Part shown: piece after piece, positions 1 to 64,000 of the stretch | How the letters are laid out: the number at the start of each line of letters is the position of its first letter | Position numbering within the stretch: position 1 is the first letter of the stretch | NCBI RefSeq assembly: GCF_017301615.1 | Contig: NZ_CP059066.1 | Coordinates: 1,409,001-1,473,000 of the forward strand | Reading direction: 5' to 3' | Source: Koleobacter methoxysyntrophicus | GTDB lineage: Bacteria > Bacillota > Thermosediminibacteria > Koleobacterales > Koleobacteraceae | DNA length: 64,000 nt | Translations under genes and position numbers: made by a program | Notes under the pieces: generated by a model | Told to the model about the DNA's origin: nothing | Databases searched by the model: none | Seen by the model: the letters and a program-made list of their open reading frames with translations, nothing else

Positions 1-315
1 ATGGTAGAAGGGGTTACTAAGGGTTTTGAAAAGAGACTGGAAATAAACGGTGTAGGCTACAGGGCGGCAAAACAGGGCAAGAAACTGGTTTTAACCGTTG
101 GATATTCCCACCCCGTTGAGATAGAAGAACCAGAGGGAATAGAGATAGAGGTGCCTGCCAACAACAAAATTACTGTAAAGGGTATCGATAAGGAACTGGT
201 GGGAATTGTGGCAGCAAATATACGGAAAGTAAGAGAACCTGAACCCTATAAAGGAAAAGGCATTAAGTACGAAGATGAGCAGATTAGGCGTAAAGTCGGC
301 AAAACAGGGGCATAG
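1..315 (+). CDS. rplF: 50S ribosomal protein L6, C-terminal part (cut by window start)
   Basis: This is the second half of large-subunit protein L6, which binds 23S rRNA near the sarcin-ricin loop. The visible 104 codons carry the L6 signatures GVGYRA and VGYSHPVEI and the basic C-terminal tail. Full L6 is about 180 residues, so the ATG at position 1 is an internal methionine and the true start lies upstream of the window. It is followed 28 nt later by rplR, the usual order in the spc operon. Confidence 0.96.
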
Positions 316-343
316 TTAGACAGGTAGGAAAGGAGTGAGTTTT

Positions 344-709
344 GTGCTGAAAGGTTCAAAAAATGATGCCAGGAAAAGACGTCATCTCAGAGTTCGCAAA
401 AAGGTTAAAGGGACTTCGGAAAGACCCAGATTGAATGTTTTTAAAAGCTTAAACCATATATATGCCCAGGTCATTAATGATGAAACGGGTAATACCCTGA
501 CAGCAGCTTCGACCCTGGATCCTGAGCTGAAAGGCAAGATAACTAAGGGTGGAAACGTAGAAGCGGCAAAGCTGGTAGGAAAACTTATAGCAGAAAGGGC
601 CCTGAGCAAGGGTATAGAAAAGGTCGTTTTTGATAGAGGCGGCTATATCTATCACGGAAGGGTAAAAGCCCTTGCTGAAGCAGCCAGGGAAGCAGGGCTG
701 AAGTTTTAA
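344..709 (+). CDS. rplR: 50S ribosomal protein L18
   Basis: L18 binds 5S rRNA and helps place it on the large subunit. The 121-residue protein has the arginine-rich N-terminus ([13 protein letters not shown]) and the C-terminal [24 protein letters not shown] signature region typical of the family. I choose the GTG at 344 because an AAAGGAG ribosome site ends at 334, nine bases before it. An upstream in-frame GTG at 335 abuts that site. It lies in the spc operon between rplF and rpsE. Confidence 0.96.
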
Positions 710-726
710 AAAAGGAGGGAAAAGGC

Positions 727-1245
727 TTGGAAAACAGAGGTAACCGTGAAAAAATCGATGTAAATACTTTAGACCTTCAGGAAAAGGTTGTCAGCATAAA
801 CAGGGTTGCAAAGGTCGTTAAAGGTGGTCGAAACTTTAGATTTAGTGCTCTAGTAGTGGTAGGTAATGGAAACGGCTATGTAGGTGCCGGAATGGGTAAA
901 GCGGTGGAAATCCCCGAAGCCATTAGAAAGGGTATAGAGGATGCCAAAAAGAACATAATCAGCGTACCCCTTGTTGGAACCACTATACCGCATGAGATTA
1001 TCGGTGAATACGGCGGTGGGAAGGTCCTGCTGAAACCCGCTTCAGAAGGTACTGGAGTGATTGCCGGCGGGGCCGTAAGGGCTGTTTTAGAGCTGGCCGG
1101 TATAAGGGATATCCTTACAAAATCCCTTGGTTCATCTAATCCAAAAAACATGGTCAATGCCACTATGGAAGGTCTAAAGGGTTTAAAAAGGGCCGAACAT
1201 GTAGCAAAATTAAGGGGGAAATCGGTAGAAGAGTTGTTAGGTTAG
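727..1245 (+). CDS. rpsE: 30S ribosomal protein S5
   Basis: S5 is a small-subunit protein involved in decoding fidelity and mRNA helicase activity at the entry tunnel. The 172-residue product has the N-terminal double-stranded RNA-binding domain ([19 protein letters not shown], about residues 20-38), followed by the C-terminal S5 fold with [18 protein letters not shown]. The start is a TTG preceded by AAAGGAGGG at 711-719. It sits 17 nt after rplR and 12 nt before rpmD. Confidence 0.97.
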
Positions 1246-1257
1246 GAGGGATTTATA

Positions 1258-1443
1258 GTGGCCAATAAGTTAAGGATAAAACTAGTAAGGAGTGTTATAG
1301 GTACACCCGAAGATCAGCGAAGCACAGTAAGGGCTTTAGGCCTCAGGAAGATCAGAGATGTAGTTGAACACGAAGACACCCCTCAAATTAGAGGTATGAT
1401 AAATAAGGTCAGTCATCTGGTTGAAGTAGAACAGGGTTCTTAG
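1258..1443 (+). CDS. rpmD: 50S ribosomal protein L30
   Basis: Small 61-residue L30 of the large subunit. It has the family's opening strand ([11 protein letters not shown]), the loop with Q-R-x-T-V-x-A-L-G-L and the ending [11 protein letters not shown]. The start is GTG, with GGAGGG about 9 bases upstream. L30 is absent from some bacteria but normal in Bacillota. Its place between rpsE and rplO is the canonical one. Confidence 0.96.
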
Positions 1444-1475
1444 TAAAAGGATCGTAATAAAGGGAGGTGCAGCCA

Positions 1476-1916
1476 GTGAAATTGCATGAATTGAAACCTG
1501 CGGAAGGTTCTAAAAAAACCCCAAAAAGAAAAGGCAGGGGAATAGGTTCCGGTCTGGGCAAAACTGCAGGCAGGGGCCATAAAGGTCAAAAGGCTCGCTC
1601 AGGGGGCGGGGTTAGACCGGGGTTTGAAGGCGGTCAGATGCCGCTACAAAGACGTATTCCTAAGCGGGGCTTTACCAATGTGTTTAAAAAAGAAATTGTA
1701 GAGGTCAATGTAGAGAAGCTGAATGTATTCCAGGACGGTGATGTGGTAACCCCTGAAGCCCTCATTGAAAAAAGAATCATAAAAGACATTAAGGATGGCG
1801 TAAAGGTCCTGGGCAGAGGAGAACTTAATGTAAGGTTGGAAGTTAAAGCAAACGGTTTCTCAAAAACGGCTAAAGAAAAAATAGAAGCGGCCGGGGGAAA
1901 GGTTGAGGTGGTATAA
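1476..1916 (+). CDS. rplO: 50S ribosomal protein L15
   Basis: L15 is a late-assembly large-subunit protein. The 146-residue product begins [14 protein letters not shown] and carries the glycine/arginine-rich N-terminal extension ([20 protein letters not shown]) and a C-terminal ADGFSKTA-like segment ([16 protein letters not shown]). The GTG at 1476 is preferred over the in-frame GTG at 1467 because the AGGGAGG ribosome site at 1461-1467 overlaps the latter. The stop is immediately followed by the secY ATG, so translation is probably coupled. Confidence 0.95.
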
Positions 1917-3173
1917 ATGCTGGAAGCATTGAGAAATGCGTGGAAAATCCCAGACCTGCGTAAAAGGATAATATTTACTTTGATGATGCTTCTGGTTTTC
2001 AGAGCGGGTTCCCATATTCCCGTCCCCGGAATCGATACCAGCCAGATAAAGGCCATAATTGAACGAGGGGCCCTATTCGGTTTCTTTGATTTCGTGTCAG
2101 GTGGTGCCTTCAAAAACTTTACGATATTTGCTATGAGCATAACCCCATATATCAACGCATCGATTATTATGCAGTTACTAACAATAGTAATACCCAAGTT
2201 AGAAGAGTTAGCGAAGGAAGGGGAAGCAGGGAGGAAGGTATTAGCTCAGTATACAAGATACGGTACCGTAATCCTTGCCCTCATTCAGGCAATAGGAATG
2301 AGTGTTGGTTTCAGGTCAGCTGTTATCGATACCAGTTTTGCTTCCCTTGCGGTTATAGTCATCAGCTTAACAGCAGGAACGGCATTCCTCATGTGGCTGG
2401 GTGAACAGATTACCGATAAGGGAATAGGGAACGGGATATCCTTAATCATTTTTGCAGGGATAGTTTCCCGGCTTCCCGGCAGCGCATATCAGTTGTATCA
2501 TCTGGTCAGGGTAGGGACTACAAGTATTATTGCCGTTATCATTTTTGGTTTTGTTGCCCTTTTAGTAATTGTGGGAGTTATTGCCGTTCAACAGGCCCAG
2601 AGGAGGATACCTGTTCAATATGCCAAAAGGGTTGTGGGAAGAAGGATGTACGGCGGTCAAAGCACTCACATTCCACTAAGGGTCAATCAGGCGGGGGTAA
2701 TTCCGGTAATCTTTGCTATGTCTATCCTGCTGTTCCCCAGCACTATTGCAGGGTTTTTCCCTAACAGCAGGATTGCAGCGAGTATTGCGGAGTTTTTAAA
2801 ACCCGGTGGGTGGGTCTATGCTTCCATGTATGCCGTATTGATTATATTTTTCACCTACTTCTATACAGCCGTTATATTTAATCCTGTAGATGTTTCAAAT
2901 AATATTAAGAAATACGGCGGGTTCATTCCGGGGATAAGACCGGGCAGACCTACAGCACAGTACCTAGAAAGGGTTATGAACAGAATCACCCTTGCCGGTG
3001 CACTTTTTCTGGCAGCTATAGCAGTCATGCCGTATATTTTAACGGGATTCACTACTCTTAATATATACTTTGGAGGAACGGCTCTCCTGATAGTTGTTGG
3101 GGTTGCCCTTGAAACCATGAAACAGCTTGAAGCACAGATGCTCATGCGGCATTATGAAGGCTTTCTCAAATAG
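1917..3173 (+). CDS. secY: Protein translocase channel subunit SecY
   Basis: SecY forms the membrane pore of the Sec translocon and works with SecE, SecG, SecA and the ribosome. The 418-residue sequence has about ten hydrophobic segments. It contains the conserved FRAGSHIPVPGID entry region, the plug-region FDFVSGGAF, the cytoplasmic loop with ERAQRRIPVQYAKR-like sequence (QQAQRRIPVQYAKR), and the IRPGRPTAQYLERV loop. Length is typical. It begins directly at the rplO stop, as in other spc operons, and adk follows after 12 nt. Confidence 0.97.
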   Translation: MLEALRNAWKIPDLRKRIIFTLMMLLVFRAGSHIPVPGIDTSQIKAIIERGALFGFFDFVSGGAFKNFTIFAMSITPYINASIIMQLLTIVIPKLEELAKEGEAGRKVLAQYTRYGTVILALIQAIGMSVGFRSAVIDTSFASLAVIVISLTAGTAFLMWLGEQITDKGIGNGISLIIFAGIVSRLPGSAYQLYHLVRVGTTSIIAVIIFGFVALLVIVGVIAVQQAQRRIPVQYAKRVVGRRMYGGQSTHIPLRVNQAGVIPVIFAMSILLFPSTIAGFFPNSRIAASIAEFLKPGGWVYASMYAVLIIFFTYFYTAVIFNPVDVSNNIKKYGGFIPGIRPGRPTAQYLERVMNRITLAGALFLAAIAVMPYILTGFTTLNIYFGGTALLIVVGVALETMKQLEAQMLMRHYEGFLK

Positions 3174-3185
3174 GAGGGGTTAAAA

Positions 3186-3836
3186 TTGAGGATAATCTTT
3201 ATGGGACCTCCCGGAGCCGGGAAGGGGACCCAGAGCGAAAAGCTATCAAAGGAACTGGATATCCCTCATATCTCCACAGGTGATATATTCCGGAAAAATC
3301 TGAGGGAAAAAACGGCTTTAGGCCTGAAAGCAAAACAATATATGGATAAGGGCCTGCTGGTGCCCGATGACATTGTGGTTGCAATTGTAAAAGATCGCCT
3401 CAGGGAACCGGACTGCCGGAAAGGATTTATCCTTGATGGGTTCCCCAGAACGGTAGCTCAGGCCCAATCCCTTGATAGTGCCCTCAGCGAGATGGAAACG
3501 GAGCTTACATGTGTGATAAATTTTAAAGTGTCGAAAGAAGAACTGATTGCCAGGCTTACCGGCAGGAGAGTTTGTAAGGCATGCGGCGCTACCTTTCATG
3601 TAAAATATAACCCTCCCAAACAGCAGGGTATATGTGATTTATGTGGAGGCCCTCTCATACAGCGGGATGATGATACTGAAGAGACCGTAGAAAAGCGGCT
3701 GGATGTGTATAAAAAGGAAACAGAACCCCTGATAGAATACTATACCGATAAAGGTGTGCTGATAACTATAGATGGAGAAAAGGATGTAGATGAGGTTTAC
3801 GAAGATTTGAAAGGGGCAGTAAGGGGATGTGATTAA
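3186..3836 (+). CDS. adk: Adenylate kinase (zinc-binding lid form)
   Basis: Catalyses ATP + AMP = 2 ADP in the cytosol. The 216-residue protein has the P-loop GPPGAGKGT at residues 7-15, the AMP-binding HISTGD motif and the DGFPRT signature. The lid carries four cysteines (C130, C133, C150, C153), so it should bind a structural zinc, as in many Gram-positive and thermophilic adenylate kinases. The start is TTG after AGGAGGGG. The gene lies between secY and map, the standard Bacillota arrangement. Confidence 0.97.
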
Positions 3837-3837
3837 A

Positions 3838-4584
3838 ATGATAGTTTTGAAATCCCGTCGGGAGTTAGCCTTTATGAGGGAAGCCGGTAGAATAGTAGCA
3901 GAAACCTTTGAAGTATTAAAAGAATCTGTTAAACCGGGAATTACTACTAAAGAACTTGATATCATTGCGGAGGAATATATAAACAGCCGAGGTGCCAGGG
4001 CTGCCTTCAAGGGTTATCGCGGGTTTCCTGCCAGTATTTGTACTTCAGTAAATGAAGAGGTCGTTCATGGTATACCGGGTTCAAGGGTTCTTAAAGATGG
4101 TGACATAATAAGCATAGATGTAGGGGTAGTATTTAATGGGTACTGCGGTGATGCGGCAGCAACCTTTCCTGTTGGGGATATAACCGAAGAAGCCCTAAAA
4201 CTCATTCAGGTTACCGAAGGGTGCTTTTACAGAGGGCTCGAATATGCAAAGCCCGGATACAGGCTAACGGATATTTCACATGCAATACAGGAATATGTAG
4301 AATCCAATGGGTTCTCGGTGGTAAGAGACTATGTGGGCCACGGGATAGGTCAGAAAATGCATGAAGACCCTCAAATTCCTAACTTTGGGCCGCCGGGAAA
4401 AGGCCCCAGGTTAACAGCCGGTATGACATTAGCTATCGAACCAATGGTAAATATAGGTAAATACCATGTAATGACAAAGGAAGACAACTGGACCGTTGTT
4501 ACAAAGGATGGAAGCCTTTCTGCCCATTATGAGCATACTATTGCCATAACGGACAATGAACCTGAGATACTAACCCTTCTATAG
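3838..4584 (+). CDS. map: Methionine aminopeptidase, type I
   Basis: Removes the initiator methionine from nascent proteins using two divalent metal ions. The 248-residue product has the expected metal and catalytic residues: H77, D94, D105, H168, E201 and E232 in the contexts VVHGIPG, ISIDVG, CGDAA, GHGIG, IEPM and YEHT. The ATG at 3838 gives the normal MIVLKS start. An in-frame GTG at 3829 inside adk is less likely. Only one base separates it from the adk stop. Confidence 0.96.
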
Positions 4585-4620
4585 GGAATGCAGTATTCAT
4601 TCCAAAAGGGAGGTGGAGTC

Positions 4621-4887
4621 ATGGCAATAGGAATAAGCCCGGGTCAGATTGTATATTCGAAGGCGGGAAGAGACAAAGACAGGTACTTTATTATAATAGA
4701 TATAGTTGATGACCAGCACGTAATGATAGCTGATGGAGATTTAAGAAGGGTTGAAAAGCCGAAGAAAAAGAAGATCAAACACATAAAGAAGACCGATTTT
4801 GTCGTTCAGGAGTTAAAGGAAAAATTGGAAGCCGGCAAACCCATAAAGAATTCCGAAGTCAGAAAGGCGTTGGAAGAATATGTATAA
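4621..4887 (+). CDS. KOW-domain RNA-binding protein (L14e-like)
   Basis: An 88-residue basic protein of the type commonly encoded between map and infA in Clostridia. The N-terminal half matches a KOW/SH3-like fold (GQIVYSKAGRDKDRYFIIIDIVDD, about residues 8-31), followed by a lysine-rich patch (KPKKKKIKHIKK) and a helical tail. The ATG at 4621 has AGGGAGGTGG just upstream, so the open frame reaching back to 4588 is not coding. Its exact role is unknown. Its place among ribosomal genes suggests a ribosome-linked function. Confidence 0.88.
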   Translation: MAIGISPGQIVYSKAGRDKDRYFIIIDIVDDQHVMIADGDLRRVEKPKKKKIKHIKKTDFVVQELKEKLEAGKPIKNSEVRKALEEYV

Positions 4888-4930
4888 ACACCCGGTTTTA
4901 TGGAGATAATAAGGAGGTTGGTTTAACCTT

Positions 4931-5149
4931 ATGTCTAAAGAGGATGTTATTGAAATGGAAGGTACCGTTATAGAACCGCTACCTAATGCCATGTTTAGGG
5001 TAGAATTGAAAAACGGTCACAGGATACTGGCCCATGTATCGGGTAAAATTAGGATGAATTATATAAGGATTTTACCGGGTGATAAGGTTACGGTTGAATT
5101 ATCCCCTTATGACCTGACAAGAGGCAGGATAACCTACAGGTTCAAGTGA
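4931..5149 (+). CDS. infA: Translation initiation factor IF-1
   Basis: IF-1 binds the ribosomal A site during initiation. The 72-residue S1-like OB-fold protein is canonical: [15 protein letters not shown] at the start, F-R-V-x-L-x-N-G-H in the middle, and [23 protein letters not shown] at the end. AAGGAGG lies upstream. It is followed 30 nt later by rpmJ. Confidence 0.98.
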
Positions 5150-5179
5150 TTGAAAGCAGCACTAAAAGGAGGTATTATT

Positions 5180-5293
5180 ATGAAGGTGAGGCCGTCGGTA
5201 AAACCAATATGCGAAAAATGCAAGATTATAAAACGCAAAGGCAGGATTATGATAATCTGTGAAAATCCCAAACACAAACAGAAACAGGGATAA
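5180..5293 (+). CDS. rpmJ: 50S ribosomal protein L36 (zinc form)
   Basis: A 37-residue large-subunit protein. It starts [14 protein letters not shown] and keeps the zinc-ribbon ligands C11, C14, C27 and H32, so this is the zinc-containing (C+) form. The AAAGGAGG at 5165-5172 precedes the ATG. Its placement between infA and rpsM is universal in this operon. Confidence 0.97.
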
Positions 5294-5322
5294 ACATTTT
5301 AAAGATGGAGGTGCAGATCTAA

Positions 5323-5694
5323 ATGGCCAGGATTGCTGGTGTTGATTTACCAAGGGACAAAAGGGTGGAAATTGCCCTTACCTATATATTTGGTATCGGC
5401 AGGTCGAGTTCAAATAAAATACTTCAAACAGCAGGAGTAAATCCGGATACGAGGGTTAAAGACCTGACGGAAAGAGAAATAACCAAACTGAGGGAAGTAA
5501 TTGATAAAAACTATAAAGTAGAAGGCGACCTGAGAAGGGATATTGCAATGAATATTAAACGACTGATGGAAATCGGCTGCTACCGGGGCCTGCGTCACAG
5601 AAGAGGTCTTCCCGTAAGGGGTCAGAGGACCAGGACTAATGCCAGAACAAGAAAAGGCCCGGCTAAGACAGTAGGCGTTAGAAGGAAGAAATAA
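5323..5694 (+). CDS. rpsM: 30S ribosomal protein S13
   Basis: S13 sits in the head of the small subunit and contacts the P-site tRNA and the large subunit. The 123-residue product begins [22 protein letters not shown] and ends in the basic tail with [19 protein letters not shown], both hallmark segments. The start ATG has GGAGGTG upstream. It leads the alpha-type cluster rpsM-rpsK-rpsD-rpoA-rplQ. Confidence 0.98.
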
Positions 5695-5716
5695 TTGAAA
5701 GGGGGAATGTATTAAA

Positions 5717-6112
5717 ATGGCGAAAAAGGCTGTGAGGAAGACAAAGAAAAGACGCGAGCGCAAAAATGTAGAGAGGGGAGCTGCCCATATTCACTCTACC
5801 TTTAACAATACCATTGTTACGATTACCGATACCGCTGGAAACACTTTATCCTGGGCCAGTGCCGGTGCCCTTGGGTTTAAGGGGTCAAGAAAGAGTACTC
5901 CTTTTGCTGCTCAAATGGCTGCGGAATCCGCTGCTAAAGCTGCCATGGAACACGGCTTGAAGACGGTGGAAGTATTCGTTAAAGGACCCGGCGCGGGCAG
6001 AGAAGCTGCAATTCGCTCCCTTCAGGCTACAGGTCTTGAGGTTAGCCTTATAAAGGACGTAACCCCTATTCCCCATAACGGCTGCAGACCGCCGAAGAGG
6101 AGAAGGGTATAG
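5717..6112 (+). CDS. rpsK: 30S ribosomal protein S11
   Basis: S11 lies on the platform of the small subunit near the E site. The 131-residue protein has [34 protein letters not shown] and the C-terminal [18 protein letters not shown], all diagnostic. AAAGGGGG precedes the ATG. It is 22 nt downstream of rpsM and 40 nt upstream of rpsD. Confidence 0.98.
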
Positions 6113-6152
6113 ATAAATCTTATAATCCAAAATTGGAGGTGTTTGAAAGGAT

Positions 6153-6779
6153 ATGGCACGATATATAGGTCCTTCCTGCAGGTTATGCAGAAGGGAAGGC
6201 ATAAAACTTTACCTGAAAGGTGATAGATGTTATACTGAAAGATGTGCAATAGACCGCCGGGGTTATGCTCCGGGTCAGCACGGTCAGGCCAGAAGGAAAT
6301 TATCTGAATACGGTATTCAGTTAAGGGAAAAACAGAAGGCGAAAAGAATATACGGTGTATTAGAACGACAGTTCAAGAGATACTTTGAAATTGCCGAAAG
6401 GAAAAAAGGAGTGACAGGAGAGAACCTTCTGAGGATTTTAGAAAGCCGGCTGGATAATGTGGTATACCGCATGGGATTTGCTTCTTCCAGAGCAGAAGCA
6501 AGGCAGCTGATAAGACACGGTCATTTTACGGTAAACGGCAAAAAGGTTAATATACCTTCATACCTGGTTCGTATAGGGGAAGTGATTGCTGTTAAGGAAG
6601 ACAGCAGAAAATTGAGCAGAATAAAAGAGCTTGCCGAAACGGCTGCCCAGAGGAATGTCCCTCAATGGCTTGAGGTCAATGCTGAGGCTATGGAAGGAAG
6701 AGTAGTTGGTCTGCCGGCTCGAGAAGACATTGATGTTCCGATCGAAGAACACCTGATTGTAGAGCTCTATTCTAAGTAA
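6153..6779 (+). CDS. rpsD: 30S ribosomal protein S4 (zinc form)
   Basis: S4 nucleates 16S rRNA folding, and in many bacteria it represses its own operon. The 208-residue protein has an N-terminal zinc site (C9, C12, C26, C31), then [20 protein letters not shown], and an S4 RNA-binding domain around residues 97-160 ([21 protein letters not shown]). The retained cysteines make this the C+ paralogue type. It lies 60 nt upstream of rpoA. Confidence 0.98.
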
Positions 6780-6838
6780 AAATAACCCATAAAGTTACCC
6801 TCGGTCGATTACACTTTTAAGAGGAGGGTTAGAGATTA

Positions 6839-7786
6839 ATGATAGAAATTGAAAAGCCCAGGATAGAATGTATTGAAATGTCAAAGGATAACACCTATGG
6901 CAAGTTTGTAGTAGAACCTCTGGAAAGAGGTTATGGCATAACCCTGGGGAATTCGCTGCGAAGAATACTCCTTTCTTCCCTGCCGGGTGCGGCTGTAACT
7001 TCCGTAAAAATAGAAGGAGTTCTTCACGAATTTTCCACTTTACCCGGGGTCGTAGAAGATACAACTGAAATCATTTTAAATCTAAAGAAACTAGCGATGA
7101 AGATGCACTCCGATGAACCCAAAACTGTACGGATCGAAGCCCAGGGTGAATGTGAGGTAACTGCAGGTGATATAATCCATGATGGCGATATAGAAATAGT
7201 AAATCCCGATGCACATATAGCTACTCTGGATGTGGATGGGAAGCTCTTTATGGAAATGACGGTAGAACGGGGTAGGGGTTATGTGCCTGCGGAGAAGAAT
7301 AAGAAGCCGGGTCAACCCATAGGAATAATACCCATTGACTCCATTTTTAGCCCTGTCCGGCGTGTTAATTTTCATGTTCAGGATACTAGGGTTGGCCAGC
7401 GCACCGACTACGATAAATTAACCTTAGAAGTATGGACCAATGGAACAATAAAACCTGATGAAGCAGCAAGCCTGGGAGCCAAAATATTGAGTGAACACCT
7501 CATGCTCTTTATCGAGCTTACAGAGAGGACCAATGAAGTTGAAATAATGGTAGAAAAGGAAGAGGAAGAAAAGGAAAAAGTAATGGAAATGGCCATTGAG
7601 GAACTTGACCTGTCGGTTCGCTCTTACAACTGCCTGAAACGGGCGGGCATTAATACTGTTCAGGAACTGATCCAGAAAACCCCTGAAGATATGATGAAGG
7701 TAAGGAATCTCGGCAAGAAATCGCTTGAAGAAGTTGAACAAAAACTCAAAAGCCTTGGCCTTTCCCTAAAGGAATCAGAAGAGTAA
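6839..7786 (+). CDS. rpoA: RNA polymerase alpha subunit
   Basis: Alpha dimer scaffold of RNA polymerase. The 315-residue product has the N-terminal assembly domain with [23 protein letters not shown], and a C-terminal helix-hairpin-helix domain (about residues 250-310: [22 protein letters not shown] and [12 protein letters not shown]) that binds UP elements and activators. The linker is glutamate-rich (EKEEEEKEK). The start ATG has AAGAGGAGGG about 10 bases upstream. It forms an operon with rplQ, 16 nt downstream. Confidence 0.98.
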
Positions 7787-7802
7787 GGAGGGGATTTATA
7801 AA

Positions 7803-8141
7803 ATGGGTTACAGGAAACTGGGAAGAGATTCAGGTCACAGAAAGGCAATGCTCAGAAATTTAGTTACTTCTCTGCTCAAAAACGGCAAGATTGTAACAAC
7901 AGAAACAAGGGCTAAGGAAATTAAAAGAATAACTGAAAAAATGATAACTTTAGGTAAAAAAGGGGATCTCCATGCCCGGCGCCAGGCCCTGTCATATATT
8001 CTAGACGAAACTGTAGTTAAAAACCTCTTTGAACAGACTGCACCTAAGTACGCTGAGAGAAATGGAGGATATACCAGGATTGTTAAAATAGGCCCCAGAA
8101 GGGGTGACGGGGCTCCGATGGCACAAATAGAGCTTGTATAA
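7803..8141 (+). CDS. rplQ: 50S ribosomal protein L17
   Basis: L17 lies near the peptide exit tunnel. The 112-residue protein starts [25 protein letters not shown] and ends [23 protein letters not shown], both family signatures. GGAGGGG is upstream of the ATG. It closes the classical alpha operon. The ECF transporter genes follow after about 60 nt. Confidence 0.98.
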
Positions 8142-8199
8142 TTAAGGCCGGTATATTAAGCATTCCTGCGGGGCTAAATCTAATGTGGGGGAAGAGAGA

Positions 8200-9036
8200 A
8201 TGGATATAATGCTGCGGGCAGAAAATTTATCATTTTCATATATGACACCTGAACTAGAACCGACCCCTGCTCTTTTAGATATTAACCTTACAATTAAAAA
8301 AGGAGAATTCGTAGGAATTATTGGTCAAAATGGGTCGGGCAAGTCTACCCTTGCCAAGCTCTTTAACGGTCTCCTGCTGCCTACAGAAGGTAATGTCTAT
8401 GTGAAGGGGATGAATACAAAGGATAAAACAAAGATATGGGATATTCGCCAGACTGCGGGCATGGTCTTCCAGAATCCCGATAATCAGATAGTAGCAACCA
8501 TTGTGGAAGAGGATGTAGCTTTTGGGCCGGAAAATTTGGGTTTACCCCCTGCACAGATAAGGCAGAGGGTGGATGAAGCCTTGAAGATAGTCGAGATGGA
8601 AGAATATAAAAAACATGCACCCCATCTTTTGTCCGGAGGCCAAAAACAGCGGGTTGCCATTGCAGGGGTCATAGCTATGAGGCCTGAATGCATTATCCTG
8701 GATGAACCCACTGCTATGTTAGATCCTGCAGGCAGGAGGGAAGTTATAAAAACCATTTTAAAGCTGAATAGGGAAGAGAGAATTACTGTAGTTCATATTA
8801 CCCATTATATGGAGGAAGTTGTTCAGGCCCACAGGGTTCTTGTAATGGATGCCGGAAGGATTGTTTTGGAAGGGCCTCCTGTTCAAGTCTTTTCTCGGGT
8901 AGGCGAACTGAAGGCCCTTGGATTGGATGTGCCGCAGATAACTGAGCTGGCATACAGGCTTAATTCAAAAGGAATAAATATTAAACCCGGGGTACTTACC
9001 GTAGATGAAATGGTGATGGAATTATGTCAGCTATAA
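8200..9036 (+). CDS. ecfA1: ECF transporter ATP-binding subunit A1
   Basis: One of two ATPases of the shared energy-coupling-factor module that powers vitamin uptake by separate S components. From the ATG at 8200 the protein is 278 residues. Visible are Walker [10 protein letters not shown] (residues 42-50), the Q-loop VFQNPDNQ, the signature LSGGQKQR, and Walker B IILDEPT. The start is uncertain: ATG 8200, ATG 8209 or GTG 8185 are possible, because the ribosome site GGGGGAAGAGAG is diffuse. It overlaps ecfA2 by 13 nt. BioY at 48642 could be one of its S partners. Confidence 0.94.
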
Positions 9037-9893
9037 TAACTATTGAAAATTTGAGCCATGTGTATATGCCCGGCACACCCTTTGAGACCGTTGCATTAAA
9101 AGACATTAACCTGACGGTAGAAGAAGGTGAATTTCTGGGGCTGATAGGGCACACAGGTTCCGGGAAATCCACTCTTGTCCAGCATATCAACGGTCTGCTG
9201 AAACCGACGACGGGAAGGGTCATTGTAAAAGGATTGGACCTGACCCAAAAGGAAACAAATATGAGGAAGGTAAGGGAAAAGGTAGGGCTTATCTTCCAGT
9301 ATCCTGAACACCAGCTCTTCGAAGAAACGGTTTTTAAAGATGTCGCCTTTGGGCCGAAAAATCTGGGGCTTTCAGAAGAGGAAATTAATAGGAGGGTTAA
9401 GGAAGCCCTCTTAACGGTTGGGATAGATTACGATAGTGTCAAGGACCGTTCCCCTTTTGAACTGAGTGGAGGGCAAATGAGAAGGGTGGCAATAGCAGGT
9501 GTTTTGGCTATGCATCCCGAGATTCTGATTTTAGATGAACCTACGGCAGGCCTTGACCCCAAGGGTCGAGCCGAAATTCTGGGGCAGATTCAGAACCTCA
9601 GAAAAAAATACAGGTTAACAATAATCCTTGTTTCTCACAGCATGGAGGATATAGCGAGATTAACAGACAGGATTGCGGTTATGCACAAAGGAAGTGTTAT
9701 CTTTACAGGCAGCCCCCGGGAAATATTTGTTAAAGCAGATACTCTGCAGAGAATCGGCCTCGGCATACCCCAGATAACAGAACTCATGATTAAGCTCAAG
9801 GAAAAGGGGCAAAAGGTCAGGCCTGATGTCCTCACTCTTGATGAGGCAGAAAAAGAGATTATAAATATTCTGAGGGGAAATAAGAATGCTTAA
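9024..9893 (+). CDS. ecfA2: ECF transporter ATP-binding subunit A2
   Basis: Second ATPase of the ECF module, expected to form a heterodimer with EcfA1. The 289-residue product has Walker [10 protein letters not shown] (42-50), Q-loop [10 protein letters not shown] (the extra residues after the Q-loop are typical of EcfA2), signature LSGGQMRR and Walker [12 protein letters not shown]. It starts inside the end of ecfA1 and overlaps ecfT by 8 nt, which implies translational coupling. Confidence 0.95.
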
Positions 9894-10695
9894 AAATATA
9901 ACTATAGGCCAGTATATTCCGGGAGAATCGGCAATCCACCGCATGGACCCCAGGTCTAAAATTATAATAACCCTTATTTATATCGTTTTGCTCTTTTTAA
10001 TTAAAGATTTCTACGGGTATCTGTTTTTATCAACCTTTGTTATTCTGCCCGTATTGATATCAGGTATCCCTGCAAGATTCATCTTTAAAGGGCTCAAACC
10101 CCTGCTGGTTATTATTCTGATTACTATGTCTTTTAATATATTTTTGACCGGTGGGGAGGTTATATATCAGCTGGGGCCTTTTAATATAACAAAAGAGGGG
10201 ATTAGAATGGCCGTTTTTATAGCATTGAGGCTGATTTTCCTGATTACGGGTACCTCTCTTTTAACCCTTACCACATCGCCTATAGCACTCACCGACGGGA
10301 TAGAATTCCTTCTAAACCCTTTCAAAAGGATAGGAGTTCCCGCCCATGAACTGGCGATGATGATGACTATTGCTCTGAGGTTTATCCCTACCCTTCTGGA
10401 CGAAACGGAAAAGATAATGAAGGCCCAAATGGCCAGGGGGGCTGACTTTGAGAGCGGGAATCTTCTTTCCAGGGCAAAAAACCTGGTCCCTCTGCTGGTT
10501 CCCCTGTTTATCAGCGCTTTTAGAAGAGCTGATGAACTGGCTATGGCGATGGAGGCCAGGTGCTACAGAGGGGGAGAAAACAGGACGAGGATGAAGCAGC
10601 TGAAGATTACCGGCATAGACTATGCAGCATATATGTTTACTGTTGCTGTAGGAACGTATATCCTGTTCAGCAGATTCGGCATTTTATTGAGGTGA
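9886..10695 (+). CDS. ecfT: ECF transporter transmembrane subunit T
   Basis: Membrane scaffold that links the EcfA ATPases to the substrate-binding S component. The 269-residue protein has several hydrophobic segments and the T-component motifs that contact the ATPases: ARG within 'MKAQMARGADF' and the second ARC/ARG-type motif in 'AMEARCYRGG'. Length and order after ecfA1-ecfA2 are typical. truA follows after 5 nt. Confidence 0.95.
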   Translation: MLKNITIGQYIPGESAIHRMDPRSKIIITLIYIVLLFLIKDFYGYLFLSTFVILPVLISGIPARFIFKGLKPLLVIILITMSFNIFLTGGEVIYQLGPFNITKEGIRMAVFIALRLIFLITGTSLLTLTTSPIALTDGIEFLLNPFKRIGVPAHELAMMMTIALRFIPTLLDETEKIMKAQMARGADFESGNLLSRAKNLVPLLVPLFISAFRRADELAMAMEARCYRGGENRTRMKQLKITGIDYAAYMFTVAVGTYILFSRFGILLR

Positions 10696-10700
10696 TATAG

Positions 10701-11438
10701 GTGCAAAACATAAAACTCATCATTGAGTATGATGGCACCAATTATCACGGCTGGCAAAGGCAGAAAAATGCAGTAACAGTTCAGGAAAAAATTGAAGGGG
10801 CTCTTAAAACCCTTACAGGTAAAAATATCATATTGACCGGGGCAGGAAGAACCGATGCAGGGGTTCATGCAAGGGGGCAGGTAGCGAATTTCAGGATAGA
10901 AACCCTCAAGATACCGCTGGAAAGACTGCCGTTGGCCATTAATTCACTATTACCCGAAGATATCGCCGTAAAACATGCAGAGCGGGTTCCCGAAGACTTT
11001 CATTCAAGGTATTGGGCCAAAGGGAAGGTATATTCCTATTATATTTTAAATAGCAAAATGCCATCACCTCTGCTGAGGTATTACAGCTACCATTTTCCTA
11101 GACCTCTGGATATAGAAAAGATGAGGAGAGCAGGAAGCTATTTTGTGGGAATCCATGATTTTTCAAGCTTTATGGCTTCAGGAAGTTCTGTTAAAACGAC
11201 TGTCAGGAGTATTAATAAATTTCAACTGGATAAGGAAAAGGATTTAATTCGCATAACCTTTCAGGGGGATGGTTTTCTCTATAATATGGTGAGGATAATG
11301 GTAGGAACTCTACTGGAAGTGGGAGAAGGCAAACTCCCTCCCGAATACATCCCTGAAGTCCTCCGTGCAAGGGAAAGAGAAAAGGCAGGTATTACCCTTC
11401 CTCCGAAGGGTTTAGTCCTTGAGAGGGTACTGTATTAG
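10701..11438 (+). CDS. truA: tRNA pseudouridine(38-40) synthase
   Basis: Isomerises uridines 38-40 of the tRNA anticodon stem. The 245-residue protein begins with IIEYDGTNYHGWQRQ and has the catalytic aspartate D52 in GRTDAGVHARGQV. Further family segments are FHSRYWAKGKVYSYYI and GDGFLYNMVRIMVGTL. The start is GTG, with AGGTGAT upstream. It is transcribed with the ECF genes. A TTGACA box at 11444-11449 may begin a promoter for rplM, but no good -10 was found at the right distance. Confidence 0.96.
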   Translation: MQNIKLIIEYDGTNYHGWQRQKNAVTVQEKIEGALKTLTGKNIILTGAGRTDAGVHARGQVANFRIETLKIPLERLPLAINSLLPEDIAVKHAERVPEDFHSRYWAKGKVYSYYILNSKMPSPLLRYYSYHFPRPLDIEKMRRAGSYFVGIHDFSSFMASGSSVKTTVRSINKFQLDKEKDLIRITFQGDGFLYNMVRIMVGTLLEVGEGKLPPEYIPEVLRAREREKAGITLPPKGLVLERVLY

Positions 11439-11541
11439 TTTCCTTGACACAATCCTGCTGATATACTGAAATAAATATTGCTGTATAACAAAAGGTAGAA
11501 TTTTTTGTTGAGATGGTTATGAGACAAGGAGGGATATATGA

Positions 11542-11976
11542 ATGAAGACCTTTATGGCAAAAACACAGGATGTACAGAGGAAGTGGTATATCCTAGATGC
11601 AGAAGGAAAACCCTTAGGGAGACTGGCTTCTGAAGCTGCCAGAATCCTTAGAGGTAAGCATAAATCCATATATACACCCCATGTGGATACAGGGGACCAT
11701 GTTATTATTATCAATGCAGAAAAGGCAGTCCTTACGGGTAAAAAGATGAAACAAAAGATCTACTACCATCACTCCCTTTATCCGGGCGGCTTAAAAGCCA
11801 AACGCTATGAGATATTTATGAAGGAAAATCCGGAAAAGGCAGTTATGCTGGCGGTGAAAGGGATGCTTCCTCATAACTCCCTGGGAAGGAAAATGATTAA
11901 AAAGCTGAAGGTGTATAGAGGGGAAAATCACCCCCATGAAGCCCAGAAACCGGAAAAATGGGAAGTTCAAAAATAA
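11542..11976 (+). CDS. rplM: 50S ribosomal protein L13
   Basis: L13 is an early-assembly large-subunit protein. The 144-residue product has [20 protein letters not shown], the [12 protein letters not shown] segment, and the [19 protein letters not shown] signature. The ATG at 11542 has AAGGAGGG at 11526-11533. An out-of-frame ATG lies at 11538. It pairs with rpsI 17 nt downstream, as in nearly all bacteria. Confidence 0.97.
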
Positions 11977-11993
11977 TGAAAGGAGGAGTTTAG

Positions 11994-12386
11994 GTGGCCC
12001 AGGTTCAATATTACGGAACCGGAAGGAGAAAGGAAGCTGTTGCCAGGGTAAGGCTTATCCCGGGCCAGGGGAATATTACGATCAATGATAGGTCTCTTGA
12101 TGATTACTTCGGATATGATACCTTAAAGGTGATTGTAAAACAGCCCCTGGTGCTTACGGAAACTATAGATAAATTTGATGTTATCGCAAAGGTAGAAGGG
12201 GGAGGATTTACAGGCCAGGCAGGGGCTATAAGGCATGGAATAGCCAGAGCCCTTCTTAAAGCTGACGGTGAGCTTAGACCGGTCCTTAAAAAAGCAGGTT
12301 TTCTCACCAGGGACCCCAGAATGAAAGAAAGAAGGAAATACGGCTTAAAGAAAGCGCGGAAGGCTCCCCAATTTTCAAAAAGATAA
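11994..12386 (+). CDS. rpsI: 30S ribosomal protein S9
   Basis: S9 contacts the P-site tRNA anticodon with its C-terminal tail. The 130-residue protein has [19 protein letters not shown], the [19 protein letters not shown] core, and the basic end [14 protein letters not shown], whose final arginine is functionally important in the family. The start is GTG after AGGAGG. It is the last gene of the ribosomal block and is followed by an intrinsic terminator. Confidence 0.97.
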
Positions 12387-12440
12387 TGTTTTTATCGACT
12401 TACAAGAAAATTACAGAGTTTGTTTACGAAAGAAGGAAAG

Positions 12441-12471
12441 CGTCAGGTTGGGAAACAATCTGGCGTTTTTT
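12441..12471 (+). terminator. Intrinsic terminator after rpsI
   Basis: A 10-bp stem (CGTCAGGTTG at 12441-12450 with CAATCTGGCG at 12456-12465, including two G-U pairs) has a GGAAA loop and is followed directly by six T. It ends the long ribosomal transcription unit 55 nt after the rpsI stop. Confidence 0.85.
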
Positions 12472-12611
12472 ATTTATGCAAAATACTCCCACCGCCCGAT
12501 AATCCACATATAAACTAATCAAGTATAATCCCCCGCAGGCCAGTAAAATCAATATATATAAAAATAAAATATAAATAAATATCCAAATATGCACATGACA
12601 CTTATATTGCG

Positions 12612-12698
12612 TATAATTATGCCAATTTTCCACGAGCAAACTTTAGGGCAAGTGGACATATGTATCAGGAAAGACCTGCATCTTCTTTGCAGGTTTTT
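12612..12698 (+). ncRNA. Possible short transcript between rpsI and the GltB3 gene
   Basis: Within the 408-base gap after rpsI there is a TATAAT at 12612-12617. A stem-loop ACCTGCA/TGCAGGT at 12674-12694 is followed by six T. No gene ends here on the plus strand, so this terminator would belong to a short RNA of about 70 nt or to a second readthrough stop. No convincing -35 box lies 17 bases upstream of the TATAAT, and there is no open frame of note. Confidence 0.3.
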
Positions 12699-12732
12699 TG
12701 TTTATTTTTAATTTGTTTTAAATGATAAAAAA

Positions 12733-12760
12733 GAGACCTATAAAGTCATACTTAGGTCTC
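12733..12760 (-). terminator. Terminator of the minus-strand GltB3 gene (bidirectional)
   Basis: An 8-bp perfect stem, GAGACCTA (12733-12740) with TAGGTCTC (12753-12760). On the minus strand it is followed by a run of T (A-run at 12727-12732 on the plus strand), placing it 35 nt after the stop of the minus-strand gene. The plus side also has CTTTT. Confidence 0.75.
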
Positions 12761-12794
12761 CTTTTCTTTCTGCAGTTATAAAATGCAATGGAAC

Positions 12795-13532
12795 CTAGTG
12801 GTGGCTGTATACACTTCCGCAAGGCTTTGAGAACTTAGGCACTATTTTAGTAAAGTCTCTACAGTCAAGATTGTTCAGTGAAAGGTTAAAGTCCTTCCCG
12901 TATTCCTCTAAAAGGGGATTTAACAAATCCATATCCTTTTGGCTGAGCTCATGAACCTCAACTTCCCTGGCTAAGCTGTAGGGCTTAACCCTTCCCCTAA
13001 CATAAATTACTCCGCCGTGCATTCCTCTGCCGCAGAAATCCCCTACTATATTACCCTGTCTTTTTAGTCCCAGGACGACCAGTATTCCTCCTGACATATA
13101 TTCGCCCAGGAAATCCCCTGTCTTGCCGCCTATTATTATACACGGTACCTTTCCCCTGTACTCCTGCATGTTAACCCCTGCACGACACCCCGCATCACCT
13201 TTTAAAAATATTTTACCGCCTTTCATAGAGCATCCCAGGGTATCCCCCGAACTGCCCTCAACGATTATTTTACCGCTGTTCATGGAATTTCCGACAGCAT
13301 CCTGAACATTACCAAATATCCTGATTTCGCAGCCGTCCATAAAGGCTGCCAGCTCATTTCCTGCAGTACCTTCAATAAATATCCGGGTTTCTCCTTTTAA
13401 GCCTGCACCTATATAACTGTGGCCGTTAACATTTTTAATGGAAATTCTGTTTTCGCCGAAAGACCTTATCCTCTTTATTAAAGTATTTAATTCCTCAAAG
13501 CTTAAGTCCTTTGCATTGATACTGTTAAACAT
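12795..13532 (-). CDS. Stand-alone GXGXG (glutamate synthase domain-3-like) protein
   Basis: A 245-residue protein that resembles the C-terminal beta-helix domain of the glutamate synthase large subunit. In that enzyme the domain is structural and carries no active site. Repeating G-rich turns are visible: GNELAAFMDG, GNSMNSG, GDTLGCSMKGG, GDAGCRAGVNM, GGKTGDFLGEYMSGG and GRGMHGGVIYVRG. The other GltB domains (glutaminase, FMN-binding) are not nearby. Similar separate GltB3 proteins occur in archaea and Clostridia, and related folds are found in formylmethanofuran dehydrogenase C. The start ATG has AGGGGAG upstream. It is transcribed alone from a clear promoter. The specific role is unknown. 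Confidence 0.85.
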   Translation of the reverse strand: MFNSINAKDLSFEELNTLIKRIRSFGENRISIKNVNGHSYIGAGLKGETRIFIEGTAGNELAAFMDGCEIRIFGNVQDAVGNSMNSGKIIVEGSSGDTLGCSMKGGKIFLKGDAGCRAGVNMQEYRGKVPCIIIGGKTGDFLGEYMSGGILVVLGLKRQGNIVGDFCGRGMHGGVIYVRGRVKPYSLAREVEVHELSQKDMDLLNPLLEEYGKDFNLSLNNLDCRDFTKIVPKFSKPCGSVYSHH

Positions 13533-13646
13533 TCTTTTTTATCACTCCCCTGAAGAAAAGTGCCCTTTAGGTATTTCAAGTCTTTTTCGGGTAGCGCCTT
13601 GATAATATGTATAGCAGTGTCTTAATAATTTGGATATTTGTATACA

Positions 13647-13675
13647 ATTATACACGGATATATTCAAAACGTCAA
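13647..13675 (-). promoter_or_regulatory. SigA-type promoter of the GltB3-like gene
   Basis: Read on the minus strand, TTGACG (13675-13670) and TATAAT (13652-13647) are separated by 17 bases. The start point would be near 13640, giving a leader of about 108 nt before the ATG. I saw no recognisable riboswitch in that leader. Confidence 0.75.
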
Positions 13676-13803
13676 TAGTGAAAAATTTAAGAACTTAATT
13701 TAAGAATATTAGAGGCTGAAATATTAACCGGAATACTTGAAGAAACAGTTCATGAAAGGAATGCAAAAAATTAATTCGAGTATTAAAATATTTAATTATC
13801 TTA

Positions 13804-13832
13804 TTGACATATTTAATATTTATAGATATAAT
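13804..13832 (+). promoter_or_regulatory. SigA-type promoter of the DUF2089-lipB operon
   Basis: TTGACA (13804-13809), 17-base spacer, TATAAT (13827-13832): a consensus promoter. Transcription would begin near 13840, about 33 nt before the TTG start of the DUF2089 gene. The gap between the two divergent genes (13533-13872) holds these two back-to-back promoters and little else. Confidence 0.9.
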
Positions 13833-13872
13833 ACTTATAAAAATGAAACTAACATTTAAAGGAGGATAGGGT

Positions 13873-14256
13873 TTGAAAGATGTTTTAGGAAACTGCCCTG
13901 TATGCGGGCAGAAACTGGAGGTAACCCGGTTGCATTGCTGTCACTGCAATACATCCATAGAAGGAAGTTTCAATCTTTGTAAGTTCTGTCGGTTGTCGAA
14001 GGTCCAAAAGCAGTTTATAGAAACCTTCATAAAGTGCAGAGGGAATATTAAAGAAGTTGAAAAGGAACTGGGAATTTCTTATCCTACGGTCCGCAGCAAA
14101 TTGGATGATATAGTTCAAGCACTCGGTTATTCGGTTAAAGAGCCAAGGGTCGAGGATGAGAGGAAAGCAATCCTTGATATGTTAAACAGGGGCGAAATCA
14201 AGTATGAGGATGCATTAAAGCTACTAAAAGAATACCAAAAGGAGGCAAAACAATGA
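13873..14256 (+). CDS. DUF2089-family zinc-ribbon / helix-turn-helix protein
   Basis: A 127-residue protein. The N-terminal half has cysteines in CPVC, CCHC and CKFC contexts, consistent with zinc binding. Residues about 45-80 form a helix-turn-helix-like segment (IKEVEKELGISYPTVRSKLDDI). The C-terminal part is charged and helical and resembles the short helical motif of SHOCT-like proteins. DUF2089 proteins are thought to be regulators, but no target is known. The TTG start follows AAAGGAGGA. It overlaps the next gene by 4 nt. Confidence 0.85.
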   Translation: MKDVLGNCPVCGQKLEVTRLHCCHCNTSIEGSFNLCKFCRLSKVQKQFIETFIKCRGNIKEVEKELGISYPTVRSKLDDIVQALGYSVKEPRVEDERKAILDMLNRGEIKYEDALKLLKEYQKEAKQ

Positions 14257-14633
14257 GAGAAGAAACTGTCCAAATTCTTAAGATGGTAGAAGAGGGCAAG
14301 ATTACTGCCGATCAAGCCGTTCAACTTATAGAGGCTGGAAACCTGTTTGATAATTCTAAAGACCGTTCAACGGCGGTATCGGGCAGAGCTAAATGGCTTA
14401 GGGTAAGGGTTTATGATATAAACAGCAATAAGAGAAAGGTCAATATCAGTATTCCCCTCTCTCTGGTTTCGATAGGTTTAAAGCTGGGAACGAAATTCGG
14501 TTTAGATAAAGCAGATTTAAAAGGCATTGACTTTAATGAGATTATTCAGCTGATTCAGGAGGGAGAAGAAGGCAAGCTGGTAGATGTTATAGATGAAGAA
14601 AGCGGCGAAAAAGTGGAGGTTTATGTAGACTAA
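14253..14633 (+). CDS. SHOCT-like/YvlB-N-type small protein
   Basis: A 126-residue protein. Its first 30 residues (EETVQILKMVEEGKITADQAVQLIEA) match the SHOCT-like helical segment found at the N-terminus of YvlB/LiaX-type envelope-stress proteins. The middle carries a short beta segment with KWLRVRVYD and KVNISIPLSLV, as in the same group. It overlaps DUF2089 upstream by 4 nt and shares one base with lipB. The coupling suggests that the DUF2089 protein regulates or binds this product; that is inference. Confidence 0.75.
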   Translation: MREETVQILKMVEEGKITADQAVQLIEAGNLFDNSKDRSTAVSGRAKWLRVRVYDINSNKRKVNISIPLSLVSIGLKLGTKFGLDKADLKGIDFNEIIQLIQEGEEGKLVDVIDEESGEKVEVYVD

Positions 14634-15286
14634 TGGGTAAAAGATTTCTCCGCATTCTAGACATAGGTTTTAGAGATTACGTCAGCGCCTGGAACCTTCA
14701 GGAAGAATATGTTTTAAAGAGATTATGCGGCAGTATTCCAGATGTGCTGATATTGGTGGAACACCCACCCGTTTTTACCATCGGCAGAGCAGGCACCGGT
14801 GAACATATTATTGCTCCCCAAGAAGTCCTGGAACGAGAGGGCATAAAGGTGTACGAAATAAACAGAGGAGGAGATGTGACCTATCACGGCCCGGGGCAGC
14901 TGGTTGGATATCCAATACTCAACCTGGGGGAATACGATAAAGACCTCCATGAAACGGTGAGGAAATATGAAGAAGTAATTATAAGGCTCCTTGCTGAATA
15001 TTGTATTGAAGCGGGGAGGATCGAAGGCCTGACAGGAGTCTGGGTAGGGGATGAAAAGATCGCTGCAATCGGCATTGGGGTAAGAAAATGGGTGACTTTC
15101 CACGGGTTTGCCCTTAATGTTAATCCAAATCTTGAACATTTCAAATTGATTGTTCCCTGCGGCATAAGGGATAAAGGGGTTACTTCTATGGAAAAGATAT
15201 TAAAGGAAAGGGTAAACTGGGAAGGCCTAAAGGAGAAGTTGATATACCATTTTGTTGATGTTTTTGAATATGATGGCCTATATTAA
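14633..15286 (+). CDS. lipB: Lipoyl(octanoyl) transferase
   Basis: Transfers octanoyl from acyl carrier protein to lipoyl domains, the first step of lipoate synthesis. The 217-residue protein has the LipB signature RGGDVTYHGPGQLVGYPI, the catalytic lysine K142 in DEKIAAIGIG, and the catalytic cysteine C176 in PCGIRDKGVTS. Length is typical. Its ATG overlaps the stop of the preceding gene by one base. lipA is not next to it. Confidence 0.95.
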   Translation: MGKRFLRILDIGFRDYVSAWNLQEEYVLKRLCGSIPDVLILVEHPPVFTIGRAGTGEHIIAPQEVLEREGIKVYEINRGGDVTYHGPGQLVGYPILNLGEYDKDLHETVRKYEEVIIRLLAEYCIEAGRIEGLTGVWVGDEKIAAIGIGVRKWVTFHGFALNVNPNLEHFKLIVPCGIRDKGVTSMEKILKERVNWEGLKEKLIYHFVDVFEYDGLY

Positions 15287-15331
15287 AACATGATAAATTC
15301 AAAACAATCACATTGATAGTGCATAAAAATT

Positions 15332-15379
15332 CAAAAGCAAAATATTTTGTCTAACCAAAAGCAAAATATATTGCTACCG
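15332..15379 (+). repeat. Two 24-bp tandem direct repeats upstream of nhaC
   Basis: CAAAAGCAAAATAT occurs at 15332-15345 and again at 15356-15369, period 24, with further partial similarity after each copy (TTG then CTA). The surrounding gap (15287-15599) is very AT-rich. It could be a binding site for a regulator of nhaC or simply low-complexity DNA. Confidence 0.45.
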
Positions 15380-15408
15380 AAAAATACACAGTTAATATCA
15401 AGACTTAA

Positions 15409-15435
15409 TAATGCCCAATGTTGGGCATTATTTTC
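15409..15435 (+). terminator. Terminator after lipB
   Basis: A perfect inverted repeat, TAATGCCCAA (15409-15418) with TTGGGCATTA (15421-15430), followed by TTTTCAT. It lies 123 nt after the lipB stop. The innermost pairs must open to make a loop. Confidence 0.65.
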
Positions 15436-15599
15436 ATATTTGATCATAAAAAAAGAAGAATTAAATTTGCAAAAAATTAAAAACACACGTTGTTTTGTGA
15501 ATAAATTTTATATTTACCCTTTAAATCTAATATTTATATGGCATTTTTTTTGCAAGTTTGCATAGATCTATAAAATAAAAACTAAAGGGGGAATTTATA

Positions 15600-17303
15600 T
15601 TGAAGAGCAAATTTACCACCATCATACTAATTATCTTTATTTTATGCTTAGCTGCTCTGCCGGCAGTGGCATCAGAAGGAGAGACGGAGGAAAAGGACTT
15701 CGGAGCATTATCACTGCTTCCACCTCTTCTTGCAATTATTCTTGCATTTTTAACAAAACAGGTTTTGTTTTCTCTGTTTATAGGCATTTTCATTGGAGCC
15801 ACAATGTTAAACGGCTGGAATCCATTTTTTGGGCTGCTGCGGACCCTGGATGAATATATGGTTTCATCCCTGGCTGACAGCTGGCATGCGGGGATTCTTA
15901 TTTTTACACTGACCATAGGAGGCATGATTAAAATCGTAGCCCAAATGGGGGGAACCGGCGCAGTTGCGGAAGCCCTTGCCAGGAGGGCGAATAACACTAA
16001 AAATGCCCAGATTGCCACGTGGTTGTTAGGAATATTGGTATTTTTTGATGATTATGCAAACACCCTGATTGTAGGGCAGACAATGAGACCGCTGACCGAT
16101 AAGATGAGGATCTCCAGGGAGAAACTTGCTTATATCGTCGATTCAACGGCAGCACCTATTGCAGGGCTTGCCCTTGTTTCAACTTGGGTTGGTTATGAAC
16201 TGGGATTGATTAAAGATGCTTATGATAGTCTGGGAATTACGGGAAACATATATGAGGTCTTTCTGCGTTCCATACCTTATCGCTTTTATGACATCGTAGC
16301 CCTTTTAATGGTCCTGGCCGTTGCGGTTTTGAGCAGGGATATTGGCCCCATGTATTTGGCTGAACGGCGTGCAAGGACAACGGGGAAAGTCATAGCGGAT
16401 GGGGCTAAACCTATGGCATCGAAAGAGATGACAGATATTACTCTAAAAGAAGGCATAAAACTGAAGGTATCAAATGCTGTTATACCCGTATTAACCCTGA
16501 TAATAGTTGGATTTGTAGGGCTGTGGTATAACGGGTACACATATAGTGAAAATGTTAATCCTTTTACATGGGAAGGGATAAGGACGTGCTTCGGAAATGC
16601 AGATGCATCTGTTGCTTTAATATGGGCTGCTGCTGCTTCCACAATTGTAGCTATGATTATGGCTGTAGGTCAAAAAATGATGACTCTGGAAGAAGCCTTT
16701 GATAATTTTGTTGAAGGAACAAAATCCCTCCTCATAACGGGTATTATTCTGGTGCTGGCATGGTCTTTGGGATCAGTAACAGAAGCGGTAGGCACAGCCG
16801 ATTTTCTGATCAGGAATATATCGGATAAAATATCCATTGGTATGCTGCCCGTGCTGGTGTTTATTATCGCATCCGTAGTATCCTTTGCTACCGGGACTTC
16901 GTGGGGGACAATGGCCATTGTGATGCCTCTGGCAGTACCCCTAGCCTTCCATATAAGCGGAGGGGTTGAACCCATGATTATTCCGACACTGGGTGCCGTC
17001 TTAACCGGGGCTATTTTTGGGGACCACTGTTCACCGATTTCCGATACAACCATTATGTCGTCAATGGGGGCTGCTTCAGACCATATCGACCATGTCAGAA
17101 CCCAACTGCCCTACGCTGTCTTGGGAGCCGCAGTTGCGATAATCTTCGGCTATATACCGGCAGGAATGGGATTGAACCCATTTATTTCTCTACTCCTTGC
17201 TGCCGCTGCTGTCATAGCAATATTTAAGTTTTTCGGAAAGGACCCGGGCATTTTAGAACTGGGGTCCCTTGAAGGTGGAACAGGGATAGAACAGGGGGAT
17301 TAA
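15600..17303 (+). CDS. NhaC-family Na+/H+ antiporter
   Basis: A 567-residue integral membrane protein with about a dozen hydrophobic stretches. Family traits include TGTSWGTMAIVMPLAVPL, GDHCSPISDTTIMSSMGAASDHIDHVRTQLPYA in the C-terminal third, and DDYANTLIVGQTMRPLTDK earlier. An extra N-terminal hydrophobic leader (residues 3-25, ending AVASEGE) looks like a cleavable signal peptide, as seen in some larger NhaC homologues. The start is TTG with AGGGGGAA upstream. The substrate could be Na+/H+ or an organic counter-ion, since NhaC relatives include malate/lactate and amino-acid exchangers. Confidence 0.88.
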   Translation: MKSKFTTIILIIFILCLAALPAVASEGETEEKDFGALSLLPPLLAIILAFLTKQVLFSLFIGIFIGATMLNGWNPFFGLLRTLDEYMVSSLADSWHAGILIFTLTIGGMIKIVAQMGGTGAVAEALARRANNTKNAQIATWLLGILVFFDDYANTLIVGQTMRPLTDKMRISREKLAYIVDSTAAPIAGLALVSTWVGYELGLIKDAYDSLGITGNIYEVFLRSIPYRFYDIVALLMVLAVAVLSRDIGPMYLAERRARTTGKVIADGAKPMASKEMTDITLKEGIKLKVSNAVIPVLTLIIVGFVGLWYNGYTYSENVNPFTWEGIRTCFGNADASVALIWAAAASTIVAMIMAVGQKMMTLEEAFDNFVEGTKSLLITGIILVLAWSLGSVTEAVGTADFLIRNISDKISIGMLPVLVFIIASVVSFATGTSWGTMAIVMPLAVPLAFHISGGVEPMIIPTLGAVLTGAIFGDHCSPISDTTIMSSMGAASDHIDHVRTQLPYAVLGAAVAIIFGYIPAGMGLNPFISLLLAAAAVIAIFKFFGKDPGILELGSLEGGTGIEQGD

Positions 17304-17318
17304 CCCTTATTTACGCTA

Positions 17319-17366
17319 GAGCACTGTAAAAAGGTCTTCAGCCTTTTTGCAGTGCTCAGTTTTTTA
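17319..17366 (+). terminator. Strong terminator after the NhaC gene
   Basis: A 16-bp stem (17319-17334 with 17342-17357, one G-U pair) closed by TCTTCAG and followed by AGTTTTTT. It isolates the antiporter gene from the aminotransferase gene. Confidence 0.92.
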
Positions 17367-17499
17367 TAGTAAATTTTTTTGGAACCCTTTTCATTAATGT
17401 GATATCATTATTAAATGAACCATGAAGTAGGCAGGCAGGGATTTTGAAGGCATGAAGAAGGAGAGAACGGTAAAAAATTAAGGTAAAGGGGGAAAACTT

Positions 17500-18621
17500 G
17501 TGGAGATCAAACCTTTTAAGGTGGAGCAATGGATGAATACCTATGAAATGGAGGCGGTGTATAATCTTGCGGAAACCTGTGTGGATTCAATGACTTTGAG
17601 GGAGCTGTTATCCCTGTCAGGGGAACCGGAAGAATTTATCAGGGAACAGTTGGACAAAAAACTGACTTACGGTCACATTAAGGGTTCGCCGGAGCTGAGG
17701 GAGAACATCTCCGGGCTTTACGAAACCTTAAACCCCGAAAACATTTTGATAACCCAGGGAGGTATAGGGGCTAATTTCCTGCTGCATTACTCCATTATAA
17801 AGCCGGGAGACAGGGTTATTGTGGTTCACCCAGCGTATCAGCAGCTGTACTCGGTGCCTGAGAGCTTTGGGGCAGAAGTAAGCCTTTTAAGATTAAAACC
17901 CGAAAACAATTTTCTTCCTGATTTAGAGGAACTAAAGGCCATGGTAAATGAAAGGACCGCTCTTATATGTATAAATAATCCCAATAATCCTACAGGTGCC
18001 CTGATGGAAGAGGAACTGTTAAGGGACCTGGCAGAAATAGCCCGCTCATGTGGAGCTTATATTCACTGTGATGAGGTATATAGAGGACTGTGCCATGATG
18101 AAAATATGTCAGTCCCTTCTATAGCAGATATATATGAAAAGGGTGTAAGCACCGGCAGCATGTCAAAGATTTTTTCACTGGCCGGTCTAAGGCTGGGGTG
18201 GATAGCAGGGCCTGAAGAGGTAATAGAAGAGTGCTTTAAACACAGGGATTATACAACTATAAGCTGCGGGATGCTGGATGATGCCCTTGCCTGTCATGCT
18301 TTAGATAATTATCGCAAAATAATCTCGAGAAACCTCAAAATTGTAAGGGAAAATGCTGAAATTCTGGATAAATGGGTTCAGGGGGAGCCCTATATAGATT
18401 ATATAAAACCCCGGGCAGGGACAATTGCCTTTCTCAGGTATCATCTCCCCATTCCTTCCGAAGAATTTTGCCTCGGGCTTTTTAAGGAAACGGGTGTTTT
18501 CCTTGTTCCTGGAAAATGCTTTGATATGGACGGCTGGTTGAGGATAGGGTATGCCTGTGACAGCCACACATTGAGGGAAGGGCTTCAGAAATTATCGGAG
18601 TACATAAAAACCCTAATATAG
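17500..18621 (+). CDS. PLP-dependent aminotransferase, class I/II
   Basis: A 373-residue fold-type I aminotransferase. Visible are the NNPNNPTGALM loop, the CDEVYRGL segment with the PLP-pyridine aspartate, and the Schiff-base lysine in TGSMSKIFSLAGLRLGW. The substrate cannot be told from sequence. Members with this length include aspartate/aromatic aminotransferases and capreomycidine-synthase-like enzymes. The start is GTG after AAAGGGGG. A weak promoter TTGGAA-18-TATCAT ends at 17408. It stands as a single gene. Confidence 0.85.
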   Translation: MEIKPFKVEQWMNTYEMEAVYNLAETCVDSMTLRELLSLSGEPEEFIREQLDKKLTYGHIKGSPELRENISGLYETLNPENILITQGGIGANFLLHYSIIKPGDRVIVVHPAYQQLYSVPESFGAEVSLLRLKPENNFLPDLEELKAMVNERTALICINNPNNPTGALMEEELLRDLAEIARSCGAYIHCDEVYRGLCHDENMSVPSIADIYEKGVSTGSMSKIFSLAGLRLGWIAGPEEVIEECFKHRDYTTISCGMLDDALACHALDNYRKIISRNLKIVRENAEILDKWVQGEPYIDYIKPRAGTIAFLRYHLPIPSEEFCLGLFKETGVFLVPGKCFDMDGWLRIGYACDSHTLREGLQKLSEYIKTLI

Positions 18622-18648
18622 CAGAAGCTGCTGCCGGCAGTTAGCGAG

Positions 18649-18677
18649 TTGACAAAAGGATTCGGGTGTATTATTAT
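18649..18677 (+). promoter_or_regulatory. Promoter of trxB
   Basis: TTGACA at 18649-18654, a 17-base spacer and TATTAT at 18672-18677. The transcript would have a leader of about 95 nt before the trxB ATG. No known riboswitch was recognised in it. Confidence 0.75.
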
Positions 18678-18779
18678 AATGATAACATATACTCCCGGGG
18701 GGTAGAGGATTCATAGGGAGTGGATAAACTAAATAATAATGGGAATTTTAAATATAAGAAATTTTAGGAGGAGGATAAT

Positions 18780-19700
18780 ATGGAATGGGATGTTATCATT
18801 ATTGGAGGAGGCCCGGCAGGCCTGACGGCCGGATTATACGCGGCAAGGGCCAGACTTAAGACCCTGCTTCTGGAAAAACTAGTCCCCGGCGGCCAGGCAT
18901 CAACCACCGCTGAAATTGAGAATTACCCGGGAGCCGGAAAGGGTATCACCGGTCCTGAACTAACCCAGAGGATGGAGGAACAGGCCAGGGAATTCGGTAT
19001 GGAAATTATAAACAAAGAAGTAAACGAAATCAAACTCAGCGGCAGAAAAAGGATTGTAAAGTGCGGGTCTGAAGAATTTGTTGCAAAGGCCGTTATCATT
19101 GCAACGGGAGCGGAACCCAGGAAACTGGGTGTTCCCGGTGAAGACGGGTTCAGAGGAAGAGGGGTATCATACTGTGCTACCTGTGATGGAGCCTTTTTCA
19201 CCGGTAAGAGGGTAATGGTGGTAGGAGGCGGGGATACGGCAATAGAAGAAGCATTGTTTCTTACACGCTTTGCCGAAAAGGTTATTGTGGTGCACCGGCG
19301 AGACCAGCTGAGGGCAACCCGGGTTCTTCAGGATAGGGCTTTTAAGAATAAGAAAATCGAGGTTATTTGGGATTCCGTCGTTAAGGAGATTAAAGGTAAA
19401 GAACTGGTGGAAGAGGTAATTCTAGAAAATGTAAAAACCGGGGAAACCGTCAACGTTCCCGCGGATGGGGTATTTGTGGCTATCGGATATTCTCCCAGCA
19501 CCGGTTTTTTAAAAGGCCTGGTAGAGCTGGATGGAAACGGTTATGTCATAACGGATGATAATATGCAGACTAACATCCCGGGGGTTTTTGCTGCAGGTGA
19601 CTTGAGGCAGAAGCCATTAAGACAGGTTGTCACAGCTGTATCCGATGGAGCGGTTGCTGCCGTTTCAGCATCCAGGTATATAGAGGATATGGAGAAATAA
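18780..19700 (+). CDS. trxB: Thioredoxin reductase
   Basis: FAD enzyme that reduces thioredoxin with NADPH in the cytosol. The 306-residue protein has the FAD motif IIGGGPAGLTAGLYAAR, the redox-active CATC in SYCATCDGAFF, the second Rossmann motif VGGGDTAIEEA, the NADPH-type HRRDQLRA and the C-terminal GVFAAGDLR. Length is standard. AGGAGGAG precedes the ATG. It is a single-gene unit with its own promoter and terminator. Confidence 0.96.
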   Translation: MEWDVIIIGGGPAGLTAGLYAARARLKTLLLEKLVPGGQASTTAEIENYPGAGKGITGPELTQRMEEQAREFGMEIINKEVNEIKLSGRKRIVKCGSEEFVAKAVIIATGAEPRKLGVPGEDGFRGRGVSYCATCDGAFFTGKRVMVVGGGDTAIEEALFLTRFAEKVIVVHRRDQLRATRVLQDRAFKNKKIEVIWDSVVKEIKGKELVEEVILENVKTGETVNVPADGVFVAIGYSPSTGFLKGLVELDGNGYVITDDNMQTNIPGVFAAGDLRQKPLRQVVTAVSDGAVAAVSASRYIEDMEK

Positions 19701-19711
19701 TGTTTCAAATT

Positions 19712-19735
19712 GACCGGATAAATTCCGGTTTTTTT
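19712..19735 (+). terminator. Terminator after trxB
   Basis: Stem ACCGGA (19713-19718) with TCCGGT (19724-19729), loop TAAAT, followed by a T-run to 19735. It lies inside the open frame that extends cwlD upstream to 19700. This argues that the extension is not coding. Confidence 0.85.
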
Positions 19736-19816
19736 CTTTGTACCGCGACATATCCGGCTTTTTTAAGAATATCTATTAATATGTATATGATTTTCAGTAT
19801 AGATGGGGGTAAAGAA

Positions 19817-20584
19817 ATGTCTGGCAGAAGAGTCAAATATAAGCTGGCCCGGAATAAACTGATAATATTTTTTTTATTCCTGAGTATCTTTACCGGTATT
19901 ATATATAATTACATAAGGATTAAACATATTGAGACCGTGGGGCCTTCTTACCGTTCTTCAATTATAGTAATTGACCCCGGGCATGGTGGTGTTGATCCTG
20001 GGGCTGTGGGTTCACCTATGGTGTTTGAGAAGGATATAAACCTGCAGATTGCCAAAAAACTCCATTCACTCATTCATGAATGGGGAGGGATAGCAGTTCT
20101 TACCAGAGACCAAGATATCGGCCTTTACAGGGATGACCCGACAACTTCTTTAAGAAGAAAGAAACAGGAAGACCTTAGGAACAGGATTGAAATTGCCCGG
20201 GAAATAGGAGGCAGGTTATTCTTGAGCATACACCTTAATGCCCACCCTTCCCCCCGGTGGTATGGAGCCCAGGTGTTTTACCATAAAGATTCGAAGGAAG
20301 GGGAAAGGCTGGCACGGTTGATTCAGGAGGAAATGGTAAGGGTTCTGGATAAAAACAACAGAAGGCGGGCTAAAAAGGCTGAAAACTACTACATTTTAGA
20401 AAAATCGGAAGAGCACGGAATCCATGCCGTAATAATCGAAGCTGGATTTATATCGAACCCTTATGAAGAAAGACTCCTGAAAGATGATCAGTATCAGGAA
20501 AAGGTAGCATGGGCTATTTTTACGGGGTTAATGAGATACCTTTTTGAAGAAGGGGATGAGGATAAATCTTCAAATACCATCTGA
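19817..20584 (+). CDS. cwlD: N-acetylmuramoyl-L-alanine amidase, CwlD type
   Basis: Zinc amidase of the amidase_3 family. CwlD is needed to make muramic-delta-lactam in spore cortex, which points to a spore-former. From ATG 19817 it has 255 residues: a basic N-terminus, one membrane anchor (IIFFLFLSIFTGIIYNYI, about residues 16-33), and the catalytic domain with the zinc histidines in DPGHGGVDPGA and SIHLNAH and the glutamates in EKDINLQIAKKL and IIEAGFISN. The 19817 start is preferred because a trxB terminator lies upstream within the longer frame and GGGGTAAAG precedes this ATG. Confidence 0.9.
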   Translation: MSGRRVKYKLARNKLIIFFLFLSIFTGIIYNYIRIKHIETVGPSYRSSIIVIDPGHGGVDPGAVGSPMVFEKDINLQIAKKLHSLIHEWGGIAVLTRDQDIGLYRDDPTTSLRRKKQEDLRNRIEIAREIGGRLFLSIHLNAHPSPRWYGAQVFYHKDSKEGERLARLIQEEMVRVLDKNNRRRAKKAENYYILEKSEEHGIHAVIIEAGFISNPYEERLLKDDQYQEKVAWAIFTGLMRYLFEEGDEDKSSNTI

Positions 20585-20688
20585 TAGGGGATAGATGCTT
20601 CGGCCGGTAATTCATTTACTTTGCAATATTAAGAATTTAAAGAAGGGATTTTGCACATGATGTTGAATTAGATATTGAGGTGATTTTT

Positions 20689-22143
20689 TTGAAAGATGCT
20701 AGATTTATTAAGAATCTATCTGAGGTAATATTAGATAACATAGATGAGGGTATCCATGTAGTAGATAAGCATGGAAAAACAATAATTTATAACTCTAAAA
20801 TGGCATCCCTGGAAGGCCTTCGCAGAGAACAGGTGATAAGCAGGAACCTGCTGGAGGTGTTTCCATCATTAACCAGGGAGACAAGCACCCTTTTAAAGGT
20901 GTTAAAAACCGGGAAACCTATAATAGACCAGAGACAGACATACCTCAATATAAGAGGGGAAAAGATATCAACCATAAACAGCACCATCCCCATAATTATT
21001 GATGGCGAAATCGAAGGAGCCCTGGAAATTTCCAAGGATATAACGAGTGTAAAGGAATTGTCAGAAAGGATAATAGACCTGCAGCAGGAAATATTCCAGA
21101 AAAGGGAAAGAAATTACAGTGAAGCAACTGCCAGTTATACCTTTCTGGATATAATTGGAGAAAGCAGGGAGATTAATGAAGCCATAACTATCGCAAAAAA
21201 AGCTTCACGGACTTCATCAAATATCCTGATTTACGGGGAGACTGGAACGGGCAAAGAGCTCTTTGCCCAGAGTATTCACAATGAAGGAAACAGGAGGTCG
21301 AAGCCCTTTATTGCCCAGAACTGTGCTGCCCTTCCCGAGAGCCTCCTTGAAGGTATCCTCTTCGGTACCGTAAAAGGCGGCTTTACAGGGGCTACCGACC
21401 GACCCGGGCTTTTTGAGCAGGCCGATGGAGGGACCTTACTCCTTGATGAAATCAATTCGATGGGGATGGGGCTTCAGGCAAAACTGCTCAGGGTGCTCCA
21501 GGAAGGTTTTATAAGGCGGGTAGGAGATGTCAGAGAGATAAAGGTGGATGTAAGGATTATTGCTACCACCAATATGGATCCCCTGGAAGCCGTTGAAAAG
21601 GGGCATTTGAGGAGCGACCTCTACTACAGGCTCAATGTTGTTTTATTGAAGATTCCCCCTTTAAGGGAACGGAAAGGGGATATTATGGCGTTAACAGATC
21701 ACTTTATAGATATGTATAATTCCAGATTCAATAAAAAGATAAAAGGGATTTCTAAAGAGGTTAAGGATATTTTTATTTTACACAGCTGGCCGGGAAATGT
21801 AAGGGAACTTCAGAATGTTATTGAAAGCGCTATGAATATGGTAACCGAAAGCGATATTATTGAGGTGAGCCATCTGCCCCATTATTTAAAGAAAGGAAAT
21901 GCCAGGGTTATGAAAAAAATCCCTGCAGGGATAGATACCATCGATGATATTGTGTCTCTTGCCGATACTATAGAATCCATAGAATGCAGCATTATTGCCA
22001 GGGCATTGCAGGAGTCCCGGGGGAACATATCCCGGGCAGCTGAAAGGCTAAATATAACAAGACAGGCCCTGCAGTATAAAATAAAAAAATATGGTTTAAA
22101 CAGAAAGGACTACAGTGCAAGGAGGGAATTTTATGGACACTAG
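20689..22143 (+). CDS. PAS-AAA+-Fis sigma-54 enhancer-binding activator, RocR-like
   Basis: A 484-residue transcription activator for sigma-54 RNA polymerase. A PAS sensor domain (about residues 10-115) is followed by a short coiled linker and the AAA+ domain with Walker A GETGTGKE. The C-terminus has a Fis-type helix-turn-helix (NISRAAERLNITRQALQYKIKKYG). The sigma-54 contact loop reads GGFTGA instead of GAFTGA (21376-21393). The FGTVKG and FEQADGGTLLLDEINSM context is typical of RocR/BkdR-type activators of amino-acid catabolism. The start TTG 20689 suits the GAGGTGAT site, and GTG 20680 is the alternative. It overlaps the next gene by 11 nt. Confidence 0.88.
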   Translation: MKDARFIKNLSEVILDNIDEGIHVVDKHGKTIIYNSKMASLEGLRREQVISRNLLEVFPSLTRETSTLLKVLKTGKPIIDQRQTYLNIRGEKISTINSTIPIIIDGEIEGALEISKDITSVKELSERIIDLQQEIFQKRERNYSEATASYTFLDIIGESREINEAITIAKKASRTSSNILIYGETGTGKELFAQSIHNEGNRRSKPFIAQNCAALPESLLEGILFGTVKGGFTGATDRPGLFEQADGGTLLLDEINSMGMGLQAKLLRVLQEGFIRRVGDVREIKVDVRIIATTNMDPLEAVEKGHLRSDLYYRLNVVLLKIPPLRERKGDIMALTDHFIDMYNSRFNKKIKGISKEVKDIFILHSWPGNVRELQNVIESAMNMVTESDIIEVSHLPHYLKKGNARVMKKIPAGIDTIDDIVSLADTIESIECSIIARALQESRGNISRAAERLNITRQALQYKIKKYGLNRKDYSARREFYGH

Positions 22144-23311
22144 AAAGAACAGTATCCTTAAAGAGGTCACTGCCTTAAAAAAAGACCTTGTAGGCCTGGC
22201 AGATGAAATCCACAGAAACCCGGAGACTGGTCACAAAGAGCTCAAAGCAGTCGAACTGCTGACGGGGGAATTAGCAAAACATGGATTTGAATTAGAAAAG
22301 GGGATATGCGGCCTCCCTACGGCCTTCAAAGCCGTCTACCGGGGTAAGGGAGAAGGGCCTTCCGTTGCTTTCCTTGCCGAATATGATGCCCTTCCCGGGA
22401 TAGGTCATGCCTGCGGCCATAACCTGATAGGTACTATGAGCATAGGAGCAGCTATAGCCTTGAGCAAGGTAATGGATGAAATTCCCGGCCGCATCGTCGT
22501 ATTCGGAACCCCTGCAGAAGAAACTGATGGTGCTAAGGTAACCATGGCAGCAAAAGGGGTATTCGATGAAGTTGACGTGGCTATGATGGTACATCCGGCT
22601 GATAGAAACTATGTAAAATCCTCTTCACTTGCCATGGATGCTATTGAATTCACGTATACCGGTAAAGCTGCCCATGCAGCAGCTTCACCCCATGAAGGCA
22701 TAAATGCCCTTGATGCCGTTATCCTTTTATTTAACGGAATAAATGCCCTGAGGCAGCAGCTGAAGGACGATGTGAGGATTCACGGGATAATAACCGAAGG
22801 CGGAGTAGCGCCCAACATTATCCCGGAAAGGGCGGCAGCACGTTTTTATGTAAGGGCAGCGGAAAGGAATTACCTTGATAGGGTCGTCGAAAAGGTAATG
22901 GCATGTGCACAGGGGGCTGCTTTAGCTACAGGGGCCAAACTCTCTACCAGGAACTTCGAACTTTCTTTCGATAACATGATTACCAATGTGAAGCTGGCCG
23001 ATACCTTTGAGAAAAACCTGAGAGAACTTGGAGTAGACGACATCAAGCCTTCAAAGGAAGGAATGGGTTCTACAGATATGGGAAATGTCAGCCACAGGGT
23101 TCCCGCGATTCACCCGTATATAGCTATTGCCCCAGAAGGAACGGCAGGCCACTCCCAGCTCTTTTTGGAAGCAGCAGCATCACCGGCTGCCCACGATGCC
23201 CTGGAACTGGGAGCCATGGCCCTGGCTCTGACGGGATATGACATCCTTACCGACACCGAACTGCTTAAAGAGATAAAACGGGAATTTAAAGAAAGGGTAA
23301 AAAAGGAATAG
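22133..23311 (+). CDS. M20-family amidohydrolase (AbgB/aminoacylase-like)
   Basis: A 392-residue zinc peptidase/amidohydrolase. Visible are the metal-site segments AEYDALPGIGHACGHN and the EE pair in GTPAEETDGAK, then the dimerisation lid (TYTGKAAHAAASPHEGINALDAV) and the final HSQLFLEAA. This group cleaves N-acyl amino acids or small peptides (for example p-aminobenzoyl-glutamate hydrolase B). It starts at ATG 22133, with AAGGAGGG upstream and inside the end of the activator gene, so the two are coupled. The racemase-family gene follows after 14 nt. Confidence 0.88.
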   Translation: MDTRKNSILKEVTALKKDLVGLADEIHRNPETGHKELKAVELLTGELAKHGFELEKGICGLPTAFKAVYRGKGEGPSVAFLAEYDALPGIGHACGHNLIGTMSIGAAIALSKVMDEIPGRIVVFGTPAEETDGAKVTMAAKGVFDEVDVAMMVHPADRNYVKSSSLAMDAIEFTYTGKAAHAAASPHEGINALDAVILLFNGINALRQQLKDDVRIHGIITEGGVAPNIIPERAAARFYVRAAERNYLDRVVEKVMACAQGAALATGAKLSTRNFELSFDNMITNVKLADTFEKNLRELGVDDIKPSKEGMGSTDMGNVSHRVPAIHPYIAIAPEGTAGHSQLFLEAAASPAAHDALELGAMALALTGYDILTDTELLKEIKREFKERVKKE

Positions 23312-23325
23312 GAGGAAGGGGTAGA

Positions 23326-24393
23326 GTGAAGTGCCCGCGGCTTGTAGTAGATTTAGGTAAGATTAAGAAAAATGCGATTTATATAAAGGACCTCTGCAGC
23401 AGAAATGGTGTTGAAGTGATGGGGGTTACTAAGGGCTTTTGTGCTCATCCCGTTATAGCAAAGGCCTTTTATGAAGCGGGAATCAGGAATTTCGGGGATT
23501 CCAGGATTAAGAATATAAAAAAGCTGAGAGAAGCGGGGATTCGGGGGGAAATGACCCTCATCCGCATTCCCATGATTTCTGAAAGCGATGAAGTAGTTAA
23601 ATGGGCGGATACCAGCCTGAATTCGCAGATAGAGGTATTGGAGGCCTTAAGCAGATCAGCCGCAGACCAGGGGAAAACCCATAAGGTAATACTTATGGTG
23701 GATGTAGGAGACTTGAGAGAAGGCGTACTTCCCGAAGATTTAAAGGATTTAGTAGGAGATGCTTTAAAACTTAAAGGGATAAAGATAACCGGCCTCGGCT
23801 GTAATGTAGGATGTTTCGGCGGTGTGCTGCCCACAAGGGAAAACACCCGGATTCTCGTAAATCTTGCCGAAGAATTGCAGAAAGAATTTAACCTTTCAAT
23901 TAAGGTCCTGTCAGGGGGAAGCACCTGCGGAATTACCCTCCTTGAAAAGGAAGAACTGCCGCGGGGTATTAACCAGTTCAGGATCGGAGAAGGTATTCTT
24001 TTAGGGCGGGACAGTACCGGCAATAGAGATATCCCCGGAACCTATCAGGATACAATGAAGCTTATTGCCGAAGTTGTAGAATTAAAGGAAAAACCCTCTG
24101 TGCCTGTAGGCGAGATAGGGAAGGATGCCTTTGGTAATACACCGATTTTTGAAGACAGGGGCATAAGGAAAAGGGCAATACTTGCCATCGGCAGGCAGGA
24201 TGTAGATCCGGAAAACCTAATACCCTTAATAAAGGGTGTAGAGGTATTGGGGGCAAGCAGCGACCATCTGATTCTCGATGTTACCGATTCTGAAAAAGAG
24301 GTCTCCGTAGGAATGGAATTCCCTTTCAGGTTTACCTACGGCGGGATGCTGAGGTTAATGACTTCAGAATATGTTGAAAAGGTTTTTATATAG
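23326..24393 (+). CDS. Alanine/ornithine racemase family PLP enzyme
   Basis: A 355-residue fold-type III PLP protein. The Schiff-base lysine is K36 in VMGVTKGFCAHP. It also has the GGSTCGI and FRIGEGILLGRD segments found in ornithine racemase (Orr) of amino-acid-fermenting clostridia and in YhfX-like proteins. In Stickland fermenters Orr makes D-ornithine for ornithine degradation, but the other ornithine-pathway genes are not in this window. It sits in an operon with an amidohydrolase and a RocR-like regulator, which supports a role in amino-acid catabolism. The start is GTG. Confidence 0.85.
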   Translation: MKCPRLVVDLGKIKKNAIYIKDLCSRNGVEVMGVTKGFCAHPVIAKAFYEAGIRNFGDSRIKNIKKLREAGIRGEMTLIRIPMISESDEVVKWADTSLNSQIEVLEALSRSAADQGKTHKVILMVDVGDLREGVLPEDLKDLVGDALKLKGIKITGLGCNVGCFGGVLPTRENTRILVNLAEELQKEFNLSIKVLSGGSTCGITLLEKEELPRGINQFRIGEGILLGRDSTGNRDIPGTYQDTMKLIAEVVELKEKPSVPVGEIGKDAFGNTPIFEDRGIRKRAILAIGRQDVDPENLIPLIKGVEVLGASSDHLILDVTDSEKEVSVGMEFPFRFTYGGMLRLMTSEYVEKVFI

Positions 24394-24558
24394 GATTGCC
24401 CTGTAATTTGTTTATATAAAATTTCTCTAAGGCCATATAATATTAGAAATCAAAAATTGCGACTGGTAGGGCTTAGAACTGGGCAGGCCTCGGTTTTTTA
24501 AAAATACTAGATTTTCCCCTATAAAAAATGTAAAATAAAAATAAAGGGGAGAAGGTGA

Positions 24559-25002
24559 ATGAATATGCCGGAAAAAAGCAGCGAAACTGATAAAATCAAA
24601 GGAATGGAGAACTTTCCTGAACCGGGCCATTTTTATCTAGCACAACAAATAAACTTTTTGTCTCAGCAGATTTCTTGGCAGCACGACAGGATTAATACTC
24701 TGGATAATAGATTTGAGCAAAGGATCGATGCATTAGATAAGAAGTTTGAGCAGAAGATTGATGCTCTGGATAAAAAATTTGAACAAAAGATTGAGGCTCT
24801 AGATAAAAAGTTTGAGGAGAGGGTCGATGCACTAGACAAGAAGTTTGAACAGAAGTTCGATGATTTAGATAAAAAATTTGAGCAGAAATTCAATTTTCTG
24901 GACAAAAAAATCGACGATAGATTTAAATGGCTGCTCGGTATCACTGTTGCGAGCTGGGCGACTATAATAGCAACTATTCTGGCATCCGGTTTTGCAAAAT
25001 AG
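24559..25002 (+). CDS. Membrane-anchored hendecad coiled-coil protein
   Basis: A 147-residue protein of no known function. Residues 49-125 consist of seven 11-residue repeats of the pattern D-K-K-F-E-Q-K-[IF]-[DE]-A-L, which should form a long straight coiled coil. The C-terminal 24 residues (WLLGITVASWATIIATILASG) form one membrane segment with a very short tail. Similar small proteins are annotated as DUF1640-like or haemolysin-XhlA-like, but I would not assign a function. AAAGGGGAG lies upstream of the ATG. It stands alone between the racemase and the ligase genes. Confidence 0.8.
   Translation: MNMPEKSSETDKIKGMENFPEPGHFYLAQQINFLSQQISWQHDRINTLDNRFEQRIDALDKKFEQKIDALDKKFEQKIEALDKKFEERVDALDKKFEQKFDDLDKKFEQKFNFLDKKIDDRFKWLLGITVASWATIIATILASGFAK
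24703..24933 (+). repeat. Seven 33-bp coding repeats
   Basis: DNA repeats inside the coiled-coil gene. Each unit encodes 11 residues beginning Asp-Lys-Lys-Phe (first unit Asp-Asn-Arg-Phe, last Asp-Lys-Lys-Ile). The nucleotide copies differ mostly by synonymous changes (GATAAG, GATAAA, GACAAG), so this is an old array rather than a fresh slippage expansion. Confidence 0.85.
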
Positions 25003-25085
25003 AAATGATAGTAGGTCTTTTTAAAAAATACTTAATTGATATGGTCTGAGCACTGTTGATTGTGGAAATATTAGCAAAAATAGTG

Positions 25086-25340
25086 TATAATGTTATCTGT
25101 AATATGTTTAGCTGCCTGGCTTTAAAAGCCTATTTTCTATGGGCAGCAATTTTAATAAAATCAAAATGGAAAGGGGGATGAGATAAAAAAACTGCTCTGA
25201 GCGCTTAAGAAAATTCCTCTGAGTAAAGATTTAGTAGTCGTTTTGTTAAGGAGAAAGAACAGTGTTAACCGGTAATGAATTAAGCTTCTGTAAACTCGAA
25301 ACAACTACAACTGCTAAACAACTACTGGGAGGGATTAAAA
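25086..25340 (+). other. Putative structured leader upstream of the ligase gene
   Basis: The 338-base gap 25003-25340 contains TATAAT at 25086-25091 (no good -35). A nested stem-loop follows: outer arms GCTGCC (25111) and GGGCAGC (25141), inner hairpin GGCTT/AAGCC (25118-25130). A 36-codon frame from GTG 25262, with AAGGAGA upstream, ends at 25372 and overlaps the start of the ligase gene in another frame. It contains a threonine-rich stretch (ETTTTAKQ). These look like leader elements, but I cannot assign a mechanism. Confidence 0.35.
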
Positions 25341-26321
25341 ATGAAGGTTTGTGTTTTATGGAGGAGGTTTAGAAATGTAGAGCTTCAAAAGAGAATCGAT
25401 GAAAATGTTTTTGATGATGCATATGATGAAGCCTTACAACATGCAGAAGCCCTTAAAAAAGCGGGTCACGAAGTAGCCCTAATCCAGTGGAAAAAAGACA
25501 CCCTTTCCTTCTATAAAGAATTGATGAAGGAAAAACCGGATATAGTTTTTAACGCTTCATCAAAAGAAGAGGTGGCCTTTCTTGAGGTAATAGGCATACC
25601 CTTTGTAGGTTCAGGTCTGGACCTGGTTTCTACCTGCAAAGCCACCAGGAAGAAAATTCTTGCGTACCATAAAATCCCTACACCCAAGTTTACCGTAATA
25701 AGAGATTTAAAAGATATAAATCTTCAGGGCCTTAGATTCCCCCTCTTTGTAAAACCCGTTAGAGGGAGAGGGAGCGGAGGGATTAGTGATGAAAATATTG
25801 TGGAATCCCGTGAAGCGTTAAAAACTATTGCCGCTAGGATTATAAATAGTATTAAGCAACCGGCACTGGTTGAGGAGTACATCCGGGGCAGGGAGCTGAC
25901 CGTTGGATTAATAGGGAACGGTGACCCTGCGGTTCTACCGGTGGTGGAAATCAAGTACAACGGCTGCAAAACCAACAATTTCGAGCACAAGATGAAGGAC
26001 AATGAGATAATAGAGTGCCCGGCAAAACTCAGTGAACTGGAATTGAAGCTGGTAACCGAAACAGCCAAGAAGACCTTTAAGGCTTTAGGGGCAAGGGATT
26101 ACGGAAGGGTAGATATGATCCTTTCCGAAGACGGCATCCCTTATGTCCTTGAACTGAATACCTTTGCCGGCCTGACCATGCCTGAAGGAGAAGCCCATAT
26201 AGGATATATGGGCTATATGGCCAGGGCAGCAGGTCTGTCTGCCACCCAGTTTCTCAATAAGATTCTATATTCAGCTCTGGGGCGGTATAAAACGGAAGAA
26301 AATGCTTCCCAAGCGGTATAA
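25341..26321 (+). CDS. D-alanine--D-alanine ligase-like ATP-grasp protein
   Basis: A 326-residue ATP-grasp enzyme related to Ddl. It has a central lysine/glycine-rich ATP loop (FVKPVRGRGSGGISDENIV), LVEEYIRGRELTVGLIGN, and the metal-binding end GRVDMILSEDGIPYVLELNTFAGLT. The N-terminal substrate domain differs from typical Ddl (no clear GxxGEDG motif; instead FNASSKEEVAFLEVIGIPFVGS), so it may ligate another amino acid or peptide. The start ATG has GGGAGGG upstream. A strong terminator follows directly, so it is a single-gene unit. Confidence 0.82.
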   Translation: MKVCVLWRRFRNVELQKRIDENVFDDAYDEALQHAEALKKAGHEVALIQWKKDTLSFYKELMKEKPDIVFNASSKEEVAFLEVIGIPFVGSGLDLVSTCKATRKKILAYHKIPTPKFTVIRDLKDINLQGLRFPLFVKPVRGRGSGGISDENIVESREALKTIAARIINSIKQPALVEEYIRGRELTVGLIGNGDPAVLPVVEIKYNGCKTNNFEHKMKDNEIIECPAKLSELELKLVTETAKKTFKALGARDYGRVDMILSEDGIPYVLELNTFAGLTMPEGEAHIGYMGYMARAAGLSATQFLNKILYSALGRYKTEENASQAV

Positions 26322-26350
26322 AATCTCCCCTAAAAAGGGGGGATTTTTTT
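26322..26350 (+). terminator. Terminator after the ATP-grasp gene
   Basis: Stem AATCTCCCC (26322-26330) with GGGGGGATT (26337-26345), one G-U pair, loop TAAAAA, then a run of seven T. It abuts the stop codon. Confidence 0.9.
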
Positions 26351-26456
26351 GTAAAATGAGCGGCTTTTTCCAGTGTAAGGTTTTTTTGTTGCAAGGATAA
26401 AGAGCGGGAATAACCCCGTATGGTTGATTCCAGATACCAAAAAGGAGTGAGTTTTA

Positions 26457-27302
26457 ATGCGCCAAATAAGGGCTGAAGTTATAAAGGATACAGTGAAGGA
26501 TTTATTTATAGAAGCCAACTATGTTATCGGAAAGGATATATATAAAAAGCTTAAAGAACAGCATGAAAAAGAGGAATCGGAGGTAGGGAAATCGATACTT
26601 AAACAGATAATAGAAAACGATGAAATAGCGGCGAAAGAACGGATAGCCATCTGCCAGGATACGGGTTTAGCCGTGCTTTTCATAGAATTGGGCCAGGACG
26701 TAAGGATAGTAGGAGGAGATTTTAATGAAGCGGTAAACCAAGGGGTAAGGGAGGCATATACCGACGGCTACCTCCGCAAATCTGCAGTAACGGATCCCCT
26801 TTTCGACCGAAAGAATACGAAAGATAATACCCCTGCAATAATCCATATTGAGATAGTGCCGGGGGATAGAATAAAGATCCTCGTTACTCCTAAAGGTTTT
26901 GGGAGCGAAAACATGAGTGCTCTGAAGATGCTGAAGCCCGCTGATGGTGTAAAAGGTGTAAAAGACTTCGTAGTAGAAACAGCGGTAAAAGCCGGGCCGA
27001 ACCCCTGCCCGCCCATAATCGTAGGGGTGGGAATAGGCGGCACAGTAGAGAAGGCTGCATTGATGGCCAAAAAAGCCACATTAAGGCCTGTGGGCCAGCA
27101 CAATCCCGATGAAAGGTATGCCAGATTAGAGCAGGAGATCCTTGAAGAGATCAACAAATCGGGAATCGGCCCCGGAGGGCTTGGAGGAAGAACAACTGCC
27201 TTAGCAGTTAACATAGAACATTTTCCAACACATATAGCCGGGCTCCCCGTAGCCGTTAATATATGCTGCCATGCTGCACGGCATGCTGAAACTATGATAT
27301 AG
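26457..27302 (+). CDS. Fumarate hydratase, class I, alpha subunit
   Basis: Iron-sulfur hydratase subunit that, with the next gene, interconverts fumarate and malate (or acts on L-tartrate). The 281-residue protein has the expected cysteine contexts ICQDTGLAV, NPCPPIIVGVGIGGT and NICCHAARHAE, which should hold the oxygen-sensitive [4Fe-4S] cluster. Two-subunit class I enzymes are common in strict anaerobes. AAAGGAGTGAG precedes the ATG. The beta subunit starts 13 nt downstream and malic enzyme follows. Confidence 0.93.
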   Translation: MRQIRAEVIKDTVKDLFIEANYVIGKDIYKKLKEQHEKEESEVGKSILKQIIENDEIAAKERIAICQDTGLAVLFIELGQDVRIVGGDFNEAVNQGVREAYTDGYLRKSAVTDPLFDRKNTKDNTPAIIHIEIVPGDRIKILVTPKGFGSENMSALKMLKPADGVKGVKDFVVETAVKAGPNPCPPIIVGVGIGGTVEKAALMAKKATLRPVGQHNPDERYARLEQEILEEINKSGIGPGGLGGRTTALAVNIEHFPTHIAGLPVAVNICCHAARHAETMI

Positions 27303-27315
27303 GGAGGGTTAAAAT

Positions 27316-27873
27316 ATGGGGAACATGATCAGAATAAAAACACCTGTAAGCACGGATGAAGTTCGAAAGCTGAAAGCAGGGGACAATGTCCTAATTACCG
27401 GCATAATCTATACCGGCAGGGATGCAGCCCACAAGAGGTTAATCGAACTTATAAACAACGGGGAAGACCTGCCTGTAGATTTTAACGGCCAGTTTATATA
27501 TTACGTAGGCCCTGCGCCAGCAAAGCCGGGTTATGCAGCGGGTTCTGCAGGCCCGACTACGAGCTACAGAATGGACCCATATACCGTTCCACTCCTGGAA
27601 AGGGGTCTGAAAGGTATGATAGGTAAGGGTCTTCGTTCAAAGGAAGTAATAGAAGGGATGAAGAAATACGGAGCCGTATATTTCGGTGCTACAGGAGGTG
27701 CTGCAGCATTAATAGCAAAAAGCATCAAAAAGGTTGAGGTTGTGGCATACAAAGACCTGGGGGCTGAAGCAATACACCGTTTTTATGTAGAGGATTTCCC
27801 CGCAATAGTGGTAATTGACTCGGAGGGGAATAACCTGTATGAAAGTGCACCACCGAAATATAGAATAGACTAA
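27316..27873 (+). CDS. Fumarate hydratase, class I, beta subunit
   Basis: A 185-residue swivelling C-terminal domain partner of the alpha subunit. Diagnostic segments are LITGIIYTGRDAAHKRL, GPAPAKPGYAAGSAGPTTSYRMDPY and KYGAVYFGATGGAAALIAKSI. GGGAGGG precedes the ATG. The three-gene order alpha, beta, malic enzyme gives a fumarate to malate to pyruvate route in one operon. Confidence 0.93.
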   Translation: MGNMIRIKTPVSTDEVRKLKAGDNVLITGIIYTGRDAAHKRLIELINNGEDLPVDFNGQFIYYVGPAPAKPGYAAGSAGPTTSYRMDPYTVPLLERGLKGMIGKGLRSKEVIEGMKKYGAVYFGATGGAAALIAKSIKKVEVVAYKDLGAEAIHRFYVEDFPAIVVIDSEGNNLYESAPPKYRID

Positions 27874-27892
27874 AAACGAGGAGGTATAATTA

Positions 27893-29224
27893 ATGTTAAC
27901 AAAAGAAGAACTTCTGAAAAAGGCAAAAAAACCAGCGGAAGATGCCATGAAACTCCACCCGCTATATAAGGGTAAAATACAGACGGCGTTAAAATGCCCG
28001 GTAAGGCATATTAATGATTTTGCCATATGGTATACTCCTGGAGTAGCTGCACCATGCAGAGCAATAAAGGAAAACAAAGACCTCGTCTACCAGTATACCA
28101 ATAAGGCGAATACGGTAGCAGTAGTGAGTGATGGGACCCGGGTCTTAGGCCTGGGTGATATAGGGCCTGAAGCCGGGATGCCGGTAATGGAAGGGAAGGC
28201 CTTGCTGTTCAAATATCTCGGTGGGGTAGATGCAGTACCTATCTGCCTCGATACCAAAGACCCCGATGAAATTATTTCTGCAGTAAAGTGGCTGCAGCCT
28301 TCATTTGGAGGTATCAATTTAGAAGATATAGCCCAGCCCAAATGTTTCAAAATACTTGATACCCTTCGGGAAGAAATGGAGATACCCGTTTGGCATGATG
28401 ACCAGCAAGGCACTGCTACAGTCAACCTGGCAGGGCTTTATAATGCCCTGAAACTCGTTAACAAAAAAATAGAAGATATTAAGATAGTGATGTACGGTTC
28501 GGGAGCCGCTAACATATGCACAGCCCGCCTCCTGCTGGCGGCAGGGGCAACACCGGGGAACATGATAATGTGCGACAGTAAAGGTACCCTCCATCCGGGA
28601 AGGGTGGAACTGAAGGACACCCATAAAGAAAAGTGGGAATTGTGCTTAAAGACGAACAGCGAAAAAATAGCCGGGGATGCCGGAAAAGCCTTTAAAGGTG
28701 CGGATGTGGTAATTTCCCTTTCTGCACCCGGGCCCGATATATTGAAAAAGGAATGGATAAAAAGTATGGCCAAAGATGCCATCGTGTTTGCATGTGCCAA
28801 TCCCATACCTGAAATATGGCCGTGGGAAGCAAAAGAGGCCGGCGCTAAAATAGTTGCTACCGGCAGGTCGGACTTCCCCAACCAGGTAAACAATTCATTA
28901 GGATTTCCTGCAATTTTCCGCGGAACATTAGATGTGCAGGCCAGGACAATTACTGATGAAATGTGTATAGCTGCTGCAAAGGAACTGGCAAGGTGTGCTG
29001 AAGAAAAAGGAATAAATGAAGAATATATACTCCCCACTATGGATGAATGGGAGGTATATCCCAGGGTTGCAGCTGCTGTAGGGATACAGGCTATCGAGCA
29101 GGGGATAGCGCGTATCAACCTGACGAGGGAAGAACTTTACGAGAAGGCAACGACTATGATAAAAGAGGCTCAGGCAATGACAAGTCTACTGATGGAAAAG
29201 GGTTATATAAAGATGCCGGAATAA
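27893..29224 (+). CDS. Malic enzyme (NAD(P)-dependent malate dehydrogenase, decarboxylating)
   Basis: Oxidatively decarboxylates malate to pyruvate and CO2. The 443-residue protein has the short bacterial form with YTPGVAAPC, the catalytic lysine in MPVMEGKALLFK, WHDDQQGTATV, and the nucleotide fold GSGAANICTARLLLAAG. The cofactor preference cannot be read with certainty. It lies 19 nt after the fumarase beta gene with GAGGAGG upstream. A stem-loop without a long T-run follows. Confidence 0.93.
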   Translation: MLTKEELLKKAKKPAEDAMKLHPLYKGKIQTALKCPVRHINDFAIWYTPGVAAPCRAIKENKDLVYQYTNKANTVAVVSDGTRVLGLGDIGPEAGMPVMEGKALLFKYLGGVDAVPICLDTKDPDEIISAVKWLQPSFGGINLEDIAQPKCFKILDTLREEMEIPVWHDDQQGTATVNLAGLYNALKLVNKKIEDIKIVMYGSGAANICTARLLLAAGATPGNMIMCDSKGTLHPGRVELKDTHKEKWELCLKTNSEKIAGDAGKAFKGADVVISLSAPGPDILKKEWIKSMAKDAIVFACANPIPEIWPWEAKEAGAKIVATGRSDFPNQVNNSLGFPAIFRGTLDVQARTITDEMCIAAAKELARCAEEKGINEEYILPTMDEWEVYPRVAAAVGIQAIEQGIARINLTREELYEKATTMIKEAQAMTSLLMEKGYIKMPE

Positions 29225-29251
29225 AGACCATTGCGCAAAGAAAACATATTG

Positions 29252-29283
29252 AATCCCAACCTTGAGAGAGGTTGGGATTTAAC
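29252..29283 (+). terminator. Stem-loop after malic enzyme gene
   Basis: An 11-bp perfect stem, AATCCCAACCT (29252-29262) with AGGTTGGGATT (29269-29279), loop TGAGAG. Only a short TTTAA follows, so termination may be incomplete. Confidence 0.55.
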
Positions 29284-29353
29284 TAATATTATTTAACTAT
29301 ATGTAAAAGTTATAAAATTAAGTTTTGGAAACTGATATAGGAGGAAAAAGTTA

Positions 29354-29539
29354 ATGAAAGACTCAAGAGAGAGTATTACCCGATTAAGTGCAGAATTCAT
29401 AGATGGGTTGAGCTATGAGGACCTTGACAGCGGAACCATCGAATTTACCAAGAGATTCATAATAGACTGGATGGGGTGTGTTATTGGGGGTTCCTCAACA
29501 AAACAGGCGCAGATAATACACAGGGAGCAAGGCGCATAA
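29354..29539 (+). pseudogene. Truncated MmgE/PrpD-family gene (N-terminal stump)
   Basis: A 61-codon frame whose product (SAEFIDGLSYEDLDSGTIEF then RFIIDWMGCVIGGSS) matches the first residues of MmgE/PrpD proteins (2-methylcitrate dehydratase, cis-aconitate decarboxylase; normally about 450 residues). The frame stops at 29539 and the rest of the gene is gone. It keeps AGGAGG and an ATG. Just after it, a different frame (about 29515-29635) reads as plausible protein ending AELEEGLIVYSDNSRI, perhaps the tail of another lost gene. The stop precedes the insertion sequence by 200 nt, so the IS itself did not make this break. Confidence 0.75.
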
Positions 29540-29739
29540 AAAGAGGTAAAGCAGGGGCAAATGTGAAAATAGCACTAGCAGAATTGGAAGAAGGCCTGAT
29601 AGTTTACAGTGACAATAGCCGCATTTAGACAAAATTCTGAAACTGTTTTTATAGAGGAATTTCATTATAGTTGTAGAATTTAAATATATCGTTAGAAATA
29701 AATTTGCAGTTGAACTCCTATAAAATCTTAACACCTACA

Positions 29740-31662
29740 GAGTAGTCTCGGAAACTAATTTCCAGCAACCCCAACATGGAATATTATGCCAAAAATCGAG
29801 GTGATGTGGGCAATAAAAACTGCATAATGGGAAAGTAAGAGAGGAGACACATAAAAAAGGGCATAGCAAAGCTAGCCTATCAAATAGGCATTTTAAAATA
29901 ACAATGTGATTATCATACAAGAAGAGCTTTTAGGCAGATTTTCGAGCTAAATTCTGCAAAATGGAGATAAAATCAAATTTTGAAACCTTGAGCCTTGCAT
30001 CAAGGTGAATGTTGATAGAATGGACAGTAAGCCACCAGTTAATGCGTTTTTTACCCCTGGCACGGGCATTTTCAAGCCCATAGTCAACAAGAGCCCTCTT
30101 GTTAACACGCTCAGCAGAAGTGCGGTTTTTCATCTCTGTTTTCCATTCCTCACTGCCGCGGGGAACAGGAGTAAAAATACGCAGATCCCATGAAGGCTTA
30201 GTATAAACAGTTCTACCATAAGGAGAAGCAGAGCACATATCCTTACAGGGGCAAGAATCGACTTTGCCAAGGACAAGGGGACAACGCCATTTAATTCTAC
30301 AGCGGTCATTTTCAAAGCCCCAGTTGACCATGGGGAAACCGGCCATGCAGATAGGAGTGCCATTTTCATCAACATTTATCGGTGGAGGAAACTTAAAATT
30401 ACCCTTGTTTTTCTCGTTTAAGGGGATAAAAGGCTTCATATTCCAAGCATTAAGCAGCTGATAAGTAGGGTAGTTATCATGGGCAGCGTCCCCAAAAAAG
30501 CTTTCGAAAGTAAACTCTGGATAAAGCTTTCTTGCTTCGGCCAAAGACACGATGGCAGTGACACCGTCGTATCTTTGAGCTTCAACCATACGAAGAAAAA
30601 TAGGGAGATCAAGATTTAAATCTCGGTTATAAACCGAAAGGAAATAACCACAGTGGCCATAAAACCATTGTTCATGATAACTATCCCAGCCGTGACGAGC
30701 CTGGGGGTCAGAAAACCTGCGGTGGCAGTCGCAATTATAGATACCTTTAGATTTACAGTCACAAACCTTAATCCCATAGGGGCTACCACCGGAAATGATA
30801 CAAGTACCGTCGCCGGAAATAGCAAGATTATTGGTATCACCTAATAAACCAGCTTCAGCTGAAGGTCTAACAGCAACCTCGGCAAAGATTTGTTGAAGCA
30901 ACCTTTCGGGTCTACTTTCAAAGGTTTTGCCCTCTAAGGCCAGATCAACAAATTTTTGAATAATACCAGGATGACGAGGAGGTTGTTTCTGGTTCTTGCC
31001 AAGCTTCTTACGAGGCTTGCGCCGGAAAGGGTGGAGAGAATCCCTTTGGTTTTTAGCAACCTCGGGATTCTCCAGCCACAACCGGTCAATGAAATCATAA
31101 TGATTACCTACCTCAGGCACATCTGAAGGAGCGACACCGACCATAGCACAAAGAAGAGAATCGCCCTTAAGCTTTTCCACCCAGGCTGTAATACTGTGTT
31201 CACCCAGTTCAGACATCAACACAAAAGAACGAAAAATCTCCGGTTGCTTCTCGGCAGGCTTACCGGTATGGGAATAATAAGGCCCCAAAACAAGCTTTAA
31301 CACATCGAGGTCCAGGAGATAAAGCTTAGAAAGAGCTTTAGCATAATACTCTACCCTGGCTTTGTCTGCAAGATAAATTGGCAGAACATTATTAATCAGG
31401 TACTCTTGATACTCGGCGTGAGGACGCCAATAACCCAACATAAAATCACCCCAAAACAAGAAGTAATGGTAAATAATACCATCCATCTCGATTTTTTGGG
31501 GTGATTTGAAAAAGTCAAGGTAGATTGCATCCATAAAAGGATAAGTATGGTAATTTATCTGGAAAAATTTTTAGGATTTTGCCTTGATTTTTGGGGGTGA
31601 AACAAAAAAACTGTTCCCTGAAAGTCAAGCAGATCAAAGAACATGAGTTTCCGAAAATACTC
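29740..31662 (-). mobile_element. Complete insertion sequence, 1,923 bp, with TIRs and 5-bp target duplication
   Basis: The ends are imperfect inverted repeats: left 29740-29759 begins GAGTAGTCTCGGAAACT, and the right end (31662-31643, reverse strand) begins GAGTATTTTCGGAAACT, 17 of 20 positions matching. The element is flanked by the direct repeat CTACA at 29735-29739 and 31663-31667, a clean target-site duplication. It carries one minus-strand transposase gene. The right end lies only about 20 nt before the GTG of the grpE-like gene, so the IS separates the chaperone operon from its original upstream DNA. Confidence 0.9.
29930..31441 (-). CDS. DDE-type transposase
   Basis: Transposase of the IS. 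From the start at 31441 it has 503 residues. The likely catalytic acids are in AISGDGTC, in FESFFGDAAHDNYP and in the C-terminal MKNRTSAERVNKRALVDYGLENA, giving a D-D-E arrangement as in the IS4/IS5/IS1182 superfamily. A cysteine cluster (CDCKSKGIYNCDC and CPCKDMC) could bind metal. The frame is open back to an ATG at 31534, but a GGGGTGA ribosome site (31452-31446) favours the ATG at 31441. The gene appears intact. I cannot name the IS family with certainty. Confidence 0.85.
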   Translation of the reverse strand: MLGYWRPHAEYQEYLINNVLPIYLADKARVEYYAKALSKLYLLDLDVLKLVLGPYYSHTGKPAEKQPEIFRSFVLMSELGEHSITAWVEKLKGDSLLCAMVGVAPSDVPEVGNHYDFIDRLWLENPEVAKNQRDSLHPFRRKPRKKLGKNQKQPPRHPGIIQKFVDLALEGKTFESRPERLLQQIFAEVAVRPSAEAGLLGDTNNLAISGDGTCIISGGSPYGIKVCDCKSKGIYNCDCHRRFSDPQARHGWDSYHEQWFYGHCGYFLSVYNRDLNLDLPIFLRMVEAQRYDGVTAIVSLAEARKLYPEFTFESFFGDAAHDNYPTYQLLNAWNMKPFIPLNEKNKGNFKFPPPINVDENGTPICMAGFPMVNWGFENDRCRIKWRCPLVLGKVDSCPCKDMCSASPYGRTVYTKPSWDLRIFTPVPRGSEEWKTEMKNRTSAERVNKRALVDYGLENARARGKKRINWWLTVHSINIHLDARLKVSKFDFISILQNLARKSA

Positions 31663-31685
31663 CTACATAAAAAGGGGAGAAAAAA

Positions 31686-32273
31686 GTGATAGATGTAAAT
31701 AAGGAAATTAGTAAGTATCACCCCATTTATATGGATAAAAAAGAAACGGAAGATTCCGCCGGTTATGCTATAGGTATGGTCCTAAAAACGGTAACCGATG
31801 AAATCCAAAAGTTTGAAAAGAGGCAGTTCATGACTGTTCAAAAGATCGAAGAAATATTTGCCATAATAGAAGAAGAGAAGGAACTGACGGAAGCCTTAAG
31901 GGAATGTAAGAAAATGTTACAGGCTGTTGAGGAGGAAAAACAGTGCATCATTCAGGGAGTGATTACCCTGGGGGATGCTCTGGAAGATATATACCGTTAT
32001 GCCCTTCGGTCAGAAGAAGAATCGTGGAGACAACAGCTAGAGGTAATGTGGGAAAAAACCGGCGAACAGCTTTCTCTGTTTGGGATTTCCCGTATTGAAG
32101 GCAAGGGGCAAATGTTCATGCCGGAATTCCAGGTGGCTCAGAAAGTTGAAAATCACCCCGACCTTCCTCACGGGCAGGTAATAGATGTGCTCCGAGCGGG
32201 TTATTTATATCGGGGCGTTCTCATTAGGAAGGCTGAGGTTGTGGTAAATAATAATTTGCAGGGGAGTGTTTAA
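31686..32273 (+). CDS. GrpE-like nucleotide exchange factor
   Basis: A 195-residue protein. It has long charged helices in the first two thirds (coiled-coil dimerisation, about residues 30-115) and a C-terminal beta domain with the GrpE pattern in the last 35 residues (HGQVIDVLRAGYLYRGVLIRKAEVVV). It should release ADP from the Hsp70 encoded next. Overall similarity to housekeeping GrpE is low, and the usual hrcA-grpE-dnaK-dnaJ order is absent, so this is a second, specialised set. The GTG start follows AAGGGGAG. The insertion sequence ends about 20 nt upstream and may have altered expression. Confidence 0.82.
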   Translation: MIDVNKEISKYHPIYMDKKETEDSAGYAIGMVLKTVTDEIQKFEKRQFMTVQKIEEIFAIIEEEKELTEALRECKKMLQAVEEEKQCIIQGVITLGDALEDIYRYALRSEEESWRQQLEVMWEKTGEQLSLFGISRIEGKGQMFMPEFQVAQKVENHPDLPHGQVIDVLRAGYLYRGVLIRKAEVVVNNNLQGSV

Positions 32274-32274
32274 A

Positions 32275-33987
32275 TTGAGCAAAATAATCGGGATTGATTT
32301 AGGGACATCTACTTCAGAAGCAGCGGTTCTTGAAAAAGGGAAACCTGTCATCATTGCTGATAAAAACGGAGATAAGGTGATCCCGTCGATAGTGGGAGTA
32401 AACGAAAAAGGGGAAATAATTGTCGGACGAGATGCCCGTGACCAGCTTCTATTAAAGCCGAGGGACACCGTAATGGAAATAAAGCGCCTTATGGGGTCAA
32501 AAAAGAAGGTTCTAATGGGAGGGCGGGAATATACACCTCAGGAAATTTCTGCATTTATCTTGAAATACATAAAAGGGTATGCAGAAGACTATCTGGGTGA
32601 GGTTATCTCACGGGCGGTGATTACCGTGCCGGCGTATTTTACCGATGAACAGCGAAGGGCAACGGTGGAGGCTGGCAGGCTGGCAGGTTTTACTGTTGAG
32701 CGTATAATCAATGAGCCTACGGCTGCTGCCCTCGCTTTCGGTATTGAAAATATGAAGGAAAATCTTCATGTGCTGGTTTACGATATGGGGGGAGGCACCC
32801 TTGATGTAACGGTTTTGGAGATGTTCGATGGGATCCTTGAAGTAAAGGCAAGCAGCGGAAACAATACCCTTGGAGGAAAGGATTTTGACCAAAAGTTGAT
32901 AGATGAAATAGTCCGTTATTTTCATAATGAAACAGGGGTAGATGTATCTGAGGATCCAAGGGCTATGGCACGAATAAAGGATGCAGCAGAAACTTGTAAA
33001 ATAGCGTTAAGCGAACAAACGGAGTACCGAATTATCCTGCCATTTTTAGCGGAGAAGGATGGGAAACCCCTGGGATTAGAAAAAATCGTAACTAGATTAG
33101 AATTTGAAGGTCTAATCCGGGATTTGGTGGTTTCAACAAAAGAACCTATAGAACTGGCTCTTAAAGATGCCGGGTTAAAACCTGAAGACATCGATATTGT
33201 CCTTCCTGTAGGCGGGTCAACCCGTATACCAATCGTCTTGGAATTTTTAACTGATGTTTTAAAACAAGAGCCGCGCAGGCTGATAGACCCTGATTTAGCA
33301 GTGGCTGCAGGTGCGGCAATTCAGGCAGGTATTTTGGGGCACCAGCTGTCAGCCGATAAAGATATACTTATTACCGATGTGTGCCCATATACTCTGGGAA
33401 CGGAAGTGCTGGATTTTATTGGAGGCATACCAACCCCTAATGTTTATGACCCAATAATACCTCGAAACACTACCATTCCTGTAACGAAGGATAAGGTGTA
33501 TAGCACTGTTTCTGATAGCCAGGAAAAGGTAGAAATCAAGGTATATCAAGGGGATTATAAGAAGGCCTCCCGCAATAACTTTTTGGGCAAATTTATACTG
33601 GATGGAATTCCCCCTGCCCCGGCTTTTAAAGAAAAGGTAAAGGTTAGTTTTACATATGATGTAAACGGTATTTTACAGGTTGAAGCTACAATCCTCAGCA
33701 ATGGGAAAAAAGCCGGGATTACTATCGAGACTTTGGGAATCAATATGGAACCGGAAATAGATTTGACTATGTGGGAGAATGCACCTAAAGCCCGTCGGTA
33801 TCGAAGGCTCATTAAACGGGCAGAAAAAATGCTTAAACGTAGGGAAAGCATTTTTTTTGAGGGGGAGCTGGATGAAACCATAAAAGACCTTAAGAAGGCT
33901 TTAATTAAGGAAGACAACCAAAAGCTACCCAAACTGGAGGAAAGGCTGATAGAGCTCCTCCATGACCTGGAGGATGAACTGGAATGA
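32275..33987 (+). CDS. Divergent Hsp70 (DnaK-like) chaperone
   Basis: A 570-residue Hsp70. The ATPase domain is intact: phosphate-1 loop IGIDLGTSTSEAAV, NEPTAAALAFG, phosphate-2 VYDMGGGTLDVTVLEMFDG, and adenosine motif PVGGSTRIPIV. The substrate-binding domain is present but shorter than in DnaK, and the C-terminal lid is reduced to a short helical end. It lacks the EEVD-like or disordered DnaK tail. The TTG at 32275 is one base after the grpE stop with AGGGGAG upstream. It overlaps the TPR gene by 4 nt. It resembles the 'Hsp70 family protein' group of Clostridia rather than housekeeping DnaK. Confidence 0.88.
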   Translation: MSKIIGIDLGTSTSEAAVLEKGKPVIIADKNGDKVIPSIVGVNEKGEIIVGRDARDQLLLKPRDTVMEIKRLMGSKKKVLMGGREYTPQEISAFILKYIKGYAEDYLGEVISRAVITVPAYFTDEQRRATVEAGRLAGFTVERIINEPTAAALAFGIENMKENLHVLVYDMGGGTLDVTVLEMFDGILEVKASSGNNTLGGKDFDQKLIDEIVRYFHNETGVDVSEDPRAMARIKDAAETCKIALSEQTEYRIILPFLAEKDGKPLGLEKIVTRLEFEGLIRDLVVSTKEPIELALKDAGLKPEDIDIVLPVGGSTRIPIVLEFLTDVLKQEPRRLIDPDLAVAAGAAIQAGILGHQLSADKDILITDVCPYTLGTEVLDFIGGIPTPNVYDPIIPRNTTIPVTKDKVYSTVSDSQEKVEIKVYQGDYKKASRNNFLGKFILDGIPPAPAFKEKVKVSFTYDVNGILQVEATILSNGKKAGITIETLGINMEPEIDLTMWENAPKARRYRRLIKRAEKMLKRRESIFFEGELDETIKDLKKALIKEDNQKLPKLEERLIELLHDLEDELE

Positions 33988-34562
33988 TGGACCTGCTTGG
34001 AGAATTTTATTATTTACAGGGGGCCGGCCTTGCCCGCCAGGGGAGGATAACCACAGCTGTTTCAGCTCTTGAAACTGCCGTTACGCTTAAGAGGGATTCT
34101 TGGCAGGCATGGAATCTGTTGGGGCTGTGCTATTACCGACAGGGAAAGTTTCAGCTGTCCCGCAGTGCATGGGGAAAAAGCCTTTCAGTAATGGACCGTG
34201 AAAACCCGGCTTTGGGGTACATATCGGATTTGGAAACGGAGAGCTTTCGTAAACTTATCGACCGTTATAATGAGGCATTAAACCTAGCAAAAAACGGTAG
34301 ATACAAGATGGCAGGAGATATACTTCAAAGAGGATGGCAGAAAGGGCCGCCCTTTGTATCTTTCGCAAATTTATTAGGGCTGTGTAGGTACGGACATGGA
34401 AAACGAATGGATGCCTTGAAATTCTGGTTATATTCCCTTAATCTTGATAGAGACAATCCCGATACCATTGATTATTTAAAAAAAGCGCTAGATTGGTCTG
34501 AAGGGCCGGTGATGAGAACAGGTATACTTTTGTCCTTATTTAGATGGCTAAAGAACAGATAG
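33984..34562 (+). CDS. TPR-repeat protein of the Hsp70 operon
   Basis: A 192-residue soluble helical protein. At least two TPR-type units are visible: residues about 5-35 (YYLQGAGLARQGRITTAVSALETAV) and 38-70 (WQAWNLLGLCYYRQGKFQLSRSAWGKSL), then a second pair after residue 95 (NEALNLAKNGRYKMAGDILQRGW). TPR proteins often dock on chaperones or hold substrates. It starts ATGATGGAC inside the last codons of the Hsp70 gene, so the two are translationally coupled. No name can be given. Confidence 0.82.
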   Translation: MMDLLGEFYYLQGAGLARQGRITTAVSALETAVTLKRDSWQAWNLLGLCYYRQGKFQLSRSAWGKSLSVMDRENPALGYISDLETESFRKLIDRYNEALNLAKNGRYKMAGDILQRGWQKGPPFVSFANLLGLCRYGHGKRMDALKFWLYSLNLDRDNPDTIDYLKKALDWSEGPVMRTGILLSLFRWLKNR

Positions 34563-34585
34563 CTTGCCGTAAGGGGTGACTTGAG

Positions 34586-35986
34586 ATGGATAAGGTATAT
34601 GAAGAAAATGCATATGAAGTGCTGGGGGTACCGGTAAATGCCGCACATGCTGACATAAAAAAGGCATATTTTGCTCTTGTTAGGAAATATCCTCCTGACC
34701 GTTTCCCCGAAAAGTTCATGTCAATTCGCGAAGCATATGAGATATTAAGTAATGAGGCAACAAGAAGGGAATATGATTCTATAGCTTTAATATCATCTAT
34801 GGCTAAGGAAGAATTCAGGTTGGGTAAGATGGCTCTTGAGAGAGGAGATATAGAGGAAGCCATCGCTTATCTGGAGAATGCCTTGTTAAAAGCGCCTCAT
34901 TCCAGGGTTATCTCAGGTTTTTTGGGAAGGGCATATCTTGAAAATGGAAATTCGGGCAAGGCTATCGGTATTTTTAAAAAATTAACTGAGGAAGAAAGTG
35001 ATAATCCGAGCTTCCTAAGGTATCTTGCTTCTGCTTACATGGAAAGAGGCTGGCATAAGAAGGCAGTACCCGTTTTTAAAAAGGCATTAACCCTTGATGA
35101 AGATAATATATCACTTTGGATGGGGTTGACCGATGCCTATGCTATGGGGAAAAACTTTGAAGAGGCCCGGGAAGTTTTGATAAGAGCCTTGGAACGGGGC
35201 AGAGATATAGAGTGGGACAATCTAGGTATATATTTGCGTTTAATCGAGTTGGAGATAATTCTAGAGGACCGCTCTTCAATGAAAATCCATTTAGATGAAC
35301 TTACCCGGCTTGCTATTGATGATGAGATAAGCAGAGAAAATATAGGATGGGCAATGGACAGATTGGGCAGATATCTAGTTCATGTAGGTCTAACAGAAGA
35401 AGCCCAGATGATGGTTGAACGGGCTATTAGATTGATACCAGATAATCCCGAAATTGAAAAACTGAGGGATGAATTAGCAAGATTCAATAGAGCCAGGGAA
35501 CAGTTTGAGGTATTGTTAAAAGATAAGACAATAAAAGAAGAGATTGTTCGCTTGATTGAAGTTGAGCTGGTTCCTTCTGAAGTAATATTCAACACTAAGG
35601 AGCCCTTTAAATTAATACTGGAGTTTACAATCATTGAAGAGGTTCACAGTTTTATATCTTCAATAAACCGCCTTAAAGAAAAATACCCAGATTTATACGA
35701 ATTAAAGAAGGCTTTTTTCGATGGTGTGCTAAACCCCGCAAGACGCAAAAAAATGATGTATCATTACAGTAAGAAGATGAAGAGACATCACCACGTAATT
35801 GAAGCGCTTATGTGTTCCTCAGCAATGGAAGAGGATGAATACAATTATGAAGACGGTTTTGATGAAGCAGAGGGAGATGTTTGGGAATCTCAGCAGCCTT
35901 ATGTCAGGAAACAACCTAAAATAGGTCGTAATGAACCATGTCCTTGTGGCAGCGGTAAAAAGTACAAAAAATGCTGTGGAAGATAA
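34586..35986 (+). CDS. J-like domain / TPR / SEC-C protein
   Basis: A 466-residue multidomain protein. Residues about 7-65 look like a J domain ([20 protein letters not shown], then [17 protein letters not shown]), but the catalytic HPD tripeptide reads PPD (residues 36-38). Residues about 75-300 contain TPR-like helical pairs. The final 20 residues are a SEC-C zinc motif ([20 protein letters not shown]), as in SecA. An acidic stretch ([17 protein letters not shown]) precedes it. It is the last gene of the GrpE-Hsp70-TPR operon and would be the expected co-chaperone. Without the histidine it may recruit, rather than stimulate, Hsp70. Confidence 0.85.
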
Positions 35987-36058
35987 GGAAAGGTGTTGAA
36001 CAGAACTGCAGCCTACAAGAAATATATTGCTTGAATTAAGCCCATAAGTATGTAATGC

Positions 36059-36096
36059 AAAAACCCCCCGCATCCATTGAGATGCGGGGGGTTTTA
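36059..36096 (+). terminator. Strong terminator of the Hsp70 operon
   Basis: A stem of about 15 bp (AAACCCCCCGCATC at 36061 with GATGCGGGGGGTTTT at 36081-36095), loop CATTGA, flanked by A-runs and T-runs and therefore usable from both sides. Confidence 0.92.
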
Positions 36097-36135
36097 ACGT
36101 TTTGCCAATTTTATTTTGCGTCAATTTACGGACAT

Positions 36136-36231
36136 CGATAATATTATAAATTGAGCATATAGGAAAGGAAGGGATATCAAAAGAAAAAAATTATTTATGT
36201 AGCAAATTTCGACCTCCGATAATATTATAAA
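36136..36231 (+). repeat. Duplicated promoter-like element upstream of the Cys-rich gene
   Basis: CGATAATATTATAAA occurs at 36136-36150 and exactly again at 36217-36231, 81 bases apart, each preceded by a related TTTACGGACAT or TTTCGACCTC segment. The second copy ends 50 nt before the ATG. Two copies of a -10-like sequence suggest tandem promoters or a repeated operator. The sequence is not a clear SigA promoter, so a sporulation sigma factor is possible but not shown. Confidence 0.5.
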
Positions 36232-36280
36232 CTAGAACTAAAATAAGATAATAAATCCACGAAAGAAGGAGGTATGAATA

Positions 36281-36904
36281 ATGGAAGATAAAGTTAAGCA
36301 ATCCCAGGTCCAGCCAGGTCCTTGCCCCCCTGAGGGATGTCCGCCTTTTGATAGGATAGAATGCATAGTAGTTGACAAGGTGTATGACAGCTGTTTCCAG
36401 ATAGAAGAAAAGACAAGAGAAACAACTGTAACTACTGGAAAAGATAATGAATGGCCTACAGGAACATTTACAGTCGGAACCCCTGTTGCCTGTTCATTAA
36501 CGCCTGGAGCTGAGATTACATGTGTAGAAGTAAGCAGGACCCCTGTGGGGGATGGGTTCTTTACCATAACTGTAGCTGTGAGTGTTTCTGTGACTCTAAC
36601 TAACCCTAATGCTGCTGATGAGACGGTTGACCGCATCTTCACCTTTACCAAAACGGCTACCCTATGCTGTCCTGAAGGGGTAGAAGTTGATTGTTCGGAA
36701 AGCACCCTGCTGCAGTGCAACTGCGTAATAACCCAGGTCGATGAACTCAGTGTAGTTGTTACATGTGATATCCAGGTATGCCTCGTAATCAAATGCATTT
36801 TGACGGTACAGCTGTTGGTGCCCAGCTATGGGTTCTGTGTTCCAGCTCCATGCACTACCCTTCCGGGAGTATGCCCGCCTCTCCCCCCCTCTCAGTGCTT
36901 ATAG
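36281..36904 (+). CDS. Cysteine-rich protein of unknown function
   Basis: A 207-residue protein with 18 cysteines, a proline/cysteine-rich N-terminus (PGPCPPEGCPPF) and C-terminus (CVPAPCTTLPGVCPPLPPSQC), and a beta-rich, threonine/valine-rich middle (TVAVSVSVTLTNP). There is no signal peptide. I do not recognise the family. Cysteine-rich proteins of this kind without a secretion signal are often deposited on the spore surface, which is the best guess. AAGGAGG lies upstream of the ATG. It is a single-gene unit with its own terminator. Confidence 0.7.
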   Translation: MEDKVKQSQVQPGPCPPEGCPPFDRIECIVVDKVYDSCFQIEEKTRETTVTTGKDNEWPTGTFTVGTPVACSLTPGAEITCVEVSRTPVGDGFFTITVAVSVSVTLTNPNAADETVDRIFTFTKTATLCCPEGVEVDCSESTLLQCNCVITQVDELSVVVTCDIQVCLVIKCILTVQLLVPSYGFCVPAPCTTLPGVCPPLPPSQCL

Positions 36905-36912
36905 CGTCTTTT

Positions 36913-36947
36913 AAAAAAAGGCTGTTGTTTAGCGACAGCCTTTTTTT
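36913..36947 (+). terminator. Terminator of the Cys-rich gene
   Basis: A 13-bp stem, A-run plus GGCTGT (36913-36925) with ACAGCC plus T-run (36935-36947), immediately after the stop codon. Confidence 0.88.
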
Positions 36948-36964
36948 ACATAATATCGTTGCAA

Positions 36965-36996
36965 AAAAATAACAGGATTTATCGATAACCTGTTTT
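36965..36996 (-). terminator. Terminator of the minus-strand gene at 37017
   Basis: AACAGG (36971-36976) and CCTGTT (36989-36994), with part of the ATCGAT-containing loop also paired. On the minus strand the stem is followed by ATTTTTTT. It lies about 20 nt after the stop of the minus-strand gene. Confidence 0.7.
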
Positions 36997-37016
36997 CAAA
37001 AGGAGGTAATTCCATT

Positions 37017-38087
37017 TCAGGATTTATTGTTTTTTTTAGAAGCAATAAAAACCCTCTTTTCCTGTGACGAAATTTTACGTATTATATTTTTCCCTGAACA
37101 AACAGCTTTCTTGGGGATAAAGATGTGACTGCTGTGCATTTCATTGCTTTGACTGAAAGATCCAAAAGTATAGATAGGGCCATCATAAGGGGGATTCAGT
37201 GGATTAAAAATTTTCCCCCTCCTCTTTTGAGGAGTTTTTTGACGCGGTGAATAGTGCGAGGGTTTGTTTTCCTGTTCTGCGGCAGTAGAAGCCTGTAGAG
37301 TTTTTCTCTTATGGGGAGGATGGCTGATTTCTTCATATTTTTCCATGGGCCGGTCGGTTAAAAGGGAAATCGATTCTGGATCATCTAGTGTTGAGGTATC
37401 TTCTTGTTGAGAGGATATATGTTCAGTTGTATTTGAATCAACCGCTTCAGGAGGAGGGTTTTCCTCGAAATAAGAATCGGTTAGCAGCAGGGGTTCAACC
37501 TCACCCTCTGCTTCTATTTCTTTAACCTGAAGTTCTTCTATTGAATTTTTTAACGGTTGGATGTTTTCGGTAATAAATTCACCAAACATTTCCAATAAAG
37601 AATTTATAATCCAAGTCTTGGTTTTTTCCTTTAGGGTTGTAACGATTTCAGGGTTTCTGATTTCAATTAATATAGAAGGAATGCCGGTTTCATTTAATAA
37701 TTTTAAGTAATTAAATTTTAGTAACTGCTGCCATTTTCCTAAAACCTCAAAGGTTATATTTATATTTGATAGGGTGATCTGCTTTAATATGTTTGCTATC
37801 AGTTCAAGGCTTTTTTCTTTTCTCGAAAGTGAATAATAGAAACTGATATCAGCAGTATGCTGTATTTGGGTGCCGATAAATGCCAATATGATCTTGGCTT
37901 TTAGGATTTTAAAAATATCGGGGTTAATTTTGTGCTGATCTACAACCATTACTATAGAACCCATCTTCTGTAATTCATCTTTAAGCTCATAAACAAAGTC
38001 TCGGATTAGCTCATTGTAGTAAAAGATCTGCACAACAAAGGTCTGACCCTGTAAGGATGGGTCAATCATAATATCTCTTTCAGCCAA
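37017..38087 (-). CDS. Uncharacterised protein with a possible degenerate amidase_3 domain
   Basis: A 356-residue protein. Residues about 12-190 have the strand/helix order of N-acetylmuramoyl-L-alanine amidase_3: a helix followed by 'ADISFYYSLSRKEKSLELIANIL' at the place of the GAEVFYY-ES-LA-I block, and 'GIPSILIEIRNPE' at the place of the catalytic VLVEVGFISNPEE block. The zinc histidines are missing, so it would not be an active amidase. The C-terminal 165 residues are low-complexity, acidic then basic (KRKTLQAS, KTPQKRRGK), with a conserved-looking end. The start is TTG with GGAGG 8 nt upstream. The family link is by eye only. Confidence 0.5.
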   Translation of the reverse strand: MAERDIMIDPSLQGQTFVVQIFYYNELIRDFVYELKDELQKMGSIVMVVDQHKINPDIFKILKAKIILAFIGTQIQHTADISFYYSLSRKEKSLELIANILKQITLSNINITFEVLGKWQQLLKFNYLKLLNETGIPSILIEIRNPEIVTTLKEKTKTWIINSLLEMFGEFITENIQPLKNSIEELQVKEIEAEGEVEPLLLTDSYFEENPPPEAVDSNTTEHISSQQEDTSTLDDPESISLLTDRPMEKYEEISHPPHKRKTLQASTAAEQENKPSHYSPRQKTPQKRRGKIFNPLNPPYDGPIYTFGSFSQSNEMHSSHIFIPKKAVCSGKNIIRKISSQEKRVFIASKKNNKS

Positions 38088-38213
38088 TTTGCTAACCTCC
38101 CTTCTATTATATTTAGATTAATCATATCTATATTATAATATGTTATTAATTGAGTAATGATACTTTGAAACTTTATACCGGCTGCTGGTGATACCAGACT
38201 CCCCGAAATAAGA

Positions 38214-38254
38214 AAGGGCAGTCATAACCTAAAATAAGGATATGACCTGCCCTT
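38214..38254 (-). terminator. Terminator of the CAP-domain gene
   Basis: AAGGGCAG and CTGCCCTT (38214 and 38247-38254) form the base, with TCATA/TATGA and CCT/AGG pairs above. On the minus strand TTTCTTATTT follows. It lies 11 nt beyond the stop of the gene at 38265. Confidence 0.75.
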
Positions 38255-38264
38255 ATAATTGAAA

Positions 38265-38870
38265 TCATTGGGCTATAAATAACTGGGTTACTACTACACC
38301 GTATTTGTCTTTTACAATACCGACACCGATATGGGTGAAATACGGATTTAACATGTTCTTTTTATGGGGTTCACTGCCCATCAGGAGATAAAAAGCTGTT
38401 TTGGTATTCCTGGCCTTTGCCAGATTTTCTCCAACAGAACGGAAACGGATTCCCCTTGAATAAACCATTGAGTAAAATGGGCCATAAGTGGGGGAAGTGT
38501 GGGAAAAATAGTTGTTTTCAACCATATCTATCGATTTATCTTCGGCAGTTTTCATTAAAGCGGGCAAAACTTCCAGGGGTTTAAGACCGTTTTTAATCCT
38601 TTCATTGTTAACCATGTCAATCATGAGTGTAGCATCATCTTTTAAAACCATAGAAGGTGTTTGGGGGTCAGGATTTGTGGGAACGGGATACGCTGGAGCC
38701 GTATTCTTAGGGTCAGTAGGGGGTTGAACCGGTTTTTCTACGGTGTTATTACCCCTCTGGGCCAGATACCTTTCCAATAACCAGGATGCCTCACATTTTT
38801 CAGGCAAAAGGAATATGTAACTGAAACCTAACACCAACACCATAAATAAGGTCAATGCCTTCTTATTCAT
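38265..38870 (-). CDS. Secreted CAP/SCP-domain protein (YkwD-like)
   Basis: A 201-residue protein. The signal peptide is at residues 1-28 (LTLFMVLVLGFSYIFLLP, cleavage after CEA). A proline-rich linker (VQPPTDPKNTAPAYPVPTNPDPQ) is followed by a CAP domain of about 125 residues with ATLMIDMVNNERIKNGL, NNYFSHTSPTYG, VGENLAKA and HKKNMLNPYFTHIGVGIV. Such proteins are common in spore-formers. The function is unclear, but several are spore or cell-wall associated. AGGGAGGT lies upstream of the ATG. Confidence 0.92.
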   Translation of the reverse strand: MNKKALTLFMVLVLGFSYIFLLPEKCEASWLLERYLAQRGNNTVEKPVQPPTDPKNTAPAYPVPTNPDPQTPSMVLKDDATLMIDMVNNERIKNGLKPLEVLPALMKTAEDKSIDMVENNYFSHTSPTYGPFYSMVYSRGIRFRSVGENLAKARNTKTAFYLLMGSEPHKKNMLNPYFTHIGVGIVKDKYGVVVTQLFIAQ

Positions 38871-38960
38871 GTGTACCTCCCTTAAAAAATTTTTGTAGCT
38901 TATAGGTTATATTTCACCACCCTCCTGATATGGTTTCTAAAATCCGGTCTTATTAATTCT

Positions 38961-38989
38961 ATTGTAGATAAAAAAAGGGAAACAGGCAA
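38961..38989 (-). promoter_or_regulatory. Promoter of the CAP-domain gene
   Basis: On the minus strand TTGCCT (38989-38984), a 17-base spacer and TACAAT (38966-38961). The leader would be about 83 nt. The remaining gap to 39173 is AT-rich and I see nothing else in it. Confidence 0.6.
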
Positions 38990-39173
38990 CTTCCTGTTTA
39001 ACTTAAAATTCTCTTTTAATAAAATTCATTAAAATAATCTAAAATTATACGGCGGTTGTCCTATAATTCAGCTTTGATACCTTAATAATCATAACCTGCC
39101 ATAAAATGGGCCGGTAACAATTTATCTTACTGTGAATAAAATAATTAACAAACAGGAAAAGGGGGATATTTCC

Positions 39174-39278
39174 TTGGAAGCCAGAACGAGGATTTGGCTT
39201 GATGGAGTAACCCCTACTTTTTTGGATTATTTACTATCTAAAAGTGGATTGAAATTTTACCGTGAGGCTGACAGTTAA
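39174..39278 (+). CDS. Possible 34-residue small protein
   Basis: TTG start at 39174 with a good AAAAGGGGGA site about 8 nt upstream, and 34 codons to TAA at 39276. The product begins MEARTRIWLDGVTPTFL and has no recognisable family. It lies 43 nt upstream of the HMA-like gene and could be a translated leader or a real small protein. The ribosome site is the main support. Confidence 0.45.
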   Translation: MEARTRIWLDGVTPTFLDYLLSKSGLKFYREADS

Positions 39279-39321
39279 GAGAAAATATAAGGCCCTATTT
39301 AGTGAAAGGAGGAATGAAAAT

Positions 39322-39597
39322 ATGACCTGGTATAAAGGCAGATTACCTAAAATAGGAGAATTGCCGCTATATTACAATAGGATGTCCTTTATCAATCTAA
39401 AGATTACCAATTTAAAGGCCGAAGAAGATGCTGTTAAATTAAAGAAAGGATTAAGGGATTTGCCCGGCGTCATATCTATTTACATCGATTTCAGATCATC
39501 GAAATTAACAGTCTGGTATAATACCGGAGAAACAACCATTCAGCAAATAGCTGACGCAGTCAGAGAGTTAGGATTCAATTATATCGGACGCACTTGA
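39322..39597 (+). CDS. HMA-fold-like small protein lacking the CxxC metal motif
   Basis: A 91-residue protein. From residue 20 on it has the beta-alpha-beta pattern of heavy-metal-associated domains (MSFINLKITNLKAEEDAVKLKKGLRDLPGVISIYIDFRSSKLTVWY, then a final helix IADAVRELGF). The CxxC that binds metal is absent; the position reads NLKAEED. AAAGGAGGA precedes the ATG at 39322, so the longer frame from 39262 is not needed. It is followed 57 nt later by the ferritin-like gene and probably shares its transcript. Confidence 0.7.
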   Translation: MTWYKGRLPKIGELPLYYNRMSFINLKITNLKAEEDAVKLKKGLRDLPGVISIYIDFRSSKLTVWYNTGETTIQQIADAVRELGFNYIGRT

Positions 39598-39654
39598 AGG
39601 ACGTGTTCCGAGTAGTTTACTCGAAGAAAAATAAGGGGAGAAGGAGGGAATAAA

Positions 39655-39942
39655 ATGGTTCCGTATTATGATGACCACTATCCACCTAAATATAATAAGG
39701 ACCTTATGTTGTTGAGGGAAGACCTTATAGGGGAATTACAGGCAATAAATCAGTATGAAGCTCATGCGGCGCAGGCGGGTGATCCTCAGGTAAGGGCGCT
39801 GTTCATGGAGATTGCAGATGATGAAAAACACCATGTAGCTGATCTGCTTAAAATGATAAACCGACTTGATCCCGTTCAGGCTCGGCTAATCCGGGAGAGG
39901 GTTTGCGGGTATTATAAATATGATGCAAAAGACAACGGTTAA
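39655..39942 (+). CDS. Short ferritin-like protein (encapsulated-ferritin-like)
   Basis: A 95-residue two-helix protein. It has the pattern of half-ferritins such as EncFtn: glutamate in GELQAINQYEAHA and E-x-x-H in IADDEKHHVADLL, with the MINRLDP turn after it. Such chains dimerise to build one di-iron site. No encapsulin shell gene is present in the window, and no encapsulin-targeting tail is obvious (the C-terminus is YYKYDAKDNG). AGAAGGAGGG precedes the ATG. Its stop codon lies in the loop of the terminator. Confidence 0.78.
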   Translation: MVPYYDDHYPPKYNKDLMLLREDLIGELQAINQYEAHAAQAGDPQVRALFMEIADDEKHHVADLLKMINRLDPVQARLIRERVCGYYKYDAKDNG

Positions 39943-39957
39943 TCCGTTGTCTTTTAA
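39927..39957 (+). terminator. Terminator overlapping the end of the ferritin-like gene
   Basis: AAAAGACAACGG (39927-39938) pairs with CCGTTGTCTTTT (39944-39955), loop TTAAT. The stop codon TAA lies within the loop, so translation may influence folding. Confidence 0.88.
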
Positions 39958-40034
39958 TATTCTTGAAAAAGAATGGTTTCGAAGATATAATGGTTATAGT
40001 AGATGAAAACTTTTATCAGAAATGAGGAATACAG

Positions 40035-41237
40035 ATGATGCTGATGATTAAAATGTTTGTTATTGTTTTAATTCTAGTTATTCTTACCAGGAGAAAAATC
40101 AATCTGGGCCTTGCCCTTATGTTAGATGCAGCCGTTATGGGCTTTATGTTCAACATGGGGTTGAAGGAAACCCTATTATCTATTTTAAAAGGTGTTTTTT
40201 CGTTTCAAACCTTTGAACTGGCTGGAATCCTGGTATCGATACTATTTCTGGAAAATATTATGCGCAAAAAACTCTTTCTGGAAAAAATCCTTACATCCCT
40301 TCAAAATCTTGTTGGGGATTACAGGGCTGTAGCAGCCATGATACCTCCTTTTATAGGTCTCCTTCCTTCTGCGGGAGGTGCATTGTTTTCTGCTCCTCTG
40401 GTTCAGGAAGCCATAGGTGATAATGAGCTCTCTCCGGAAAGGAAGGCCTTTATAAATTACTGGTTCAGACATGTATGGGAGTATATGTTTCCCCTTTACC
40501 CCGGTGTTATCCTTGCTTCTCGGATAATAGACATTGATTTAGTTTTATATGTAAAAGCCATGATTCCCTTTACATTAGCGGCCATATTAATAGGTATTCC
40601 TATTAGTTTTTATAGAACCCCAAAAGGCATGAACAGGAACCCGAATACAGAATCCAAGGTATACCATTTGAAAAACCTTTTGTTCGGTATCAGCCCTATA
40701 CTGTTTATTATATTTATGTTTTTCGTGCTAAAAATCCACCCCTTTATCGGTATAGGGATAACGATTTTGGCTTTGACTCTCCTTTATAGGTACACTTTAG
40801 AAGATTATAAAGAACTTTTTATTAAAGCTTTTTCTTTTAAAACCTTATTTTTGGTACTGGGGGTAATGGTTTTTAAAAATATGCTTGTCGATTCAGGAGT
40901 GATTGAGCAATTGCCGGCATTCCTGACCCAGGCCGATGTCCCCGTCCTTTTGATGTTTTTTCTGCTGCCGTTTACTGTAGGAGTGTTAACAGGGATATCC
41001 ACGGCATATGTCGCCGTAACCTTTCCTATTTTGGCGGGCCTTCTCCCCGAAATCAATCTGTCATATATGGCTTTTGCATATGTTAGCGGTTTTGCAGGGG
41101 TTATGGTTACGCCGATACATTTATGTATGGTCTTTTCAGCCAACTACTATAAAGCCAAATTGGGCAGCCTGATGGTAAGGGTTATGATACCCCAGTTTGT
41201 CTTAATTGCCTTTGCTTTTATCCTAACAGTACGATAG
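40035..41237 (+). CDS. DUF401-family membrane permease
   Basis: A 400-residue integral membrane protein with about ten hydrophobic segments. It has the DUF401 (gluconate-permease-related) loops LPSAGGALFSAPLV, NYWFRHVWEYMFPLYPGVIL and GISTAYVAVTFPILAGL. The substrate is unknown. It lies just upstream of arginase (50 nt gap) and may be co-transcribed, so an amino acid or its product is a reasonable guess. The start is ATGATGCTG after GAGGAA. Confidence 0.85.
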   Translation: MMLMIKMFVIVLILVILTRRKINLGLALMLDAAVMGFMFNMGLKETLLSILKGVFSFQTFELAGILVSILFLENIMRKKLFLEKILTSLQNLVGDYRAVAAMIPPFIGLLPSAGGALFSAPLVQEAIGDNELSPERKAFINYWFRHVWEYMFPLYPGVILASRIIDIDLVLYVKAMIPFTLAAILIGIPISFYRTPKGMNRNPNTESKVYHLKNLLFGISPILFIIFMFFVLKIHPFIGIGITILALTLLYRYTLEDYKELFIKAFSFKTLFLVLGVMVFKNMLVDSGVIEQLPAFLTQADVPVLLMFFLLPFTVGVLTGISTAYVAVTFPILAGLLPEINLSYMAFAYVSGFAGVMVTPIHLCMVFSANYYKAKLGSLMVRVMIPQFVLIAFAFILTVR

Positions 41238-41287
41238 AATCATTTGCCATAATTCAGTTTCGCTATTTAAATTTAGGAGGGTTGTCA

Positions 41288-42181
41288 ATGAAGGTAAAAG
41301 TTTTAGGTATACCTGTGGACCTGGGGGCAAACAGAAGGGGGGTAGATATGGGGTGCAGTGCCATCCGCTATGCCAACCTTCAAAACGGTCTGGAGAAAAT
41401 CGGTTATCATGTTGAGGATTATGGTAACCTTTATGTCCCGAATGCGGAGAAGATTAAAATAAAAAAAACTTCTCTAAAGTATGCGGAAGAAATAATAGAG
41501 GTGTGTGAGAGGACCGCGCCTTTAATCAGTAAATTTATGGAAGAAGGGTTTATCCCCCTAATATTAGGGGGTGACCACAGCATCTCGATAGGGACTATTG
41601 CCGGTTGCTCCAATGCCCTGGGAGATGTGGGAATCATCTGGTTCGATGCTCACGGTGATTTCAATACAGAAGAAACCTCGCCATCGGGGAATATTCACGG
41701 CATGTCGCTGGGGGCTTCTCTGGGTTATGGTGATGAGATGCTAGTCAAGGTTGGAGGGAAGAAAGGGAAGGCAAGGCCCGAAAACGTGGCCCTGATAGGT
41801 GTAAGGGATATCGACCCAAAGGAGGCCGAACTGATAAAGGAATCCGGAATAAATGTATTCACCATAGAGCAGATAGATTTCATGGGCATGAGGGAGATTA
41901 TGGAACTCGCAATAAACATTGCTTCTAATGGGACAAAGGGCATCCATGTTAGTTTTGATATGGACGTAATTGACCCTTCTGTTGCTCCTGGCGTAGGTAC
42001 CCCAGTGCAGGGAGGGATTTCTTACAGGGAAGCCCATTTAGCAATGGAAATGGTTGCGAACTCAAAGATGTTAAAATGCTTGGAATTTGTGGAAGTAAAT
42101 CCTATTCTTGATAATAAAAACCGAACAGCAGAACTGGCAGTATCTTTAGCATGTTCGGCCCTCGGCAAAAAAATAATTTGA
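41288..42181 (+). CDS. rocF: Arginase
   Basis: Hydrolyses arginine to ornithine and urea with a dimanganese centre. The 297-residue protein has the family metal motifs [19 protein letters not shown] and [22 protein letters not shown], plus EVNPILD near the end. It is arginase rather than agmatinase by its N-terminus ([21 protein letters not shown]) and the [17 protein letters not shown] loop. The ATG at 41288 has AGGAGGG six bases upstream. It lies next to DUF401. A decayed piece of a related gene is at 43256. Confidence 0.93.
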
Positions 42182-42338
42182 TTCCAGTGTAAAAACTCCC
42201 CCTTTTTCTCATCCATATTTAACTATACAAAACATAAAAAGCAAAAAAATAAAGAAAAAGCAAAAAAGTTACAAAATAATCATAATTCATAGTATAATGA
42301 AAAGAGACAAGGTCAAACAAGATTAGGTATCTCGAGCC

Positions 42339-42776
42339 TTAATCCAGTTCGGATGACCCATTCAATTCCTTGTATTGAAAGATTACTTTATTAACAAGAT
42401 TTTCTATTACTGTTAACGCCGTTTCTCCATATGCAATCAATTCTTCTACCTCTTCCCTAGTAAATTCTTTTCCCTTGTAGTCACCTTCTACCCTTGCAGT
42501 TTGGAGCCTATGTAAAAACCTTCCAAGTTCTGTGGGCAATAGTCCTTGTTTCACGTACTTTTTATTGACGTGGCCAATTACGGCCGTGTGTTTAACTGGT
42601 ATTTTACTTTCAAAAGTAAGTACTGCCAAGCATGCCCGGTACATGGAATAGTAAAGTCTATTTACGGTTGCCGGATACTTTTCACCCTTGAAACACCAAA
42701 GCGCTTCCTCCCATGCTTCTCGCGCTTTTTCCATCTTTGCTCTCGCAAGGTCATGTTTTAATTGTATATCACTCAT
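42339..42776 (-). CDS. HEPN-domain protein (UPF0332-like), partner of MNT
   Basis: A 145-residue helical protein of the HEPN superfamily, adjoining a minimal nucleotidyltransferase. The core segment is YPATVNRLYYSMYRACLAVL. Active HEPN RNases of this type carry R-x(4-6)-H, but here the expected histidine position is arginine, so nuclease activity is doubtful. It starts at ATG 42776, overlapping the MNT stop by 4 nt (ATGA). The pair resembles type VII toxin-antitoxin modules in which MNT modifies HEPN. Confidence 0.8.
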   Translation of the reverse strand: MSDIQLKHDLARAKMEKAREAWEEALWCFKGEKYPATVNRLYYSMYRACLAVLTFESKIPVKHTAVIGHVNKKYVKQGLLPTELGRFLHRLQTARVEGDYKGKEFTREEVEELIAYGETALTVIENLVNKVIFQYKELNGSSELD

Positions 42777-43123
42777 CTGATAACCACCCCGTCATTTTGC
42801 ACGTTTCTGTAAAAAGCATCTGCCTGAAATAAAGGAGAAGTAAATTCTTGAATGTCGCAGGGAAGAGCGATCAAATCTACATCTTCTTCCAAACTCACGT
42901 TATAAGCTTCGTCAATAATAGTTTCACGAATGTTTCTATCCAGCTTTTCTACAACGACCAAAAGGTCAATATCGGATTCTTCTCCTGCGGTACCTCTGGC
43001 CTGAGAGCCAAAAAGAATGACAGTTTTGATGGGAATGGTTTTCTCCCTAAGCCGTTGAACATATTTTCTGGTAACTTTCCATATCTTTGGGTTTAGAATC
43101 TTTTTATTTGAAGTCATATCCAT
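42773..43123 (-). CDS. MNT-type nucleotidyltransferase (antitoxin-like)
   Basis: A 116-residue minimal nucleotidyltransferase. The active-site signature GSQARGTAGEESDIDLLVV and the third acidic residue in LEEDVDLIAL are intact, so it could transfer AMP or another nucleotide, as MntA does to HepT. The ATG at 43123 has a weak ribosome site (AAGTGGGTG); a second ATG is at 43117. It is first in the minus-strand pair and is driven by an extended -10 promoter with an overlapping palindrome. Confidence 0.85.
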   Translation of the reverse strand: MDMTSNKKILNPKIWKVTRKYVQRLREKTIPIKTVILFGSQARGTAGEESDIDLLVVVEKLDRNIRETIIDEAYNVSLEEDVDLIALPCDIQEFTSPLFQADAFYRNVQNDGVVIR

Positions 43124-43197
43124 ACACCCACTTTCAAAATCTTACAAGTAAGCATGCCCCACTAGAACCATGGCATTATCCACCAATTTCTGATACC

Positions 43198-43238
43198 ATT
43201 ATATCATAGATACGGGAACTGGGAAAGGGCTGCCCTTT
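43198..43238 (-). promoter_or_regulatory. Promoter and palindromic operator of the MNT-HEPN pair
   Basis: On the minus strand TGATATAAT (extended -10, TATAAT at 43203-43198) with TTTCCC as a weak -35 at 43226-43221. A perfect palindrome AAAGGGC-T-GCCCTTT (43224-43238) overlaps the -35 box, as expected for autoregulation of a toxin-antitoxin operon. The leader to the ATG is about 68 nt. Confidence 0.6.
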
Positions 43239-43255
43239 TGATCCTTCAGAACTAC

Positions 43256-43313
43256 GGGACAAAAGGTATTCATGTTAGTTTTGATATGGACGTAATTGAC
43301 CCTTCTGCTGCTC
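43256..43313 (+). pseudogene. 58-bp remnant of a second arginase-family gene
   Basis: These 58 bases match arginase positions 41930-41987 at 54 of 58. Three of the four differences are silent third-position changes and one changes Val to Ala; the encoded match is [17 protein letters not shown]. No flanking arginase sequence survives on either side. The silent pattern means this came from a functional paralogue that diverged under selection. The rest of the gap 43124-43556 is AT-rich and I see no other gene in it. Confidence 0.8.
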
Positions 43314-43556
43314 GAATAAAAAAAATTCAAAAGAAGAAGGGAATTCAGCTTTGATATAGAATAAAATGAATATATGCACATATAAATACTCAAAAGGGGA
43401 TTACAGTCTGTACAGAAACAACTTAATAATTTAATAATTTAATAGTTTAATAGAATAAAGGACTATAATTTAGGAAAGGGGGTTTTTGGGGAGAAGATTT
43501 TCGGAAAAACTTAGCTAAGTTCAAATTTAATTTAAAAAAGGAGGATGACGGGCAAA

Positions 43557-44771
43557 ATGAAAAAACTTAATTTGGCTACCCAAATTTTGATTGCACTTAT
43601 ACTCGGTGCCCTTGCAGGGTTCATTTTTAAGGAAAAAGTAGTCATAATTAAGCCCCTTGGGACTATTTTCCTACGCCTTTTAAAGATGACGATTTTGCCT
43701 CTGGTATTTTTCTCCATTGTAGCAGGTGTTTCGGGTATTGCTGACCTTCAACGCTTAAAGAAGGTCGGTGTAACATTTTTAGGTTACTGGGCCCTTGCCT
43801 CGGCATTAGCAGGCATTATGGGTATAGTGTGGGCGTTTATAATTAGACCGGGTCAAAATATCACCCTTCCTGTAACCGAAAAACCGGATGTAAATGTTAA
43901 CCTCCTTGATAGTGTAATCAACTGGATACCCGACAATGTAGCTGCAGCTTTTTCGGGAGGGAACCTGTTACAGGTAATCGTATTTGCCTTATTCGTCGGT
44001 ATAACTATATCGCTTATTTCTAACACCAAAGGCGGCAAAATGCTTGCCGATTTATTCGAGGCCGGTTCGGATATGATGAGCCGGATGGTGGGGATTGTCT
44101 TGAGATTTGCGCCTATAGGCGTATTTGCGCTAATTTCTAATGTAACAGGCACCTTAGGCGCTATAGTGCTCAAAGGCATCGGCAAGATGATTTTAACCCA
44201 GTATATTGCATACGGTATGATGCTGATCATAGTTTACCCGATAATACTAAAATTTATTGCTAAAGTCAACCCTATCCAGCACTTTAAAAATATCTATCCC
44301 GCTATGGTACTGGCTTTTTCAACCCAGAGCAGCAGTGCGACTCTGCCTTTGACCATGGAGTCTACGAAAAAGCGGGCAGGGGTGCCCGAAGACATGGTTA
44401 ATTTGATAGCCCCCCCTGCAGCTACCATAAATATGCATGCATGTGCTGCCGAAATGCCCATATATGCAGTATTTGCTTCCCAGATTTACGGTATTAACCT
44501 GGGATTCACTGACCTTATCACTATAGTAATTCTGGGGGTCATAATGGCGGCAGGGGTTGCAGGTGTTCCGGGCGGCGGCATTATGATGTCTGCGGTGCTT
44601 TTGCAGGTTATGGGCCTTCCCCTGGATATAGTTCCCTGGATTGCCGGGGTATATATCCTTATAGATATGCCGAATACTATGTTGAACGTAACGGGTGATA
44701 CTGTAGGTATGGTCTATACTGCAGCTAAACTTGGCGAACTAGATAAAGAGGTCTTTAATGCACCTAAATAA
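43557..44771 (+). CDS. Dicarboxylate/amino acid:cation symporter (DAACS family)
   Basis: A 404-residue membrane transporter of the GltP/DctA fold. Visible are the helical-hairpin motif SSSATLPLTME, the TM7-type segment APPAATINMHACAAEMP, AAGVAGVPGGGIMM, and a late DMPNTMLNVTGDTVG that carries the substrate-binding residues. It would import glutamate, aspartate or a C4-dicarboxylate with Na+ or H+. The ATG at 43557 is preferred over 43545 because GGAGG abuts the latter. A strong terminator follows. Confidence 0.9.
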   Translation: MKKLNLATQILIALILGALAGFIFKEKVVIIKPLGTIFLRLLKMTILPLVFFSIVAGVSGIADLQRLKKVGVTFLGYWALASALAGIMGIVWAFIIRPGQNITLPVTEKPDVNVNLLDSVINWIPDNVAAAFSGGNLLQVIVFALFVGITISLISNTKGGKMLADLFEAGSDMMSRMVGIVLRFAPIGVFALISNVTGTLGAIVLKGIGKMILTQYIAYGMMLIIVYPIILKFIAKVNPIQHFKNIYPAMVLAFSTQSSSATLPLTMESTKKRAGVPEDMVNLIAPPAATINMHACAAEMPIYAVFASQIYGINLGFTDLITIVILGVIMAAGVAGVPGGGIMMSAVLLQVMGLPLDIVPWIAGVYILIDMPNTMLNVTGDTVGMVYTAAKLGELDKEVFNAPK

Positions 44772-44816
44772 AAACCCAAAATAGAATTTGCACAGGGTCT
44801 ATTCAAAATTAAATCA

Positions 44817-44868
44817 GCCGTTTCAAGGACTTTGAACAGAAATACAAACTTGAAACGGCCTTATTTTT
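44817..44868 (+). terminator. Terminator after the symporter gene
   Basis: GCCGTTTCAAG (44817-44827) pairs perfectly with CTTGAAACGGC (44849-44859) across a 21-base loop, followed by CTTATTTTTC. The long loop is unusual but the stem is strong. Confidence 0.78.
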
Positions 44869-44891
44869 CATAATGGAGGTTTATATAACTA

Positions 44892-46121
44892 ATGGAAATA
44901 AGAATCAGCAAAGAAAGAGCGGGGATAATAGGCATATGCGGACATGTAGGAGCAGGTCATGTGCACAGCCATATGGGTTTTGTGCAGGACGATTCAGGAG
45001 GTTTTGCCGTAGCTACCACCCTCCTTAAAAAGGCACTGCCCGTCAATTCCATCATTTCTTCTGTAGATGCCGGTATAGAGGAGGGGATTATAACCATAAC
45101 CACAGAGGATGGGGGAGTAGGAAGGGCCAGAGCCCGCAGGGGAATTACACCTGTTGAAGCCGAACTGATGGGAAGGGTTATCGGTATGGATTCTGTATTT
45201 ACCCAGAGCATTGCACTGCACGCATTCGGAAGAATATACGGCCAGGGGATAATGGAAGTCCCCGTTGCACTGCAGACTGCTGTTGCTTTAGCCCTGATAG
45301 ATACATTCCAGAAAAAATATCCGCGTTATGTAAAGGTAGTTGATGAAGATATAAAGGGCAATATCGGGAAAATATTAGGAACAGTGATCGAAGTAGAGAA
45401 TATCCCTGTATCTTTGATGGCTGTAGTAAACGCCACCCAGGGGGGGATCGGCCCCAATGAAGACCTTGAAGGGAATATATTGCTTGGGGCTAAAGGGGAC
45501 CTAATGAGAGGCCTGAAGCTCCACTGCATTCCGACTGTAGTTGTCGAGGGGAAAGCCTTTGTCCCGGGTGTTTGTGATAATTTGAGACAGGAAACCTTCT
45601 GGATTAGGGCCAATAAACAGGCGGATAATACGGCGATGGCTTCAGTACTTGCAGAGTCGGCAGAGGAACTTGGTATACCGTACAGATTTTCCGATGATGT
45701 TTTATCCCGCGGCGGGACTGCTTTCCGCGAGGCCTGCAGCAGCCTGGGGCAGAAGGTCATAGGCCTGGGGAACAGACTCAAATCGGCAGAGACTTCCCAT
45801 GAGAAGGTAAATATCATAGGGGAACTGGCATTACTGATAAGCCAGGATGCCGGCGGTGTAACCTTTATGACCGATTCCCTTCAGGAGATTGCAGGCAGTG
45901 CCGGAATGGTCCCCGGTACTTCAGCCGTGATTTCATTATTAGTTGACCCCGAATATATTAAATACTGGAAAATACCCGTGCTGACGGAAGATAATATAGA
46001 GAAGTTCGTTTCTATAATTACATCGGCCGTAGTAAAGCTATCACAAAAAATTGATATTGCTAAAAAGGAACTTGAGGATAAATTTAAGTTCAATGCAAAG
46101 GAGTTTGATTATTTGTTCTAA
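44892..46121 (+). CDS. Unrecognised 409-residue protein upstream of asparaginase
   Basis: I do not recognise this family. The N-terminus has a glycine/histidine-rich segment (GICGHVGAGHVHSHMGFVQDD), then GRARARRGITPVEAELMGRVIG and a glycine-rich NATQGGIGPNEDLEG. The C-terminal half contains NKQADNTAMASVLAESAEELGIPY and SAETSHEKVNIIGELALL. These faintly recall the metal-binding region of M42 aminopeptidases, but the ligands cannot be assigned. There is no signal peptide or membrane segment. GGAGG lies upstream of the ATG. It sits between an amino-acid symporter and asparaginase, suggesting a role in amino-acid or amide catabolism. Confidence 0.7.
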   Translation: MEIRISKERAGIIGICGHVGAGHVHSHMGFVQDDSGGFAVATTLLKKALPVNSIISSVDAGIEEGIITITTEDGGVGRARARRGITPVEAELMGRVIGMDSVFTQSIALHAFGRIYGQGIMEVPVALQTAVALALIDTFQKKYPRYVKVVDEDIKGNIGKILGTVIEVENIPVSLMAVVNATQGGIGPNEDLEGNILLGAKGDLMRGLKLHCIPTVVVEGKAFVPGVCDNLRQETFWIRANKQADNTAMASVLAESAEELGIPYRFSDDVLSRGGTAFREACSSLGQKVIGLGNRLKSAETSHEKVNIIGELALLISQDAGGVTFMTDSLQEIAGSAGMVPGTSAVISLLVDPEYIKYWKIPVLTEDNIEKFVSIITSAVVKLSQKIDIAKKELEDKFKFNAKEFDYLF

Positions 46122-46218
46122 TTCAGGTGACTGCTACCCCAAGGCTAAAAAAGGATGAAAAGTCTGAAAGGAATCTTTTCATGACGTTTTGTGCCTCAAG
46201 AAAGGAATGATTATAAAA

Positions 46219-47214
46219 ATGAAAAGGATACTCTTCTTAACGACAGGCGGCACTATTGCATCTTCACAGGGTGAAGAGGGTTTAACCCCTACTCTTGCTG
46301 CAGAAGATATGCTGAGGGTTATTCCAGAGTTAAAGGAAATATGTAAAATAGAGGCCAAAGTGATTATGAATATCGACAGCTCTAACATGCAGCCTGAAGA
46401 CTGGGTGATAATCGCTGAAAATGCCTTTGAAGGTCTGAAGGATTTTGACGGGATAGTTATAGCCCATGGCACAGATACAATGGCCTATACTTCGTCAGCT
46501 TTAACCTTTATGCTCCAGGGTATTAATAAACCGGTGGTCATTACCGGTTCCCAGATACCTATAGGTGAAGAGGGAACAGATGCAAAGAAAAACCTTATAG
46601 ATGCCTTTATAACAGCCTGTGAAGATATAGCAGGGGTTTTTATAGTATTTGACGGGAAGATAATAAAAGGCTGCCGCGCATCTAAATTAAGAACCAGGAG
46701 TTTTAATGCCTTTGAAAGCATAAACTACCCTTATATCGGCACGGTCAACGGCAAAAGGATAGAATATATTTACAAACCCCCTCGAACCGAGGGAAAGGCC
46801 CCTGAATTGAATACACGTTATTCCCCCGATGTATTTCTTTTAAAGCTTATTCCGGGAACAGACCCGAAGATATTCGATGCCCTTATTGATTTGAAGTATA
46901 AAGGCGTAATAATAGAAAGCTTTGGAGCAGGGGGTGTTCCCTTCGAGAGAAGGAACCTGCTGCCTAAGGTCCAGGAGATGATTGAAAGGGGCATATGTGT
47001 TGCTATAACGACCCAGTGCCCTTATGAAGGTACAAACCTTACGGTGTATGAAGTGGGGCAAAAAGCCCTGAAAAAGGGCATAATACCTGCATATGATATG
47101 ACTACCGAAGCCCTTGTTACAAAATTAATGTGGGCATTAGGCCAGACAGAGGACCCGAGCGAGGTAAAGAAGATAATGGCGCATAATTATGCCGATGAAG
47201 TGACGATAAAGTAA
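46219..47214 (+). CDS. L-asparaginase, type I (cytosolic)
   Basis: Hydrolyses asparagine to aspartate and ammonia. The 331-residue protein has both catalytic threonine motifs: LTTGGTIASS near the N-terminus and AHGTDTMAYTSSALTF, with the lysine in DAKKNLIDAF. There is no signal peptide, so it is cytosolic. The ATG at 46219 gives a normal MKRILFLTTGG start; ATG 46207 and TTG 46189 are in frame upstream, but the AAAGGA site at 46201-46206 abuts 46207. It probably works with the nearby symporter. Confidence 0.92.
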   Translation: MKRILFLTTGGTIASSQGEEGLTPTLAAEDMLRVIPELKEICKIEAKVIMNIDSSNMQPEDWVIIAENAFEGLKDFDGIVIAHGTDTMAYTSSALTFMLQGINKPVVITGSQIPIGEEGTDAKKNLIDAFITACEDIAGVFIVFDGKIIKGCRASKLRTRSFNAFESINYPYIGTVNGKRIEYIYKPPRTEGKAPELNTRYSPDVFLLKLIPGTDPKIFDALIDLKYKGVIIESFGAGGVPFERRNLLPKVQEMIERGICVAITTQCPYEGTNLTVYEVGQKALKKGIIPAYDMTTEALVTKLMWALGQTEDPSEVKKIMAHNYADEVTIK

Positions 47215-47224
47215 TATACGAAAT

Positions 47225-47255
47225 GCCGCTTAGGCTGGAAAAGAGCCTGAGCGGC
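47225..47255 (+). other. 12-bp hairpin after asparaginase, no T-run
   Basis: GCCGCTTAGGCT (47225-47236) pairs with AGCCTGAGCGGC (47244-47255), loop GGAAAAG, one G-U pair. It is followed by AAACAGTAC rather than T, so it is not a standard terminator. It may act as a transcript-end or stability element. Confidence 0.5.
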
Positions 47256-47471
47256 AAACAGTACTGGGGTTGTTTACCATACCGGGGGATTCTTTAATCA
47301 AAGAAAGGACCGCCACCAATGTATTGATTGCGGCCTAGGAACGATCACTCAAGATTAAATCATTTTCTGTTAACATAAAAAATGTAGTAAAGTATGCTAG
47401 GGTAAGAATAATATAGGTTTACTTAAATTTTTTATCCTTTTTAGTCTTGTTTGCATAAAAGGAAGGTTTCA

Positions 47472-48397
47472 ATGAACGTATCGCCTTACATTTTATTGGC
47501 TTTAGCCAGCCTCTTCTGGAGTTTTAATTTCATTATCGGTAAAATAGTATCTGCCGTGATTCCCCCAATCACGGCAAGTTTTTTACGCTGGTTTTTGCCT
47601 TTCGTTTTTTTCTTCCTATGAGTTGGAAACAAATCAGGGTTAATAAAAGTTTATTTGCAGCTAAATGGCCCCTCATTCTGCTGCTTGGCACAACAGGGTA
47701 TTGTTTAAATTCGATAAGCGTTTACCAGGCAGTTCGCTTTACCACAACCATAAATACCTCCTTTATCAATGCTTTCAACCCCATTCTTATCGCTTTTGTC
47801 GGATATATTTTACACCATGAAAGGGTGACCAGGGTACAATTTCTTGGCTTTGTGCTTTCACTAGCCGGTGTTCTTTGCATAATATTTCAGGGTAACTTGG
47901 GATTGATTATACGCTTGAAAATAAACCCTGGAGACTTATTCATGGTAGGTAGTGTTATATTTTGGTCAATTCATACTGTGTTGTATAAAAACAAAGCTTC
48001 AGGATTACCGGAAAGACCCATGTTTACATTGATGATGTTAGGAGGTCTTCTTATCACACTCCCTATGACTTTGTTGGAGAACCGGGCATACCATTGGTCA
48101 TGGGTCAGTCGAATAAAGACCGTTCATGTTTTGGGGATTTTATCTTTAAACATATTTCCTTCTGTGCTAGCCTATCAATTTTGGAACGGTGCTTTAAAAA
48201 AGATTTCGGCTAATAGGGTTGGTATCTTCTTATATCTAATCCCACTTTATACAACAGCCATATCCATACTCCTTTTTGGCGAAAGTCTCAGGTTGTATCA
48301 TATCTTAGGGGGCTTGCTAATATTTGTTGGTGTTCTTTTGGTAACTAGTAACGGAAGTGAAAAAAACAGCGAAAAGGTTATGCTATCTCAGGATTAG
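47472..48397 (+). pseudogene. EamA/DMT-family transporter with a frameshift
   Basis: Two frames together give a complete EamA-type drug/metabolite transporter. Frame one starts at ATG 47472 (AAGGAAGG upstream) and encodes MNVSPYILLALASLFWSFN to FLRWFLPFVFFFL, stopping at 47619. The rest continues from about 47618 in the -1 frame for 259 residues with the usual ten-helix pattern (TINTSFINAFNPILIAF, LAYQFWNGALKKISANRVGIFLY). A run of seven T at 47605-47611 is the likely site of a one-base change. It is either a true frameshift mutation or a sequencing error. Confidence 0.82.
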
Positions 48398-48641
48398 TTT
48401 TAATAATAGTCAAAATCATTTGCTTAAAGTCTAACATTAGTACCGCCTTTATTTTCTCATACCCTACCACTCACGCTCCCTTGACTCCATTCATGAATTT
48501 GGCTGTGAAATAATCAGCGATGAACGACCACATTACACTTTTACTTCTTTGGTAGTAACGTTATTCAAAAAATAGTTGTTGTAAAACTCATTGGGTGCTC
48601 AGATAACAGTATGGTCATAAGCAACTTGTTATAAAGGCTTT

Positions 48642-49193
48642 TTATTGCTTCAAAACTGTTTTTCTTAACCTTACGGTCAGAAGGGCTGATACAAAGGCTT
48701 TGAAAATATCACCCGGTATAAATGGAAGGCCACCTAACATAAATGCTCTTTTAAAATCAAGGCGTGTAACAAGGGCCAGCTGTAATATTCCTATTAAATA
48801 AACTATAATTATTCCACCCAAAATATTGACAAAGAGGGTGTAAACAAACCCTATCGGTTCTTTCTTTCCCAACAATTTAGATATAAGCATAACTGCCAAA
48901 GGCCAGCTTATAATATATCCACCAGTAGGCCCTAACAAGACTCCCATCCCTGAGCGCCCTCCTGCAAATACAGGGAGCCCCAGGATTCCAATAAAGATGA
49001 AAACGAGCATACTAATTACAGCAGTTCTGTTTTTCAGCAACCCCCCTGTTAACATGACGGCGAAGGTCTGACCTGTTACAGGGACAGGGCTGAATGGGAG
49101 AGGAATCACAACATATCCCATAACTGCCGTGAGGGCGGCAAATAAAGCCGATATTGCCATTTCATTGACGGAAATCTTCGTTTTAGATACCAT
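48642..49193 (-). CDS. bioY: Biotin transporter S component BioY
   Basis: Membrane substrate-binding subunit for biotin uptake through the ECF transporter. The 183-residue protein has six hydrophobic segments and BioY signatures: PLPFSPVPVTGQTFAVMLTGGLL, GLPVFAGGRSGMGVLLGPTGGYI and GGLPFIPGDIFKAFVSALL. It probably uses EcfA1-A2-T (8200-10695). The ATG at 49193 suits the AAGGAGG site; an ATG at 49202 overlaps it. Its promoter is overlapped by a BirA-type operator. It is divergent from the biotin-dependent decarboxylase operon. Confidence 0.94.
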   Translation of the reverse strand: MVSKTKISVNEMAISALFAALTAVMGYVVIPLPFSPVPVTGQTFAVMLTGGLLKNRTAVISMLVFIFIGILGLPVFAGGRSGMGVLLGPTGGYIISWPLAVMLISKLLGKKEPIGFVYTLFVNILGGIIIVYLIGILQLALVTRLDFKRAFMLGGLPFIPGDIFKAFVSALLTVRLRKTVLKQ

Positions 49194-49264
49194 AATTACC
49201 ATCCTCCTTTAAAATTATAATGTGGTATTTTATTAGGCGTTAAGGAAAAAATATCTTAAATATG

Positions 49265-49317
49265 ATTATATTTAATTAAAACCGATATGTCAACTCAAAA
49301 TAAAAAAAGGTTAACAA
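49265..49317 (-). promoter_or_regulatory. bioY promoter overlapped by a BirA-type biotin operator
   Basis: Minus-strand TTGACA (49293-49288), 17-base spacer and TATAAT (49270-49265). On the plus strand ATGTCAAC (49287-49294), 15 bases, then GTTAACAA (49310-49317) forms the inverted repeat TGTnAAC-N15-GTTnACA recognised by BirA in Gram-positive bacteria. The left half lies on the -35 box, so biotin-loaded BirA would block bioY transcription. Confidence 0.85.
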
Positions 49318-49535
49318 TACCTATACTCCAACTGTGAAGCAAGAATACGGTGACAAACCCCGTGTGTGCTCAATCCAGGTTCAAGGATAATTCTATAAAA
49401 ATTAAATTAAAAAAGAAGGAAAAATCATTTTTATATAGAATATATATCCCGTGAATATAGTATACATTATTATATTCATAAGGGTCTCAGATTTGCGGGA
49501 AGGTTAGAATGGCCTTTTAGAGATAGAGTGATGAG

Positions 49536-49577
49536 TGAGCCGCGCAATGAAGTTCATTTGCAGTAAGGCTCATTTTT
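49536..49577 (+). other. Terminator-like stem in the leader of the decarboxylase operon
   Basis: TGAGCC (49536-49541) pairs with GGCTCA (49567-49572) around an inner hairpin GCAATGA/TCATTTGC, followed by TTTTT at 49573-49577. It lies about 170 nt upstream of mmdA in the 551-base gap 49194-49744 and could be an attenuator or the end of an upstream transcript. The rest of that gap holds the bioY promoter and nothing else I can identify. Confidence 0.4.
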
Positions 49578-49744
49578 AATTTTGAGGTGGATAATTGTGC
49601 CAATACATTTGCATCTATAGATAAACCTGAAAGTATTGCAATTGGGGGTGGTTGAACGACTTGGAGAGATTTTGTAATTTGAAAAGGACTCATAGGAAAT
49701 TTTGATGTTCTTTACAGTACAACACACATGGAGGTGCAGAATTT

Positions 49745-51295
49745 ATGACAATGTACAAGAAGCTAGAAGAGCTTGCGGCCCGCCGAGCGAGAGTGCAGGC
49801 AGGAGGCGGCAGCAAGCGGATAGAGAAGCAGCACAGCCTGGGCAAAAACACAGCAAGAGAGAGGATCCAGAAGCTATTAGACCCCGGCAGTTTCGTAGAG
49901 ATCGACCCCTTCGTAGAGCACCGCTGCATCCAGTTCGGCATGGAAAAAGTGCAGGCCCCCGGCGAAGGAGTAGTAACCGGATACGGGACAATAGACGGCA
50001 GGCTCATATACATCTTTGCCCAGGACTTCACCGTAATAGGCGGTTCACTGGGCGAGATGCACGCAGCCAAGATCTGCAAAATAATGGACATGGCAGTCAA
50101 GATGGGAGCACCCCTAATAGGGCTAAACGACTCAGGAGGAGCGCGAATCCAGGAAGGAGTAGACGCACTAAAAGGCTACGGAGAGATATTCTACAGGAAC
50201 ACCAGGGCCTCAGGAGTAATCCCGCAGATATCAGTAATACTCGGTCCCTGTGCAGGTGGAGCCGTATACTCGCCGGCACTCACCGACTTCGTATTCATGG
50301 TAGAAGGCATAAGCAAAATGTTCATAACCGGCCCGCAGGTAATAAAAGCCGTAACAGGCGAAGACGTAACCCCCGAAGAGCTGGGCGGGGCCGTAACCCA
50401 CAACCAGATAAGCGGAGTAGCCCAATTCATGAGTTCAACAGAAGAGCAGTGTTTCCAACAGATAAGACAATTAATAAGCCACATACCATCCAACAACCTC
50501 GAAGATGCGCCGGTATACAAAACCCAGGACGACCCCAACAGGACAAGCGAAGAGCTCAACCGGATAGTGCCGACAGACCCCAACAAACCCTATGACATGA
50601 GACAAGTAATCCGAGAAATAGTAGACCAAGGGCAGATGCTCGAAGTATCAGCCCACTATGCCCAGAACATAATAACAGCCTTTGCGCGGCTAAACGGCAG
50701 GAGCATAGGCATAATAGCCAACCAGCCCAGAGTATTAGCCGGCTGTTTAGACATAAACGCATCAGACAAAGCCTGCAGGTTCATAAGATTCTGTGATGCC
50801 TTCAACATCCCCATCCTCACAATATCCGACGTACCCGGTTACCTGCCCGGCGTATCCCAGGAACACGGGGGCATCATAAGACACGGAGCAAAACTATTAT
50901 ATGCCTACTCCGAAGCCACCGTACCCAAGCTCACCGTAATAACCCGGAAAGCATACGGAGGGGCATACATAGCCATGTGCTCAAGACACCTGGGAGGAGA
51001 CCACGTCCTGGCATGGCCAACAGCCGAGATAGCCGTCATGGGTCCCGAAGGAGCAGCCAACATCATATTCAGAAAAGAGATCGAAGAATCATCGAACCCA
51101 CAGGCAACCCGTCAGGAAAAGATCCGTGAATACCGCGAGCAGTTTGCAACACCCTATCAGGCGGCAGCCAGGGGGTATATAGATGACGTAATAGAGCCGT
51201 CAGAGACAAGGCCGAGGCTCATAAGTGCCCTCGAGATGCTCATAACAAAGCGAGAGACACTGCCATCAAAAAAACACGGGAACATACCCATGTAA
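49745..51295 (+). CDS. mmdA: Methylmalonyl-CoA decarboxylase, carboxyltransferase subunit
   Basis: Moves the carboxyl group from methylmalonyl-CoA to biotin on MmdC, in the first step of a Na+-pumping decarboxylase. The 516-residue acyl-CoA carboxyltransferase has NDSGGARIQEGVDALKGYGEIF, GPCAGGAVYSPALTDF, the AVTGEDVTPEELGGAVTH loop, and the C-terminal GGAYIAMCSRHLGGD region. A role in acyl-CoA carboxylation is possible, but the OadG/OadB-like partners point to decarboxylation. AGGAGGTG lies before the ATG. Codon use is unusual: T is scarce and third positions favour A and C. Confidence 0.93.
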   Translation: MTMYKKLEELAARRARVQAGGGSKRIEKQHSLGKNTARERIQKLLDPGSFVEIDPFVEHRCIQFGMEKVQAPGEGVVTGYGTIDGRLIYIFAQDFTVIGGSLGEMHAAKICKIMDMAVKMGAPLIGLNDSGGARIQEGVDALKGYGEIFYRNTRASGVIPQISVILGPCAGGAVYSPALTDFVFMVEGISKMFITGPQVIKAVTGEDVTPEELGGAVTHNQISGVAQFMSSTEEQCFQQIRQLISHIPSNNLEDAPVYKTQDDPNRTSEELNRIVPTDPNKPYDMRQVIREIVDQGQMLEVSAHYAQNIITAFARLNGRSIGIIANQPRVLAGCLDINASDKACRFIRFCDAFNIPILTISDVPGYLPGVSQEHGGIIRHGAKLLYAYSEATVPKLTVITRKAYGGAYIAMCSRHLGGDHVLAWPTAEIAVMGPEGAANIIFRKEIEESSNPQATRQEKIREYREQFATPYQAAARGYIDDVIEPSETRPRLISALEMLITKRETLPSKKHGNIPM

Positions 51296-51310
51296 AGGAG
51301 GGATATTCCC

Positions 51311-51655
51311 TTGGTATCAGACAAACTCATATACGGATTACAGGTAACAGTAGTAGGTATGGGGATAGTATTTCTAATCCTCTACATCATATCACTAGTA
51401 TTAGACATGATGAAACACATATTCAACAAAAAACAAAAACCGAGCCCCGTATCTGAGCCGAGCCAAATCAAGAAAGAGATAATACCAGAACCAGCAGCAA
51501 ACAAACAAGACGACACCCAGCTTATAGCCGTAATAACAGCAGGCATAGCCCACACCATCAAAAAACCCGCAGCCCGGTTCAGAGTAACCAAAATAACAAG
51601 ACAGCCTCAGACCACCCCCATATGGGGGATGGCCTCAAGGCCGACAAAACAATAG
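51311..51655 (+). CDS. mmdD: Decarboxylase delta/gamma (OadG-like) membrane subunit
   Basis: A 114-residue small subunit of the Na+-translocating decarboxylase. One N-terminal membrane helix (YGLQVTVVGMGIVFLILYIISLVL, about residues 9-32) is followed by a lysine/proline-rich tail and a short C-terminal domain (AVITAGIAHTIKK then FRVTKITRQP), which docks the carboxyltransferase. The start is TTG with AAGGAGGG upstream. It lies between mmdA and the biotin carrier gene. Confidence 0.88.
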   Translation: MVSDKLIYGLQVTVVGMGIVFLILYIISLVLDMMKHIFNKKQKPSPVSEPSQIKKEIIPEPAANKQDDTQLIAVITAGIAHTIKKPAARFRVTKITRQPQTTPIWGMASRPTKQ

Positions 51656-51671
51656 AAAGGAGAAAAAGCCC

Positions 51672-52058
51672 ATGAAAAAATACAAAATAACCGTAAACGG
51701 TCAGACCTATGAAGTAGAAGTAGAAGAAATAGGAGCCGAACCAGTAGAAACACCGGCACCAACAAAAACACCTGGACCATCAGCCACACCGCCTCCAGCA
51801 GCAAAACCCGAGCAGCCCAAACAAACTCAGCCTGCACCCCGGGGAGGTTCAACCGTAACAGCGCCCATGCCCGGGACAGTGCTTTCAATAAAAGTAAAAC
51901 CCGGAGACCAGGTAAACCAGGGAGACGTGCTCTTAATACTAGAAGCAATGAAAATGGAAAATGAAATAATGGCACCCGTATCCGGGAAAGTAACATCAGT
52001 AAACATAACCGAAGGCGCATCAGTAAACTCAGGAGACGTACTCATAGTATTAGGCTAA
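51672..52058 (+). CDS. mmdC: Biotin carboxyl carrier subunit
   Basis: A 128-residue biotin carrier. A short N-terminal beta part ([19 protein letters not shown]) and a long proline/alanine/threonine hinge (residues about 28-60) precede the biotinyl domain with the target lysine in EAMKMENEI. It shuttles CO2 between MmdA and MmdB. AAAGGAG lies upstream of the ATG. Biotinylation links it to the neighbouring bioY gene. Confidence 0.93.
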
Positions 52059-52077
52059 AAAAAAGGAGGCCCGAAAA

Positions 52078-53235
52078 ATGATAGAAAAAATAATACTCTT
52101 TGCCAGGACCACAGCCTTCGCAAACATAACACCGGGTCACATAATAATGATAATCATAGCCTGCACCCTCCTGTATCTTGCCATAGTAAAAAAATACGAG
52201 CCCCTGCTTTTAGTACCCATAGGGTTCGGCATGCTGCTTGCCAACATACCCCTAACAGGGCTCATGGCAGAACCCGTCTACGAACTCACAAACGAAGGCT
52301 ACAAACTAAAACAGGTAGGGGGTCTTCTGTATTACCTCTATCAGGGCAACAAACTGGGCATATTCCCGCCTTTAATATTCATGGGAGTAGGAGCCATGAC
52401 CGACTTCGGCCCCATGATAGCCAACCCCAAAAGCGTTCTATTAGGAGCAGCAGCCCAGTTAGGGATATTCACCACATTCATAGGAGCAATACTGCTCGAT
52501 TACACACTACAGGAAGCCGGGGCAATAGGCATAATAGGTGGAGCCGATGGGCCCACATCCATATTCCTTGCAACCAAACTGGCACCGCACCTTTTAGGCC
52601 CGATAGCAGTAGCAGCCTACTCATACATGGCACTAGTACCAATAATCCAGCCGCCCATAATGAAGGCGCTGACCACCAAAAAAGAGCGGATGACCGTAAT
52701 GGAACAGCTGAGGCCCGTATCCAAAACCGAAAAGATAATATTCCCCATAATAGTAACGCTCCTTGTAACCCTGTTCCTGCCCTCCGCATCACCGCTTATT
52801 GGGATGCTCATGCTGGGCAACCTCTTTAGGGAATGCGGTGTAACCAACAGATTATCGGATACAGCACAGAATGCACTGATAAACATAGTAACCATATTCC
52901 TAGGTACAACAGTCGGTGCGACAGCCAGTGCAGAGGCCTTCTTAAACCTGAAGACCATCGGCATTTTTGTACTGGGGATGCTCGCCTTTGCTGTGGGCAC
53001 AGCCGGCGGTGTGATACTCGGCAAGATTATGTATAGGCTGTCCGGCGGAAAGGTAAACCCCCTTATAGGTTCTGCAGGGGTATCCGCGGTTCCTATGGCT
53101 GCCAGGGTCTCTCAGGTGGTAGGCCAGAAGGAAAACCCCGGCAATTTCCTCCTGATGCACGCTATGGGGCCTAATGTTGCCGGTGTTATCGGCTCTGCCG
53201 TGGCCGCCGGTATTATGCTCTCGATTCTGGGGTAG
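52078..53235 (+). CDS. mmdB: Na+-translocating decarboxylase beta subunit
   Basis: A 385-residue OadB-like membrane protein that decarboxylates carboxybiotin and exports Na+. Typical segments are [60 protein letters not shown] and the C-terminal [19 protein letters not shown]. The first three quarters share the T-poor codon style of mmdA-D-C. From about 52940 the codon use reverts to that of the rest of the window, within the same gene. A terminator follows. Confidence 0.93.
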
Positions 53236-53240
53236 GTACA

Positions 53241-53275
53241 AAAAAGCTGGGTGATTTAATAATCCCGGCTTTTTT
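53241..53275 (+). terminator. Terminator of the decarboxylase operon
   Basis: AAAAAGCTGGG (53241-53251) pairs with CCCGGCTTTTT (53264-53274), one G-U pair, loop TGATTTAATAAT, 5 nt after the mmdB stop. Confidence 0.88.
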
Positions 53276-53458
53276 AATTATTTAATTACTTTTATCTATT
53301 CCCCAGTTTTTGGAATCCTCCTCTGGGGTCGTAGCATTAGGTTGCTGATAAATCCCGGAGCGATATTAAAGTCAATTTTTTTAAAATTTTTTTAAAAAAA
53401 AGAAGGATTTTTTTGCAAATTATAGAATAGAAAACATTAAAAAAAGTTATAAAAAAAC

Positions 53459-53603
53459 GACTATATACTTTATTCAGAAAACAATAGGCTTTGTATTGAA
53501 TTAATAGCGTTCCCGAAAGCACTTGTTTATGTTTTTGAAACCATGGATGGCGGGGAACAAAATTCCAGAGCAAGCGGAGCGCGTATGTAGAGTGAACGTT
53601 AAA
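53459..53603 (+). ncRNA. Structured RNA-like element, copy A (upstream of AOR operon)
   Basis: Conserved blocks shared with copy B (59742): CTATATACTTTA then TCAG and AAAC (53459-53482), TTGAAT (53496), GATGGCGG (53546) and AAATTCCAGA (53560). The spacing from block one to GATGGCGG is 87 here and 86 in copy B, and from GATGGCGG to AAATTCCAGA it is 14 in both. A stem GTTCCC/GGGAAC (53509-53514 and 53553-53558) encloses the GATGGCGG side. A small hairpin CAATA/TATTG lies at 53482-53498. The arms differ in sequence from copy B but pair in the same place, as expected of a conserved RNA. TATACT inside block one may be a -10 box. I could not match it to a known riboswitch class. Confidence 0.6.
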
Positions 53604-53636
53604 ATCTAACCGGTTCTTAATTATTACCGAGTGCTT

Positions 53637-53785
53637 ATGGCAGTTTAAACTCCGATCCTATAAGACCCCTATACGGGTTTTATAGGGCGAAAGGGCATAG
53701 AAAGCGATTTCCATGCCTGCCATTACGCAAAGGAGTTCATCGCTGTTTACGGGCCCGTACCTGCAAACAGCCGGTGAACTTTTTT
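53637..53785 (+). promoter_or_regulatory. Riboswitch-like fold overlapping an intrinsic terminator (Moco/Tuco candidate)
   Basis: Elements in order: ATGGCAG (53637), AACTCC (53648), a 12-bp hairpin (53657-53686), a second hairpin GGGCAT...ATGCC (53693-53717), CTGCCAT (53717), GGAGTT (53732), then a terminator (53734-53780) with six T. ATGGCAG pairs with CTGCCAT, and AACTCC pairs with GGAGTT. The 3' GGAGTT overlaps the terminator's left arm, so folding of the upstream part would prevent termination. The next gene encodes a tungsten/molybdenum-pterin enzyme, so a Moco/Tuco riboswitch is the best guess from context. I have not verified the class. Confidence 0.6.
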
Positions 53786-53846
53786 GTATAAAATTTAAAA
53801 AAGGAGGTGTAACCTGGCATCAGGTGTTCTGATAGCCAGAAGCGAT

Positions 53847-54326
53847 GTGAGTAAAATATTAATGCTCTCACCTGAAAGGTGTATAGGTTGTAGAACCTGT
53901 GAGCTGGTGTGTTCCTTTAATAAAACCAAGGCTTTTAATCCCAAATGTTCAAGGGTTACTGTTATCTCATATGATGAAGCTGCAATTTCCGTGCCCATAA
54001 TGTGTATGCAGTGTGAAGACCCTTCATGTATGAAAGTATGTCCTACTTCAGCCATCATGAAAGCCGATGATGGAACGGCTGTAATCGACGAAAAGAAATG
54101 TATAGGCTGCAAATTCTGCATTAGTGCATGTCCACTTGGGAACATAACTTTCAGCCCGATTGAAAGGAAGATAGTTAAATGCGACCTTTGCGGAGGCGAA
54201 CCCGGCTGTGCGGAGTTCTGCCCTTCAGGAGCAATTGAATTTAGGGAAGCTGCTCCAAATACCCTGAACAGAAAGAGAGTAATCGCCGAGAAGTTTAAAG
54301 AGTTATTCGGGGAGGTGATTGCATAA
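53847..54326 (+). CDS. Four-cluster ferredoxin-type electron carrier, AOR partner
   Basis: A 159-residue iron-sulfur protein with four cysteine groups: [37 protein letters not shown] and [15 protein letters not shown], room for four [4Fe-4S] clusters (HycB/AorA-like). It should carry electrons to or from AOR, whose ATG overlaps its stop. The start is uncertain. GTG 53847 lacks a ribosome site, whereas a perfect AAGGAGGTG at 53801-53809 sits five bases before an in-frame CTG at 53814. It is the first gene of the AOR operon, behind the riboswitch-like leader. Confidence 0.9.
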
Positions 54327-56131
54327 TGTTTGGATGGACCGGTACCTTACTCCGTGTAAATTTGACCGAGGGTACTGTCAAAAAGGAAGCCTTAAATCTG
54401 AGAGATGCCAAGCTGTATTTGGGAGGGCGGGGTTTCGGGACAAAAATAATGATGGATGAGGTTGATCCCGGGGTTGACCCGTTTAGCCCCGATAATAAAT
54501 TGATATTCATGACGGGACCGCTGACAGGAACCCTGGCTGCAAGCCCGGGAAGATATGAAGTTATAGCAAAAGCCCCCCTAACCGGTACAATAGGGGCTTC
54601 CAATTCAGGGGGTCATTTTGGCCCGGAATTGAAGTTCGCAGGTTATGATGGGGTAATCTTTGAAGGCAGGGCAGAAAAGCCGGTATATCTGTGGATAAAT
54701 GATGACTATGTTGAACTGAGAAGTGCAGAACACCTGTGGGGGAAAAACACCTTTGACACTACCGATGAATTGCTGAAAGAGACTTCCGATGATGCAAGGG
54801 TCGCCTGTATCGGCCCTGCCGGTGAAAAGCTTGTACTTTTTGCAGGGGTAATAAATGACAAACACAGGGCAGCCGGCCGCTCAGGTCTTGGGGCCGTAAT
54901 GGGTTCTAAAAATCTAAAGGCCGTGGCAGTTAGAGGAACAAAATCGATTGAGGTGGCAGATCCGGAGGGGTTTTTAGAAAAATGTAAAGATATACGTAGA
55001 AAGTTAAAACAGCATCCCGTAACAGGGACCGGGCTTCCCACCTATGGAACGGAAATACTGATTAATATATTGAACCAGTCCGGGGCTCTCCCTACCAGGA
55101 ACTGGAGGGATGGTGGATATTTCGAACATGCAGATGATACAGGTGGAGAAACACTGAGAGAAAAATACCTTGTTAGAAATAAGGGCTGTTTCGGGTGTTC
55201 AATAGGTTGCGGAAGGGTAACAAGAATCCCTGAAGGCAAATTTAAGGGCTTTGGGGAAGGGCCGGAATACGAGGCAGCCTGGGCATATGGTGCAGACTGT
55301 GGGGTCAGGGACCTTGCGGCCATAAGCAGGGCGAACTTTATCTGCAATGAGCTGGGCCTTGACCCGATTACCATGGGTGCAACTATAGCATGTACCATGG
55401 AAATGTATGAAAAAGGTATCCTATCAAGAAAAGATGTGGGCAGGGATGTGCCGTTTGGTGATGCCGAAGCAATAGTTGAATTAACAAGAATGACGGGTTT
55501 AAGAGAGGGGTTCGGAAATAAGCTGGCCGAAGGTTCCTATAGACTGGCATCAAGCTACGGCCACCCCGAATTATCTATGTCGGTTAAAAAACAGGAAATG
55601 CCGGCTTATGATGCAAGGGGTGTCCAGGGTATGGGCCTCGAGTACGCAACTTCAAATCGGGGAGGCTGCCATGTAAGGGGGTACCTGACATCTCCGGAAA
55701 TCCTCGGCATTCCCCAGAAACTTGACCCGCTGGTAACTACCGATAAAGCTGCATGGCTTAAGACCTTCCAGGACCTGACTGCAGTTGTGGATTCTTGTGG
55801 AATATGTCTGTTCACCACCTTTGCCCTGGGGCTTCCAGACATTTCTTCCATGCTGAGAACGGCATTGGCATGGGACTATTCCGATGAGGATGTCCTTAAA
55901 ATAGGAGAGAGGATATGGAACCTTGAAAGGATGTTTAATTTAAAGGCGGGATTTACCAAAGCCGATGATACTCTGCCCCCCAGGCTGCTGAATGAACCGC
56001 TGAAATCAGGGCCTGCCAGGGGCAAGGTTGTTGAACTGGATGTAATGCTTAAAGAATATTATGAAATAAGGGGCTGGGATAAAGACGGCGTACCCACAGA
56101 AGAGAAGTTAAAAGGGCTTTCTATAAAATAG
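54326..56131 (+). CDS. aor: Tungsten/molybdenum aldehyde:ferredoxin oxidoreductase
   Basis: Oxidises aldehydes to acids, or reduces acids, using a bis-pterin tungsten or molybdenum centre and one [4Fe-4S] cluster. The 601-residue protein has the pterin-binding [23 protein letters not shown], the cluster cysteines in [11 protein letters not shown] and the distal DSCGICLF, plus [15 protein letters not shown]. Length is typical. It overlaps the ferredoxin gene by one base. Downstream MoaD-like and NuoEFG-like genes suggest an NAD(H)-linked complex. The preference for W or Mo cannot be read from sequence. Confidence 0.94.
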
Positions 56132-56171
56132 CCTTTTGTCGAGAAGTAAGAAGTAATATTTTTATCTATGA

Positions 56172-56213
56172 CTGCAGGCCGTCTTAGTATTATAATGCAT
56201 GGACGGCCTGCAG
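56172..56213 (+). other. Perfect 12-bp hairpin between AOR and the MoaD-like gene
   Basis: CTGCAGGCCGTC (56172-56183) pairs perfectly with GACGGCCTGCAG (56202-56213). The 18-base loop contains TATAAT, and no T-run follows. It may protect or process the message, or lower expression of downstream genes relative to AOR. Confidence 0.6.
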
Positions 56214-56241
56214 GTATAATAAAATTTATCGGGGTATGGAT

Positions 56242-56511
56242 ATGAAGGTAAAATTCTTTGCGTATATAAGGGATTACACAAACTCAAGGGAAATCGAATT
56301 TGGATACTGTAAAACGGTTAGGGAGCTTCTGCAGCGATTATGCAAAAAGTACGGTCAGAAATTTAAAGACAGGGTTTTTAAAGGGGAGGAACTGAGCGGG
56401 GAGGTATTAATCCTCGTCAATGGCAGGGATATTGTTCACCTTAACCACCTGAATACCACTTTAAACGAAGATGATGAAATATGTATATTTCCAGTTATAG
56501 CCGGGGGTTGA
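56242..56511 (+). CDS. MoaD/ThiS-like sulfur carrier
   Basis: An 89-residue ubiquitin-like protein that ends in Gly-Gly (FPVIAGG), the site for adenylation and thiocarboxylation in molybdopterin synthesis. The sequence KVKFFAYIRDYTNSREIEF then TVRELLQRLCKKYG matches the family. Such proteins often sit next to tungsten AOR genes and may be dedicated to the W/Mo pterin cofactor. ATG 56242 is chosen over 56236 because GGGGT abuts the latter. Confidence 0.88.
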   Translation: MKVKFFAYIRDYTNSREIEFGYCKTVRELLQRLCKKYGQKFKDRVFKGEELSGEVLILVNGRDIVHLNHLNTTLNEDDEICIFPVIAGG

Positions 56512-56548
56512 AACAATATCTCAATTTCTAAGGAAGGTGAATCCTTTT

Positions 56549-57028
56549 ATGTTTTACACAAAAACTATATTAAACAAATACCCGAAAGAACAGAGGTACC
56601 TCCTTGCTGTTCTGCAGGATATACAGAAAAAATACAATTACCTGCCCAGAGGAGCTTTAATAATGGTACAGGAATACTTCGATGTACCCTTAAGTAAACT
56701 ATACAGCATGGCTACCTTCTATAAAGCTCTAAGTTTAAAACCCAAAGGTAAATATATTATAAGGGTTTGTGACGGAACGGCGTGTCATATCAGGGGTTCT
56801 GCCTTAATAATCGATGAAATACACAGGCTTCTCAATATCCTTCCCGGAGACACAACGGAGGACGGAAATTTTTCACTGGAAACCGTAAACTGCCTCGGTT
56901 CTTGTGCTTTAGCCCCGGTTATGGTAATTAATGACAAATACTACGGAAATGTTACACCGGCTCTGGTGAGACGGATTCTCAAAGAATATGGAGGCGTAAA
57001 TTGTGAACATATTCAAGAGAAAGGTTAA
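56549..57028 (+). CDS. NuoE/HymA-like [2Fe-2S] subunit
   Basis: A 159-residue thioredoxin-fold [2Fe-2S] subunit homologous to the 24-kDa subunit of complex I and to HymA of NAD-reducing hydrogenases. The cluster ligands are in VCDGTACHIRG and NCLGSCALAPVM, and the N-terminal helical domain has LLAVLQDIQKKYNYLP. The ATG at 56549 has AAGGTGA 8 nt upstream. It overlaps the next gene by 26 nt. Confidence 0.93.
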   Translation: MFYTKTILNKYPKEQRYLLAVLQDIQKKYNYLPRGALIMVQEYFDVPLSKLYSMATFYKALSLKPKGKYIIRVCDGTACHIRGSALIIDEIHRLLNILPGDTTEDGNFSLETVNCLGSCALAPVMVINDKYYGNVTPALVRRILKEYGGVNCEHIQEKG

Positions 57029-58829
57029 GAAAACGGTTCTTGTATGCTGCGGCACGGGCTGTCTGGCTAATAACAGCTTCGAAATATATAAAGGTCTGAA
57101 GAAAAAGATTGAAGATCTGGCCGTCAATGTTAAAGTCCGTCCTGTGGTCAAGGCTACGGGCTGCAACGGGCTGTGTGAAAAAGGGCCTATTGTAACTATC
57201 CTTCCCGATGACGTTTTTTATTGCGGTGTTAAGGTAACAGATGTAGATGAAATTGTAGAAAACACTGTATTGAATAATAAAGTAATAGAAAGGCTTTTAT
57301 ATTTTGATTCAGCGAAGGGGAAAAAGGTAAGATCCCATAAACAAAGCGAGTTTTACAGGAAACAGTTGAAGATTGCCCTTCGAAATATCGGGCAGATTGA
57401 CCCCGGGAATATAGACGATTATATTGAAAGAGGCGGATACAGTGCTCTAAGGAAGGTCCTTTTTAAAATGTCTCCTAAAGGGGTTATTTCAGAGGTGGAA
57501 AGGTCAGGATTAAGGGGAAGAGGTGGAGCCGGATTCCCTGCCGGCCTCAAATGGAGGCAATGTGCTGAAATGGATAACTTTCCCAAATACGTGGTTTGTA
57601 ACGGTGATGAAGGGGATCCCGGAGCCTTTATGGATAGAAGCATAATGGAAGGTGACCCCCACAGTATACTCGAGGGCATACTTATCGGTGCATATGCTGT
57701 CGGTTCAGAGAAGGGATTTATTTATATCAGAGATGAATATTCCCTTGCAATAAAAAATATGACGAAGGCTATAGAAAAAGCTGCCGAACGGGGTTTTTTA
57801 GGACAAAACATAATGGGTAAGGGATTTAGTTTCGATATCGAGATTGTAAGGGGCGGTGGGGCCTTTGTCTGCGGTGAATCTACTGCCCTTATGGCTTCAA
57901 TAGAAGGCAGGGTCGGAGAGCCAAGGATTAAATATATTCATTCTACAGAAAAGGGTTTGTGGGGGCAGCCTACGGTATTGAACAATGTGGAAACCTGGGC
58001 AAATATACCTGTGATAATAAACAAAGGGGCCGGCTGGTTCAGCCGCATCGGGTCAAAGGGCAGCAGAGGGACGAAGGTGTTTTCCCTGGTAGGAAAGGTA
58101 AGGAATACCGGTCTTATTGAAGTACCAATGGGAATAACCCTCAGGGAGATAATATTTGATATCGGTGGGGGGATTATCGGCAGCGGGAAGTTCAAAGCCG
58201 TCCAAACCGGAGGGCCATCGGGAGGCTGTATTCCGGAAAGCCTTTTAGGCTTAGGGGTAGATTTCGATTCCCTTAATGAGGTGGGGGCGATGATGGGGTC
58301 CGGCGGCATGATAGTTATGGATGAGAACACGTGCATGGTGGAGGTGGCGAGATACTATCTGAAATTCCTGTCCGAAGAATCCTGCGGGAAGTGTATCCCG
58401 TGCAGGGAAGGGATTAAAAGGATGCTCGAAATATTGGAAGATATGTGCACAGGGAAGGGCCGGGAAGAAGATATCGAGTTACTGCTGGAAATTTCAGAAA
58501 CGGTAAAAGAGGCATCCCTATGCGGCCTGGGTAAAACCGCTCCCAATCCCGTTATAACAACTATCAAATACTTCAGAGACGAATATCTGGCCCATATAAA
58601 AGATAGGCGGTGTCCTGCAGGGATATGCAGGGAATTAACCGTTTACTATATTGACAGAGATGTATGCAGAGGGTGCGGCCTTTGCAGGAAGGGCTGCCCG
58701 ACGGAAGCAATATCGGGAGAGATAGGTTCCCGTTTTACCATAGATACTTCAAAGTGCATTAAATGCGGAAGCTGCAAAGAGATATGCAGGCTTAATGCTG
58801 TGAAGGTTTTAGGAGGGGCAGCAGAATGA
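57003..58829 (+). CDS. NuoF/HymB-like FMN/NADH subunit with extra ferredoxin domain
   Basis: A 608-residue NAD(H)-reactive subunit. The order is: an N-terminal thioredoxin-like [2Fe-2S] domain (VLVCCGTGCLAN, ATGCNGLCEKGP), the FMN/NADH fold (RGRGGAGFPAGLKW, CNGDEGDPGAFMDR, GAGAYVCGEETAL-like GGGAFVCGESTAL), the N3 cluster ligand SCGKCIPCREG, and a C-terminal two-cluster ferredoxin domain (CRGCGLCRKGCP, CIKCGSCKEICR). This architecture is shared with electron-bifurcating hydrogenases and formate dehydrogenases. The GTG start follows GGAGG 8 nt upstream within the nuoE-like gene. Confidence 0.93.
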   Translation: MNIFKRKVKKTVLVCCGTGCLANNSFEIYKGLKKKIEDLAVNVKVRPVVKATGCNGLCEKGPIVTILPDDVFYCGVKVTDVDEIVENTVLNNKVIERLLYFDSAKGKKVRSHKQSEFYRKQLKIALRNIGQIDPGNIDDYIERGGYSALRKVLFKMSPKGVISEVERSGLRGRGGAGFPAGLKWRQCAEMDNFPKYVVCNGDEGDPGAFMDRSIMEGDPHSILEGILIGAYAVGSEKGFIYIRDEYSLAIKNMTKAIEKAAERGFLGQNIMGKGFSFDIEIVRGGGAFVCGESTALMASIEGRVGEPRIKYIHSTEKGLWGQPTVLNNVETWANIPVIINKGAGWFSRIGSKGSRGTKVFSLVGKVRNTGLIEVPMGITLREIIFDIGGGIIGSGKFKAVQTGGPSGGCIPESLLGLGVDFDSLNEVGAMMGSGGMIVMDENTCMVEVARYYLKFLSEESCGKCIPCREGIKRMLEILEDMCTGKGREEDIELLLEISETVKEASLCGLGKTAPNPVITTIKYFRDEYLAHIKDRRCPAGICRELTVYYIDRDVCRGCGLCRKGCPTEAISGEIGSRFTIDTSKCIKCGSCKEICRLNAVKVLGGAAE

Positions 58830-59590
58830 AGGTCATGATCGATGGGAAAAAATATGATGCCGAATATGGAGAATATATTTTAAATGTAGCAAGGAGAAAC
58901 GCGGTAAATATACCTGCACTGTGCCATTCCGATGCTTTACCGGGTCAGGGGAACTGCAGAATGTGTATCGTAGAAATTGTTGATAAAGGGAGAAAAAGCA
59001 TAGTAGCTTCATGTGCATATCCTATTACAGGAGAAATAGAGATTGTAACGAACTCCGAAAGAATATATAGAATAAGGAAAACCATTGTAAGGCTGCTTTC
59101 TGCTTCAGCCCCAGATAATGAATATATAAACAGGTTGAGAAAGGAATACGATATTCCCCCGGAGACCCGATTTAAGGTTGATAGAGATGGGAAGTGTATT
59201 TTGTGCGGCCTTTGTGTAAGGGCATGCGATGAAATAGGAGTTAGTGCCATATCTACCGTAAACAGGGGGACGACTAAACGGGTATCGACGCCCTTCGACG
59301 AACCTTCAACCGTATGTATTGGGTGTGGGGCATGTGCCTATATCTGCCCTACAGGAACGATAGAGGTTAATGAGGATGAGGGCAGGAGGGTCATATGGAA
59401 TAAGACCTTCGAGCTTTTAAAGTGCTCGGAGTGCGGGGAATACTTTATAACGCGGGAACAATACGAATATATTAAAAAAAGGTATGATTTAGCAGACACG
59501 AATGAGTTATTATGTGATAAATGCAAAAAGAAGGGAATAGGTGATAAGTTGACAAATGTGCTGCATAATGTAATACCCGTGCAAAAATAA
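58826..59590 (+). CDS. NuoG/HymC-like short iron-sulfur subunit
   Basis: A 254-residue protein resembling the N-terminal part of complex I NuoG. It has a [2Fe-2S] domain (CHSDALPGQGNCRMCIVEI, then SCAYPI) and two [4Fe-4S] sites (CILCGLCVRACDEIG, CIGCGACAYICPTG). A further C-terminal zinc-ribbon-like pair follows (LKCSECGEYF and LLCDKCKKKG). The molybdopterin domain of full NuoG is missing, so the catalytic partner must be separate; AOR is the natural candidate. It overlaps the nuoF-like gene by 4 nt and ends the operon. Confidence 0.9.
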   Translation: MKVMIDGKKYDAEYGEYILNVARRNAVNIPALCHSDALPGQGNCRMCIVEIVDKGRKSIVASCAYPITGEIEIVTNSERIYRIRKTIVRLLSASAPDNEYINRLRKEYDIPPETRFKVDRDGKCILCGLCVRACDEIGVSAISTVNRGTTKRVSTPFDEPSTVCIGCGACAYICPTGTIEVNEDEGRRVIWNKTFELLKCSECGEYFITREQYEYIKKRYDLADTNELLCDKCKKKGIGDKLTNVLHNVIPVQK

Positions 59591-59603
59591 AGAGGATTTT
59601 AAA

Positions 59604-59643
59604 AGGCCGTTTTGTGTTTTTTAACAAAGCGGCTTAATTATTT
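59604..59643 (+). terminator. Terminator of the AOR operon
   Basis: GCCGTTTTGT (59606-59615) pairs with ACAAAGCGGC (59624-59633), one G-U pair, followed by TTAATTATTTT. It lies 15 nt after the stop of the NuoG-like gene. Confidence 0.8.
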
Positions 59644-59741
59644 TATAATATTTCACCAATAAAAATCAAAAAGCTTTATAAGTATATTACAAAGGAATTT
59701 AAAAAGTTTTTAAGAATTAGTAAATTATATTAAAAAATAAT

Positions 59742-59905
59742 GGCTATATACTTTACTCAGGAAACGGCAAGTCCGGTTGAATAAATGGCAAACACATAAG
59801 CGACTGTTAATTTGGCTCCTAGCCTGTGATGGCGGAGAGCCAAATTCCAGAATGAACAGAGCTAAGAGCGGTGCGAACGGCAAGCGGAGGGATGCCGTAG
59901 GTAAG
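59742..59905 (+). ncRNA. Structured RNA-like element, copy B (upstream of DUF2877-FdrA operon)
   Basis: It shares with copy A (53459) the blocks CTATATACTTTA/TCAG/AAAC (59742-59765), TTGAAT (59777), GATGGCGG (59828) and AAATTCCAGA (59842), with spacing equal to within two bases. Stem AATTTGGCTC (59809-59818) with GAGCCAAATT (59837-59846) is a perfect 10-bp pairing at the position where copy A has GTTCCC/GGGAAC. A further hairpin ACGGC/GCCGT (59876-59898) follows. It fills the gap 59644-59933 and ends just before the ribosome site of the DUF2877 gene. No terminator is seen, so control may be at translation. The class is unknown. Confidence 0.6.
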
Positions 59906-59933
59906 AGAAATGTTTGCAAAGAGGGGAATCAGT

Positions 59934-60839
59934 TTGAAGGGATTGCTTATAGGCTTAAGGGCTAAAAAGGCCTTAAAAAAACAGCAGGGCGCGGAATTTT
60001 GGTCTGTGCATTCGGTATTTAAACATGCCGTTAATCTGGAATTAAATGAAGATATAATAACCCTTGTTACCCGAAACATTTCACCCCATCCCTTCACAAT
60101 TACCCTTCCCGTAGAAGACATGGTGGATTTAGGGTTATCCCGGGGGGATATTGTTCAGGCCGGGGAAAGCTGTATTGCCTTAAAAAACGGAATGGAAATC
60201 CAGCTCGAACAGACACCTGTATGGGATTCGAGGCCACATTACACGGATGACTTTTTTACAAAGAATGAACTGATTAAGAGGATTGAAGCCCTTAAAGAAA
60301 TCAGTGTTCTGGAACATAAAGGGGGATTATCGGAAATATTTAAAAACCCAAATATAACCAACCCTTTTATAAAGGCTTCACATTTCCAGATATCAAGATT
60401 AATCAGCAGCCAGATTGCAAGAGATTACAAAGAAATTGTTTCTTCGGGTAAAGCCCTTATAGGCATGGGTCAGGGGTTAACCCCTTCCGGGGATGACTTC
60501 CTTGCGGGGTATATGGTGACTTTCCTGTATGCTGCACCTCTTTCAGGTATTCCGAGAGAAACCATCACGGAATTAAACGGTAAATTAATAGAAGGCAGTA
60601 ATGCTAAAACAACCTTTATCAGCTGGAAATTAATGAATTATGCGGCCCGGGGAGAAATTTCCCTTGATGTAAGGGAACTTATCCAGAGCCTCTTATACCG
60701 GTCTAAAGGCGGTAATTTGCACAGGAAAGCCGGCAGGGTAATGGAATTCGGGGAAACATCGGGCAGCGATACCATTGTAGGTATTATGTGCTGTATGATG
60801 GGTTTGCTTGGAATGGAAAGGTATCTGTATGGATCATAG
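59934..60839 (+). CDS. DUF2877 protein (AllH/YlbF-like)
   Basis: A 301-residue DUF2877 protein. In E. coli the homologue AllH is a component of the oxamate carbamoyltransferase complex (AllFGH), which converts carbamoyl-oxamate (oxalurate) and phosphate to oxamate and carbamoyl phosphate in anaerobic allantoin use. The conserved core GKALIGMGQGLTPSGDDFLAGYM is present. The TTG at 59934 has GAGGGG 7 nt upstream; ATG 59910 is an alternative. It is the first gene of a cluster with FdrA and DUF1116 and lies directly behind RNA element B. Confidence 0.85.
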   Translation: MKGLLIGLRAKKALKKQQGAEFWSVHSVFKHAVNLELNEDIITLVTRNISPHPFTITLPVEDMVDLGLSRGDIVQAGESCIALKNGMEIQLEQTPVWDSRPHYTDDFFTKNELIKRIEALKEISVLEHKGGLSEIFKNPNITNPFIKASHFQISRLISSQIARDYKEIVSSGKALIGMGQGLTPSGDDFLAGYMVTFLYAAPLSGIPRETITELNGKLIEGSNAKTTFISWKLMNYAARGEISLDVRELIQSLLYRSKGGNLHRKAGRVMEFGETSGSDTIVGIMCCMMGLLGMERYLYGS

Positions 60840-60919
60840 GGTGATAGATTCCGGTATGGTTTAGCATAGTTCGATCAATTTTGCTGAAGGTATTCATGAT
60901 GGCAAAGGAGGAAAGGAAT

Positions 60920-62476
60920 ATGGTCAAAAAGGTTGTAATACGCAAAAACAGCTATTATGATTCTGTAGCCCTTATGATTATTAATAAAGAAGTGAAGGGA
61001 ATAAAGGGTATCAAAGAAGCAGTAGTATCCATGGGAACAGACTATAATAAGAACATATTAAAAAATGTAGGCTTTACAGACCGGGATATTGAGGAGACAA
61101 CACCCAATGACCTGATAATTGCCATTGAAGGAGAAAGCAAAGATGTATTAGAAGATGCCGTAAACAAGGTCAATGAACTCCTGACCAAACGCCAGGCATC
61201 AGGGGATGGAGACGAATACAGGCCTTCTACCTTCGATTCTGCGTTAAAGGTTATGCCGGATGCTAATATGGTGCTGATATCACTGCCGGGCCGATATGCC
61301 GCTGCAGAAGTTGAAAAAGCCCTGAAGGCCGACAAACACGTTATGCTTTTTAGCGACAATGTATCGCTGGAGGATGAGATAAGGCTCAAAAACCTGGCAA
61401 AGGAAAGGGGCCTTCTTCTGATGGGACCCGACTGCGGTACCGCTATAATCAACAATAAGCCCCTTGCCTTTGCAAATGTGGTGAATAAGGGGAAAATAGG
61501 CATTGTTGGTGCTTCCGGAACGGGGATTCAGGAAGTCACAACCCTCATTTCAAAACAGGGAGAGGGGATTTCCCAGGCCATAGGGGTTGGCGGAAGGGAT
61601 CTTTCACCTATGGTGGGCGGGATCATGATGGAAATGGGGATAAAGGCCCTTCAGGCCGATCCGAATACCGAGGTTATAGTTCTCATTTCCAAACCCCCCG
61701 CTGCTGAGGTAATGGATAAGATCCTGGCTGTGGCATCCGGCGGCGAAAAACCCGTTGTCGTCCATTTCCTCGGAGGAGACCCGGGAAAAATCAAAAAAGC
61801 GGGTCTGATTCCGGGCCTGACCCTGGAGGATACAGCCTTAAAGGCCTGTGCTGTTGCCGGAGGTAAGGAGTCGGGAGATATTGAGCCGGAATTCACGGAA
61901 GAAGAAACAGCAGCCCTCTTGAACGAAGAAACTCAGAAAATGGCCCCGGGCCAGAAATATATAAGGGCGCTGTACAGTGGAGGCACATTATGTGATGAAG
62001 CGATGATTATTCTTTCCCGGGAAATAGGGGAGATCTATTCGAATATTCCCCTGAAACCTGAATGGAAGCTGGAGGATACCAATAAAAGTAAAGGCAATAC
62101 TGCCCTTGACCTGGGTGATGATGAGTTTACCTTAGGCAGACCCCACCCGATGATTGACTTGAACTTCAGGTGTGAAAGGATTTTAAAGGAAGTTGATGAC
62201 CCCGAAACCGCCGTTATTCTATTAGATGTAGTAATAGGTTTCGGTGCTAATAAAGACCCGGCAGGTGAACTTGCACCGTGCATAAGGGAGGCCAAGAAAA
62301 AGGTAGAAGAGCGGGGAGGTTACCTTTCGGTGATTGCGTATGTATGCGGAACCGACGGAGACCCCCAAAACCTGAAAGAACAGGAAGAAAAACTGAAACA
62401 GGTAGGGGCTGTAATAATGCCCAGCAATTTTAGGGCAGCCAAATTTGCCGCTGAGGTTATAAAAAGACTGGCTTAG
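60920..62476 (+). CDS. fdrA: FdrA-family protein (AllF-like)
   Basis: A 518-residue protein of the FdrA/succinyl-CoA-synthetase-like superfamily. The CoA-ligase-like Rossmann segment GKIGIVGASGTGIQEVTTLI and LLMGPDCGTAIINNKPLAFAN are clear. The C-terminal domain has PHPMIDLNFRCERI and VVIGFGANKDPAGELAPCI. It is a component of the AllFGH oxamate carbamoyltransferase in E. coli. ATG 60920 follows AAAGGAGGAAAGGA. A 56-residue gene follows after 11 nt. Confidence 0.9.
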   Translation: MVKKVVIRKNSYYDSVALMIINKEVKGIKGIKEAVVSMGTDYNKNILKNVGFTDRDIEETTPNDLIIAIEGESKDVLEDAVNKVNELLTKRQASGDGDEYRPSTFDSALKVMPDANMVLISLPGRYAAAEVEKALKADKHVMLFSDNVSLEDEIRLKNLAKERGLLLMGPDCGTAIINNKPLAFANVVNKGKIGIVGASGTGIQEVTTLISKQGEGISQAIGVGGRDLSPMVGGIMMEMGIKALQADPNTEVIVLISKPPAAEVMDKILAVASGGEKPVVVHFLGGDPGKIKKAGLIPGLTLEDTALKACAVAGGKESGDIEPEFTEEETAALLNEETQKMAPGQKYIRALYSGGTLCDEAMIILSREIGEIYSNIPLKPEWKLEDTNKSKGNTALDLGDDEFTLGRPHPMIDLNFRCERILKEVDDPETAVILLDVVIGFGANKDPAGELAPCIREAKKKVEERGGYLSVIAYVCGTDGDPQNLKEQEEKLKQVGAVIMPSNFRAAKFAAEVIKRLA

Positions 62477-62487
62477 GGGGATTGTCA

Positions 62488-62658
62488 ATGGATAAGATAA
62501 ATGAACTATTTAACCGGGAGTTGAAGGTAATCAATATGGGGCTTGAGAGCTTTGCTGATGAATTAAAACAGCAGGGTGTTGAGGTTGTCCATGTAAACTG
62601 GAAACCCCCGGCCGGGGGCAACGCCAGATTGGCAGCCATACTGAACAAACTTAAGTAA
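62488..62658 (+). CDS. Small protein between FdrA and DUF1116
   Basis: A 56-residue protein beginning MDKINELFNRELKVINMGLE. Its middle ADELKQQGVEVVHVNWKPPAGG matches a conserved short segment found as a separate protein or fused domain next to fdrA in Clostridia. AGGGGG lies upstream of the ATG, and the gaps to both neighbours are under 20 nt. It is probably a structural part of the same enzyme complex. Its role has not been described to my knowledge. Confidence 0.82.
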   Translation: MDKINELFNRELKVINMGLESFADELKQQGVEVVHVNWKPPAGGNARLAAILNKLK

Positions 62659-62676
62659 AAAGGGGGATGAAATAAT

Positions 62677-63921
62677 ATGGACATCAATGCAGCGAATCAG
62701 AAAGCCGTTGAAAAGGTATTGAATGCTCAGCCGGTCCTGGTTGATATTGGAATTGCAGGTGAAGTAATTCCCGGAATGACTAAGAAGACCATACTTCATG
62801 CGGGTCCCCCTATAACCTGGCAAAAGATGTCAGGGCCTATGAGGGGGGCGGTAATGGGAGCACTTATCTATGAAGGGCTTGCCGGAGATATCAAAGAAGC
62901 TGAAGAACTGGCGGCTTCAGGGGAAATAACCTTTGACCCCTGCCACCATCACAATGCTGTAGGGCCGATGGCAGGGATCGTCTCGGCATCTATGCCCGTA
63001 TTCATAGTGCAAAACAAAGCGGAAGGGAATTATGCCTATTGCACCCTGAATGAAGGATTGGGGAAGGTGTTGAGGTATGGAGCCTATGGCCCTGAGGTCA
63101 TACAAAGGCTGAAATGGATGGAAAAGGTCCTTGCTCCTGCTCTTAAAGAAGCCCTCGAAATTGTAGGAGAAATCAACCTGAAAAACCTGATAGCCCAGGC
63201 CATTCAAATGGGAGACGAATGCCACAACAGGAATAAAGCCGGCACTTCCCTGTTTATGAGGGAAATTGCGCCGGGGCTTGTTCAGACAAAGAATTCCCCG
63301 GAGACCATAGCGGAGATCTTCAAATTTATTTCAGGAAATGATCACTTTTTCCTGAATCTATCAATGCCTGCATGCAAATGCACGATGGATGCCGCCCATG
63401 GAATAGAGAATTCCACTATGGTAACGGCCATGGCGAGAAACGGGACAGAATTCGGTATAAGGGTCAGCGGTTTGGGGGACAGATGGTTTACAGGCCCTGC
63501 TTCGGTAGTTGACGGCCTTTACTTCCCGGGGTATTCTTCAAAGGATGCAAACCCCGATATAGGTGACAGCGTTATTTCCGAAACTGCAGGCATAGGCGGA
63601 TTTGCAATGGCTGCTGCACCTGCCATTGTGAAATTCGTCGGAGGGACAGCGAAGGATGCCATAAATTACACCCTCAGCATGTATGAGATAACCATAGCTG
63701 AAAACAATGCCTTCGGAATACCGGTCTTGGAGTTCCGCGGAACCCCGACAGGCATCGATATCAGAAAGGTCGTTGAAACCGGTATACTCCCTGCAATTAA
63801 TACAGGGATAGCCCATAAAAAACCCGGGGTAGGGCAGGTCGGTGCCGGCCTTGTAAAGCCGCCGGTTAACTGTTTTGAGGATGCGCTGGTAGCTTTTGCT
63901 GAGATGATGGAAAACAAATAA
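62677..63921 (+). CDS. DUF1116 protein (AllG/YlbE-like)
   Basis: A 414-residue DUF1116 protein, homologous to the AllG subunit of oxamate carbamoyltransferase. Conserved segments include GPPITWQKMSGPMRGAVMGAL, FDPCHHHNAVGPMAG, GDECHNRNKAGTSLFMREI and GIPVLEFRGTPTGIDIRKV. AAAGGGGGATG precedes the ATG. The order DUF2877, FdrA, small protein, DUF1116 is a complete AllHF-x-G set, with a cyclase-family gene next. Confidence 0.9.
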   Translation: MDINAANQKAVEKVLNAQPVLVDIGIAGEVIPGMTKKTILHAGPPITWQKMSGPMRGAVMGALIYEGLAGDIKEAEELAASGEITFDPCHHHNAVGPMAGIVSASMPVFIVQNKAEGNYAYCTLNEGLGKVLRYGAYGPEVIQRLKWMEKVLAPALKEALEIVGEINLKNLIAQAIQMGDECHNRNKAGTSLFMREIAPGLVQTKNSPETIAEIFKFISGNDHFFLNLSMPACKCTMDAAHGIENSTMVTAMARNGTEFGIRVSGLGDRWFTGPASVVDGLYFPGYSSKDANPDIGDSVISETAGIGGFAMAAAPAIVKFVGGTAKDAINYTLSMYEITIAENNAFGIPVLEFRGTPTGIDIRKVVETGILPAINTGIAHKKPGVGQVGAGLVKPPVNCFEDALVAFAEMMENK

Positions 63922-63951
63922 AAAAAATAAAAAGATTTTAAGGAGGAATGC

Positions 63952-64000
63952 ATGATGAGTTTCTTAGACAGGGTTAAACTTTATGACCTTACACAACCGT
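63952..64000 (+). CDS. Cyclase-family protein, N-terminus (cut by window end)
   Basis: Only 16 codons are visible: MMSFLDRVKLYDLTQP. The DLTQP motif at this distance from the start is the opening of the cyclase/kynurenine-formamidase-like family. AAGGAGG lies 5-8 nt before ATG 63952 or ATG 63955. It appears to continue the DUF2877-FdrA-DUF1116 operon. Confidence 0.65.
   Translation, partial: MMSFLDRVKLYDLTQP

Follow-up and report, generated by a model that had tools for sequence, protein, structure and literature searches.

The leader of an aldehyde ferredoxin oxidoreductase (AOR) operon of Koleobacter methoxysyntrophicus very probably carries, at positions 53638-53786 of the 64-kb stretch of DNA analyzed here (the window), a P3-less, or "Tuco"-form, riboswitch of the Moco RNA family (RF01055) that represents an AOR-linked variant of this family and acts as an ON switch for a tungsten-pterin cofactor. 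We infer the identity of the ligand, its stabilization of stem P1, and the direction of control; the membership of the 53638-53751 segment in RF01055 can be assigned firmly from its sequence. The parts of the leader and the operon are as follows.

53637-53643, forward strand: ATGGCAG, segment a of the first-pass annotation (sequence)
53638-53751, forward strand: P3-less RF01055 aptamer, AOR-linked variant (cmscan and the R1 model)
53648-53653, forward strand: P1 5' strand AACTCC (segment b), which pairs with 53732-53737 and covaries
53657-53686, forward strand: P2, the first hairpin, 12 bp; no CCUAAG...UAUGG receptor (RF01055 alignment, fold)
53693-53718, forward strand: P4, the second hairpin, tetraloop closed by A-U (RF01055 alignment, fold)
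53704-53707, forward strand: GCGA (GNRA) tetraloop of P4 (sequence, fold)
53717-53723, forward strand: CTGCCAT, segment a' (sequence)
53719-53728, forward strand: P5, made up of G-C and C-G, where the consensus is C-G and C-G (flipped pair; alignments)
about 53727-53786, forward strand: predicted intrinsic terminator, 5' arm containing b' (fold)
53732-53737, forward strand: P1 3' strand GGAGTT (segment b'), common to the terminator 5' arm (folds)
53780-53785, forward strand: U run of the terminator (sequence, fold)
53800-53809, forward strand: Shine-Dalgarno (SD) sequence AAAGGAGGTG of the first gene (sequence, conserved position)
53814-53839, forward strand: hairpin with one bulged A between the SD and the start codon, outside the riboswitch (fold, homologues)
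53847-54326, forward strand: first operon gene, ferredoxin-like 4Fe-4S protein, GTG start (Pfam Fer4 families)
54326-56131, forward strand: AOR (PF01314, 518.7 bits; PF02730, 285.8 bits)
56236-56511, forward strand: MoaD/ThiS-like sulfur-carrier protein (TIGR01687, 78.3 bits, cut-off 49.5)
56537-59590, forward strand: three genes for NuoE-, NuoF-, and NuoG/HydA-N-like electron-transfer subunits (profile matches)

When positions 53400-53860 were scanned against all Rfam families with more permissive filters and E values up to 10, the sole family to match was RF01055 (Moco/Tuco, Molybdenum/Tungsten riboswitch), found by cmscan at 53638-53751 on the forward strand with 41.2 bits (E 1.6e-8; the Rfam gathering cut-off is 36 bits). 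The scan of the whole window at the gathering threshold did not report the 53638-53751 match because of its fast filters, despite the score being above the cut-off, and 4 of the 20 AOR-linked sites (in 19 loci) likewise went unreported at that threshold. The covariance model R1, built without the window RNA from 29 other P3-less RNAs (28 RNAs from other genomes of the phylum, plus the second copy in this genome), assigns it 46.2 bits (E 8.4e-11). The 53630-53790 segment folds at -69.5 kcal/mol (z = -7.7), a value equaled by none of the 200 shuffles. The window RNA has the P1, P2, P4, and P5 stems around the conserved junction CUCCGA ... AGGG ... AAAGGAG, its P3 positions are deleted in the RF01055 alignment, and it stands upstream of a Mo/W enzyme operon with AOR and MoaD-like genes, the gene context that is characteristic of the family. 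These matches bear out the first-pass annotation, which had proposed a Moco/Tuco-class riboswitch ahead of genes for a W/Mo-pterin enzyme and a MoaD-like protein. A search of the plasmid collection gave no relevant match. In Regulski et al. 2008 (PMC2408646), the family is divided by P3, with the P3-less forms tied to tungsten cofactor genes; direct binding of Moco to any family member is not demonstrated there.

The first-pass annotation also gave the strand order as a-b-hairpin-hairpin-a'-b' followed by a terminator, and every one of these strands lies where it was placed, with b-b' turning out to be the P1 stem of RF01055. The a-a' pairing, put forward as a further helix, has to be given up as a conserved element: shuffling the upstream bases yields a match of equal length in 9% of cases, and any 6-bp match is seen in only 6 of the 37 homologues (window RNA included), with differing sequences. 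In the predicted folds, a-a' and b-b' are mutually alternative, which speaks against reading them as a pseudoknot.

Among 80 loci fetched solely for their AOR protein, R1 detects 38 sites in 35, nearly all of them at the same place, immediately upstream of the ferredoxin gene. R2, a second model made from the AOR-linked set, yields 39 sites spread over 36 of the 80 loci, a count that is not independent, most of its sites having been used in building the model. Covariation in homologues, on which the first-pass annotation had staked its reading, is present: in the 37 AOR-linked sequences, 89.5% of the cells are paired (71.5% in shuffles) and 193 cells carry two-sided changes (62 +/- 8 in shuffles). 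P1 is paired in 95.1% of cells, with two-sided changes at 4 of its 5 pairs (for example, CTCC/GGAG vs TCTC/GAGA), and P4 shows such changes at 7 of 10 pairs; P2 in this set was placed by hand, RNAalifold having lost it to alignment gaps.

What has emerged from these alignments is that the AOR-linked RNAs are, judging by sequence, a recognizable variant: the P5 pair is flipped, the GNRA loops vary, and the 11-nt receptor is absent. Of the 37 AOR-linked RNAs, 36 read CCTGCC..GC in P5, and L097 departs from this in having GU for GC; none of the 29 other P3-less RNAs has the motif, their P5 being CCTCCC, or nearly so, with GG or GA. C-G, U-A, and G-C are thus all seen at this pair, in support of P5, and the G-C form marks AOR linkage in the sequences compared here. 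P5 is located at the junction and adjoins the P1 control strand. The P4 loops of the AOR set are GUAA, GCAA, GAAA, GGAA, and other GNRA forms, and a receptor-like sequence is found in 2 of the 37, whereas the other P3-less RNAs have a GAAA loop in all 29 cases and the receptor in 19 (strict) or 28 (CTAAR). The pairing of a GAAA loop with the 11-nt receptor (CCUAAG...UAUGG) is typical of RF01055, though not required for membership; the window RNA has a GCGA loop and a plain P2 helix, and members with GCAA loops and no receptor are reported in Regulski et al. 2008 (PMC2408646). The AOR-linked variant was not found described in the parts of that paper covered by this comparison.

The linkage was also evident in loci fetched by RNA alone, where an AOR gene lies within 1.5 kb of 9 of 13 flipped vs 2 of 73 unflipped RNAs (Fisher p 8e-8, uncorrected for relatedness). 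In wider fetches, AOR also follows another member of the 13 flipped RNAs (L203/L240), the further flipped matches L242, L243, L245, and L250, and the close variants L241, L244, L248, and L249. The exceptions are the unflipped L072 and L161, which precede AOR; L251, which stands before a molybdopterin oxidoreductase gene; and L239, which has no AOR in the ~16 kb fetched downstream. At this last locus (L239/L257, G336:C1:1059500-1076500), the flipped-P5 Moco RNA precedes genes for a sigma-54-type regulator, an alcohol dehydrogenase, and Hyd/Nuo-like and CooS-like proteins, all named from reading the proteins. A pattern search with CCTGCCN{3,8}GCAAAGGAG in 399 genomes returned mostly chance matches and was excluded from the counts. 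It is conceivable, though rather unlikely, that the AOR-linked RNAs constitute an ON-switch specificity class for the AOR cofactor (tungsten, two pterins, no nucleotide) and not for the cofactor forms to which the other P3-less Moco RNAs respond.

The 3.10-Mb genome encodes a second RF01055 RNA, at C1:1790715-1790835 (66 bits). It too lacks P3, and a gene downstream of it reads as moeA (a name from sequence reading). Of six AOR-family genes in the genome, only the one in the window has an RF01055 match; there is none near the five others (C1:1693525-1697149, 49678, 166601, and 1741140).

The predicted terminator, taken as 58 nt ending with the T run, folds at -28.1 kcal/mol (z -6.2), although a simple consensus terminator scanner did not list 53727-53786; a sigma-70 promoter scan found no site above chance. 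GGAGTT is inside the 5' arm, as the first-pass annotation had it when it let the left arm begin within b'. In computed folds of the growing transcript, P1 belongs to the optimum for ends at 53739-53775; from 53778, as the U run is being made, the terminator takes its place. For the full leader without ligand, the terminator fold is computed at -69.5 kcal/mol, and forcing P1 to form raises this to -57.0 kcal/mol. A strict automatic criterion places the P1 3' strand within the terminator in 29 of 37 AOR-linked leaders, and visual inspection adds five (L097, L104, L116, L124, and L130); among the other P3-less RNAs, the overlap occurs in 6 of 29 (Fisher p 4e-6, uncorrected for relatedness). The terminator is missing from L096 and L114, so the layout is not universal in the AOR-linked set.

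Since the two structures have the P1 strand in common, aptamer and terminator exclude each other, and a ligand that holds P1, as in riboswitches in general and in the Escherichia coli moaA RNA, would make this leader an ON switch. We infer this direction of control from the P1/terminator overlap, which is kept in most AOR-linked leaders; the ON-switch layout suggested in the first-pass annotation is to that extent upheld. As transcription proceeds, P2, P4, P5, and then P1 would fold. A bound tungsten-pterin cofactor would hold P1 and withhold GGAGTT from the terminator, letting RNA polymerase continue into the ferredoxin-AOR-MoaD-Nuo-like genes; with no cofactor, the growing terminator would capture the P1 3' strand and transcription would end at 53780-53786. 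Synthesis of the tungsten enzyme would then be tied to the presence of its cofactor. In L107, L111, and L129, two AOR-type Moco RNAs stand back to back within a single intergenic region and have a terminator each, and the divergent operons at these loci may share control.

The same RNA could work with the opposite sign, the cofactor favoring the terminator, as an OFF switch like that of E. coli moaA, the one member tested in Regulski et al. 2008 (PMC2408646), which represses. This appears unlikely: aptamer and terminator are mutually exclusive in most AOR-linked leaders, the P1 3' strand being used by the terminator, and the terminator is already the favored fold of the full leader when ligand is absent. 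Repression in E. coli follows from the same P1-stabilizing logic, as its ribosome-binding site lies within P1. A plain attenuator, with no sensing role for the upstream fold, would leave unexplained the covarying RF01055 structure and conserved junction bases across distant AOR loci, as well as the conserved overlap of P1 with the terminator, and must be considered very unlikely.

Directly upstream lies a segment with an inverted repeat, called RNA element A in the first-pass annotation, which suggested that the leader may carry two sensors in series:

53459-53598, forward strand: element A, a decayed copy of a MITE-like repeat that lacks the right end (repeat comparison)

From its sequence, this segment is best described as a degraded copy of a dispersed ~190-bp MITE-like mobile repeat, of which it retains the left end (53459-53477, 18 of 19 positions) and the middle, with 81% identity to the repeat over 53541-53598; the latter stretch matches ~30 other places in the genome at 75-89%. 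Repeat copies that retain both ends measure 189-192 bp, start with (G)ACTATATACTTTRCTCAGG or nearly so and finish with GGGGATAGYCAT, and have inverted ends and AT-rich flanking target duplications, mostly of 8-12 bp. A better copy is found at 59742-59896. A search of 150 related genomes gave no good match to the repeat. The fold of element A is no more stable than those of its shuffles (z = 0.11), and the scan of 53400-53860 with E up to 10 gave no Rfam match for it; the evidence supports one structured sensor domain in the leader and not the two of a tandem riboswitch. The idea of a second riboswitch is accordingly abandoned as extremely improbable, and the preferred reading remains a single Moco RNA upstream of the terminator.

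The SD-start hairpin appears to be a separate feature of these operons. Among homologous leaders L079-L158, AOR operons have a strong SD ~30-55 nt from the start codon with an intervening hairpin in 52 of 81 cases, and riboswitch-free leaders have this hairpin as well. The SD of the AOR gene itself is normally spaced in 73 of 81. The z value is below -2 in 44 of the 52 hairpins vs 11 of 156 control windows, and the stems covary, with 29 different stem bases (pairs were counted per sequence, since the MAFFT alignment misplaced stems). The hairpin is mostly spaced 5-6 nt from AAGGAG and 6-7 nt from the start. It may loop out, bringing the SD and the start codon together, or bind a regulator.

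Compared to known systems, the riboswitch at 53638-53751 is by itself an ordinary RF01055 member: it has in common with the RNAs of Regulski et al. 2008 (PMC2408646) the P1, P2, P4, and P5 stems, the junction bases, a GNRA loop on P4, the Mo/W cofactor gene context, and the terminator that follows some members. It differs in the flipped P5 pair, the lack of the GAAA loop/11-nt receptor pair, and the placement of the P1 3' strand in the terminator, and it scores low, 41 bits vs 66 for the other copy in the genome and 75-95 for the best in the phylum. With the P3-less "Tuco" subset it shares the lack of P3 and the position before a tungsten-enzyme operon; the other P3-less RNAs fetched have P5 of the form CCUCCC...GGAAAG and GAAA loops, unlike the window RNA, and precede genes that read as formate dehydrogenase, molybdate/tungstate transport, and moeA/moaA. 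The E. coli moaA riboswitch belongs to the same family and likewise has the P1 3' strand as its control strand, but it has P3 and is an OFF switch on biosynthesis genes with the ribosome-binding site in P1 (PMC2408646); later RNA-seq suggested termination as well (PMC12121620). The ON layout could explain how a tungsten-enzyme operon waits for its cofactor. In PMC2408646, the distinction between Mo and W was tied only to the presence or absence of P3; the association of the P5 flip with AOR genes provides a second, sharper correlation and, together with the conserved ON layout, a testable route to the ligand and to cofactor discrimination.
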